Shown in pieces: positions 1 to 64,000 of a stretch of DNA of 64,000 nucleotides. The position numbers and the translations under genes are program-made. Each line of letters starts with the position of its first letter. Position 1 is the first letter of the stretch. The notes under the pieces were generated by a model that saw only the letters and a program-made list of their open reading frames with translations, ran no database searches and had not been told where the DNA came from. Source of the DNA: Antedon bifida (Eukaryota > Echinodermata > Crinoidea > Comatulida > Antedonidae); contig OY727095.1 in the NCBI GenBank assembly GCA_963402885.1, forward strand, positions 21,643,001 through 21,707,000, written 5' to 3'.

Positions 1-234
1 TTTCACGTTTACAATGATTCTCTACCGACCATGTTTAAGTAGAACATCTATTAAAGGGACACTTTTAAGAACCAACAAATTTTTCCCTTAATAGGGGTTT
101 CCCCCCGAAGTGAAGAATTCTACCATCAGTTATTTTAGCCCAATATATACACGTTTGCGGTACGACGTTAGTACGAAACGGTAATTAAAATTGCATAATC
201 ATATAGATACGCGGTCGATATTTATTAATGTTAC

Positions 235-722
235 TGTCGTAATGTGGGGTGTGGGGTTATTAATATGTATCCCCTTCAGATCGTAAAGAATCCAAATAAA
301 GTGAATACGATAAGTATACAATTTTACAACAGTTTAATAAGTAAGTACTTAACAGTATCAACAATTCTTTGTCTTGAAACTAAAACAATCCCAATATCGG
401 TAAAACTCCAACGATCTTGGTCTGTTATAACATTGAAAACATTGAAACTTTCCATCCAATAATCTACTTCAAATCTATGAAATCTTTTACAACCGATGTA
501 TATTTCGAACTACAGTAAACATCTTCACACTCGAATTCTATTTCCAACGTCGTATTATACCTCTTAAACATCAAATTAGTAACTAACAAGTAATATAAAC
601 ATCAATTATTACTCGGAAACGTCCACTCAACTCCATTCGTCGTGTTCATCTCCCCTCTCGTGCGTTCTCCTCATCCGCACAAAACATCTCAAATCCACGG
701 GGGCGCCCTTCACCTCCCGTCA
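235..722 (-). repeat. 3' LTR of the gypsy element
   Basis: This is a 488-bp LTR. Its terminal stretch CACCTCCCGTCA at 711-722 recurs at 3503-3514, the other end of the element, which defines the LTR edge. The outer end TGTCGTAATG directly follows the TTAC target duplication. A short open frame inside (244-462) is not considered coding. Confidence 0.85.
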
Positions 723-948
723 ATTTCCCTGTTTGAAAAACGTTCGTCCCCGAATGTACAATACAAATAAAAAAAAATGTTTCTCTGAAAACTTAACAAA
801 AAACAAATTTAAAAAAATGTCAAATTACTTGTCATCTATGTAACGTAAACCTCATAAATTATCTGCAATATCAACATAACAACTATTAAAGATAATTCAA
901 GCTAATCCCTAATACTCAAGTGATCTTCTAACAGAGTAGCATACAATT

Positions 949-3465
949 TTAATCATGAACCCCTACTGCCGATGTCGGCAAATGACATGGATTTCCATGT
1001 TTCCCCTTATTCAATCTACTTGATCGTCTCAACCCTTTATCCCTATCTTCAATATTCTTAACTTGATTTTCTATCTCCTTGTTCTCTACAGGAGTAATCA
1101 TATTGTCTATCTCTTTGTTTTCTACAGAAATAATCATATTGTCTATCTCTTCGTTTTCTACAGAAGGAGTAAACACTAATTGTAACAAAGCATCACCCTC
1201 GTCATCTCCTTCTTCACTACCCTCACTATTCTCATCTGATACAAATATAGGAAGATGATCTTCCAAGGCATCTGATTCCTGGCCACGTGGATCAAGGTGC
1301 AATTGACGTCGATTTACCCATTTGGAAATTCCACCCATTGCTGGTCTAACTTCATAAATATCCTGTTCTTCATTCATGTCTATAATCACATGCGTTACTT
1401 CTTGAAATTTATCTGATAACTTATGACGTCCAGTAAACGCATTTCGTTTCAACAACACTCTATTCCCAACCTCCAATTTAAAGTCTGTAGTGCGACCATC
1501 ATGTCGTGCGGCTTCTCGGTTTGCTGCCTCTTTAAGCCTGCTCGTCACTATCTCATGAGCTCTCTTTATCAACTTCTGTTGGGTTTGGATATGGTCCTCA
1601 TTCCAACTGTCATCTAGTCGATCAAGTAGGTGATCAATAGGTAATGATGGCGGTCTACCAAACATCAAAAAATAAGGACTGACTCCCGTTACCTTATGTG
1701 GAGTTGTGTTATACATATACAACAGATGCTTTAATAATTCTGGCCATTTTCGTCGCTCCTGTACATCTAGTGATCTTATCAGGCCACACAATGTTTTATT
1801 GAATCTCTCACATTGTCCATTGCCAGACGGATGATATGCAGTAGTGCGTGATTTACTTATCCCGTACATCTGACAAAGTTCCTTAATCACAGCATTTTCA
1901 AACGAACCACCCTGATCGGAATGTATTCTTGATGGAACACCGTAGTGTACAAACCAATTATCCCGAAGTGCTTTCGCCACTGTTAACGCTGTCTGATCCC
2001 GACATGGAATAGCCTGTGAAAATTTACTAAATGCGTCTGTCAAGGTTAGCACGTCCTCAAATCCCATTTTTCCTTTGTCTAATTTCATAAAATCAACCGC
2101 AACTATCTCCTGCGGACGAAATGCCAACAAATGCCGCATAGGAGGACGTACAGTGGGTGTAGGCGTCTTTGTTGTAACACATCTCAGGCAACGGTTAATA
2201 TATCTCTTCACATCATGATGCATACCAGGCCAAAAACATCGTCTCCTTAGCAATTCATAGGTCCTATTAACTCCTTGGTGAGCCCATTTGTCATGTACTA
2301 TTCCTAGCAAGGTTGATTGCAACTTCAAAGGCACTAATAATTGTTGGAACTCCCCAAAAATTGAATCAGGAATAATGCGATACAGCACACCATTACTTGG
2401 ACGAAACTTTGACCATTCTCTTATCCATCCCTTAAGACCAGGTACAGCTCGATCATAGTCTTGCCCCGTTTTCCAATTCGCATTCCACATTTTCCACACC
2501 TCTTGTAGTACTTCATCATTCTTTTGCATATCTGACAATTCTTCATGTGAAAATGACGGCAACACTGTTGGTACAACAGAATTTACTTCTATGGAACCAC
2601 CTTGAACTTTTGTCATCAAACAGGATGCGATCACGTTCAGGTCACTTTTTAACTCCGAGGAATTAACACAGGTATTACTTGGACAACGACTCAGTGCATC
2701 TGCACATTTGTTTGTCTTCCCGGGCCGATATTTGACTTCAAGATCATACAACGCCAACTGAGCGATCCACCTCATTTCGGTAGCTCCTAGATTTGCATTC
2801 TTCAAATGTGCTAATGGGTTGTTATCTGTCCATACAATGGTATGCTTGCCCTGAATGTACGGACCAAACTTATCGGCAACCGCCCATTTTAATCCTAGTA
2901 GCTCCAGCTTAAAGCTCGATAAATCAGGGTAATTTCTCTCTGACCCTCGCAGTCCCCTACTCGCATATGCGACTGGATGAATCTTTCCTCGTTCGTCTTC
3001 TTGCAAAAGACAGGCACCCAAGCCAAGAAGTGACGCATCTACTTCGATAATGAAATCCTTATCAAACTGCGGATATTTCAATACTGGTGCTGTAGTCAAT
3101 GCATTCTTTAACTTAGAAAAAGCTTCCTCTTGTTCATCACTCCACTTGAAAGAAGTCGCCTTCCCTGTTTGTTTGTTAGCCATCCCTGCAGTTACCGCGT
3201 GTAAAGGTGCTGCCATTGTTGCAAAGTTGCTTATAAAACGTCGATAATATGAGGCTAATCCTAAGAACGAGCGCACTTCTGAACAGGTTTTCGGTGTAGG
3301 CCACAACGTCACTCGTTCTATCTTATCTTGGTTGACAGAGATGCCTTGATCGGATATCACATGGCCTAAATAACTGACTTCTCGTCTTAATAAATCACAT
3401 TTTTTTCCTTTTACTTTCAGTCCATATTGCTGGAGTCTGGTTAACACTTTGTCCAGGCGAACCAA
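949..3465 (-). pseudogene. pol: Gypsy pol polyprotein, N-terminally truncated (RT-RNase H-integrase)
   Basis: This open frame of 838 residues encodes the end of a Ty3/gypsy reverse transcriptase (thumb motif FLGLASYYRRFI near 67-78). RNase H follows, with D143, E188 and D214 in VDAS, LELLGLKW and WTDN contexts. The integrase has an H2C2 zinc motif (H391, H396, C426, C429) and a catalytic core of D458, D517 and E553, which matches the D,D-35-E spacing. A C-terminal region rich in acidic repeats contains near-repeats of VENKEID. No stop interrupts the frame, but the catalytic palm of RT, protease and gag are deleted, so the copy cannot be autonomous. The long intact frame suggests a recent insertion. 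The ATG used is simply the first in frame; the original polyprotein started far upstream. Confidence 0.9.
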
Positions 3466-3535
3466 ATGTTCTTCATACGTACTAGAAAAAATCAGCGCCC
3501 TTCACCTCCCGTCATTACTATACTATCGTATATTC

Positions 3536-4335
3536 TGCAGGCATGGGTTGAGTTGGAAGCCATCACAATACACAACAAGATGTCTCGTGCGTCACTGGAT
3601 CATTTCATTTGGATCTTGGTCTTATGTACGTGGTCGATTTATTCATAAGATTGTTGTGGACAAAGTGTAACTTGAATTTCTCGCTTTAAAGTGGGCGGTT
3701 ACAGATAAATTTAAAGATTACCTATACATGGCCTGTGGTACACGAGTGATGACTGATAGTAACCCTCTCACATATGTACTTTCTATTCACTACAAACCAG
3801 GTAAATTAAACATTGACGCCAATGCTCTGTCCTGCAGACCTCATGACATCAAACCCAACCGACAGTATGAAGAACAACAAGAATCTTGAGGCTAGGTTAA
3901 AAGGTAAAGCTGTGTTCTCGTGATACTGTATGATGAGCGCTCTTTTCCTACAATATGGTGTATCCATCAACACTCCATCTGTCAATTCATCCGACACTAT
4001 TCCACTTATATATTGATTGGACGAACATACAGCAGAAAGATCCAATCATCAACCAAGTCATAAATTATGTCAAAATGGGTAAGAAACCAGACTCCTCGAT
4101 AGGGTTACCCGATGAATGACTTATTCTTAGAGAGTTTGGAAAGCTTCAACTTCGTAATGCTATTTTATACAGATGTACAACCAATCCAGCTATAAAGGGA
4201 CTTCACAACGAATTAGGTCATCTTGGTGTTGAGCGAGCGCTGGCGTTGGCAAGAGATAGGCCCCGAATGAGTGCAGACATTGAAAGCTGGATTAGACATT
4301 GTGGTAGGTGCATAGCCAGGACAATACCCCAGAAG
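3536..4335 (+). pseudogene. Decayed second gypsy pol relic, left arm
   Basis: Plus-strand translation of about 3674-3846 gives an RNase H-like segment (LEFLALKWAV, then MTDSNPLTYVL, then HYKPGKLNIDANAL) with a short in-frame deletion between the last two parts. About 4185-4325 gives an integrase zinc-binding segment (HNELGHLGVERAL, then WIRHCGRCIA) lacking the usual aromatic block in the middle. Frames are broken by stops and shifts. The relic is present in both arms, so it predates the inverted duplication. It is distinct in sequence and orientation from the younger gypsy element next to it. Confidence 0.75.
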
Positions 4336-5507
4336 CTTGTACTTTAAATTTAGTACTCTTTTAGTATACCATATATAATATAAAAATGTAAAAATATATA
4401 AAGTTGAAATGTAATTAAAGTTGGAGTGTCCAGCACGTCCGATGGCAAGAGGTAAAAAGAAAGAAATCTCCCACATGATATAGAAATGCAGCACAGTTGG
4501 TATCCGGTTAGTAATACCTGCATTAATCAACTAACGCTAATGACTGGTCATTTGCCACCAAATGAAACTCTATTTAAACAATACTACGATCAAAGAAGAG
4601 AGGTGGGAGACTGAAATTAACCAGTTGAACTGCAATCTTCACCTTCTAACAAAGTAAGGTTTTTATTCTCAAAGGTTCCTTAAAGAGAATGAAAGAAAGA
4701 TCACCACCACCGTAAAAATGGAAACTATATTGATCCAACAACAACGGTTCCACATTTTCTGCAGAATAGAGAGTAGCAATGACGTTGCACAGACTATCCA
4801 CTGGAATGCCATTCAACAAGACCGCGAATCAGTTTGGTTGTGCAAAATCAATCGCTTACATGGTCTACCATGAAGATTGTGTTTATTATACCACTTCAAT
4901 TTATAATCAATAACATTGATAATTGACATCCAACTAACAGATGGGACAAACACGGTGGGTCTATCTTTGTGGGGAACCCACACGTCCATAGAGCTGGTCA
5001 TGGACCAAAAGATACAAGCGAGTATCGTTTTGGTAACCGAATATAAAAATGTCAAGCGGATAGAGTCGACAACGTCAATGTCTGTAGAGGTATGTATAAT
5101 AACATTAAGTTAAGTTTTATAATAAGCTTTGGACATTCCATTTACAAACAAAATTAAATGACTGCACTATATGTGACTGCCATTCAAAAATAATGCAATA
5201 TAATTATTAAATTATCGGGTTTAATTTCACCATTCTTTGCAATTATTTTTTTTCATTTCTCCAAATATATATGTATATTCATTTCTTTCAGACATTTAAC
5301 AATTACTATAGAATGACTTTATATTATATTCCGAATGATGAGACCCGAAAGAATCCGCCCCTGGTGACAGTGATACATCTAAATCCATGGGTCCTGTAGA
5401 CAAACGAAAGTACATTGTCTTCGAATCTCAGCTGCTAGGTTTGTTTGGTACATGCACTGATTGCCACTAACAGGGACCTGTGTTACAATTACACAAAGAT
5501 GTAGGGT
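4336..5507. other. Stretch without a recognised gene, left arm
   Basis: No convincing gene is seen. A segment near 4670-4735 (AAAGAGAATGAAAGAAAGATC with a CACCACCACCGTAA neighbour) is repeated imperfectly at about 6153-6205, and the stretch around 5489-5515 is repeated at about 6287-6312, so the region contains an old dispersed duplication. The right-arm counterpart is about 51054-52225. Confidence 0.5.
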
Positions 5508-5801
5508 ATGTGCAATATCGGAACGGACATATTATCGCCATCAAGAACAATATCTGCAGCCAAGTATTGTGAATGTTTGGAAACTTTAAGAATATCTAAA
5601 ACTACAGTAATGACAAATGTTCTTTTTAGGTGGGGATACCAGAATGGAGAGTCCGGGGCATACAGCCAAATTCGGATCATAGATGGACATGTTGTGATTG
5701 TTGTATGTTACAACAGGAAAAAAAGGATGCAGCAACACAAATGGACAGGTTTAGGCTCTGAACAAGCCATCAAATTAGCCGAACCACCAGCATCCCAATA
5801 A
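5508..5801 (+). CDS. Hypothetical exon-like frame, left arm
   Basis: This is a 97-residue open frame with no recognised domain. The second half reads like folded protein (RWGYQNGESGAYSQ, then a valine-rich strand), which suggests an exon fragment. A possible acceptor lies just before the RWGYQ segment (TTTTTAG near 5630). Downstream, 5862-5918 reads MSQERIEEIHARSIRLEED and ends at a good GTGAGT donor, so a short coiled-coil exon may follow. I cannot assign a function. It may belong to the same decayed gene as the frame at 6545. Confidence 0.3.
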   Translation: MCNIGTDILSPSRTISAAKYCECLETLRISKTTVMTNVLFRWGYQNGESGAYSQIRIIDGHVVIVVCYNRKKRMQQHKWTGLGSEQAIKLAEPPASQ

Positions 5802-6544
5802 CAACATTTACAGAATTGCCAACAATAAACTTTTCACACAGCAATGACAAATCAAGTGTGGAATGTCACAGGAAAGGATAGAGGAAATTCATGCTAGAAG
5901 TATCCGACTTGAAGAAGATGTGAGTAAAATAAAAGTGGCACTAGTCATCATCTGCCTTAAGATTACAGGGAGAAGGTGTACTTTATAATCTAGATTTTTA
6001 TGAAAATGTAGGAGTTGGAATTAAAACTTGAAATAAAGAATTGTAATTAAAACTTGAAATAAAGAGTTGTAATTAAAACTTCGAAAATTTCTGTGAAGGT
6101 CTGGAAGACCAGAATTGCAGAAAACTGATTTTGAAATTTAATTTTACACAACTTCCTTAAAGAGAATGAAGAAATGATCACCACCACCGTAACAATGGAA
6201 ACTGGCAAGCAGATTAAAGAGAAAGGCACCACGGTCTAAGCGGATGGGATGAACATGTCACCAGTCAAACTTAGACAGAATAAATAATTACAATTACACA
6301 AAGATGTAGGGTGTGTCAGGAAAGGAGAGAGTGGTACAGGTCTCTATAGCTTTAAATCAATTGAGACCAACCATACTGTTTGTCACATGCAAAATTGACT
6401 TTGGACAACCTAATGCACAGATATTGCAATTAACATTAGACTTAGCATGTATGTTTATTTCACTTTGATAGTAAATACTCGTATTTTTCCTAGGCACCCT
6501 GTTATCTGCAATAATAGGCAATCGGGAAACAAAAAACCAAGGTT

Positions 6545-6787
6545 TTGGTAAAAAAAGAAAAGCACAAAGTTATGGTGACACCTCATGGACCAAAGGTAAT
6601 CTGTTTGGCAAATCCTGAAATGGAACATGCGCCAACCATGGCCGAAAAGCAGACGTTGGCAGATGCTGATCTTGGTGAAAAGGTTATGTCAATCAAGCAT
6701 TCTAATATGTCACCATCCAAGCTGAAGGAAGTAATGATGGAGGTTTTTCCAAAGCTTACAGAAGGTGGTGGCTATGAGCTGCTTTCA
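6545..6787 (+). pseudogene. Small frame with G2E3/HECT-like linker flavour, stop in left arm
   Basis: This frame of about 80 residues ends in FPKLTEGGGYELLS. A similar pattern occurs in some uncharacterised invertebrate proteins related to G2E3/HECT-type ligases; this is a recollection, not a search. In the left arm a TGA at 6788-6790 ends it, where the right arm has TGC and reads on through SCSGNNRVLVPIS. One base therefore separates an open from a closed frame. An acceptor-like tract precedes it near 6490. It is probably one exon of a decayed gene. Confidence 0.35.
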
Positions 6788-6849
6788 TGATCCGGCAACA
6801 ATAGGGTTTTAGTCCCAATAAGTACACAATTTTTTAACCATATATTTTA

Positions 6850-8174
6850 TAAACTGTAAACAATGTTAAAGGGTTAAAAAAATATGAAATATAATTGTTT
6901 GTCCCTTAAACAATAAAAGTTTCATTTATTATAAGCGCGTGGTGAAGCAGAAAGAAGCTGTGGCGATATGACCCTGTGTTACAGAGTAGGAAATGATTAT
7001 GCATTTGAACCGTACACTGTTCGTTCTGCAGATAGTACTTTAAAAAAAGAACATCAACAACAGGCTAAGCTGTAGCCACCAAGGCCTAGCAGGTTGGATA
7101 CAACCGAATGGTGCCATTGTGGCAATTGTAGGCATATGCTGTAGGAATGTTGCTGTTGTCACGCGGCAGGTGAATTTACAAGGAAGAGAGTAAATGACCT
7201 GGAATGTATTGCATTAACAGAATGTTTTAAGAAAATTTGCCTAGACCAGGAAGTTTTAGAGGTTGTGTTTTCTTCTAGGAGGTTAACTGTTAGGCGAGAA
7301 CTTTAATATTTTTATAGACTTACTGCAAGCTAATAAAGAGTGGAACAGAGGTAACTGCATACAGCATAAAGGCAACTGATGGTAGACTCGGTAGTGGAAA
7401 ATGGAAAAAAAATAAAACATTCACAATTTATTTGAACATTTCTTATTATTAAATAACAATTTATGAACAATCCCAGAAGACGAATGATACGATTGAGGAC
7501 TTCTTATTATCTACTTATTATTATCCTCCAGTCGTCGGAGTTGATCCTCCAGTCGTTGGAGTTGATCCTCCAGTCGTCGGAGTTGATCCTCCAGTCGTAG
7601 AAGTTGATCCTCCAGTCATCAGGAAATGATGGATGTGTTCAACAGAACACATTGGTTTTTTCGTTACACCAATTGTGGTTGATCTGCATGAATTCAACAT
7701 CTAATAAATTCTGACCGTAATAAAAACTGTCAGAACGGAAATGCAAAGACTTGTTCAGTGAAAGATGTTAGCTTTGATGGAATTGGGTCTTTCCAGAAAA
7801 TTGTCATTGAAAGATCACAGAGACAATCAATCTTTACAGTAACCCAAGCAAAACTGAATTTAGTCTTTTCAATAAAATGATGAAGCAGTTTTTAGAGGCT
7901 ATTAGTATTAGTATCATCAATTTTTAAAATAATTTGAAATCGATATAACAGAGGAAAGAAGAGACAGGCAATGGAGAGACATACGAGGATGATGCTAAAA
8001 GCTATGACACATCGATGTATTCATTAGCCATTGACTTGAGTTCAAATCCCAGTTTCTAATGCCAAGTAACTACCGTATTTAATACGGTATTTTTTTAATA
8101 GCGTATATATATACGGTATATTTCTGGAAGCGGAAATGGCGGTCACAAAAAAATACCGTATTTTGTATACATAT
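6850..8174. other. Stretch without a recognised gene, left arm
   Basis: Apart from the minisatellite at 7537-7621 I see no gene. Around 8070-8165 there are several copies of TACCGTATTT and its inverse ATACGGTA. The same motif occurs at 11040-11095, so it may be the end of an old inverted-repeat element into which the 8175-10226 element landed. The counterpart in the right arm is about 48420-49700. Confidence 0.4.
7537..7621. repeat. 21-bp minisatellite, left arm
   Basis: Four to five tandem copies of a 21-bp unit built on CTCCAGTCGTCGGAGTTGAT, with single-base variants. Each unit contains a short inverted repeat (CTCCAGTCGTCGGAG has complementary ends). Unspaced short units of this kind are a minisatellite. 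Confidence 0.9.
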
Positions 8175-10226
8175 GTGTACAGCCACATCAAAACCAGGCA
8201 CTTGGTGAAATATTTTTTTTTTAGTTATTACTATAATTATATTACTCACAATATATCCTTCAAAATGGTGTTTGGATCATTTAAATCAAGGAAATATTCC
8301 CAGAGTTATAGCAATAAATGTATATAGCATTTATACAACAATTTACTTTTAATTACTGAGTAATTAACAGTCAAAGTTTAATGACAAATCAGACAGGAAG
8401 TTGCCCCATGCTGTTACAGATTGAACAATTAACACCTTAGCAACACTACCTTCTTGATAAACAATCATTCTGAAATTTGGCACACCTGTTCAATATAGTG
8501 TTTTCTGATATTCCTGAAAATTTCATCAAAATCCGAGGTGGTTATCATAGTTAATTATGACGATTACAAAATACCACTAATTTACGTAAAATCTGTCAAA
8601 TTCATTTATAATAGTGTAGTGTAAGAATAATACAGTAGGCCTACTAGTAGGTATTCAGAAGATTTCCTTAGCTTATTATTAGTTCTGAACAAATTAAAAA
8701 AAAAACAGCAAACATTTTATTAATGAACTTTATTCAATTTTATTTCTCTTTTTACTTTATTTTATCTGCTTTTTATTCAAAATGGCGCAGGGCACACAAT
8801 GTCTCTCGTTTCTGGTCGGCAAAATTCAGTTACCAGTATTTTATTTGTGAGTGATTTGTATTGCACTTGTTTTTACTGTGAATGTTATGTAATACATCTA
8901 TTGTTGAACCAGCACCTGGCCTGATCATGACAGATAGCCACACCCGATAGCTTGAACAATGTTTTTAAGCATGATGAATAACGTAAAATTTAGCCAAGGT
9001 ACCAGTATTTTATTTGTGAGGGATTTGTATTGTACTTGTTTTTACTGTTGTTAATGTTATGTAATACATCTATTGTTGAACCAGCACCTGTCCTGATCAT
9101 GACAGGTAGCCACACCCGTTAGCTTGAACAATGTTTTTAAGCATGATGAATAACGTGAAATTTAGCCAAGGTACCAGTATTTTATTTGTGAGGGATTTGT
9201 ATTGTACTTGTTTTTACTGTTTATGTTTCGCAAAATATCCATTTATTGACATGTACACACAATCCCCACACACCCGGCCCATCATTGGCATTTTAAGCAT
9301 AATGAAATTTAACCAAATTAAAATAAATAAAATAGCCTAGTAAGTAAAGCATTGCAGGAGGCTTATTATACTATAGAGATGAAAATTCTATCTTATTTAA
9401 ATTGGGCTAGGCCTAGGCCTTGTTGTTGTTATTACTAGCTAGCTAGGCCTATGCCATGCAGCCTATCTAGGCTAGTAGCCCAACGTAGTAGTACTGTAGT
9501 AGGCCTAGGCTTATTAGTAGAGTCAGGTCTAGCCTAGGCCTAGTCAACTCTTACGATAAATAACTTAGCTAGGCCCTTTACTTTAGTATGTTTATAACTT
9601 ATTGTTAGCAAGTATGAGTCAGTACACGTCACTTTAGTATTACTGTGTACAGTACTTAGATGAACTAAAAATATATTTTCCTCGACGCGAGCGTGTACTA
9701 GCATAAGATTTTTTGTTGACCTGGAATTTTCCATGCTGGATGGGTCATGTGACAAAATTAAACCAATCAAATCGCTTCTTTCAGCGTGTTCGTAGCAACA
9801 AGGCCGTTTTTGTTTACACTAAAGGGTTCTATAAAATCGGTTTTTATTGGTCTATATCGTACAATCTGTGACATCATTCGTTTATTTTTAGATTCATGAA
9901 AAAAATACCTATCGAATGATACCAAGCTTTCAGGGGTTATCTACAAAACTACGGCATAGGAATGACGAAAATAACTGCTTTTTTGTAACGAATTACCTCG
10001 TTCTTTCAATCGAAACACAAGGATAGAGGTTCAGATTTATGTAATTTTTACCACCTTTCCATTTGAATTAGTTAATAAGGCATATATTTTTGAAATCTAC
10101 GGTAAATTTCCTATCAGATAATGGTAAAAAAACAAAATGGTCAAAATATGAGTTTCACACATTCAAATGCATTTTACACAAATCCCTATCTAGCGACAAG
10201 CGCCTGGTTTTGATGTGGCTGTACAC
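8175..10226. mobile_element. Non-autonomous 2.05 kb inverted-repeat element, left arm only
   Basis: The ends are a 25-bp inverted repeat, GTGTACAGCCACATCAAAAC at 8175-8194 and its complement ending at 10226. It is flanked by the 4-bp duplication ATAT (8171-8174 and 10227-10230). The right arm carries the empty site near 48405 with a single ATAT, so insertion is well supported. The element has no transposase-like frame. Inside are a 170-bp tandem array (8833-9220) and an AGGCCT-rich tract (9400-9545). The superfamily is not recognised; a 4-bp target duplication excludes hAT, TA-mariner and TTAA elements. Confidence 0.88.
8833..9220. repeat. About 170-bp tandem repeat inside the 2.05 kb element
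   Basis: Units starting CCAGTATTTTATTTGTGAG begin at 8833, 9002 and 9174, giving periods of 169 and 172 bp. The third unit is partial. Each contains ATCTATTGTTGAACCAGCAC and a CCACACCCG tract. Confidence 0.9.
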
Positions 10227-11269
10227 ATATTTTCCCCACCAAATTTGTGGATAAAATACAGTATTTACAAATCTTTACCGTATTTTCTGTACCCTTTTCT
10301 GCTGCCAATAAAAAATGCCCTATATTTTTTTACCTGTGACATGAGGTCAACATCGTGTTGTGATTTGATTTTATGTATAGTATATAGGTTTATTCGGCGA
10401 AAATGTGGAGCGAAGACGTTATGGTATTTACTATAAATTTGTGAGGGGAAGTTAAAATTTCCGGACAACTAAAAGGCAATAAAAGGGACAACCACCTTTA
10501 TAAAGACATTTCTAACAAAATAAAGCAGGATTATTGAATAGACTTGTCTCCAAAGCAAGTAAACTCAAAGCTAAGAGCCTGCGAAAGCAGTACAACATGG
10601 CAAAAAAAATAACTCGGAGTCTGGGAGGGACAGAATTGCTTGTCCCCATTACGAGGTTTTGGACAGAATATTAGAAGATCGGGCCATACAGTAGCTGCCC
10701 CTCATTACCTAATGGATCAGAACCAGGTACAAAGTAGTAGAAAGTGAGGTGTAAAACTAAAAATAAAGCAGAATTACGGAATAGGTCTCTAAAACAAGTA
10801 AACTCAAAGCTGAAGAGCCTGCGAAAGCCGTACAACATTGCAAAAAAATAACTAAGTGGAAAGCGGAAAATATGTGGAGATCGAGATTTCGAGTGGGAAA
10901 TTCCACGAGAGTGGAGTTACAGTGTGCACGCTCAGTATACTTGGGTCAAACACAGACTTCCGGCTCACGTACAGTTTAGGTAAAAGGATGAATTTTAACA
11001 CGACCACCCAAGTATTTTTTTAGCAGAAACGGGGTACTAAAAAATATGGTATAGAATATACCGTATTTTATACTGTATTTTTATACCATATTTTAAGCAG
11101 TTGCAGCAGAAACAGGCCCTATGAATGAGCAACTAGATAGATGCTGCATCTGCAAACGGATTCACTTTTTTTTACTGCATCCAATCAAAAGTGGCTGAAA
11201 AACTGCAGAAAGAACTACATGACTGTGCTTTGAAAATAAAGTCACAAGCAGCGGAAATACAATACAATT
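10227..11269. repeat. Direct repeat pair in otherwise gene-poor stretch, left arm
   Basis: About 100 bp at 10517-10617 (including AAGTAAACTCAAAGCTAAGA) recurs at 10761-10855 in direct orientation, 244 bp apart. Further on, 11030-11095 is rich in the ACCGTATTTT motif and its inverse. No gene is recognised. The right-arm counterparts are at about 47775-47870 and 48013-48113. Confidence 0.7.
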
Positions 11270-11402
11270 TTCTCTGTGTACAGTAGGTAGGACTGAACCA
11301 CATGTGCAAATCAAACTATCGCCAAATACCAAGCTCAGCTATGAATATAATAAATGGGTCCAAAAAAGAGAAAGTACAGAAGAACAGGAAAAAGTTGTTT
11401 AG
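11250..11402 (+). CDS. Exon-like fragment, unknown protein, left arm
   Basis: A plus-strand frame reads NKVTSSGNTIQFSLC, then VGRTEPHVQIKLSPNTKL, then YNKWVQKRES, and stops at TAG 11400-11402. Amino-acid composition is protein-like, with no low complexity. A short upstream stretch (11180-11270) in another frame also looks coding (KVAEKLQKELHDCALKIKSQ), so either an intron or a frameshift separates them. No family is recognised. The right-arm partner is about 47228-47380 on the minus strand. Confidence 0.3.
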   Translation, partial: SGNTIQFSLCTVGRTEPHVQIKLSPNTKLSYEYNKWVQKRESTEEQEKVV

Positions 11403-12820
11403 TCATTAAATTAGATATAACTTTTTTTTATTTGTAAATCATGAGCCCACGAGATATGATATTTGTAAAATGTAAAATAGGATATTTTTGAGAAATGGTG
11501 TATTCAAATATAATAAAAATAATTTTTAATCACTCATTTGGATAATTTTTGCACACTTTATGTTTCATCTGAATTTCCATATTGATAAACATAGAAAGGT
11601 CTTTTGAAACCTTTTAAAAGAGTATGGTATATTTGTTTCTTTTTCTATTCCATTTCTTTCTGTTTATATTTTGGTAAAACTGTTGTCACTAACCTGTTGT
11701 TTTGTGTGTTATCATACTTTACCAAAATTAAGTCACTCTGATGTTATAGCTAAACAATGATTTTGACTTGACTTTCGAGGCATGTTATTTAACACGATTG
11801 ACCACTAAATATCTGTTATTCAAATGCTTCTGGGGAGTCCGAAAGAGATAACTTCCAGCTAACATTCTTCCAGTATATATATATTATCATATACCATCTG
11901 TATGGTAGTCACTTTTTGATTTCTTTCTTTCACAATCCATTTTATCCACTTCTTTTTCATGACATGTCTGGATTAATTTCAACTCAATCTCGTCATAACC
12001 CTTGCATATTTGTGAACTACTCAGTCTGGATTTCAATAGACGTTTATAAACTTTCTCATCAAATCTCATCTGCTCTGTTGCATTCAGTTATTATGTTGTT
12101 GTACAGTAACACTTATTATTGTGTAATTTAAGTTTATTTCCAGTGTACAATATATTTACACATATCTCCTCATAAGTTGCCTTAGTGCGAGGTTAGATTT
12201 CAGTTGCTCATAAGCATTGTTGCCATGCAACATCCTTATTCACTTGCTCTTTTGCTTGAAGAAATTCCTTGTAAATTGTTAATCAGCATATGGATTTTTT
12301 TTTTAGGAATGTTATCATCAATTAATAATCTAACAGTGTTAGCTATAACATCAGGTTAAACACATTGGGTAAGTAACAATTCATTTAAAAAAAATAAAGA
12401 GTGACCTCTGACTTCTGTACAAGACTGTTCAATTTGTGTTCAGAAATTATCTTGATTGAAATTTTATAAGATTACAATCTAAAATTTTATTTTTGTGTAT
12501 ATTCCTTTCAATGTGCATGTTGTTAAGATGTACATAAATTTAAGAAGTATTTTAACTTTTTGTTATTTTTAAGCAAGTCAATCTTTGTACTGTATTGTCA
12601 AAAAAGTTATACCAAATCAGAACAAATAAAACAAACATTTAACATTGTAATAAATTCTTCAGAAAAATATTATGCAAACAAGCAAGCAAACATGGCTTCA
12701 AAGGAAGTCGAGTTCGATAGAAGAAATGGTGAAGAAACTATAGCATCAGTTGGAGCGCAATGTAAATCATGAGGGGTCAGCTAACGCTATGGAATATGAA
12801 GGTAACACAAGAATTTTTAG
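11403..12820. other. Gene-poor stretch with possible small exons, left arm
   Basis: This is mostly AT-rich intron-like DNA. A 12664-12774 frame (MASKEVEFDRRNGEETIASV) may be a small exon just upstream of the BEN frame. At 12304-12325 a splice-acceptor-like tract is followed by sequence that lacks a 64-bp exon-like piece present in the right arm at 46251-46314. The minus-strand frame at 11887-12069 is open in both arms, but I cannot support it as a gene. Confidence 0.35.
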
Positions 12821-13264
12821 ATGTTCAATCATCACCATAGGTGGTCTACATTACACATTGCTATCACCATGGAGGTTAGCGCATACGAAAGCCTTCTAAG
12901 AAAGACAAAAAAGCCAAGTTTATTGCTAAAAGCACTGATGTCAGTTATTTTTACTGAAAAGGAAATGGCGAATTGGCAAATAAGAAGCCATTGTGTCCAA
13001 AAACAAAAAACCACATCAACCATCCTACAGGAGCAGAAGCAGTTTGGCGCTGCTGGCTTTAAGCTGAGAGAAGACGAGCTCACAGAAACAATTAATAGCA
13101 AATGCAGATATTACACTTTTAAATTAAAAAACCACCATGAAATGAGGAAATTCTTGGTTACTATTACCAATAATCATTGGTGGGGGTCACTCATGTTTAT
13201 GAGCCATAAGATGCCTTTGCTGCATGTAAAGACTTGCCAAATGGAGAGGTTCTTCAGATATTGA
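12821..13264 (+). CDS. BEN-domain-like reading frame, left arm
   Basis: The middle of this 147-residue frame fits the BEN domain. A helix with LLLKALMSVIFTEKEMANW resembles the usual start of the domain. After a variable linker, LTETINSKCR resembles the last helix (the typical ending is an INSKCR-like motif before basic residues). BEN domains bind DNA or mediate protein contacts in chromatin factors and occur in some transposon- and virus-encoded proteins. Residues after the KLKN segment differ from the right arm because of a 4-bp indel near 13137. The first exon is not established, and the frame may be part of a transposon gene. Confidence 0.5.
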   Translation: MFNHHHRWSTLHIAITMEVSAYESLLRKTKKPSLLLKALMSVIFTEKEMANWQIRSHCVQKQKTTSTILQEQKQFGAAGFKLREDELTETINSKCRYYTFKLKNHHEMRKFLVTITNNHWWGSLMFMSHKMPLLHVKTCQMERFFRY

Positions 13265-13699
13265 TGTTAGGCATTTCATCATCATTAGTATACAGGTGCA
13301 ATCTGATATAGAATCATCTTGTGCAACCTTTCTTAATTAGAATCAACTTCCTGGCGGGAAATACTGTAAATAGATTTACAGGTATTGATGATCATTATAG
13401 GAATATCATCGCATTAGAAATTTAGTTGTAATAATATCACGACAGTTTAAAAAGGATAACACAGTTTGCTTTCAGGCAACCGACATGTCATCTTGTGCAA
13501 CCATCTTTCATAACAGAAAGGCGTGGGAAATGGGCCCGGCGCATCGTGTGAAGTCGGAACAAAAAGAAAAAAGATAGAGAAATTTCTAAAACATCTGTAT
13601 CCTCGAGACACATTCAAGACAGAGAGAGTATTTGGATTACTGACCATTACATAAAGTGAGCTTCGAATGCCAGTTTCAGTATGTGAAAAGTAACATAAT

Positions 13700-14000
13700 G
13701 CATAAATGCAATAAGACGTCGGAATGGCTTTCAAAAAAATCAGATAAGGAAGAATTACTTTCAAAGGCCTGAATGCTTGGTTTGCGAAGCAAACAAATTG
13801 ATGCAGAAAGACCACAAACCTTAGCAGAAGATAAGAAGCAGCACATAGATGACAATCGCAAAGGCATGGTGGAAAAAGCTGATAGAGCTAGGTTGTTAAA
13901 TGAAAACACGCTAAACGACTTGATGCAGTATGGAGAGCTGCGGCAGGACAAGTATGAATTCGAATTTGGAGGTGCTAGCAACAAAGAAGAAAGAAACTAA
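13700..14000 (+). pseudogene. Charged coiled-coil frame, copy 1, left arm
   Basis: The frame reads from about KCNKTSEWLSKKSD into a long charged helix (KQIDAERPQTLAEDKKQHID, later LLNENTLNDLMQYGELRQDK) and stops at 13998-14000. It resembles charged helical segments in invertebrate transposon-associated proteins, but I cannot name the family. A one-base shift near 13768 separates the first part from the rest. Copy 2 lies downstream in the tandem unit. The right-arm partner is about 44562-44860. Confidence 0.45.
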
Positions 14001-14845
14001 TGACGGCTATAAAAATACTAACAAATTAATGTTTCTTTTTCTTATTTTTAACACTTGCATACATACATATTAAAAAAAAAATCATGTGACACTGAAAAGG
14101 CGCGCAAAGTTACGTATGTTTACTTTGCGTATGCTCCTTCACAACCTTACTTTTCGCGTTTTGATGAACAAGTTTTATTATATCACTGCTAAATATGCTC
14201 TGCTGTAAGAAGGACTCGACCAACATCGTCCATGTGGTAAGTTAAGTCAAATTATTTAGTTCCACATCATATACTACTATTTAAGATAGATAATTAACTG
14301 TAATTTGTCGTTAAAAGAAATGTTTGATTCTTAGCCTCGATCCATCCCCCGGCGCACCAAAACATATCGTGTGACGTCGCAATAAAAACAAAAAAGATCG
14401 AGAAATTTCTAAAACATCTGTATCCTCGAGACACATTCATTCAAGACAGTAGTCTTAATTAGGAAATACATGTTGACACAATCTCAATCCCTCCTGATAG
14501 TGGTTCAGCTTACCGTTATACCAGGTATATACTAGGTACACTGTAGATATCTGCCATACATGTTCCACAACGAACCGGACAGTGAGACGCATCCTACCAG
14601 GTTGAACAGATCCCTTCGCTCCCCTGTGTTTTTTATGGAAAAGATTAACAACATTAGTGCAAAGAGCCACTGGGAGAGATAAGCCCCTCTAGAAAGGTAA
14701 ACAACACCACCAGCTATGAGTTAAAAGAACATGTACAAGTAATAATATTAGTGGTGAGAGAGTATTTGGATTACTGACCATTACAGCTCCGAACTCCGAA
14801 ACAGTTTGAGTTGTGTGGAAAGTAAGATAGTGATGCAATAAGACG

Positions 14846-15166
14846 TTGGAATGGCTTTCAAAAAAATCAGATTTAAGGAAGATTACTTTCAAAGGCCAGA
14901 ATGCTTGTTTGCGAAACAAACAAATTGATGCAGAAAGAACACAAACCTTAGCAGAAGATAAGAAGCAGCACATAGATGACAATCACAAAGGCATGGTGGA
15001 AAAAGCTGATAGAGCTAGGCTGTTAAATGAAAACATACTAAACGACTTGATGCAGTATGGAGAGCTGCGGCAGGACAAGCATGAATTCCAATTTGGAGGT
15101 GCTAGGAACGAAGAAGAAACAAGAGTTGCTTTAGTGAGAACTATTCAAAGGTCACATGTATTATAG
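14846..15166 (+). CDS. Charged coiled-coil frame, copy 2, left arm
   Basis: This 106-residue version of the copy 1 protein runs uninterrupted from EWLSKKSD through the charged helix to RNEEETRVALVRTIQRSHVL. It keeps a C-terminal helix that copy 1 lost to a stop. It is predicted to be soluble and helical, without motifs for catalysis. It lies upstream of the ISL2EU-type transposase and may once have been part of that element or of a host gene the element entered. The right-arm partner is 43396-43716. Confidence 0.4.
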   Translation: MEWLSKKSDLRKITFKGQNACLRNKQIDAERTQTLAEDKKQHIDDNHKGMVEKADRARLLNENILNDLMQYGELRQDKHEFQFGGARNEEETRVALVRTIQRSHVL

Positions 15167-15729
15167 ATTGCACAGAAATCTTTGTCCAGCGTACAAAGGA
15201 CTTATGCAGCGTGCACAAACCTATTCCAATACAAAGCATACTTACATACTTATTTAAAAAAAATTGACATGACCTCACTTCATCTCAGTATACAGTATAA
15301 TATTTTTTTAAAGTAATTGCTATTAATGATTTCATTTCAACCAGGAAAAATAAAGTTTCAGGCACTTGTCAAATCATGATAATAGTTGAAGTTGCGTAAT
15401 CATGTGCCATTGAAAAGGCGCGCAAAGTTACTTGGTTACGTATGTTTACTTTGCGTATGCTGCTCCTTCACAACCTTACTTTTCGGGTTTTGATTAACAC
15501 GGTTTATTGTATCTATAAGTATAAAATATGCTCTGTTGTAAGAAGGACTCGACCAGCGTTGTCTACGTGGTAAGTTAAATCAAATTATTTAGTTCCAGTT
15601 CATATACTACTATTTAAGTTTGATAATTAACTGTAATTTGTCGTTTGAAAAGTTTGATTCTTAGCCTCGATCCACACATGGGCCCGGCGCATATTGGAGA
15701 AATGGAGGGCGCTGTCACACTGATCGGAC

Positions 15730-17030
15730 GTGCATGATAAATCGGTTAAACATGCCTTTTTAAATCGGCTTATGTTCACATTTAGTAACCATCCAAGAAA
15801 TTCGACAGTATCGATCAATGTAGAGATGATATACAGAGATGAATTGAGAAGAACACGAACAGGCAGCAAGGTGGCAAACGAGAGACTTACAACATTGTGG
15901 AACGAGTACCGCGAGGGGCAACGTAGTGTACATACGTTCGCTAATGTTGGGCTCCAACTCAAGACATGGGCAGGCTGGACCTGGATGATCACACCGCAAA
16001 ACGTGATAAGGAGCGATACGAAAGGTCACAAAAAAGAACTGAAAAAAAAAAGAAATGTATTGCTGTGGAAGTTTTGTTAGATCTCCAATTAGGTGAGGCT
16101 AATATGGAAGATGTTTCTCCTGTAGAAAACATATGTGTCTGTGTTGACATATCAACACCAAACTCTACTATGTGTTGTGCTGACATAGATGTCTTACAGG
16201 CCCATTCACAGGCCTTGTTACAGGAGTCGCCAATAACAGAGTTAACTTTTAAAAATGACAATGAGCGAACTCATTTCTACACAGGGTTGCCTTCATTTGC
16301 AGTATTGATGTTGGTTTTTGAACTAGTTAAAAAAAGATTCCCGAGTAGAACATCAGTAAGTCGATTCCAGCAGTTACTAATTGTACTGTTCAAACTTAGA
16401 CTGAACCTTAGAAATCAGGACATTGCGTACCGATTTCATATAAGTGACTCAACAGTGTCGAGTTTTTAATACGGGACTGGATGCCATGTCTATGCTCAAC
16501 AAGAGCTTATTGTATGGCCAGAAAGGGAGGTGTTGTGGAAAACCATGCCAATGCAATTTCGAATTGCATTGGAGTCGAAGGTAGCAGTAATAATTGACTG
16601 TTTTGAGGTTTTTTGCGAGCGGCCCTCAAGTCTTGAAGCGAGGGCACAACTGTTTTTCAGCTACAAGCACCACAATACAGTAAAGTTTTTAATTGGCTGC
16701 ACTCCATGCAGGTAAATTTCATATTTGTCTGCAGCATGGGGAGGCAGAGGTACAGATAAGACCATAACATTGACGTCAGATTTTTTTGATTATCTGCTAC
16801 CTGGGGATGTCATCCTTGCCGACCGAGGTTTTGACATAAAAGATGATGCTGGGTTTTATGGTTGCGAAGCAAAGATTCCTGCTTTTAAGAAGGGAAAACA
16901 ACAGCTGTCTGCTCTTGAGGTGGAAACCATAAGAAAAATTGCTCATTTACGAATTCATGTGGAGAGGGTCATCGGTGGTGTCCGTCAAAAGTACTCAATT
17001 TTAAGTTCAACATTACCAATTGAGTACATG
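15730..17030 (+). pseudogene. ISL2EU/IS4EU-type DDE transposase, broken, left arm
   Basis: The pieces in order are as follows. A basic N-terminal part (15730-16080) is followed, after a frame change, by a helix-turn-helix segment (FQQLLIVLFKLRLNLRNQDI, to 16468). After another frame change comes the DDE_Tnp_4-type core: [15 protein letters not shown] (first Asp, near 16580), [18 protein letters not shown]-like AWGGRGTDKTITL, ILADRGFDI (second Asp, near 16820) and RIHVERVIGG (Glu, near 16960). There is a stop after GCTPCR near 16714. The core motifs are strong for this family, which in intact elements is paired with a YqaJ-type gene, as here. An imperfect inverted-repeat pair (GAGGGCG near 15706 and its inverse near 18412) may mark the ends. 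Confidence 0.82.
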
Positions 17031-18283
17031 ACAACAGACAGTACAGCTCAGGATACGAAAGCATCAGCGCCTCTGCATCATACAGCTTGCTCATAACAGG
17101 TGGAAACTTTTCCTCAACCTCTACTGGAACAAATGCCTCACAGTATTTAGGCAAAGTACTCAGGACTACAGATTTTGGTGCAATCAGTGCCAGCTGCTCG
17201 ACAAGGAATGCAAGCCCTGGGTCATTCATGACATGGAAAGCCGTTGTGCGTGTTTCCACTGATGTTGTAGTAGTTGAAACTGGTGGATCTGGGGTGCCCT
17301 CATCAATCGACTCATCTAGTTTTCTTTTTTTGGCCTTTGCTGATGAAACGTCAATTGAAGCCACTGGTTTTGCCACCACATACTTTCGGTTTGGTTCCAT
17401 CCAATAAGCTTTACTCACTGCAGATAACCCAAGGTGATAACGGTTTCTTAGAAACCGACTGTGAGTGCAACACCTTGAAAAATGAAAAACAATAGTCAAT
17501 AAAATAATATTAACAACAAATAATATTATTCCTTTACAGACATTATAAAAGATTGCATTGTGTTTATTAATTATACAGTACTATTAATAATTGTTTATTT
17601 CAATTAGTCGGTTTCCTGCTTATCAGTAATTAACCATGCTTATCCATCCATGGTCCGGATATAAATTAAAATAACTTCATGGTTGTACCATAAAATAATG
17701 GTTTTACATACATAAAAAAGGGCATAGGCTTTTCTCCAAAAAAGGTTATAACTTAATAAAATTATTAAATAAATAAGTAGTAGAATTGTATCCCTTCTAT
17801 CTAGCTAGGCCCAGTCTTACACAAGGCATAGGCTGTAGGCTACTACTGCTAATAATTACTAGCCTCCTCCTAGTTACTAACTAGGAGGAGGCGGAAGACC
17901 TACTACAACAAAGTAAATTCAATATTACTTACATCTCCTCTAACAACTTTAAAATCTGGTCTGTGTGGGGGACAAAAAATGCCCATATCCGACAGAAATC
18001 CATTAGCAAATTGATTGTAAGCCTCTGTAGATTTGTAGGCTTGAAAATTTTCAGCTGTGTATGGGCTTGGCGTAGCGATTAAGTATGCCATGATATCCAT
18101 CGCTGTGAGGTCCGGCAGACTGTCGATTTCGTGCGAAAATTCATCTTTATCAATCAAATATGGGTCTTTTCCAATACCTGATATTTTCTGAAGATATCTT
18201 CGACGTTCAGTTGTAGATAAATTATCAGTTATTGTTGATAAAACAATGTTTGGCAACGACGAACTAGCGGTGCCGACTGCCAT
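16996..18283 (-). pseudogene. SWIM/YqaJ-type recombinase gene of the ISL2EU-like element, truncated, left arm
   Basis: Exon 1 (18283 to 17933) starts MAVGTASS, carries TAENFQAYKSTEAYNQF and FLSDMGI, and ends at a GTAAGT donor. An exon at 17473 begins VLHSQSVSKKPLSPWVIC, a pattern found just before the SWIM zinc finger in these proteins. The next readable part (about 17424-16996) has YWMEPNRKYV, an AKKRKLDE basic patch and LYDAEALMLSYPELY, the lead-in to the YqaJ nuclease domain. The SWIM finger itself and the YqaJ catalytic core are missing, and the gene runs directly into the 3' end of the convergent transposase, so a deletion removed both C-termini or their spacer. YqaJ-type proteins are lambda-exonuclease-like. 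Confidence 0.7.
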
Positions 18284-20375
18284 TGTCTATACGTAAACAC
18301 ACAGTAAACACACTGACCACGCTGTACTAAAGAATATATATCACAAGAATGAGTATTCCGCGATTTTTGCATGAGAAATTTGTAACAGAGAGCTCCAGTG
18401 AGTGATGCCCGCCCTCATAAGGGCGGATGTATACATACTAAATAAGACTTGATTTAATAGATATTATACATGTCACATTAAATAGAATTATGATAATAGT
18501 TTTTGCAATTGTAAACTATTTTATAATACATATTTATTAACAAACTAGTGTACATTCACTTTTACAGACAATTATTTACTAACATGCTAAATTAGTTCAC
18601 AAAAAAAGCCCAACACAGCAACACCAAAAATCAACGTCACCCAGCATGGCCTATTCTTTACCATTGCCACGTACTACTCTACGCCCGGTAAATTAAGTAT
18701 TGTTTTTATGATATAAATTAGTATAAAATACATGTTATTAATAGGATACAATGTTAAATTTCATTAACATTTATTTGTTTGACCAGAAACATGTTAAATA
18801 TAGGAATATTATTAAACTATCCTTCGTGAAAACGCGTAAACACCTACACGCCCGGTCACGCTATCGTAGCGCCCGGTTGATGAAGCGAACTGTTTATACG
18901 GCAGTTTTTACTAAATAAATTGCATGAAACGAACAATTAAATATCCAAACAGCATTTAACATGATGTTGGCATGTAGTTGATAACATTTTTTATCATGAA
19001 AATACTACCGGTGGTCCAGCCTTTGATTAGTGAAACTGTCACAAAAAGTTGTATACATCCCAGATACATCCACACTTATGGCGGCGCCCTACCACATGGA
19101 CAATATTACTGTTACAGGGAAAATCGCGGAATACTCATTCTTGTGATATATATTCTTTGGCTGTACTCAGAGTTTGCTTGTCTACCAGAAGCAACTCGAG
19201 TGGAAAATCATTGACCCGTGACATTTTGTAGTCACCCTATAGTACTATAGACTATATTTATATGCTAGAATCAGATAACCTAGATAGAGTCACGTAGCCT
19301 ACGTCAGTACAGTATAAAAAAAGTTAAAATTCAATTTACCAGTCAGTATTTTGTAATCTATTTTGCTTCTCCCTCAAATCCTCAGTTTCCATATTTTCTT
19401 CCTCATCTCCATTTGCTAAAGGCTCAAATTGATTTACAGACTGCATGCGCGAAACTGAGATGACGTCATGGTCATTTTCACGCTTCGGTGAATATCGGCA
19501 GTGGGTGGGGCATAGAATAATATTTTAAATTCTATTTTTTTAACATTTTTGTCAAACATACACAAAAAATAAAAGCACCCATTTTGTTAAGAATATTAAT
19601 TATTATGTAATTTTAATATCAGAAACTCAAAATCATATACTCAACTCAAGTTCATCTTTAAGGCATCCTGTAATTGCCGATTTTTCGCTGTTGGATGTGG
19701 TTGAAATAAAATAACCCATTTTCAAGCGCACAATTTTTAAAGTTTGATGTGCAAGTGTGTCATTATTTTACATTCCTAATTTATCAAAAATGAAAGAAAT
19801 ACATCATAAAAAGTATAAAGAACGATAATCAAGTGCAAAAGGTATTTCTAAGCTGCGTACGGTCAAAGTGCGCAAAAGCGAGTGCGCAGCGCAAATTTTT
19901 TTGAAAAATATGAAATGCTTAAAAATGACAATGTCCAGAAATTGTAGACTAGCCTAGAAAGTTGATTAGAAATTGATTAGAAAATCGGTTAAGCAATGTA
20001 CCCCTATTAATGGAATAAGCCACGGAGGTCACCATCTAAACAATGCATACAATATATAAACAATGCAAGCAAGCTTGGCGTTCCATACTAAATTCATCCC
20101 GGTCAGGTCTAGCCTAGGCCCTACATCTGTAAAGATAGTGTGGGCTTCCTATGCCCCGTTGATCCTTGGACCTTCATACCTGAAACTCTGACCACAAACT
20201 AAAGCAACATCCAGGCGTAATTCTTGTAATGTACACGTGAGCCTCTTCCAATTCGTCATGTTCCAGGGTACGCGGTGCGTGATTGGGAATAGGCCTAGAC
20301 TTCTTGTTTGATGTGTTGTTGTGGACGACTCAAACACAATTGCCGCCCGCCGTGGTGTGGTGGTCAAATGCAGCA
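17961..20375. other. 2.4 kb block present only in the left arm
   Basis: The right arm joins the equivalents of 17960 and 20376 directly (40593/40592). The block holds the first exon and upstream end of the YqaJ-type gene (to 18283), a GC-richer CCCGCCCTCATAAGGGCGG hairpin at 18408-18426 that may be the element end, and about 1.8 kb of AT-rich sequence in which I see no gene. Loss from the right arm is more likely than gain on the left, because half a gene exon is included. Confidence 0.8.
18284..20247. other. Gene-free stretch between ISL2EU-like element and transposase gene
   Basis: No supported gene. The sequence includes CGCCCGGT motifs around 18850-18880, a cAMP-response-like TGACGTCA at 19460 and generally AT-rich DNA. 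Confidence 0.5.
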
Positions 20376-20424
20376 GCTGAGCCCGCGTGTGTGTGTTGTT
20401 GTGTGGTGGTGGTGGTGCGGTACC
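20248..20424. repeat. 177-bp segment shared with 32057-32233 and the window end
   Basis: The sequence from CCAATTCGTCATGTTCCAGG to GCGGTACC is present in reverse complement at 32057-32233, and its first 46 bases also occur at 63955-64000. In both of the other places it directly abuts a Merlin-like element end; here it does not. It includes a GTGGTGGTGGTG tract and GC-rich parts. Confidence 0.9.
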
Positions 20425-20439
20425 CACGTATGTTCGCTC

Positions 20440-20586
20440 GCTATGCAAAAGCCTGAAATTCGATACTTCCTGGTTACGTCACTCATCAATAGAGGGCGTA
20501 AACATACCTTCGTAGTTTCGTTACTTGGCAACGATAAACAAACAATCGCGCCGACGAAAAAGACAATTAAAAGTCGTATAACTACG
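20440..20586 (+). promoter_or_regulatory. Probable promoter and 5' non-coding exon of the RAG1-N-terminal-like gene, left arm
   Basis: The stretch ends ACTACG at a GTAAGA donor (20587). The next acceptor, TTTCAG at 20899-20900, opens the exon with the first ATG at 21010. The local GC content and CpG count are higher than around it. No TATA box is obvious. The transcription start is inferred only from the donor-acceptor pair. The partner is about 40390-40540. Confidence 0.4.
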
Positions 20587-21009
20587 GTAAGAATTCATAA
20601 TTTTATTTTTTTTAAATATATGTTTACTTTTAATATAATAATACATACTTAGTGAAATTTTCAAAATTTTTAGTGAGCAAAAACAATTATAAAAAACGAT
20701 TTTAGTATAGGCATATCAAATTACCAAAAGTATCATTATAAAAACATTAATTAATATACAAGGCATATAATTTCTGTAATAATTAAATTTTCAGAGTTTT
20801 TTGTCATTATTCAATTCTAAGATACTATTTATTTATTATCAAATAAAACTTAAAATGCACTCTTGATGTTGAGCCTATTCTAATTTTTTTTTAATTTCAG
20901 GTCGATGTAGAAGACTATTTCCTGTACTTTAACAAAATAATACTAGTAATATATTAATATTAGTATAGGCCTCACTGTGTAAAACGTCATTCTTTTATTA
21001 AAATTGAAT

Positions 21010-24000
21010 ATGGAAAAGCATGTTATAAATCTAAATTACTTGTGTCGTATATGTGGGAACAGGCTAAAACCTTATGCCTCCAGACAAGGAGCCAAGGAAA
21101 TCAGGCAGTTTGCTTGTTCCAACTTTCAACCACAATTTTCAACTGCTTTAAACATCAACATTTTGCAAGATATTGATGGTGTTCACCCCAAGTATTTCTG
21201 TCTGCTGTGCATGGGATATTTGCAAAAAAACAAACCATGCAATGTAACCCAGTGGCAACCCCATCATAGAACAGGCGACTGTAGTACATGTGCCCAATTT
21301 GAGACACAGAAAAGTGGCGGTAGACCGAAGAAGAAGAAAAGAGGTTTAGCAACTGAAAGCTATAAAATAAAACATGCAACTACCGTTGCAGTGGAAACAC
21401 ATTTTAAAAACTTAAAGCCTCCGTTTCTTCAGCCAATTTCTGGCTCCTTTCATGCTTCAAGTTCACTTGATAATTTTAAATGTGGTATTTGTAAACTTGT
21501 TTCGTCTTTTCCTGTGGTTACATCTTGCCATCACGTTATGTGCAAGTCCTGCATTCAACCGTTGTATATGGATTGTGATACTGTCCAATGTTCTGTATGT
21601 AATGTACCTGTGCATTTTTCATGTATTAACGATGTTCTGTCAATCTTTGCTGAATGTTATCTGTCTGTTCCTGTTGTATGTAAAAGATGTCGTACTGTAG
21701 TGAAATGTAAATGTATCAGTGACCATGTATGCCTGCCAGACCACTGTTATCTATCATCGCCAACTAACGTAACATCAACGCCAGGACTCCTCGTGATCAA
21801 TTACAACAAACGAACCAAATAGATGACATATTAAACCATCCACTTGGTACTCCAGTAACGCCACTGATGGAGGAAGTTGGTCTACACATCCTAAAAGCAA
21901 AATTGAAACAGTCGAACAACAACACAACTGAGTTTAGTGTTAAAGGAAAGGTACTTTTTTAATGGTTATTACTGTATAATCAAATTGTTAATTATTACAA
22001 AAAACTTAAAACTTAAATTCAATAAAAACTAACAAGTTTACTTAATTTTATTACTAAAAATAACACCAACTATAGAAATGTATTACCTTTTTTCAAAAAC
22101 CAGAAACTAAAAACAATGGCGATGCCGATACCACGAAAAAGCTCATCTGATGCAGGCTGGAGAACTGTTCACAACAGAAGTAAATTCATCGATGATGTAC
22201 GGTCGGCAGTAAGTGGAGGAGATTCAGAAGCTCAAAGAGTTGATGAGTTTTCTCAATTTAAAAGTCCGATACGTCTTCCAACTGGTGATTTGCTATCTTT
22301 AAAAACAAATCTTGGCCTAACATGGAAAAAAAACAGAGAACTGAAATGGTAAATAACAAATCAACATTCTGCAGTATCTGAATCGAACACCCTCAACATT
22401 ATAGTTTTTAATATTTTATTTTTTTTTTAAAGCTGGCTAAAAAAATATGGTGTCAGCACAGAATGCGAGGCAAAAATGAGGCACCAAAAAAACATCATCA
22501 TTAACGACAACATCATTTCTGAATACGTCCCTATGGCACATTCCTGCAATGACACAGGGGATACAATCATCCAAAAAACTGCATGTGTTTCTGTTGCAAG
22601 TCTCAACAAAAAAATCTGCCAGCAATATGATGAACTAGAAAAGTAGGTTTTTTATTTGCTTTCATTAACAGATTTAATTTAATTACTGAATTTTAAAAAA
22701 TGAATCAAATAAATATCAATACCTTTTACAGATTAAATCTTCTAACATGGCACGATGGCCACATCCCATCAGATGAGATGTGGGTAAAGATCGGAGGGGA
22801 CAAGGGTGGTGGAAATTTCAAGCAGATGCTTCAGCTTTGCCATGTACCACGCCCCAATGCCCAAAATAATACAATCATCATCAATTGCTTTGAGGCCACC
22901 GATTCCAGTTTTAATTTAAGAACTGGCCTCAAGGATATCTTGCCTCAACTCGAAGAGCTGCAAAATTCCACATTAAGGTAAATATACCATTTATCTGTAA
23001 AATTAAAATATTGCACAAAATTGTACAAATATATTTGTGTAAATTAAGACAAATTATTAACTGGCTTCATTTTCTTAATAGGGGAAAACAAGTCAAAGTG
23101 TTCGTATTCGGTGACTACGAGTATTTGGCTCGTATATATGGCCTAACGGGTGCAAACGGTAAACAAACAATATATGTATTACAGGTACAGTACTGCAATT
23201 ATTAGCAATTAATAAATGATGGATATTTGAAAGCAAATGTGTATTAAATTTTGTTTTAAAGGACGACATTACTGCTTGTGGTGCCATGTAACCAAAAAAC
23301 ACAAATCCCAACTCCCAAGGACATTGGACACTCTGAAGAAAGACTTGGACAGGTTCAGAGAGGCTGGTGGTAATATTTCAAAAGCAAAGAACTACAATAA
23401 TGTAATTGCCCGCCCTTTGATACAAGTTCCCATTGACCATGTAGGTATTAAAACATTATTTTCTAAAAGCTTGCATGACTCTTAAATTTCATAAAACAAG
23501 GTAATTATTTTGCTCCCACACTTTTTTAAATAGGTATGTCCTCCTGGCTTACATATAAGCCTAGGCTTATATTTAAAAAACTTCAACAGTCTGGAGTCAG
23601 CTTGCCAGCAACTGGACGACATCATTTTAAAGTCTACTGATAGTGCATTGCTTCAAAACAGTCTCGAAACTCCTACCAATATCCCCACATTCTTAAAGCA
23701 CGTTGCCATGTCAAATCAAATCAAAGACCTAGAAAACAAGGCAGAAGACATACGCAATGGAATAGACCAACTTAAAGATTACTTAAGTGTCTTTATGCTA
23801 TTGGGTGACACCAGTGGAACAACTGAGAGTATAATTAGCGAGATTCAAAGCCAAGAGGCACAAGAGGCACAAGTTGTAAGTTTAAATCAGACAATTAGAA
23901 AACATTTCTATACAGGTGGCATTTTTCCTTAGAATTATTTTATTTTCTAACAATATATTTATTGGTTTTAGAGAGCTGAAGCAGTCCATATTTCTAAAGA

Positions 24001-25067
24001 CTTACCTGAAGTGAGAAAAGGGCCTTTGGTGGCAAAACTTGATGATGTGCTGAAATCCTTCAGGGTTAACAGACAGGCATATCACGGCAAATCGTTTGTC
24101 GGTAACCATATTCATAAGTGCTGCAAGGTATTTCATTTATGTTATATAATTATAGTAATGTCATTGTCATTTGACTTTTATACTATACTATTCATTTTAT
24201 CATTGAATTATTTACTTTCAGCCTGAAAATATCAAAACACTTATGACAAAAATATGCAAGACTGCAATAGAACTCAGCCCAGAAATTAAAGAGAATGTTG
24301 TCAGTGTCACAACAAAATATGGAAGATTATTTAATTTGTTTGGGAACTGCCACAGGCAATACAATTGTGCCTCATTTTTCACAGAGGAGATGATATTGAA
24401 GCTTGGTAAAATCAATACTTATTATTTTTCTACTAAAATCTCAACTTCAGCTGCTCCACTAAATTCTTCGATGAGTTTCTTTCAGCACCAACAATATTTT
24501 TGTAAATATATTGAGTTAAATTTGCCTGGATGTCTGGCCTGTCTCTCTAGCCTATCTGTCTGGCCTGTATCTCTAGCCTGTCTGTCTGTCTAGCCTGATA
24601 GCCTGTCTGTCTAACCTGTCTAGCCTGTCTGTCTAACCTGTCTAGCCTGTCTAACCTGTCTAGCCTGTCTGTCTGTCTAGCCTGTCTATCTAGCCTGTCT
24701 GTCTATCTAGCCTGTCTGTCTATCTAGCCTGTCTGTCTATCTAGCCTGTCTGTCTATCTATTACATTTTTTTTTTTGTCTCTGAAGAATCAGACATTGAA
24801 GATTATGTGCAGTTCTTTCGGAAACACTTTCAAGAAACAGAGCCTCCCAAGATGCACATTCTGGAAGAACATGTGTCTGAATGGATAAGAAGATGGAAGT
24901 TCGGATTGGGATTCCATGGAGAGCAGGGAGGGGAGAGCATGCACGCTCAGCTTAACACCCTCAAGTCCAACATCCGTGGATTCAACGATGACCTTGGTAT
25001 TCTGACCAGTGCAATGAAGGAACATTGGGTGAAGACATCGCCATCCATGTTGGCAGCCAAACCCTAA
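21010..25067 (+). pseudogene. RAG1-N-terminal-like DDE transposase gene (N-RAG-TP type), frameshifted left copy
   Basis: The coding exons I infer are 21010-21950, 22104-22348, 22433-22642, 22732-22977, 23082-23158, 23262-23440, 23534-23875, 23972-24127, 24222-24405 and 24787-25067, all bounded by GT-AG and consistent in phase. A one-base loss near 21783 relative to the right arm shifts the first coding exon, which would end the protein early at residue 270. The rest is open and near-identical to the right copy. The domain content is described under 35918-39958. An upstream ATG-less TTG is in frame, but the ATG at 21010 is the plausible start. This copy probably cannot make a full transposase. 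Confidence 0.85.
24530..24762. repeat. CTGTCTGTCTAGC microsatellite in last intron, left arm
   Basis: A degenerate array of CTGT, CTAGC and CTATCTAGC units lies within the last intron of the transposase gene, ending in poly-T shortly before the acceptor at 24785-24786. It differs in length from the right arm by about 18 bp. Confidence 0.95.
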
Positions 25068-25097
25068 AGAAAAAAAAAAAAAAACTCAAACCAAACA

Positions 25098-25103
25098 AAC
25101 TTT

Positions 25104-25141
<38 letters not shown>

Positions 25142-25371
25142 ATATTTAATGAGGGTGATCCATCCAGCAATTGCTGATCATTAGGGACCCTCAGAGGTTC
25201 ACAATACAAACATATACACAAGATGCTCTACATAAACAAAGTCTTATTACAAGTCTTTGGGAGTGGAGTTGTAATTTGGTCCTTAGAAAAAATCCTGACA
25301 TGTGACGGGACTTGAACCCAGGACCCTTGGAGTGGCAGCCAAGCATCATAACCACCAAGCCACAACTCCAC
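25098..25371 (-). mobile_element. tRNA-derived SINE, left arm only
   Basis: On the minus strand the element starts at about 25371 with a tRNA-like head: an A-box-like TGGCTTGGTGGT (25362-25351) and a B-box GGGTTCAAGTCCC (25317-25305). It ends in a poly(A) tract (poly-T at 25101-25138 on the plus strand). The right arm has no such insertion and reads straight through the hairpin repeats, so the SINE landed inside one hairpin copy of the left arm. Target duplications are short and unclear (perhaps CTTTTC/CTTC). Confidence 0.85.
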
Positions 25372-25457
25372 TTCAGGGCTACCTCAAACCAAACAGCCCT
25401 TTTCAGGGCTACCACAAACCGCAAACAATCTCAAACCAAACAGCCCTTTTCAGGGCT
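25372..25457 (+). terminator. Histone-type 3' hairpins after the transposase gene, left arm
   Basis: Two complete 16-base hairpins AGCCCTTTTCAGGGCT (25395-25410 and 25442-25457) each have a six-base-pair stem, a TTTC loop and a following ACC, the layout of replication-dependent histone mRNA 3' ends. A third was split by the SINE, leaving TTCAGGGCTACC at 25372-25383. After the last comes ACCGAAAGAGATTG, similar to a purine-rich histone downstream element. They lie on the sense strand of the transposase gene, 300-390 bp after its stop because of the SINE. Confidence 0.6.
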
Positions 25458-25614
25458 ACCCAAAAACCGAAAGAGATTGTTAAGCAATAGTGTGTATTTA
25501 TTATGTGTTCACAACAATGCAATGTACTAGTACTACTACTACTGAACAAATGCAATTCAACCACTTACACAATAGATATAATTCGACAATAGCTGCTAAA
25601 TCCTAGTACTATAC

Positions 25615-25794
25615 CTAGGCAACCCTCACTGCAGCCTCTTTATTAACATCACTAAAATAAAGGTAAGTGTCTGTGGCAACAAATATTCCTCTTGAGGTGA
25701 TGTTTTCGTGAATGATTGTATTGGTTTGGAACTGAATCGGTTGACGGGTTGTCACTAGGGTAGTTAGTACTAGTAGTAGAAGATATAAGAAATT
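25615..25794 (-). CDS. Opposite-strand frame with hydrophobic leader, left arm
   Basis: This is a minus-strand frame of about 59 residues: LYLLLLVLTTLVTT, a signal-peptide-like stretch, then IQFQTNTIIHENITSRGIFV and TDTYLYFSDVNKEAA. It is preceded by a TTTTCTAG acceptor-like site and a possible upstream exon near 25985-26060. No ATG is in frame, so the start would be in an earlier exon. It converges on the transposase gene. No family is recognised. Identical in the right arm. Confidence 0.25.
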   Translation of the reverse strand, partial: NFLYLLLLVLTTLVTTRQPIQFQTNTIIHENITSRGIFVATDTYLYFSDVNKEAAVRVA

Positions 25795-26470
25795 TTATTT
25801 GGTCCACTAGAAAATAGAAAGGATACTGTTTGTTCAACACCACAACCATCTGTTTAACATTATAGCAAATTATATATTGTTCCCTGAAACACAACCAAAT
25901 TATTTTATTTACATACAATACATAAAACAATTTTAAACGAAAATAATAATAAGCAAAATAAATTACATTTATAAAATTACCTTTCTACAAAATGGTACAG
26001 TCCAAAGTTGCTTTTTAACCGAAGCTACGCATGCGCGTTAGTGCCGCATGGAACGTACCATTTAAAATAGGGTTAGTAATAAAACCAATTTAATTTAAAA
26101 AATCAAATAAATGAAAAAAATAAAATTTAGAAGATCCGAAATGCATAAATTATCATTAAATACTTATTTGACACATTTTGGAAAGTAGAAATGTTCAATA
26201 TTATATGAATTTCTACTATTTTTCTTCATAAAATGTAATTATTTACTCAAATTATTTTCCAGCATGGGCGATATCGTCGACCATGAGTCGACCATGTGGC
26301 TTCAATTTCAAATAGTTGTTGACTATAAATTCAACAATTCAACGTAAACATTTATTTTCTTTCTTTCAATCAATAATAAAACAAATGAATAAGGTATTAA
26401 AAAAGTAAGTACGAGTTTCAAATAATACATTTCATGAATATAATATATAAACACGACAGGCAAATAAAGC
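25795..26470. other. Gene-poor stretch outside the Merlin element, left arm
   Basis: AT-rich apart from a short CpG-containing stretch near 26020-26060 that may be a promoter for the opposite-strand frame. Also contains a GTCGACCATGAGTCGACC near-palindrome at 26276-26295, which is altered in the right arm. No gene seen. Confidence 0.45.
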
Positions 26471-27055
26471 GGATCAACCTGAGTTTTCGGCATGTATTGA
26501 ATATAGGACTATTCCATTATTATTTATAGGGGTGTTAGTCAATATGTTGGGTTGGGTGTGTCAGGCTTGTTGAGGCTTCTATTGTTTGTGTCATTGTGCC
26601 AATTGTTTTGTATTTCACTGTGTTTGAGAAAAACAAACAAAAAACTGCTGCTGTAGTTAGCCTATAGCTTTTATTATGTGTCTGTAAATTATATCGTATT
26701 TTACACTATATAGGCCCTAACATGTTTTTTTAATCAACAGTTAAATCAAGTAGCCTCTACAAATAACAAGAAAAGATCAAGAAAAAGATTCATATACATA
26801 CATTTTAATCGTATTTAATTTATGTTTTAATTTATATAAAATATCCAATTTATATTTTAATTTATATAAATACATCCATGTTTGTTTTTTTCTCAACAGT
26901 TGAATCAAATAGCCTCTACAAACAACAAGAAAAAAATCGATAGATCGAAAAATACATTCTTCAAACTTTATTCAAATATAAGGCACAAGAACTTTAACAT
27001 TATTTAATAAGGCACAAGGAACATATACTATTTTAACTTACTTAATCTGTTTAAT

Positions 27056-27246
27056 TTATATTATGCCATATCTTTCTCGCCACATAAATTCGTCAAGGTA
27101 TTCCGGTAACCATTCCCATTTACACCCATTCTTTTTAACTTTAATTTTTCACGATTCCAGTAGGATTCTATGTTTTGAGTGTGGACTCCTGTTATTGGAT
27201 CAACAAAATTCTTACTGTGGTTTACTGTTAAGTGTCCATCTACCAC
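27056..27246 (-). pseudogene. ISXO2/IS1595-like (Merlin) transposase C-terminal relic, copy A
   Basis: The frame gives HLTVNHSKNFVDPITGVHTQ followed by IESYWNREKLKLKRMG, the conserved end of the ISXO2-like DDE domain (NHS..FVDP.TG.HTN.IE..W). After a one-base frame change it continues CKWEWLPEYLDEFMWRERYG and stops, the usual C-terminus. The N-terminal two thirds are absent. Confidence 0.8.
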
Positions 27247-27785
27247 ATCCAGGTCCTGTACTCTGGAATAAACCTTCCATTTATTTGATGGTCATTTTAA
27301 TATAAGGCATATTTTGATGATTGTAACATCCACATTAATTATTTAATGATCAAGCATAGATGGTAGGTCTAATTTTAATAGATTGGTTTTTTAAAGATTT
27401 TCGATTGATTGTAAATATCAATATCAATTACTTAAATATTTTATATTGAAATAGGTGATAAACAAATTTTAATAGAAGACGTACTTTGAAGATTGAAAAC
27501 ATCTATGTAATATACTGTAGGCAGAGATTTATAAAAAATGTTGTTTATTTAAAAAAAAGAAACGTTACAGAGAATCCCAGATCAAGTTCAGATACAATGA
27601 ACATTGTAGGGAACATACTGTAAGAACATGACAGAAACAAGATATTTAGACAAGTAGAAAAAGAAACATTATAATTGAGTTTGTTATTGTTATAAGTTAT
27701 TGAAATAAGATTATTGGCATGTATTTATTTTGTCTGTATGGTATTTATATTTTTGTAATATTTTGTTTGGTTGGAATTCACTGAA

Positions 27786-28290
27786 TCTTTTACAGTAATT
27801 TATTAATAACAGTACCTGTGATTTTACATTACCATTGACCATTGAAATTGACAGTAATTTTAATGTAGATTTACAGTTATTTATCAACATTACTCTTGAT
27901 TCTACATTATGGTAGACCACTTCCTTTGAAATCAACAGTAATTTTACTGTAGTTTTACAGTAATTTATTTATGGCCGGTACCCGTGATTTTACGTTATTG
28001 ATGACAAACAGACTTTCAGATTAACAGTAATATACTGTAGTAATTTATTAGAAACAGTACCTGTGATTTTACGTTATAGTTGACATCCGACTTTCAAGTT
28101 AACAGTAATTTACTGTAGTTTTAGAGTAATTTATTTTCAACAGTACCTGTGATTCTACATTACGGTAGACAACCGACTTTATGACCAACAATTTACTGTA
28201 GTTTTACAGTAATTTATTTTCAACAGTACCTGTAATTCTACATTACGGTAAATTACTGGCGTCCAGATTGCCAGTAATTTACCGTTTTTT
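27786..28290. repeat. About 95-bp degenerate repeats inside Merlin copy A
   Basis: Five to six units carrying TTTACAGTAATTTATT, an ACAGTACCTGTGATT and a TACATTAC/TACGTTA motif, spaced about 75-120 bp. Many units contain the small palindrome TACAGTAATTTACTGTA in variants. The equivalents are 32966-33470 (copy B) and 62520-63024 (copy C). Confidence 0.8.
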
Positions 28291-30089
28291 TATAAGAATT
28301 TTTTTAACAGTGTAGGCCCTATATATCTTGTACTGGGGAAGGGTTAGTGTGTGTTGCATGAGAGAAAGCTCTGCAATTTTATTTCTGACTATTTTAGTTT
28401 TTGTGTCAGGATCAGCTGGAGAGAGAACCTCACAAACATATTGCTAACTCATTGAGTTGAACCAAACATGACACTACTAAATAACACTTAAAACTGGGTC
28501 GATGAAATAAAACATATACAGGTATACCTTAAATTAAATATGTTACACAATGTATGTTTTGCTTAATCTTATGCCTTTAGTGTACTGAATTTTTTAAAGT
28601 CATAAACGGTTGAGAAAAAAACAAACATGGATGTATTTATATATATTGTTTTTCTAGCTGTTTTACTTTATCGTTTTGATTTAGCTTTTCGTTTTTTTTT
28701 TGTATCTCTATTGAGATCCAGCCACTGATACCCACATCATTGTCATTGTTTCATTAATTTGCCTTTGGATTTATATAAATTAAAACATAAATTAAATAAG
28801 TTCTTTGTATGTTTTCTCTTTATTGTGAATAACGTTTGAATGTATTTTTTCTTGTTATTTGTAAGAGGCTATATAACTTGATTCGGCTGTTGAGAAAAAA
28901 AAACAATACTGTATTACATGAAATGTAAAATAAAACATGATATGATTTAACTGTTGATGGCCTATAACATAACATGTTAGGGCCTATATAGTGTAAAATA
29001 CGATATAATTTACAGACACATAATAAAAGCTATAGGCTAACTACAGCAGCAGTTTTTTGTTTGTTTTTCTCAAACACAGTGAAATACAAAACAATTGGCA
29101 CAATGACACGAACAATAGAAGCCTCAACAAGCCTGGCACACCCAACGGTGTGTGACCGAAACGGCCGCCGACTGAAACGGCCGCCAACATTTTCTATGGG
29201 ACGCCAATACCGCCGCAGCTAACAAGCCAATGCAGTATTATAAACGTACAGTAAAGCCTATGAAACCATGATGGAGAAAAAAAATAAATGAAACCAACCA
29301 ATTATTATGTTTAAGAATAAAATCAAAGAATAAACGTATTTTTTAGTTAAGTTTTTATAAAAATAATGTTTATTATAATAATTCACCATTCTAAGCGCAA
29401 TATAAATTTATTTAACGTATTCAAACAAATACTGTATCAATTATTGAAGTTAAAATAGGCAAAACAAATACAAACGTACTGTAATAATATTAATATATGT
29501 TATGTAGTAAAGCTATTTATATTGTTCAAAGAATCAAAGAATAAACGTATTTTTTAGTTACGTTTTTATAAAAATAATGTTTATTATAATAATTCACCAT
29601 TCTAAGCGCAATATAAATTTATTTAACGTATTCAAACAAATACTGTATCAATTATTGAAGTTGAAATAGGCAAAACAAATACAAACGTACTGTAATAATA
29701 TTAATATATGTTATGTAGTAAAGATATTTATATTGTTACTTATTAGGTCTATAGTAAATTCAATAACATATGAAATTGTGGAATAATATTCAAACATTCT
29801 AACGTGCAAATAAAGCACTTTAAATGAAGTTGTGTCCTATTGTTTTACTATTATGTGTATCAACAACACCTTCGCGGGGCTAATTGTTTTGAATTTATGT
29901 TAGATGTTAGCGCATTAACCGCGCCTAGTCACATTATCTGTGGAGCTCCGCGTATCGGCGTCATCTAACATTACATAAAGACAATAATCTATTATTTGCA
30001 CAGAAATGCCACGCACTTTTTGGTGCTTGCGTTTTCCTTTAAAATGGAGTTTTTTCCAATTGAACATTACTTTTTATCAAATTATCAAC

Positions 30090-30452
30090 ATGAACGCTTG
30101 TATCGAATGCCAACAACCTGTTATCGAGAATCAAGAAGGACTGCTATGTGAGGAGTGTGATAGATGGCAACATCGCGAGTGTGATAGTGGAGTGACGCGA
30201 GCAGAGTATTTAAGAGGAGTGGAGAATGGTTATATTGAATGGAGTTGCCGACAATGTTCTGAAAATGATCAACCGATGCCAGATGAAATCGATGTGTTTG
30301 CCGCCGACCTGGGACAGTTTGTTGAGCCAGAAGTACATCAGGAAGTCGAGATGGAGAATCCTTATCCACAGCCGAATCCTGTGGCAGGAAATGACGACGA
30401 GAGTGACGAAATCCAGTACGTAGTGGAGGAAGGCACATCGGCGAAAGGAAAG
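30090..30452 (+). CDS. PHD-like zinc-finger first exon, Mutator-like transposon type, left
   Basis: From the ATG at 30090 the exon encodes MNACIECQQPVIENQEGLLC, then ECDRWQHREC and a WSCRQC end. The C4HC3-like ligands are C4, C7, C20, C23, H28, C31 and two cysteines of WSCRQC. An acidic tail follows, and the exon ends at a GTAAGG donor (30453). Such an N-terminal finger with a TRAEYLRGVENG-like linker is, from memory, typical of invertebrate proteins carrying a MULE transposase domain. The remaining exons are absent. An in-frame upstream ATG at 30006 adds 28 hydrophobic residues and is less likely to be used. Confidence 0.55.
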
Positions 30453-30657
30453 GTAAGGGTGTATTTTATATAGCTCTTTTCATAGTTCAGAATTTATTTT
30501 TGTTATTCATATCATTCATCTTTTATTTCGGAAAAAAAAGTAGATCCGTCAAGGATATAAAAGGAATTGATTTAATTTACATTCTTATTGTTATTTTAAA
30601 TAATTATACCGTATTAGATAGTATTTGTTTCAGTGCTTATACATGTACATATATACA
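30333..30657. other. Spacer at palindrome axis
   Basis: These 325 bases are the only unpaired sequence between the arms. They hold the end of the left PHD-like exon (to 30452), its GT donor and the start of an intron. The right-arm copy of the exon breaks off where it meets this intron sequence, so the axis lies inside a gene. The short spacer would allow intrastrand cruciform or hairpin formation. Confidence 0.9.
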
Positions 30658-30658
30658 T

Positions 30659-30900
30659 TCTGGCTCAACAAACTGTCCCAGGTCGGCGGCAAACACATCG
30701 ATTTCATCTGGCATCGGTTGATCATTTTCAGAACATTGTCGGCAACTCCATTCAATATAACCATTCTCCACTCCTCTTAAATACTCTGCTCGCGTCACTC
30801 CACTATCACACTCGCGATGTTGCCATCTATCACACTCCTCACATAGCAGTCCTTCTTGATTCTCGATAACAGGTTGTTGGCATTCGATACAAGCGTTCAT
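30659..30900 (-). pseudogene. PHD-like zinc-finger exon, truncated right copy
   Basis: Inverted copy of the exon at 30090, identical through the finger to GQFVEPE, where homology ends at the palindrome spacer. The frame then runs into intron-derived sequence and stops. It cannot splice as the left copy could. Confidence 0.6.
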
Positions 30901-31841
30901 GTTGATAATTTGATAAAAAGTAATGTTCAATTGGAAAAAACTCCATTTTAAAGGAAAACGCAAGCACCAAAAAGTGCGTGGCATTTCTGTGCAAATAATA
31001 GATTATTGTCTTTATGTAATGTTAGATGACGCCGATACGCGGAGCTCCACAGATAATGTGACTAGGCGCGGTTAATGCGCTAACATCTAACATAAATTCA
31101 AAACAATTAGCCCCGCGAAGGTGTTGTTGATACACATAATAGTAAAACAATAGGACACAACTTCATTTAAAGTGCTTTATTTGCACGTTAGAATGTTTGA
31201 ATATTATTCCACAATTTCATATGTTATTGAATTTACTATAGACCTAATAAGTAACAATATAAATATCTTTACTACATAACATATATTAATATTATTACAG
31301 TACGTTTGTATTTGTTTTGCCTATTTCAACTTCAATAATTGATACAGTATTTGTTTGAATACGTTAAATAAATTTATATTGCGCTTAGAATGGTGAATTA
31401 TTATAATAAACATTATTTTTATAAAAACGTAACTAAAAAATACGTTTATTCTTTGATTCTTTGAACAATATAAATAGCTTTACTACATAACATATATTAA
31501 TATTATTACAGTACGTTTGTATTTGTTTTGCCTATTTTAACTTCAATAATTGATACAGTATTTGTTTGAATACGTTAAATAAATTTATATTGCGCTTAGA
31601 ATGGTGAATTATTATAATAAACATTATTTTTATAAAAACTTAACTAAAAAATACGTTTATTCTTTGATTTTATTCTTAAACATATATTGGTTGGTTTCAT
31701 TTATTTTTTTTCTCCATCATGGTTTCATAGGCTTTACTGTACGTTTATAATACTGCATTGGCTTGTTAGCTGCGGCGGTATTGGCGTCCCATAGAAAATG
31801 TTGGCGGCCGTTTCAGTCGGCGGCCGTTTCGGTCACACACC

Positions 31842-32233
31842 GTCACTACTGCGTCCATCTTCTTGCAACCACGCCGTAAAATCATTCTTTCAAAACTGGC
31901 GCGATTGCATGCTGACAGACACTGTAAAATGTTTTTCAGTCATAATTATTGTAAACCGTATTCATGTCAATAGATATAGATATCAACCATTAAAAAGCTT
32001 GAAGACATTCGGTGATTAGGCACAAAACTGCAAGTTACATATTCCTCCCTACTAGAGGTACCGCACCACCACCACCACACAACAACACACACACGCGGGC
32101 TCAGCTGCTGCATTTGACCACCACACCACGGCGGGCGGCAATTGTGTTTGAGTCGTCCACAACAACACATCAAACAAGAAGTCTAGGCCTATTCCCAATC
32201 ACGCACCGCGTACCCTGGAACATGACGAATTGG
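31842..32233. other. Right-side block beside the centre without left counterpart
   Basis: 31842-32056 is unmatched anywhere in the window and holds no gene. 32057-32233 is the 177-bp segment also seen at 20248-20424 (inverted) and, in part, at 63955-64000. It separates the fold-back element from Merlin copy B. Confidence 0.8.
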
Positions 32234-34785
32234 GGATCAACCTGAGTTTTCGGCATGTATTGAATATAGGACTATTCCATTATTATTTATAGGGGTGTTA
32301 GTCAATATGTTGGGTGTGCCAGGCTTGTTGAGGCTTCTATTGTTCGTGTCATTGTGCCAATTGTTTTGTATTTCACTGTGTTTGAGAAAAACAAACAAAA
32401 AACTGCTGCTGTAGTTAGCCTATAGCTTTTATTATGTGTCTGTAAATTATATCGTATTTTACACTATATAGGCCCTAACATGTTATGTTATAGGCCATCA
32501 ACAGTTAAATCATATCATGTTTTATTTTACATTTCATGTAATACAGTATTGTTTTTTTTTCTCAACAGCCGAATCAAGTTATATAGCCTCTTACAAATAA
32601 CAAGAAAAAATACATTCAAACGTTATTCACAATAAAGAGAAAACATACAAAGAACTTATTTAATTTATGTTTTAATTTATATAAATCCAAAGGCAAATTA
32701 ATGAAACAATGACATATTTAATTTAAGGTATACCTGTATATGTTTTATTTCATCGACCCAGTTTTAAGTGTTATTTAGTAGTGTCATGTTTGGTTCAACT
32801 CAATGAGTTAGCAATATGTTTGTGAGGTTCTCTCTCCAGCTGATCCTGACACAAAAACTAAAATAGTCAGAAATAAAATTGCAGAGCTTTCTCTCATGCA
32901 ACACACACTAACCCTTCCCCAGTACAAGATATATAGGGCCTACACTGTTAAAAAAATTCTTATAAAAAAACGGTAAATTACTGGCAATCTGGACGCCAGT
33001 AATTTACCGTAATGTAGAATTACAGGTACTGTTGAAAATAAATTACTGTAAAACTACAGTAAATTGTTGGTCATAAAGTCGGTTGTCTACCGTAATGTAG
33101 AATCACAGGTACTGTTGAAAATAAATTACTCTAAAACTACAGTAAATTACTGTTAACTTGAAAGTCGGATGTCAACTATAACGTAAAATCACAGGTACTG
33201 TTTCTAATAAATTACTACAGTATATTACTGTTAATCTGAAAGTCTGTTTGTCATCAATAACGTAAAATCACGGGTACCGGCCATAAATAAATTACTGTAA
33301 AACTACAGTAAAATTACTGTTGATTTCAAAGGAAGTGGTCTACCATAATGTAGAATCAAGAGTAATGTTGATAAATAACTGTAAAACTACATTAAAATTA
33401 CTGTCAATTTCAATGGTCAATGGTAATGTAAAATCACAGGTACTGTTATTAATAAATTACTGTAAAAGATTCAGTGAATTCCAACCAAACAAAATATTAC
33501 AAAAATATAAATACCATACAGACAAAATAAATACATGCCAATAATCTTATTTCAATAACTGATAACAATAACAAACTCAATTATAATGTTTCTTTTTCTA
33601 CTTGTCTAAATATCTTGTTTCTGTCATGTTCTTACAGTATGTTCCCTACAATGTTCATTGTATCTGAACTTGATCTGGGATTCTCTGTAACGTTTCTTTT
33701 TTTAAAATAAACAACATTTTTTTATAAATCTCTGCCTACAGTATATTACATAGATGTTTTCAATCTTCAAAGTACGTCTTCTATTAAAATTTGTTTATCA
33801 CCTATTTCAATATAAAATATTTAAGTAATTGATATTGATATTTACAATCAATCGAAAATCTTTAAAAAACCAATCTATTAAAATTAGACCTACCATCTAT
33901 GCTTGATCATTAAATAATTAATGTGGATGTTACAATCATCAAAATATGCCTTATATTAAAATGACCATCAAATAAATGGAAGGTTTATTCCAGAGTACAG
34001 GACCTGGATGTGGTAGATGGACACTTAACAGTAAACCACAGTAAGAATTTTGTTGATCCAATAAGAGGAGTCCACACTCAAAACATAGAATCCTACTGGA
34101 ATCGTGAAAAATTAAAGTTAAAAAGAATGGGTGTAAATGGGAATGGTTACCGGAATACCTTGACGAATTTATGTGGCGAGAAAGATATGGCATAATATAA
34201 ATTAAACAGATTAAGTAAGTTAAAATAGTATATGTTCCTTGTGCCTTATTAAATAATGTTAAAGTTCTTGTGCCTTATATTTGAATAAAGTTTGAAGAAT
34301 GTATTTTTCGATCTATCGATTTTTTTCTTGTTGTTTGTAGAGGCTATTTGATTCAACTGTTGAGAAAAAAACAAACATGGATGTATTTATATAAATTAAA
34401 ATATAAATTGGATATTTTATATAAATTAAAACATAAATTAAATACGATTAAAATGTATGTATATGAATCTTTTTCTTGATCTTTTCTTGTTATTTGTAGA
34501 GGCTACTTGATTTAACTGTTGATTAAAAAAACATGTTAGGGCCTATATAGTGTAAAATACGATATAATTTACAGACACATAATAAAAGCTATAGGCTAAC
34601 TACAGCAGCAGTTTTTTGTTTGTTTTTCTCAAACACAGTGAAATACAAAACAATTGGCACAATGACACAAACAATAGAAGCCTCAACAAGCCTGACACAC
34701 CCAACCCAACATATTGACTAACACCCCTATAAATAATAATGGAATAGTCCTATATTCAATACATGCCGAAAACTCAGGTTGATCC
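32234..34785. mobile_element. Merlin-like element copy B
   Basis: Both ends are present (GGATCAACC...GGTTGATCC) with terminal inverted repeats of about 260 bp. An internal deletion of about 200 bp (near 32712) relative to A and C shortens it to 2552 bp. The flanks are not a target-site duplication: outside is GCTTTATTTG, inside is the 177-bp segment ending ACGAATTGG. Confidence 0.88.
34010..34200 (+). pseudogene. ISXO2/IS1595-like (Merlin) transposase relic, copy B
   Basis: Same relic and the same frame change as copies A and C; one substitution (DPIRGVHT) alters the conserved TG pair. Confidence 0.8.
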
Positions 34786-35456
34786 GCTTTATTTGCCTGT
34801 CGTGTTTATATATTATATTCATGAAATGTATTATTTGAAACTTACTTACTTTTTTAATACCTTATTCATTTGTTTTATTATTGATTGAAAGAAAGAAAAT
34901 AAATGTTTACGTTGAATTGTTGAATTGTTGAATTTATAGTCAACAACTATTTGAAATTGAAGCCACATGGTCGACGATATCGCCCATGCTGGAAAATAAT
35001 TTGAGTAAATAATTACATTTTATGAAGAAAAATAGTAGAAATTCATATAATATTGAACATTTCTACTTTCCAAAATGTGTCAAATAAGTATTTAATGATA
35101 ATTTATGCATTTCGGATCTTCTAAATTTTATTTTTTTCATTTATTTGATTTTTTAAATTAAATTGGTTTTATTACTAACCCTATTTTAAATGGTACGTCC
35201 CATGCGGCACTAACGCGCATGCGTAGCTTCGGTTAAAAAGCAACTTTGGACTGTACCATTTTGTAGAAAGGTAATTTTATAAATGTAATTTATTTTGCTT
35301 ATTATTATTGTCGTTTAAAATTGTTTTATGTATTGTATGTAAATAAAATAATTTGGTTGTGTTTCAGGGAACAATATATAATTTGCTATAATGTTAAACA
35401 GATGGTTGTGGTGTTGAACAAACAGTATCCTTTCTATTTTCTAGTGGACCAAATAA

Positions 35457-35636
35457 AATTTCTTATATCTTCTACTACTAGTACTAACTACCCTAGTGAC
35501 AACCCGTCAACCGATTCAGTTCCAAACCAATACAATCATTCACGAAAACATCACCTCAAGAGGAATATTTGTTGCCACAGACACTTACCTTTATTTTAGT
35601 GATGTTAATAAAGAGGCTGCAGTGAGGGTTGCCTAG
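35457..35636 (+). CDS. Opposite-strand frame with hydrophobic leader, right arm
   Basis: Partner of 25615-25794. A GTGAGG donor-like site lies inside the end of the frame (35622), so the true exon could stop at KEAA. A GC-richer, CpG-containing stretch at about 35190-35270 upstream, ending AAAG at GTAATT, could be its first exon. Confidence 0.25.
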   Translation, partial: NFLYLLLLVLTTLVTTRQPIQFQTNTIIHENITSRGIFVATDTYLYFSDVNKEAAVRVA

Positions 35637-35793
35637 GTATAGTACTAGGATTTAGCAGCTATTGTCGAATTATATCTATTGTGTAAGTGGTTGAATTGCA
35701 TTTGTTCAGTAGTAGTAGTACTAGTACATTGCATTGTTGTGAACACATAATAAATACACACTATTGCTTAACAATCTCTTTCGGTTTTTGGGT

Positions 35794-35886
35794 AGCCCTG
35801 AAAAGGGCTGTTTGGTTTGAGATTGTTTGCGGTTTGTGGTAGCCCTGAAAAGGGCTGTTTGGTTTGAGGTAGCCCTGAAAAGGGCT
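35794..35886 (-). terminator. Three histone-type 3' hairpins after the transposase stop, right arm
   Basis: Three identical hairpins (35871-35886, 35841-35856, 35794-35809) follow the transposase stop by 32 to 124 bases on the sense strand. Each is preceded by CCAAACA and followed by ACC, and a purine-rich ACCGAAAGAGATTG follows the last one. The array has no SINE interruption. If used, the mRNA would end like a histone message, without poly(A), and be limited to S phase. That is inference; the sequence match is directly visible. Confidence 0.6.
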
Positions 35887-35917
35887 GTTTGGTTTGAGTT
35901 TTTTTTTCTTTTTTTCT

Positions 35918-38900
35918 TTAGGGTTTGGCTGCCAACATGGATGGCGATGTCTTCACCCAATGTTCCTTCATTGCACTGGTCAGAATACCAAGGTCATCGT
36001 TGAATCCACGGATGTTGGACTTGAGGGTGTTAAGCTGAGCGTGCATGCTCTCCCCTCCCTGCTCTCCATGGAATCCCAATCCGAACTTCCATCTTCTTAT
36101 CCATTCAGACACATGTTCTTCCAGAATGTGCATCTTGGGAGGCTCTGTTTCTTGAAAGTGTTTCCGAAAGAACTGCACATAATCTTCAATGTCTGATTCT
36201 TCAGAGACAAAAAAAAAATGTAATAGATAGACAGACAGGCTAGATAGACAGACAGGCTAGATAGACAGACAGGCTAGATAGACAGGCTAGACAGACAGAC
36301 AGGCTAGACAGGTTAGACAGGCTAGACAGGTTAGACAGACAGGCTAGACAGGTTAGACAGACAGGCTATCAGGCTAGACAGACAGACAGGCTAGAGATAC
36401 AGGCCAGACAGATAGGCTAGAGAGACAGGCCAGACATCCAGGCAAATTTAACTCAATATATTTACAAAAATATTGTTGGTGCTGAAAGAAACTCATCGAA
36501 GAATTTAGTGGAGCAGCTGAAGTTGAGATTTTAGTAGAAAAATAATAAGTATTGATTTTACCAAGCTTCAATATCATCTCCTCTGTGAAAAATGAGGCAC
36601 AATTGTATTGCCTGTGGCAGTTCCCAAACAAATTAAATAATCTTCCATATTTTGTTGTGACACTGACAACATTCTCTTTAATTTCTGGGCTGAGTTCTAT
36701 TGCAGTCTTGCATATTTTTGTCATAAGTGTTTTGATATTTTCAGGCTGAAAGTAAATAATTCAATGATAAAATGAATAGTATAGTATAAAAGTCAAATGA
36801 CAATGACATTACTATAATTATATAACATAAATGAAATACCTTGCAGCACTTATGAATATGGTTACCGACAAACGATTTGCCGTGATATGCCTGTCTGTTA
36901 ACCCTGAAGGATTTCAGCACATCATCAAGTTTTGCCACCAAAGGCCCTTTTCTCACTTCAGGTAAGTCTTTAGAAATATGGACTGCTTCAGCTCTCTAAA
37001 ACCAATAAATATATTGTTAGAAAATAAAATAATTCTAAGGAAAAATGCCACCTGTATAGAAATGTTTTCTAATTGTCTGATTTAAACTTACAACTTGTGC
37101 CTCTTGTGCCTCTTGGCTTTGAATCTCGCTAATTATACTCTCAGTTGTTCCACTGGTGTCACCCAATAGCATAAAGACACTTAAGTAATCTTTAAGTTGG
37201 TCTATTCCATTGCGTATGTCTTCTGCCTTGTTTTCTAGGTCTTTGATTTGATTTGACATGGCAACGTGCTTTAAGAATGTGGGGATATTGGTAGGAGTTT
37301 CGAGACTGTTTTGAAGCAATGCACTATCAGTAGACTTTAAAATGATGTCGTCCAGTTGCTGGCAAGCTGACTCCAGACTGTTGAAGTTTTTTAAATATAA
37401 GCCTAGGCTTATATGTAAGCCAGGAGGACATACCTATTTAAAAAAGTGAGGGAGCAAAATAATTACCTTGTTTTATGAAATTTAAGAGTCATGCAAGCTT
37501 TTAGAAAATAATGTTTTAATACCTACATGGTCAATGGGAACTTGTATCAAAGGGCTGGCAATTACATTATTGTAGTTCTTTGCTTTTGAAATATTACCAC
37601 CAGCCTCTCTGAACCTGTCCAAGTCTTTCTTCAGAGTGTCCAATGTCCTTGGGAGTTGGGATTTGTGTTTTTTGGTTACATGGCACCACAAGCAGTAATG
37701 TCGTCCTTTAAAACAAAATTTAATACACATTTGCTTTCAAATATCCATCATTTATTAATTGCTAATAATTGCAGTACTGTACCTGTAATACATATATTGT
37801 TTGTTTACCGTTTGCACCCGTTAGGCCATATATACGAGCCAAATACTCGTAGTCACCGAATACGAACACTTTGACTTGTTTTCCCCTATTAAGAAAATGA
37901 AGCCAGTTAATAATTTGTCTTAATTTACACAAATATATTTGTACAATTTTGTGCAATATTTTAATTTTACAGATAAATGGTATATTTACCTTAATGTGGA
38001 ATTTTGCAGCTCTTCGAGTTGAGGCAAGATATCCTTGAGGCCAGTTCTTAAATTAAAACTGGAATCGGTGGCCTCAAAGCAATTGATGATGATTGTATTA
38101 TTTTGGGCATTGGGGCGTGGTACATGGCAAAGCTGAAGCATCTGCTTGAAATTTCCACCACCCTTGTCCCCTCCGATCTTTACCCACATCTCATCTGATG
38201 GGATGTGGCCATCGTGCCATGTTAGAAGATTTAATCTGTAAAAGGTATTGATATTTATTTGATTCATTTTTTAAAATTCAGTAATTAAATTAAATCTGTT
38301 AATGAAAGCAAATAAAAAACCTACTTTTCTAGTTCATCATATTGCTGGCAGATTTTTTTGTTGAGACTTGCAACAGAAACACATGCAGTTTTTTGGATGA
38401 TTGTATCCCCGGTGTCATTGCAGGAATGTGCCATAGGGACGTATTCAGAAATGATGTTGTCGTTAATGATGATGTTTTTTTGGTGCCTCATTTTTGCCTC
38501 GCATTCTGTGCTGACACCATATTTTTTTAGCCAGCTTTAAAAAAAAAATAAAATATTAAAAACTATAATGTTGAGGGTGTTCGATTCAGATACTGCAGAA
38601 TGTTGATTTGTTATTTACCATTTCAGTTCTCTGTTTTTTTTCCATGTTAGGCCAAGATTTGTTTTTAAAGATAGCAAATCACCAGTTGGAAGACGTATCG
38701 GACTTTTAAATTGAGAAAACTCATCATCTCTTTGAGCTTCTGAATCTCCTCCACTTACTGCCGACCGTACATCATCGATGAATTTACTTCTGTTGTGAAC
38801 AGTTCTCCAGCCTGCATCAGATGAGCTTTTTCGTGGTATCGGCATCGCCATTGTTTTTAGTTTCTGGTTTTTGAAAAAAGGTAATACATTTCTATAGTTG

Positions 38901-39958
38901 GTGTTATTTTTAGTAATAAAATTAAGTAAACTTGTTAGTTTTTATTGAATTTAAGTTTTAAGTTTTTTGTAATAATTAACAATTTGATTATACAGTAATA
39001 ACCATTAAAAAAGTACCTTTCCTTTAACACTAAACTCAGTTGTGTTGTTGTTCGACTGTTTCAATTTTGCTTTTAGGATGTGTAGACCAACTTCCTCCAT
39101 CAGTGGCGTTACTGGAGTACCAAGTGGATGGTTTAATATGTCATCTATTTGGTTCGTTTGTTGTAATTGATCACGAGGAGTGACTGGCGTTGATGTTAAG
39201 TTAGTTGGCGATGATAGATAACAGTGGTCTGGCAGGCATACATGGTCACTGATACATTTACATTTCACTACAGTACGACATCTTTTACATACAACAGGAA
39301 CAGACAGATAACATTCAGCAAAGATTGACTGAACATCGTTAATACATGAAAAATGCACAGGTACATTACATACAGAACATTGGACAGTATCACAATCCAT
39401 ATACAACGGTTGAATGCAGGACTTGCACATAACGTGATGGCAAGATGTAACCACAGGAAAAGACGAAACAAGTTTACAAATACCACATTTAAAATTATCA
39501 AGTGAACTTGAAACATGAAAGGAGCCAGAAATTGGCTGAAGAAACGGAGGCTTTAAGTTTTTAAAATGTGTTTCCACTGCAACGGTAGTTGCATGTTTTA
39601 TTTTATAGCTTTCAGTTGCTAAACCTCTTTTCTTCTTCTTCGGTCTACCGCCACTTTTCTGTGTCTCAAATTGGGCACATGTACTACAGTCGCCTGTTCT
39701 ATGATGGGGTTGCCACTGGGTTACATTGCATGGTTTGTTTTTTTGCAAATATCCCATGCACAGCAGACAGAAATACTTGGGGTGAACACCATCAATATCT
39801 TGCAAAATGTTGATGTTTAAAGCAGTTGAAAATTGTGGTTGAAAGTTGGAACAAGCAAACTGCCTGATTTCCTTGGCTCCTTGTCTGGAGGCATAAGGTT
39901 TTAGCCTGTTCCCACATATACGACACAAGTAATTTAGCTTTATAACATGCTTTTCCAT
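35918..39958 (-). CDS. RAG1-N-terminal-like DDE transposase, apparently intact, 953 aa
   Basis: The coding exons are 39958-39017, 38863-38619, 38534-38325, 38235-37990, 37885-37809, 37705-37527, 37433-37092, 36995-36840, 36745-36562 and 36198-35918. Phases agree and no stop is seen. The N-terminus follows vertebrate RAG1: C12/C15, HPKYFCLLC (C64, C67), WQPHHRTGDCSTC, a basic patch at 103-112, and a RING with exact C3HC4 ligands C158, C161, C173, H175, C178, C181, C194 and C197, then a Cys-rich tail. The core has VKIGGDKGGG (D489), FGDYEYLARIYG (D559), a CLWC zinc-like pair (578-581) and FHGEQGGESMHA (E906 or E910). I infer D/D/E catalysis. The combination resembles N-RAG-TP elements reported from Aplysia, which have a RAG1-like N-terminus on a core other than Transib. 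Terminal inverted repeats were not found. Confidence 0.85.
36218..36452. repeat. GACAGACAGGCTA microsatellite in last intron, right arm
   Basis: Partner of 24530-24762, complementary in sequence, with a slightly different unit count. Confidence 0.95.
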
Positions 39959-40592
39959 ATTCAATTTTAATAAAAGAATGACGTTTTACACAGTGAGGCC
40001 TATACTAATATTAATATATTACTAGTATTATTTTGTTAAAGTACAGGAAATAGTCTTCTACATCGACCTGAAATAAAAAAAAAATTAGAATAGGCTCAAC
40101 ATCAAGAGTGCATTTTAAGTTTTATTTGATAATAAATAAATAGTATCTTAGAATTGAATAATGACAAAAAACACTGAAAATTTAATTATTACAGAAATTA
40201 TATGCCTTGTATATTAATTAATGTTTTTATAATGATACTTTTGGTAATTTGATATGCCTATACTAAAATCGTTTTTTATAATTGTTTTTGCTCACTAAAA
40301 ATTTTGAAAATTTCACTAAGTATGTATTATTATATTAAAAGTAAACATATATTTAAAAAAAATAAAATTATGAATTCTTACCGTAGTTATACGACTTTTA
40401 ATTGTCTTTTTCGTCGGCGCGATTGTTTGTTTATCGTTGCCAAGTAACGAAACTACGAAGGTATGTTTACGCCCTCTATTGATGAGTGACGTAACCAGGA
40501 AGTATCGAATTTCAGGCTTTTGCATAGCGAGCGAACATACGTGGGTACCGCACCACCACCACCCCACAACAACACACACACGCGGGCTCAGC

Positions 40593-41586
40593 ACCAGATT
40601 TTAAAGTTGTTAGAGGAGATGTAAGTAATATTGAATTTACTTTGTTGTAGTAGGTCTTTCGCCTCCTCCTAGTTATAGTAACTAGGAGGAGGCTAGTAAT
40701 TATTAGCAGTAGTAGCCTACAGCCTATGCCTTGTGTAAGACTGGGCCTAGCTAGATAGAAGGGATACAATTCTACTACTTATTTATTTAATAATTTTATT
40801 AAGTTATAACCTTTTTTGGAGAAAAGCCTATGCCCTTTTTTATGTATGTAAAACCATTATTTTATGGTACAACCATGAAGTTATTTTAATTTATATCCGG
40901 ACCATGGATGGATAAGCATGGTTAATTACTGATAAGCAGGAAACCGACTAATTGAAATAAACAATTATTAATAGTACTGTATAATTAATAAACACAATGC
41001 AATCTTTTATAATGTCTGTAAAGGAATAATATTATTTGTTGTTAATATTATTTTATTGACTATTGTTTTTCATTTTTCAAGGTGTTGCACTCACAGTCGG
41101 TTTCTAAGAAACCGTTATCACCTTGGGTTATCTGCAGTGAGTAAAGCTTATTGGATGGAACCAAACCGAAAGTATGTGGGGGCAAAACCAGTGGCTTCAA
41201 TTGACGTTTCATCAGCAAAGGCCAAAAAAAGAAAACTAGATGAGTCGATTGATGAGGGCACCCCAGATCCACCAGTTTCAACTACTACAACATCAGTGGA
41301 AACACGCACAACGGCTTTCCATGTCATGAATGACCCAGGGCTTGCATTCCTTGTCGAGCAGCTGGCACTGATTGCACCAAAATCTGTAGTCCTGAGTACT
41401 TTGCCTAAATACTGTGAGGCATTTGTTCCAGTAGAGGTTGAGGAAAAGTTTCCACCTGTTATGAGCAAGCTGTATGATGCAGAGGCGCTGATGCTTTCGT
41501 ATCCTGAGCTGTACTGTCTGTTGTCATGTACTCAATTGGTAATGTTGAACTTAAAATTGAGTACTTTTGACGGACACCACCGATGA
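40593..41586 (+). pseudogene. SWIM/YqaJ-type gene remnant, right arm, first exon lost
   Basis: Partner of 16996-18283. Only the last codons of exon 1 (PDFKVVRGD, 40598-40620) remain, because a deletion joins them to sequence matching 20376 onward of the left arm. The VLHSQ exon (from 41083), the YWMEPNRKYV segment and the pre-YqaJ segment are kept. The gene is doubly inactivated here: no start and no nuclease core. Confidence 0.7.
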
Positions 41587-42832
41587 CCCTCTCCACATGA
41601 ATTCGTAAATGAGCAATTTTTCTTATGGTTTCCACCTCAAGAGCAGACAGCTGTTGTTTTCCCTTCTTAAAAGCAGGAATCTTTGCTTCGCAACCATAAA
41701 ACCCAGCATCATCTTTTATGTCAAAACCTCGGTCGGCAAGGATGACATCCCCAGGTAGCAGATAATCAAAAAAATCTGACGTCAATGTTATGGTCTTATC
41801 TGTACCTCTGCCTCCCCATGCTGCAGACAAATATGAAATTTACCTGCATGGAGTGCAGCCAATTAAAAACTTTACTGTATTGTGGTGCTGGTGCTTGTAG
41901 CTGAAAAACAGTTGTGCCCTCGCTTCAAGACTTGAGGGCCGCTCGCAAAAAACCTCAAAACAGTCAATTATTACTGCTACCTTCGACTCCAATGCAATTC
42001 GAAATTGCATTGGCATGGTTTTCCACAACACCTCCCTTTCTGGCCATACAATAAGCTCTTGTTCAGCATAGACATGGCATCCAGTCTCGTATTAAAAACT
42101 CGACACTGTTGAGTCACTTATATGAAATCGGTACGCAATGTCCTGATTTCTAAGGTTCAGTCTAAGTTTGAACAGTACAATTAGTAACTGCTGGAATCGA
42201 CTTACTGATGTTCTACTCGGGAATCTTTTTTTTAACTAGTTCAAAAACCAACATCAATACTGCAAATGAAGGCAACCCTGTGTAGAAATGAGTTCGCTCA
42301 TTGTCATTTTTAAAAGTTAACTCTGTTATTGGCGACTCCTGTAACAAGGCCTGTGACTGGGCCTGTAAGACATCTATGTCAGCACAACACATAGTAGAGT
42401 TTGGTGTTGATATGTCAACACAGACACATATGTTTTCTACAGGAGAAACATCTTCCATATTAGCCTCACCTAATTGGAGATCTAACAAAACTTCCACAGC
42501 AATACATTTCTTTTTTTTTTCAGTTCTTTTTTGTGACCTTTCGTATCGCTCCTTATCACGTTTTGCGGTGTGATCATCCAGGTCCAGCCTGCCCATGTCT
42601 TGAGTTGGAGCCCAACATTAGCGAACGTATGTACACTACGTTGCCCCTCGCGGTACTCGTTCCACAATGTTGTAAGTCTCTCGTTTGCCACCTTGCTGCC
42701 TGTTCGTGTTCTTCTCAATTCATCTCTGTATATCATCTCTACATTGATCGATACTGTCGAATTTCTTGGATGGTTACTAAATGTGAACATAAGCCGATTT
42801 AAAAAGGCATGTTTAACCGATTTATCATGCAC
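41525..42832 (-). pseudogene. ISL2EU/IS4EU-type DDE transposase, broken, right arm
   Basis: Partner of 15730-17030 with the same core motifs and overall break pattern. The core has one extra codon pair (KHQHHNT for KHHNT), and an A insertion in the run after VFELVKK (near 42230) ends the helix-turn-helix frame earlier than on the left. Both copies are inactive. Confidence 0.8.
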
Positions 42833-42878
42833 GTCCGATCAGTGTGACAGCGCCCTCCATTTCTCCAATATGCGCCGG

Positions 42879-45028
42879 GCCCATGTGTGGATCGAGGCTA
42901 AGAATCAAACTTTTCAAACGACAAATTACAGTTAATTATCAAACTTAAATAGTAGTATATGTACTGGAACTAAATAATTTGATTTAACTTACCACGTAGA
43001 CAACGCTGGTCGAGTCCTTCTTACAACAGAGCATATTTTATACTTATAGATACAATAAACCGTGTTAATCAAAACCCGAAAAGTAAGGTTGTGAAGGAGC
43101 AGCATACGCAAAGTAAACATACGTAACCAAGTAACTTTGCGCGCCTTTTCAATGGCACATGATTACGCAACTTCAACTATTATCATGATTTGACAAGTGC
43201 CTGAAACTTTATTTTTCCTGGTTGAAATGAAATCATTAATAGCAATTACTTTAAAAAAATATTATACTGTATACTGAGATGAAGTGAGGTCATGTCAATT
43301 TTTTTTAAATAAGTATGTAAGTATGCTTTGTATTGGAATAGGTTTGTGCACGCTGCATAAGTCCTTTGTACGCTGGACAAAGATTTCTGTGCAATCTATA
43401 ATACATGTGACCTTTGAATAGTTCTCACTAAAGCAACTCTTGTTTCTTCTTCGTTCCTAGCACCTCCAAATTGGAATTCATACTTGTCCTGCCGCAGCTC
43501 TCCATACTGCATCAAGTCGTTTAGTATGTTTTCATTTAACAGCCTAGCTCTATCAGCTTTTTCCACCATGCCTTTGTGATTGTCATCTATGTGCTGCTTC
43601 TTATCTTCTGCTAAGGTTTGTGTTCTTTCTGCATCAATTTGTTTGTTTCGCAAACAAGCATTCTGGCCTTTGAAAGTAATCTTCCTTAAATCTGATTTTT
43701 TTGAAAGCCATTCCAACGTCTTATTGCATCACTATCTTACTTTCCACACAACTCAAACTGTTTCGGAGTTCGGAGCTGTAATGGTCAGTAATCCAAATAC
43801 TCTCTCACCACTAATATTATTACTTGTACATGTTCTTTTAACTCATAGCTGGTGGTGTTGTTTACCTTTCTAGAGGGGCTTATCTCTCCCAGTGGCTCTT
43901 TGCACTAATTTTGTTAATCTTTTCCATAAAAAACACAGGGGAGCGAAGGGATCTGTTCAACCTGGTAGGATGCGTCTCACTGTCCGGTTCGTTGTGGAAC
44001 ATGTATGGCAGATATCTACAGTGTACCTAGTATATACCTGGTATAACGGTAAGCTGAACCACTATCAGGAGGGATTGAGATTGTGTCAACATGTATTTCC
44101 TAATTAAGACTACTGTCTTGAATGAATGTGTCTCGAGGATACAGATGTTTTAGAAATTTCTCGATCTTTTTTGTTTTTATTGCGACGTCACACGATATGT
44201 GTTGGTGCGCCGGGGGATGGATCGAGGCTAAGAATCAAACATTTCTTTTAACGACAAATTACAGTTAATTATCTATCTTAAATAGTAGTATATGATGTGG
44301 AACTAAATAATTTGACTTAACTTACCACATGGACGATGTTGGTCGAGTCCTTCTTACAGCAGAGCATATTTAGCAGTGATATAATAAAACTTGTTCATCA
44401 AAACGCGAAAAGTAAGGTTGTGAAGGAGCATACGCAAAGTAAACATACGTAACTTTGCGCGCCTTTTCAGTGTCACATGATTTTTTTTTTAATATGTATG
44501 TATGCAAGTGTTAAAAATAAGAAAAAGAAACATTAATTTGTTAGTATTTTTATAGCCGTCATTAGTTTCTTTCTTCTTTGTTGCTAGCACCTCCAAATTC
44601 GAATTCATACTTGTCCTGCCGCAGCTCTCCATACTGCATCAAGTCGTTTAGCGTGTTTTCATTTAACAACCTAGCTCTATCAGCTTTTTCCACCATGCCT
44701 TTGCGATTGTCATCTATGTGCTGCTTCTTATCTTCTGCTAAGGTTTGTGGTCTTTCTGCATCAATTTGTTTGCTTCGCAAACCAAGCATTCAGGCCTTTG
44801 AAAGTAATTCTTCCTTATCTGATTTTTTTGAAAGCCATTCCGACGTCTTATTGCATTTATGCATTATGTTACTTTTCACATACTGAAACTGGCATTCGAA
44901 GCTCACTTTATGTAATGGTCAGTAATCCAAATACTCTCTCTGTCTTGAATGTGTCTCGAGGATACAGATGTTTTAGAAATTTCTCTATCTTTTTTCTTTT
45001 TGTTCCGACTTCACACGATGCGCCGGGC
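42879..45028. repeat. Tandem duplication of a coding and promoter block, right arm
   Basis: Reverse-complement partner of 13534-15683 with the same two units, the same extra segments and near-identical sequence. Confidence 0.85.
43396..43716 (-). CDS. Charged coiled-coil frame, copy 2, right arm
   Basis: Partner of 14846-15166, differing by a single visible residue (DKYEFQ for DKHEFQ). The frame is open throughout. Family and function are unknown. Confidence 0.4.
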   Translation of the reverse strand: MEWLSKKSDLRKITFKGQNACLRNKQIDAERTQTLAEDKKQHIDDNHKGMVEKADRARLLNENILNDLMQYGELRQDKYEFQFGGARNEEETRVALVRTIQRSHVL

Positions 45029-45302
45029 CCATTTCCCACGCCTTTCTGTTATGAAAGATGGTTGCACAAGATGACATGTCGGTTGCCTGAAAGCAAACTG
45101 TGTTATCCTTTTTAAACTGTCGTGATATTATTACAACTAAATTTCTAATGCGATGATATTCCTATAATGATCATCAATACCTGTAAATCTATTTACAGTA
45201 TTTCCCGCCAGGAAGTTGATTCTAATTAAGAAAGGTTGCACAAGATGATTCTATATCAGATTGCACCTGTATACTAATGATGATGAAATGCCTAACATCA
45301 AT

Positions 45303-45745
45303 ATCTGAAGAACCTCTCCATTTGGCAAGTCTTTACATGCAGCAAAGGCATCTTATGGCTCATAAACATGAGTGACCCCCACCAATGATTATTGGTAATA
45401 GTAACCAAGAATTTCCTCATTTCTGTCATGGTGGTTTTTTAATTTAAAAGTGTAATATCTGCATTTGCTATTAATTGTTTCTGTGAGCTCGTCTTCTCTC
45501 AGCTTAAAGCCAGCAGCGCCAAACTGCTTCTGCTCCTGTAGGATGGTTGATGTGGTTTTTTGTTTTTGGACACAATGGCTTCTTATTTGCCAATTCGCCA
45601 TTTCCTTTTCAGTAAAAATAACTGACATCAGTGCTTTTAGCAATAAACTTGGCTTTTTTGTCTTTCTTAGAAGGCTTTCGTATGCGCTAACCTCCATGGT
45701 GATAGCAATGTGTAATGTAGACCACCTATGGTGATGATTGAACAT
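45303..45745 (-). CDS. BEN-domain-like reading frame, right arm
   Basis: This is the partner of 12821-13264 with the same BEN-like core. A 4-bp insertion near 45427 shifts the frame after the domain, so the C-terminus reads HHDRNEEILGYYYQ and stops earlier. Because the shift lies beyond the last BEN helix, the domain itself is unaffected. Confidence 0.5.
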
Positions 45746-46250
45746 CTAAAAATTCTTGTGTTACCTTCATATTCCATAGCGTTAGCTGACCCCTCATGAT
45801 TTTCATTGCGCTCCAACTGATGCTATAGTTTCTTCACCATTTCTTCTATCGAACTCGACTTCCTTTGAAGCCATGTTTGCTTGCTTGTTTGCATAATATT
45901 TTTCTGAAGAATTTATTACAATGTTAAATGTTTGTTTTATTTGTTCTGATTTGGTATAACTTTTTTGACAATACAGTACAAAGATTGACTTGCTTAAAAA
46001 TAACAAAAAGTTAAAATACTTCTTAAATTTATGTACATCTTAACAACATGCACATTGAAAGCAATATACACAAAAATAAAATTTTAGATTGTAATCTTAT
46101 AAAATTTCAATCAAGATAATTTCTGAACACAAATTGAACAGTCTTGTACAGAAGTCAGAGGTCACTCTTTATTTTTTTAAAATGAATTGTTACTTACCCA
46201 ATGTGTTTAACCTGATGTTATAGCTAACACTGTTAGATTATTAATTGATG

Positions 46251-46314
46251 TTAACCAGCCTCTTCTATCTGTTGTTTGAATACATCTGAGTCCCAGTGAT
46301 TTTTTCCAAAAATG
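46251..46314 (-). other. 64-bp exon-like piece present only in the right arm
   Basis: Read on the minus strand from a TTTTTTTAG acceptor, the sequence gives GNVIIFGKNHWDSDVFKQQI followed by EEA and then a GTTAAC donor-like site. The left arm joins the flanks directly and loses these 64 bases, with short ATG microhomology at the edges. Deletion on the left is the simpler reading, because the piece looks like a complete small exon. Confidence 0.5.
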
Positions 46315-48943
46315 ATAACATTCCTAAAAAAAAAATCCATATGCTGATTAACAATTTACAAGGAATTTCTTCAAGCAAAAGAGCAAGTGAATAAGGATGT
46401 TGCATGGCAACAATGCTTATGAGCAACTGAAATCTAACCTCGCACTAAGGCAACTTATGAGGAGATATGTGTAAAAATATTGTACACTGGAAATAAACTT
46501 AAATTACACAATAATAAGTGTTACTGTACAACAACATAATAACTGAATGCAACAGAGCAGATGAGATTGGATGAGAAAGTTTATAAACGTCTATTGAAAT
46601 CCAGACTGAGTAGTTCACAAATATGCAAGGGTTATGACGAGATTGAGTTGAAATTAATCCAGACATGTCATGAAAAAGAAGTGGATAAAATGGATTGTGA
46701 AAGAAAGAAATCAAAAAGTGACTACCATACAGATGGTATATGATAATATATATATACTGGAAGAATGTTAGCTGGAAGTTATCTCTTTCGGACTCCCCAG
46801 AAGCATTTGAATAACAGATATTTAGTGGTCAATCGTGTTAAATAACATGCCTCGAAAGTCAAGTCAAAATCATTGTTTAGCTATAACATCAGAGTGACTT
46901 AATTTTGGTAAAGTATGATAACACACAAAACAACAGGTTAGTGACAACAGTTTTACCAAAATATAAACAGAAAGAAATGGAATAGAAAAAGAAACAAATA
47001 TACCATACTCTTTTAAAAGGTTTCAAAAGACCTTTTTATGTTTATCAATATGGAAATTCAGATGAAACATAAAGTGTGCAAAAATTATCCAAATGAGTGA
47101 TTAAAAATTATTTTTATTATATTTGAATACACCATTTCTCAAAAATATCCTATTTTACATTTTACAAATATCATATCTCGTGGGCTCATGATTTACAAAT
47201 AAAAAAAAGTTATATTTAATTTAATGACTAAACAACTTTTCCCTGTTCTTCTGTACTTTCTCTTTTTTGGACCCATTTATTATATTCATAGCTGAGCTTG
47301 GTATTTGGCGATAGTTTGATTTGCACATGTGGTTCAGTCCTACCTACTGTACACAGAGAAAATTGTATTGTATTTCCGCTGCTTGTGACTTTATTTTCAA
47401 AGCACAGTCATGTAGTTCTTTCTGCAGTTTTTCAGCCACTTTTGATTGGATGCAGTAAAAAAAAGTGAATCCGTTTGCAGATGCAGCATCTATCTAGTTG
47501 CTCATTCATAGGGCCTGTTTCTGCTGCAACTGCTTAAAATATGGTATAAAAATACAGTATAAAATACGGTATATTCTATACCATATTTTTTAGTACCCCG
47601 TTTCTGCTAAAAAAATACTTGGGTGGTCGTGTTAAAATTCATCCTTTTACCTAAACTGTACGTGAGCCGGAAGTCTGTGTTTGACCCAAGTATACTGAGC
47701 GTGCACACTGTAACTCCACTCTCGTGGAATTTCCCACTCGAAATCTCGATCTCCACATATTTTCCGCTTTCCACTTAGTTATTTTTTTGCAATGTTGTAC
47801 GGCTTTCGCAGGCTCTTCAGCTTTGAGTTTACTTGTTTTAGAGACCTATTCCGTAATTCTGCTTTATTTTTAGTTTTACACCTCACTTTCTACTACTTTG
47901 TACCTGGTTCTGATCCATTAGGTAATGAGGGGCAGCTACTGTATGGCCCGATCTTCTAATATTCTGTCCAAAACCTCGTAATGGGGACAAGCAATTCTGT
48001 CCCTCCCAGACTCCGAGTTATTTTTTTTGCCATGTTGTACTGCTTTCGCAGGCTCTTAGCTTTGAGTTTACTTGCTTTGGAGACAAGTCTATTCAATAAT
48101 CCTGCTTTATTTTGTTAGAAATGTCTTTATAAAGGTGGTTGTCCCTTTTATTGCCTTTTAGTTGTCCGGAAATTTTAACTTCCCCTCACAAATTTATAGT
48201 AAATACCATAACGTCTTCGCTCCACATTTTCGCCGAATAAACCTATATACTATACATAAAATCAAATCACAACACGATGTTGACCTCATGTCACAGGTAA
48301 AAAAATATAGGGCATTTTTTATTGGCAGCAGAAAAGGGTACAGAAAATACGGTAAAGATTTGTAAATACTGTATTTTATCCACAAATTTGGTGGGGAAAA
48401 TATGTATACAAAATACGGTATTTTTTTGTGACCGCCATTTCCGCTTCCAGAAATATACGCTATTAAAAAAATACCGTATTAAATACGGTAGTTACTTGGC
48501 ATTAGAAACTGGGATTTGAACTCAAGTCAATGGCTAATGAATACATCGATGTGTCATAGCTTTTAGCATCATCCTCGTATGTCTCTCCATTGTCTGTCTC
48601 TTCTTTCCTCTGTTATATCGATTTCAAATTATTTTAAAAATTGATGATACTAATACTAATAGCCTCTAAAAACTGCTTCATCATTTTATTGAAAAGACTA
48701 AATTCAGTTTTGCTTGGGTTACTGTAAAGATTGATTGTCTCTGTGATCTTTCAATGACAATTTTCTGGAAAGACCCAATTCCATCAAAGCTAACATCTTT
48801 CACTGAACAAGTCTTTGCATTTCCGTTCTGACAGTTTTTATTACGGTCAGAATTTATTAGATGTTGAATTCATGCAGATCAACCACAATTGGTGTAACGA
48901 AAAAACCAATGTGTTCTGTTGAACACATCCATCATTTCCTGAT

Positions 48944-49040
48944 GACTGGAGGATCAACTTCTACGACTGGAGGATCAACTCCGACGACTGGAGGATCAAC
49001 TCCAACGACTGGAGGATCAACTCCGACGACTGGAGGATAA
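48944..49040. repeat. 21-bp minisatellite, right arm
   Basis: Reverse-complement partner of 7537-7621, with the same number of units and the same variant order, which shows that the array was copied with the arm rather than expanded independently. Confidence 0.9.
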
Positions 49041-49701
49041 TAATAAGTAGATAATAAGAAGTCCTCAATCGTATCATTCGTCTTCTGGGATTGTTCATAA
49101 ATTGTTATTTAATAATAAGAAATGTTCAAATAAATTGTGAATGTTTTATTTTTTTTCCATTTTCCACTACCGAGTCTACCATCAGTTGCCTTTATGCTGT
49201 ATGCAGTTACCTCTGTTCCACTCTTTATTAGCTTGCAGTAAGTCTATAAAAATATTAAAGTTCTCGCCTAACAGTTAACCTCCTAGAAGAAAACACAACC
49301 TCTAAAACTTCCTGGTCTAGGCAAATTTTCTTAAAACATTCTGTTAATGCAATACATTCCAGGTCATTTACTCTCTTCCTTGTAAATTCACCTGCCGCGT
49401 GACAACAGCAACATTCCTACAGCATATGCCTACAATTGCCACAATGGCACCATTCGGTTGTATCCAACCTGCTAGGCCTTGGTGGCTACAGCTTAGCCTG
49501 TTGTTGATGTTCTTTTTTTAAAGTACTATCTGCAGAACGAACAGTGTACGGTTCAAATGCATAATCATTTCCTACTCTGTAACACAGGGTCATATCGCCA
49601 CAGCTTCTTTCTGCTTCACCACGCGCTTATAATAAATGAAACTTTTATTGTTTAAGGGACAAACAATTATATTTCATATTTTTTTAACCCTTTAACATTG
49701 T

Positions 49702-50016
49702 TTACAGTTTATAAAATATATGGTTAAAAAATTGTGTACTTATTGGGACTAAAACCCTATTGTTGCCGGAGCATGAAAGCAGCTCATAGCCACCACCTTC
49801 TGTAAGCTTTGGAAAAACCTCCATCATTACTTCCTTCAGCTTGGATGGTGACATATTAGAATGCTTGATTGACATAACCTTTTCACCAAGATCAGCATCT
49901 GCCAACGCCTGCTTTTCGGCCATGGTTGGCGCATGTTCCATTTCAGGATTTGCCAAACAGATTACCTTTGGTCCATGAGGTGTCACCATAACTTTGTGCT
50001 TTTCTTTTTTTACCAA
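49702..50016 (-). CDS. Small frame with G2E3/HECT-like linker flavour, right arm
   Basis: This is the longer version (about 104 residues) of the 6545 frame, continuing past the position of the left-arm stop. The part after LVPIS is probably intron. No catalytic motif is visible, and the assignment rests only on the FPKL...GGYELL pattern. Function is unknown. Confidence 0.35.
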   Translation of the reverse strand: MVKKEKHKVMVTPHGPKVICLANPEMEHAPTMAEKQALADADLGEKVMSIKHSNMSPSKLKEVMMEVFPKLTEGGGYELLSCSGNNRVLVPISTQFFNHIFYKL

Positions 50017-50759
50017 AACCTTGGTTTTTTGTTTCCCGATTGCCTATTATTGCAGATAACAGGGTGCCTAGGAAAAATACGAGTATTTACTATCAAAGTG
50101 AAATAAACATACATGCTAGGTCTAATGTTAATTGCAATATCTGTGCATTAGGTTGTCCAAAGTCAATTTTGCATGTGACAAACAGTATGGTTGGTCTCAA
50201 TGGATTTAAAGCTATAGAGACCTGTACCACTCTCTCCTTTCCTGACACACCCTACATCTTTGTGTAATTGTAATTATTTATTCTGTCTAAGTTTGACTGG
50301 TGACATGTTCATCCCATCCGCTTAGACCGTGGTGCCTTTCTCTTTAATCTGCTTGCCAGTTTCCATTGTTACGGTGGTGGTGATCATTTCTTCATTCTCT
50401 TTAAGGAAGTTGTGTAAAATTAAATTTCAAAATCAGTTTTCTGCAATTCTGGTCTTCCAGACCTTCACAGAAATTTTCGAAGTTTTAATTACAACTCTTT
50501 ATTTCAAGTTTTAATTACAATTCTTTATTTCAAGTTTTAATTCCAACTCCTACATTTTCATAAAAATCTAGATTATAAAGTACACCTTCTCCCTGTAATC
50601 TTAAGGCAGATGATGACTAGTGCCACTTTTATTTTACTCACATCTTCTTCAAGTCGGATACTTCTAGCATGAATTTCCTCTATCCTTTCCTGTGACATTC
50701 CACACTTGATTTGTCATTGCTGTGTGAAAAGTTTATTGTTGGCAATTCTGTAAATGTTG

Positions 50760-51053
50760 TTATTGGGATGCTGGTGGTTCGGCTAATTTGATGGCTTGTT
50801 CAGAGCCTAAACCTGTCCATTTGTGTTGCTGCATCCTTTTTTTCCTGTTGTAACATACAACAATCACAACATGTCTATCTATGATCCGAATTTGGCTGTA
50901 TGCCCCGGACTCTCCATTCTGGTATCCCCACCTAAAAAGAACATTTGTCATTACTGTAGTTTTAGATATTCTTAAAGTTTCCAAACATTCACAATACTTG
51001 GCTGCAGATATTGTTCTTGATTGCGATAATATGTCCGTTCCGATATTGCACAT
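50760..51053 (-). CDS. Hypothetical exon-like frame, right arm
   Basis: This is the partner of the 5508-5801 frame, with only a few amino-acid substitutions. Preservation of the open frame in both arms is weak evidence of coding, because the arms are so similar overall. No function is assigned. Confidence 0.3.
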   Translation of the reverse strand: MCNIGTDILSQSRTISAAKYCECLETLRISKTTVMTNVLFRWGYQNGESGAYSQIRIIDRHVVIVVCYNRKKRMQQHKWTGLGSEQAIKLAEPPASQ

Positions 51054-52225
51054 ACCCTACATCTTTGTGTAATTGTAACACAGGTCCCTGTTAGTGGCAA
51101 GCAGTGCATGTACCAAACAAACCTAGCAGCTGAGATTCGAAGACAATGTACTTTCGTTTGTCTACAGGACCCATGGATTTAGATGTATCACTGTCACCAG
51201 GGGCGGATTCTTTCTGGTCTCATCATTCGGAATATAATATAAAGTCATTCTATAGTAATTGTTAAATGTCTGAAAGAAATGAATATACATATATATTTGG
51301 AGAAATGAAAAAAAATAATTGCAAAGAATGGTGAAATTAAACCCGATAATTTAATAATTATATTGCATTATTTTTGAATGGCAGTCACATATAGTGCAGT
51401 CATTTAATTTTGTTTGTAAATGGAATGTCCAAAGCTTATTATAAAACTTAACTTAATGTTATTATACATACCTCTACAGACATTGACGTTGTCGACTCTA
51501 TCCGCTTGACATTTTTATATTCGGTTACCAAAACGATACTCGCTTGTATCTTTTGGTCCATGACCAGCTCTATGGACGTGTGGGTTCCCCACAAAGATAG
51601 ACCCACCGTGTTTGTCCCATCTGTTAGTTGGATGTCAATTATCAATGTTATTGATTATAAATTGAAGTGGTATAATAAACACAATCTTCATGGTAGACCA
51701 TGCAAGCGATTGATTTTGCACAACCAAACTGATTCGCGGTCTTGTTGAATGGCATTCCAGTGGATAGTCTGTGCAACGTCATTGCTACTCTCTATTCTGC
51801 AGAAAATGTGGAACCGTTGTTGTTGGATCAATATAGTTTCCATTTTTACGGTGGTGGTGATCTTTCTTTCATTCTCTTTAAGGAACCTTTGAGAATAAAA
51901 ACCTTACTTTGTTAGAAGGTGAAGATTGCAGTTCAACTGGTTAATTTCAGTCTCCCACCTCTCTTCTTTGATCGTAGTATTGTTTAAATAGAGTTTCATT
52001 TGGTGGCAAATGACCAGTCATTAGCGTTAGTTGATTAATGCAGGTATTACTAACCGGATACCAACTGTGCTGCATTTCTATATCATGTGGGAGATTTCTT
52101 TCTTTTTACCTCTTGCCATCGGACGTGCTGGACACTCCAACTTTAATTACATTTCAACTTTATATATTTTTACATTTTTATATTATATATGGTATACTAA
52201 AAGAGTACTAAATTTAAAGTACAAG

Positions 52226-53025
52226 CTTCTGGGGTATTGTCCTGGCTATGCACCTACCACAATGTCTAATCCAGCTTTCAATGTCTGCACTCATTCGGGG
52301 CCTGTCTCTTGCCAACGCCAGCGCTCGCTCAACACCAAGATGACCTAATTCGTTGTGAAGTCCCTTTATAGCTGGATTGGTTGTACATCTGTATAAAATA
52401 GCATTACGAAGTTGAAGCTTTCCAAACTCTCTAAGAATAAGTCATTCATCGGGTAACCCTATCGAGGAGTCTGGTTTCTTACCCATTTTGACATAATTTA
52501 TGACTTGGTTGATGATTGGATCTTTCTGCTGTATGTTCGTCCAATCAATATATAAGTGGAATAGTGTCGGATGAATTGACAAATGGAGTGTTGATGGATA
52601 CACCATATTGTAGGAAAAGAGCGCTCATCATACAGTATCACGAGAACACAGCTTTACCTTTTAACCTAGCCTCAAGATTCTTGTTGTTCTTCATACTGTC
52701 GGTTGGGTTTGATGTCATGAGGTCTGCAGGACAGAGCATTGGCGTCAATGTTTAATTTACCTGGTTTGTAGTGAATAGAAAGTACATATGTGAGAGGGTT
52801 ACTATCAGTCATCACTCGTGTACCACAGGCCATGTATAGGTAATCTTTAAATTTATCTGTAACCGCCCACTTTAAAGCGAGAAATTCAAGTTACACTTTG
52901 TCCACAACAATCTTATGAATAAATCGACCACGTACATAAGACCACCAAGATCCAAATGAAATGATCCAGTGACGCACGAGACATCTTGTTGTGTATTGTG
53001 ATGGCTTCCAACTCAACCCATGCCT
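52226..53025 (-). pseudogene. Decayed second gypsy pol relic, right arm
   Basis: This is the reverse-complement partner of 3536-4335, with the same RNase H-like and integrase zinc-finger-like remnants and the same internal losses. Only scattered substitutions separate the two copies. Its outer neighbour is the empty target site of the left-arm gypsy insertion. Confidence 0.74.
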
Positions 53026-53279
53026 GCAGAATATACGATAGTATAGTAACATTAATAAATATCGACCGCGTATCTATATGATTATGCAATTTTAATTACC
53101 GTTTCGTACTAACGTCATACCGCAAACGTGTATATATTGGGCTAAAATAACTGATGGTAGAATTCTTCACTTCGGGTGGAAACCCCTATTAAGGGGAAAA
53201 TTTGTTGGTTCTTAAAAGTGTCCCCTTAATAGATGTTTTACTTAAACATGGTCGGTAGAGAATCATTGTAAACGTGAAA

Positions 53280-53792
53280 ATGTAGTAAAGCATTCAATTG
53301 ACTTGGAATATGAGTGATGTGGGTCAAAGGGTAAAATATTACGTAATAAAGACAACCATCCTTACCTATCCTCATCTAATACAAACATCCTCATATCACA
53401 ACAAATATTGTTTTGTGAAAATAGCAATCACATCAAATAAATAGGAAAGGTATATTGCATTAAAGACCAGTGTAATACAGATCAAACCAGAAATCCCCCT
53501 CCCCGAAAAGAAGAACGCAACATTTTGTGTCGGGAATTCCGTTTATAAATTATTTATTTATTATATTATTTATAAATTAAAATCAAATCAGAACACGTAC
53601 AGACTTTGTTTTATAAAAATGTACATAACACACACGTTATTTATTCATATCATACAATTTAGACAAGATGGTTCATAAAAAATATTTAGAAATGTAGCTA
53701 GGAAACTATAATAATATACTTTGGAAATATATAATATTGACATACATCTTATGTTAAGGTACAAATATAATACAATTTTTAAAAACTATTTG
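53280..53792. other. Intergenic stretch between palindrome and carboxypeptidase gene
   Basis: AT-rich, no gene seen. It includes the 3' untranslated region of the carboxypeptidase gene nearest 53792. AATAAA-type signals are not clearly placed on the minus strand. Confidence 0.5.
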
Positions 53793-61108
<7,316 letters not shown>

Positions 61109-61204
61109 ATTATTGACGTGTGAGCTCTTTTACCTCAAGTGTATTTTTGAGGAAATCACAAGTTTATGACCAAGTTATAACGCCGTCCACACCACAGAAT
61201 AGAT
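61109..61204 (-). promoter_or_regulatory. Remaining proximal 5' region of the carboxypeptidase gene
   Basis: Only 96 bp separate the start codon from Merlin copy C. No TATA box is evident. The natural promoter has either been displaced upstream by the 2.75 kb insertion or replaced by element sequence. Confidence 0.4.
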
Positions 61205-63954
61205 GGATCAACCTGAGTTTTCGGCATGTATTGAATATAGGACTATTCCATTATTATTTATAGGGGTGTTAGTCAATATGTTGGGTTGGGTGTGTCAGGC
61301 TTGTTGAGGCTTCTATTGTTTGTGTCATTGTGCCAATTGTTTTGTATTTCACTGTGTTTGAGAAAAACAAACAAAAAACTGCTGCTGTAGTTAGCCTATA
61401 GCTTTTATTATGTGTCTGTAAATTATATCGTATTTTACACTATATAGGCCCTAACATGTTTTTTTAATCAACAGTTAAATCAAGTAGCCTCTACAAATAA
61501 CAAGAAAAGATCAAGAAAAAGATTCATATACATACATTTTAATCGTATTTAATTTATGTTTTAATTTATATAAAATATCCAATTTATATTTTAATTTATA
61601 TAAATACATCCATGTTTGTTTTTTTCTCAACAGTTGAATCAAATAGCCTCTACAAACAACAAGAAAAAAATCGATAGATCGAAAAATACATTCTTCAAAC
61701 TTTATTCAAATATAAGGCACAAGAACTTTAACATTATTTAATAAGGCACAAGGAACATATACTATTTTAACTTACTTAATCTGTTTAATTTATATTATGC
61801 CATATCTTTCTCGCCACATAAATTCGTCAAGGTATTCCGGTAACCATTCCCATTTACACCCATTCTTTTTAACTTTAATTTTTTACGATTCCAGTAGGAT
61901 TCTATGTTTTGAGTGTGGACTCCTGTTATTGGATCAACAAAATTCTTACTGTGGTTTACTGTTAAGTGTCCATCTACCACATCCAGGTCCTGTACTCTGG
62001 AATAAACCTTCCATTTATTTGATGGTCATTTTAATATAAGGCATATTTTGATGATTGTAACATCCACATTAATTATTTAATGATCAAGCATAGATGGTAG
62101 GTCTAATTTTAATAGATTGGTTTTTTAAAGATTTTCGATTGATTGTAAATATCAATATCAATTACTTAAATATTTTATATTGAAATAGGTGATAAACAAA
62201 TTTTAATAGAAGACGTACTTTGAAGATTGAAAACATCTATGTAATATACTGTAGGCAGAGATTTATAAAAAATGTTGTTTATTTTAAAAAAAGAAACGTT
62301 ACAGAGAATCCCAGATCAAGTTCAGATACAATGAACATTGTAGGGAACATACTGTAAGAACATGACAGAAACAAGATATTTAGACAAGTAGAAAAAGAAA
62401 CATTATAATTGAGTTTGTTATTGTTATCAGTTATTGAAATAAGATTATTGGCATGTATTTATTTTGTCTGTATGGTATTTATATTTTTGTAATATTTTGT
62501 TTGGTTGGAATTCACTGAATCTTTTACAGTAATTTATTAATAACAGTACCTGTGATTTTACATTACCATTGACCATTGAAATTGACAGTAATTTTAATGT
62601 AGTTTTACAGTTATTTATCAACATTACTCTTGATTCTACATTATGGTAGACCACTTCCTTTGAAATCAACAGTAATTTTACTGTAGTTTTACAGTAATTT
62701 ATTTATGGCCGGTACCCGTGATTTTACGTTATTGATGACAAACAGACTTTCAGATTAACAGTAATATACTGTAGTAATTTATTAGAAACAGTACCTGTGA
62801 TTTTACGTTATAGTTGACATCCGACTTTCAAGTTAACAGTAATTTACTGTAGTTTTAGAGTAATTTATTTTCAACAGTACCTGTGATTCTACATTACGGT
62901 AGACAACCGACTTTATGACCAACAATTTACTGTAGTTTTACAGTAATTTATTTTCAACAGTACCTGTAATTCTACATTACGGTAAATTACTGGCGTCCAG
63001 ATTGCTAGTAATTTACCGTTTTTTTATAAGAATTTTTTTAACAGTGTAGGCCCTATATATCTTGTACTGGGGAAGGGTTAGTGTGTGTTGCATGAGAGAA
63101 AGCTCTGCAATTTTATTTCTGACTATTTTAGTTTTTGTGTCAGGATCAGCTGGAGAGAGAACCTCACAAACATATTGCTAACTCATTGAGTTGAACCAAA
63201 CATGACACTACTAAATAACACTTAAAACTGGGTCGATGAAATAAAACATATACAGGTATACCTTAAATTAAATATGTTACACAATGTATGTTTTGCTTAA
63301 TCTTATGCCTTTAGTGTACTGAATTTTTTAAAGTCATAAACGGTTGAGAAAAAAACAAACATGGATGTATTTATATATATTGTTTTTCTAGCTGTTTTAC
63401 TTTATCGTTTTGATTTAGCTTTTCGTTTTTTTTGTATCTCTATTGAGATCCAGCCACTGATACCCACATCATTGTCATTGTTTCATTAATTTGCCTTTGG
63501 ATTTATATAAATTAAAACATAAATTAAATAAGTTCTTTGTATGTTTTCTCTTTATTGTGAATAACGTTTGAATGTATTTTTTCTTGTTATTTGTAAGAGG
63601 CTATATAACTTGATTCGGCTGTTGAGAAAAAAAAAACAATACTGTATTACATGAAATGTAAAATAAAACATGATATGATTTAACTGTTGATGGCCTATAA
63701 CATAACATGTTAGGGCCTATATAGTGTAAAATACGATATAATTTACAGACACATAATAAAAGCTATAGGCTAACTACAGCAGCAGTTTTTTGTTTGTTTT
63801 TCTCAAACACAGTGAAATACAAAACAATTGGCACAATGACACGAACAATAGAAGCCTCAACAAGCCTGGCACACCCAACATATTGACTAACACCCCTATA
63901 AATAATAATGGAATAGTCCTATATTCAATGCATGCCGAAAACTCAGGTTGATCC
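61205..63954. mobile_element. Merlin-like element copy C
   Basis: A full 2750-bp copy with about 260-bp terminal inverted repeats starting GGATCAACCTGAGTTTTCGG. It lies outside the palindrome, 96 bp upstream of the carboxypeptidase start codon. The outer flank is AGAATAGAT and the inner flank is CCAATTCG, the same 177-bp segment found beside copy B. No 8-9 bp duplication, as expected for Merlin, is visible. The IS1595/Merlin assignment comes from the transposase relic inside. Confidence 0.88.
61790..61980 (-). pseudogene. ISXO2/IS1595-like (Merlin) transposase relic, copy C
   Basis: Same relic with the same frame change after KRMG. The shared lesion shows that all three copies descend from one already defective element mobilised in trans. 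Confidence 0.8.
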
Positions 63955-64000
63955 CCAATTCGTCATGTTCCAGGGTACGCGGTGCGTGATTGGGAATAGG
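63955..64000. repeat. Start of the 177-bp shared segment at window end
   Basis: 46 bases matching 20248-20293 and the complement of 32188-32233. The window ends inside it, so its full extent is unknown. Confidence 0.9.

Follow-up and report, generated by a model that had tools for sequence, protein, structure and literature searches.

Genes and features at the locus

The 64-kb stretch of Antedon bifida DNA analysed here (the window) carries a spliced transposase gene on its minus strand, whose predicted protein has a Chapa-type zinc domain, then a RING finger, in front of a catalytic core (table 1). All nine introns begin with GT and end with AG, reading phases agree at each join and the protein of 953 residues contains no internal stop. 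External support for the exon model comes from sequence comparison with P0001, a protein of 951 residues from Antedon mediterranea, which aligns with 100% of the query at 47% identity; none of the nine exon junctions coincides with a gap between the two (gap columns in the printed alignment are gaps in both proteins and stem from a third row). An eleventh, non-coding exon, placed by eye with a donor near 40390 and an acceptor near 40068, is plausible. The gene that the earlier note had read here, i.e. a spliced transposase-type gene with an open frame and an N-terminus of the RAG1 zinc/RING type, is supported, with its coordinates, ten coding exons, length and open frame all borne out, as are the exact C3HC4 RING and the core motifs GGDKGGG, FGDYEYL and HGEQGGESMHA, whose first residues are 487, 557 and 904.

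Table 1. Positions of the features in the window.
Feature	Position	Strand	Basis or remark
Transposase gene, 10 coding exons, 953 aa	35918..39958	minus	splice sites, phases, open frame and end-to-end P0001 alignment
Its coding exons, 1 to 10	39958-39017, 38863-38619, 38534-38325, 38235-37990, 37885-37809, 37705-37527, 37433-37092, 36995-36840, 36745-36562, 36198-35918	minus	
RAG1-type N-terminal zinc motifs (Chapa domain), C12 to C94	39677..39925	minus	Pfam, profile and hhalign matches; coordinates by hand
C3HC4 RING finger, residues 158-197	39368..39487	minus	alignment and residue pattern
Zinc finger behind the RING (C224, C227, H239, C241), where RAG1 has its C2H2 finger	39236..39289	minus	alignment A4
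Exon 4, strongest DUF1280 (Chapaev transposase) match	37990..38235	minus	PF06918 E 2.4e-13, frame 37986-38240
D489 codon (GGDKGGG), likely first catalytic residue	38166..38168	minus	conserved in 42/42; aligned with newt RAG1 D640
D559 codon (FGDYEYL), likely second catalytic residue	37852..37854	minus	conserved in 40/42; matched by spacing
E910 codon (HGEQGGES), likely third acidic residue	36050..36052	minus	conserved in 39/42; alternative E906, 40/42
Degenerate tandem repeat, AGACAGGCT type	36224..36436	.	inside intron 9
Three histone-mRNA 3' stem-loops and purine-rich downstream stretch	35770..35891	minus	Rfam RF00032 and loop pattern
Second gene copy, other arm of inverted duplication, frameshifted in exon 1	21010..25064	plus	

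The only other copy of the gene seen in the 64-kb window lies in the opposite arm of a large inverted duplication (1-30338 / 30651-53279, centre near 30.5 kb). The blocks of this duplication are 97.9-100% identical and are interrupted by arm-specific insertions, e.g. at 236-3514, 8175-10219, 17964-20375 and 25098-25371; the structure is either a real palindrome or the product of two haplotypes joined in the assembly.

A RAG1-type N-terminal region

Three cysteine pairs (C12/C15, C64/C67 and C91/C94) mark the N-terminal zinc domain, for which we take the label Chapa from the description in PMC4411706 rather than from comparison with a Chapa model. The Pfam model RAG1_imp_bd (cut-off 23.3 bits) matches residues 47-122 with an E value of 5.7e-8 and 33.1 bits in the frame of exon 1, and with 28.5 bits when set against the whole protein. 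Profiles reach further: one built from three sequences retrieves full-length RAG1 from the PDB (E 2.2e-11), with a match that covers RAG1 residues 102-374, and one built from 12 sequences retrieves newt RAG1 (E 1.8e-27). The N-termini of the window protein and newt RAG1 are also aligned by hhalign. Exon 1 as a lone query gave weaker results, i.e. a RING protein as top match (1.6e-5), a RAG1 fragment (0.0014) and full-length RAG1 (0.054); the exon-1 alignment comprises 17 of the 41 database proteins together with exon 1 itself. The profile search of the N-terminus against RAG1 that the earlier note had proposed as a check has thus given a significant match, and at the level of sequence the resemblance to RAG1 exceeds chance.

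None of the Pfam RING models reaches its cut-off against the exon-1 frame or the whole protein, where they give sub-cut-off matches only. The predicted fold of the RING region matches the RAG1 dimerization domain (1rmd), in a tie with TRAF and LNX RING proteins, and the superposition on 1rmd extends over residues 141-243. The four zinc ligands of the adjoining finger are invariant in all 12 proteins of alignment A4, a chosen set of 11 of the 41 database proteins plus the window protein, outside of which stand P0022, with a RING-like stretch, and P0041.

A Chapaev-type catalytic core

Set against the whole protein, DUF1280 (PF06918) matches residues 366-543 with E 6.5e-16 and 59 bits (cut-off 25); it is found in all 42 family proteins and is described as the Chapaev transposase in PMC3985635. 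The motifs of this superfamily, i.e. the DDE residues together with the C(2)C, LH and H(4)H motifs as named in PMC4079192, are all present: D489, D559, C578/C581, L639-H640, H884/H889 and E906/E910. Each motif residue counted is kept in 39 to 42 of the 42 family members, and L639 in 90% or more according to a separate alignment.

Several of these residues stand at the same or nearly the same distances as in newt RAG1. D559 precedes the CxxC pair (C578/C581) by 19 residues, just as D748 precedes C767 in newt RAG1, and E910 sits behind the H884-x4-H889 zinc pair, 26 residues from H884, where newt RAG1 has 25. The pairing of D559 is one of spacing only, as hhalign sets it a few residues off the newt RAG1 position. 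By order and spacing, then, GGDKGGG, FGDYEYL and HGEQGGES appear to correspond to the catalytic positions of RAG1.

As a sequence family, the core is not recognized as RAG1: at E 0.01, Pfam finds DUF1280, RAG1_imp_bd and one RING model only in the whole protein, and direct alignment of the cores with RAG1 by hhalign is marginal (P 0.01). With a profile of 42 proteins, 26 PDB matches were obtained at E 10, RAG1 not being among them, and comparison of folds was therefore used instead. The structure was predicted for P0001, the 47%-identical Antedon relative, rather than for the spliced window protein, from an alignment of 37 of the 41 database proteins (P0003, P0028, P0039 and P0041 having been dropped). 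Over most of its length, the predicted core of P0001 has the RAG1/Transib fold, and its superposition on RAG1 aligns residues of about 14% identity. What had initially been described as a non-RAG1 core is better read as a Chapaev/DUF1280 core of DDE type, with motifs that fit the RAG1 catalytic positions and a RAG1/Transib-like fold as predicted in P0001.

Relatives and the origin of the N-terminus

The core as a query retrieved 39 proteins, with none found in the viral contigs scanned. RING-bearing relatives include Hydra, Ptychodera, Patiria, Asterias, Diadema and Antedon entries as well as P0036, which from the style of its identifier we take to belong to the sponge Sycon; RAG1_imp_bd is matched by only eight of the 42 family members (Pfam, E 0.01). 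In Antedon itself, the family comprises at least two diverged proteins, P0001 and P0008. In the core tree, the window protein falls into an echinoderm set of five (support 98/99), and a Hydra-type set of four is recovered with 95/98. In the N-terminal tree, the Hydra-type set has a support of 99/99 and the echinoderm set, short of one of its five rows, of 83/84; newt RAG1 is paired there with P0036 (86/83), a grouping marked by the program as a meeting of two long branches. Starred support is reached by three of nine inner branches in the core tree and by one of ten in the weakly supported N-terminal tree. No well-supported conflict between the two trees was found, so that there is no sign of a swapped N-terminus, even if support in the N-terminal tree is thin.

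These data bear on the question whether the element could be a living relative of a separate donor of the RAG1 N-terminus, of the type of N-RAG-TP of Aplysia (described at second hand in PMC8355894), with a core unrelated to RAG1, which would have taken over its N-terminus later. The clear relationship of the N-terminus to RAG1 is in line with such a role, for which the earlier note had regarded the element as the strongest candidate. Yet, with the N-terminus of one newt RAG1 as the reference, matches at E 10 or better were obtained for nine of the 42 family proteins: Hydra P0030 (43.1 bits), Ptychodera P0019 (36.0), Patiria P0006 (35.4), P0016 (28.7), Antedon P0001 (27.4), P0036 (19.0), Ephydatia P0022 (18.7), Diadema P0011 (17.4) and, as the weakest, the window protein (15.8). 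This ranking is uneven, because many database entries lack an N-terminus and a single newt RAG1 served as the reference; the last of nine is, nevertheless, not the strongest candidate. Moreover, the RAG1L transposons of amphioxus and molluscs, as described in PMC7204232, already carry the same zinc motifs and RING, so that a separate donor is not required. Together with the absence of a well-supported tree conflict, and with a core that has the fold of RAG1 by prediction and its catalytic and zinc positions in matching order and spacing, this makes the donor scenario very improbable.

Element ends, the second copy and neighbouring DNA

Terminal inverted repeats with a target duplication were not found above the level of shuffled flanks. 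Within about 3 kb on either side of the gene, a search for terminal repeats with 3-5 bp duplications gave no candidates ending in CAC and three ending in CA, whereas the right flank, when shuffled 30 times, yielded 1.0 and 4.2 on average, respectively, with best scores higher than those of the real flanks. Inverted repeats as such are common (107 pairs in 33.0-43.5 kb), the 25 longest being mostly A/T-rich and 71-86% complementary; one of these, the gene-flanking pair 35119-35150 / 40343-40374 (78%, A/T-rich), was rejected as element ends. The actual ends may have decayed, may lie further out or may be recognizable only by means of other copies. The two gene copies differ by six nonsynonymous changes and one synonymous change, and the second copy has a 274-bp arm-specific insert behind its stop codon. 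Overall, the recent activity suggested on first inspection finds no backing in terminal repeats or a target duplication, and the other copy is both frameshifted and part of the inverted duplication.

The surrounding DNA contains further mobile sequences. Just upstream of the gene, at 41459-42091 on the minus strand, lie pieces of a transposase of the DDE_Tnp_4 family (Pfam E 4.3e-23 and 4.2e-10), with matching DNA in the other arm, and the flanks of the gene also hold 280-bp repeats and a tandem array. An open reading frame at 41083-41532 (plus strand), oriented divergently from the transposase gene and apparently cut into by the DDE_Tnp_4 element, encodes a basic stretch; it was considered as a second gene of the element, could have a promoter region in common with the transposase gene and has no match in Pfam (frame 41083-41586) or the PDB. 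Further away, a Gypsy-type retrotransposon reading frame with reverse transcriptase RNase H and integrase (949-3501, minus strand) is present in one arm only, and a short reading frame near the centre of the inverted duplication (29988-30473, plus strand) has a PHD-like finger (E 7e-5, 23.2 bits, cut-off 24).

Loss of the ends by decay or later insertions would be expected of a dying or dead transposon, which is a special case of our preferred reading as a transposase gene rather than an alternative to it. The missing ends, the frameshift in the other copy and the mobile DNA in the flanks (DDE_Tnp_4, 280-bp repeats, tandem array) all point this way, whereas the window copy, still open and with nine intact introns, does not, and we consider this state of the element a serious prospect that falls somewhat short of even chances. 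The missing terminal repeats would also be explained if the gene had been domesticated, i.e. derived from a Chapaev transposase and kept by the host for DNA cutting or RING ligase activity, with which the open frame and the full-length counterpart in another crinoid (P0001) are likewise consistent. Domestication seems unlikely, however, as one copy is frameshifted and the differences between the copies look like relaxed constraint, albeit with tiny counts, and as the diverged P0001 and P0008 in Antedon are what is expected of a transposon family.

Histone-type stem-loops behind the stop codon

Between about 30 and 125 nt past the stop codon, three histone-type stem-loops follow on the same strand (35871-35886, 35841-35856 and 35794-35809), the last of which is succeeded by a purine-rich, HDE-like stretch. 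They match RF00032 with E values of 5.9e-7, 8.8e-5 and 0.0071, and a default Rfam scan reports none of them because all score under the 34-bit gathering score. The loop pattern is met without mismatch: the window holds five matches, two of which lie in the other arm, where 0.01 would be expected by chance, and as tandem and duplicated copies these are not independent. Within the first stem-loop of the other arm sits a SINE-like insert (25098-25371) with, by eye, a poly-T start and a tRNA-like stretch.

No remnant of histone coding sequence was seen across the window in six frames with 21 short histone peptides and one or two mismatches allowed. A histone gene as the source of the stem-loops was rejected, since the sole peptide match is a chance one that lies in a different frame of exon 1 and recurs in the opposite arm. 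The titles returned by a literature search held nothing on histone stem-loops together with transposons. The stem-loops may end the transcript or may be a remnant which the gene came to adjoin. That the transposase mRNA ends in a histone-type 3' end is, in our estimation, improbable. If it did, the transcript would have no poly(A) tail and would be produced largely during S phase, which would couple transposition to replication, and a spliced gene with a histone-type end would be most unusual.

Interpretation and comparison with known systems

Overall, we read the gene with high confidence as coding for a full-length Chapaev-superfamily transposase (DUF1280; CMC/Transib/RAG1 group), with a Chapa zinc domain and a RING before the core. 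The analysis shows its exon structure, its family and its signature residues and, for the closest relative, a predicted RAG1 fold. It is a further example of a published kind and is not regarded as the source of a part of RAG1. Taken as a whole, the protein is remotely related to RAG1 rather than being a RAG1 head on a foreign core, and the N-terminus in common with RAG1 is best explained by common descent of an already fused protein, as published. The RAG1-like core predicted for P0001 supports this published view, by which Chapaev, Transib and RAG1 descend from an ancestor whose head and core were already united, with no late swap. Our data thus add a full and open member to those Chapaev proteins that join a RAG1 zinc/RING head to a DDE core, and a practical candidate for biochemical and structural work on a RING-bearing Chapaev transposase.

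For its chemistry, ends, ligase activity and mobility, we reason by analogy. The protein would operate as a cut-and-paste DNA transposase, presumably as a multimer, in which D489, D559 and E910 (or E906) of an RNase H-fold core may, with metal ions, cut ends of the CAC...GTG type, which would then be joined to the target with a 3-4 bp duplication. As in RAG1, CxxC and Hx4H could hold one zinc in the core, and the RING and its neighbouring finger probably dimerize. The RING may also serve as a ubiquitin ligase, an activity stated for that of RAG1 in PMC4411706.

Among the closest known systems are the Chapaev transposases with Chapa domain and RING, of which PMC4411706 describes two subgroups. 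The window protein shares with these the Chapa-type zinc domain, the RING and the zinc finger as well as a DUF1280 core that carries the C(2)C, LH, H(4)H and DDE motifs; the CAC...GTG ends and 3-4 bp target duplications reported for Chapaev were not found within about 3 kb of the window gene. Membership in Chapaev is assigned here by the Pfam DUF1280 match and the motifs. The uncharacterized P0001, with Pfam RAG1_imp_bd and DUF1280, has the same domain order. From the RAG1L of ProtoRAG and the protostome RAGL proteins, as described in PMC7204232, the window protein differs by its DUF1280 core and by a sole Pfam RAG1-family match that is N-terminal, and from Transib (HzTransib structures), which is described as lacking a RAG1-type N-terminus (PMC4411706, PMC7204232), by the possession of one. 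With vertebrate RAG1, finally, it differs in the stretch from LH to Hx4H, which is longer than in newt RAG1 (244 against 142 residues), and has in common the colinear N-terminal zinc motifs, the RING, the following finger and, as predicted for its close relative P0001, the fold of the core.
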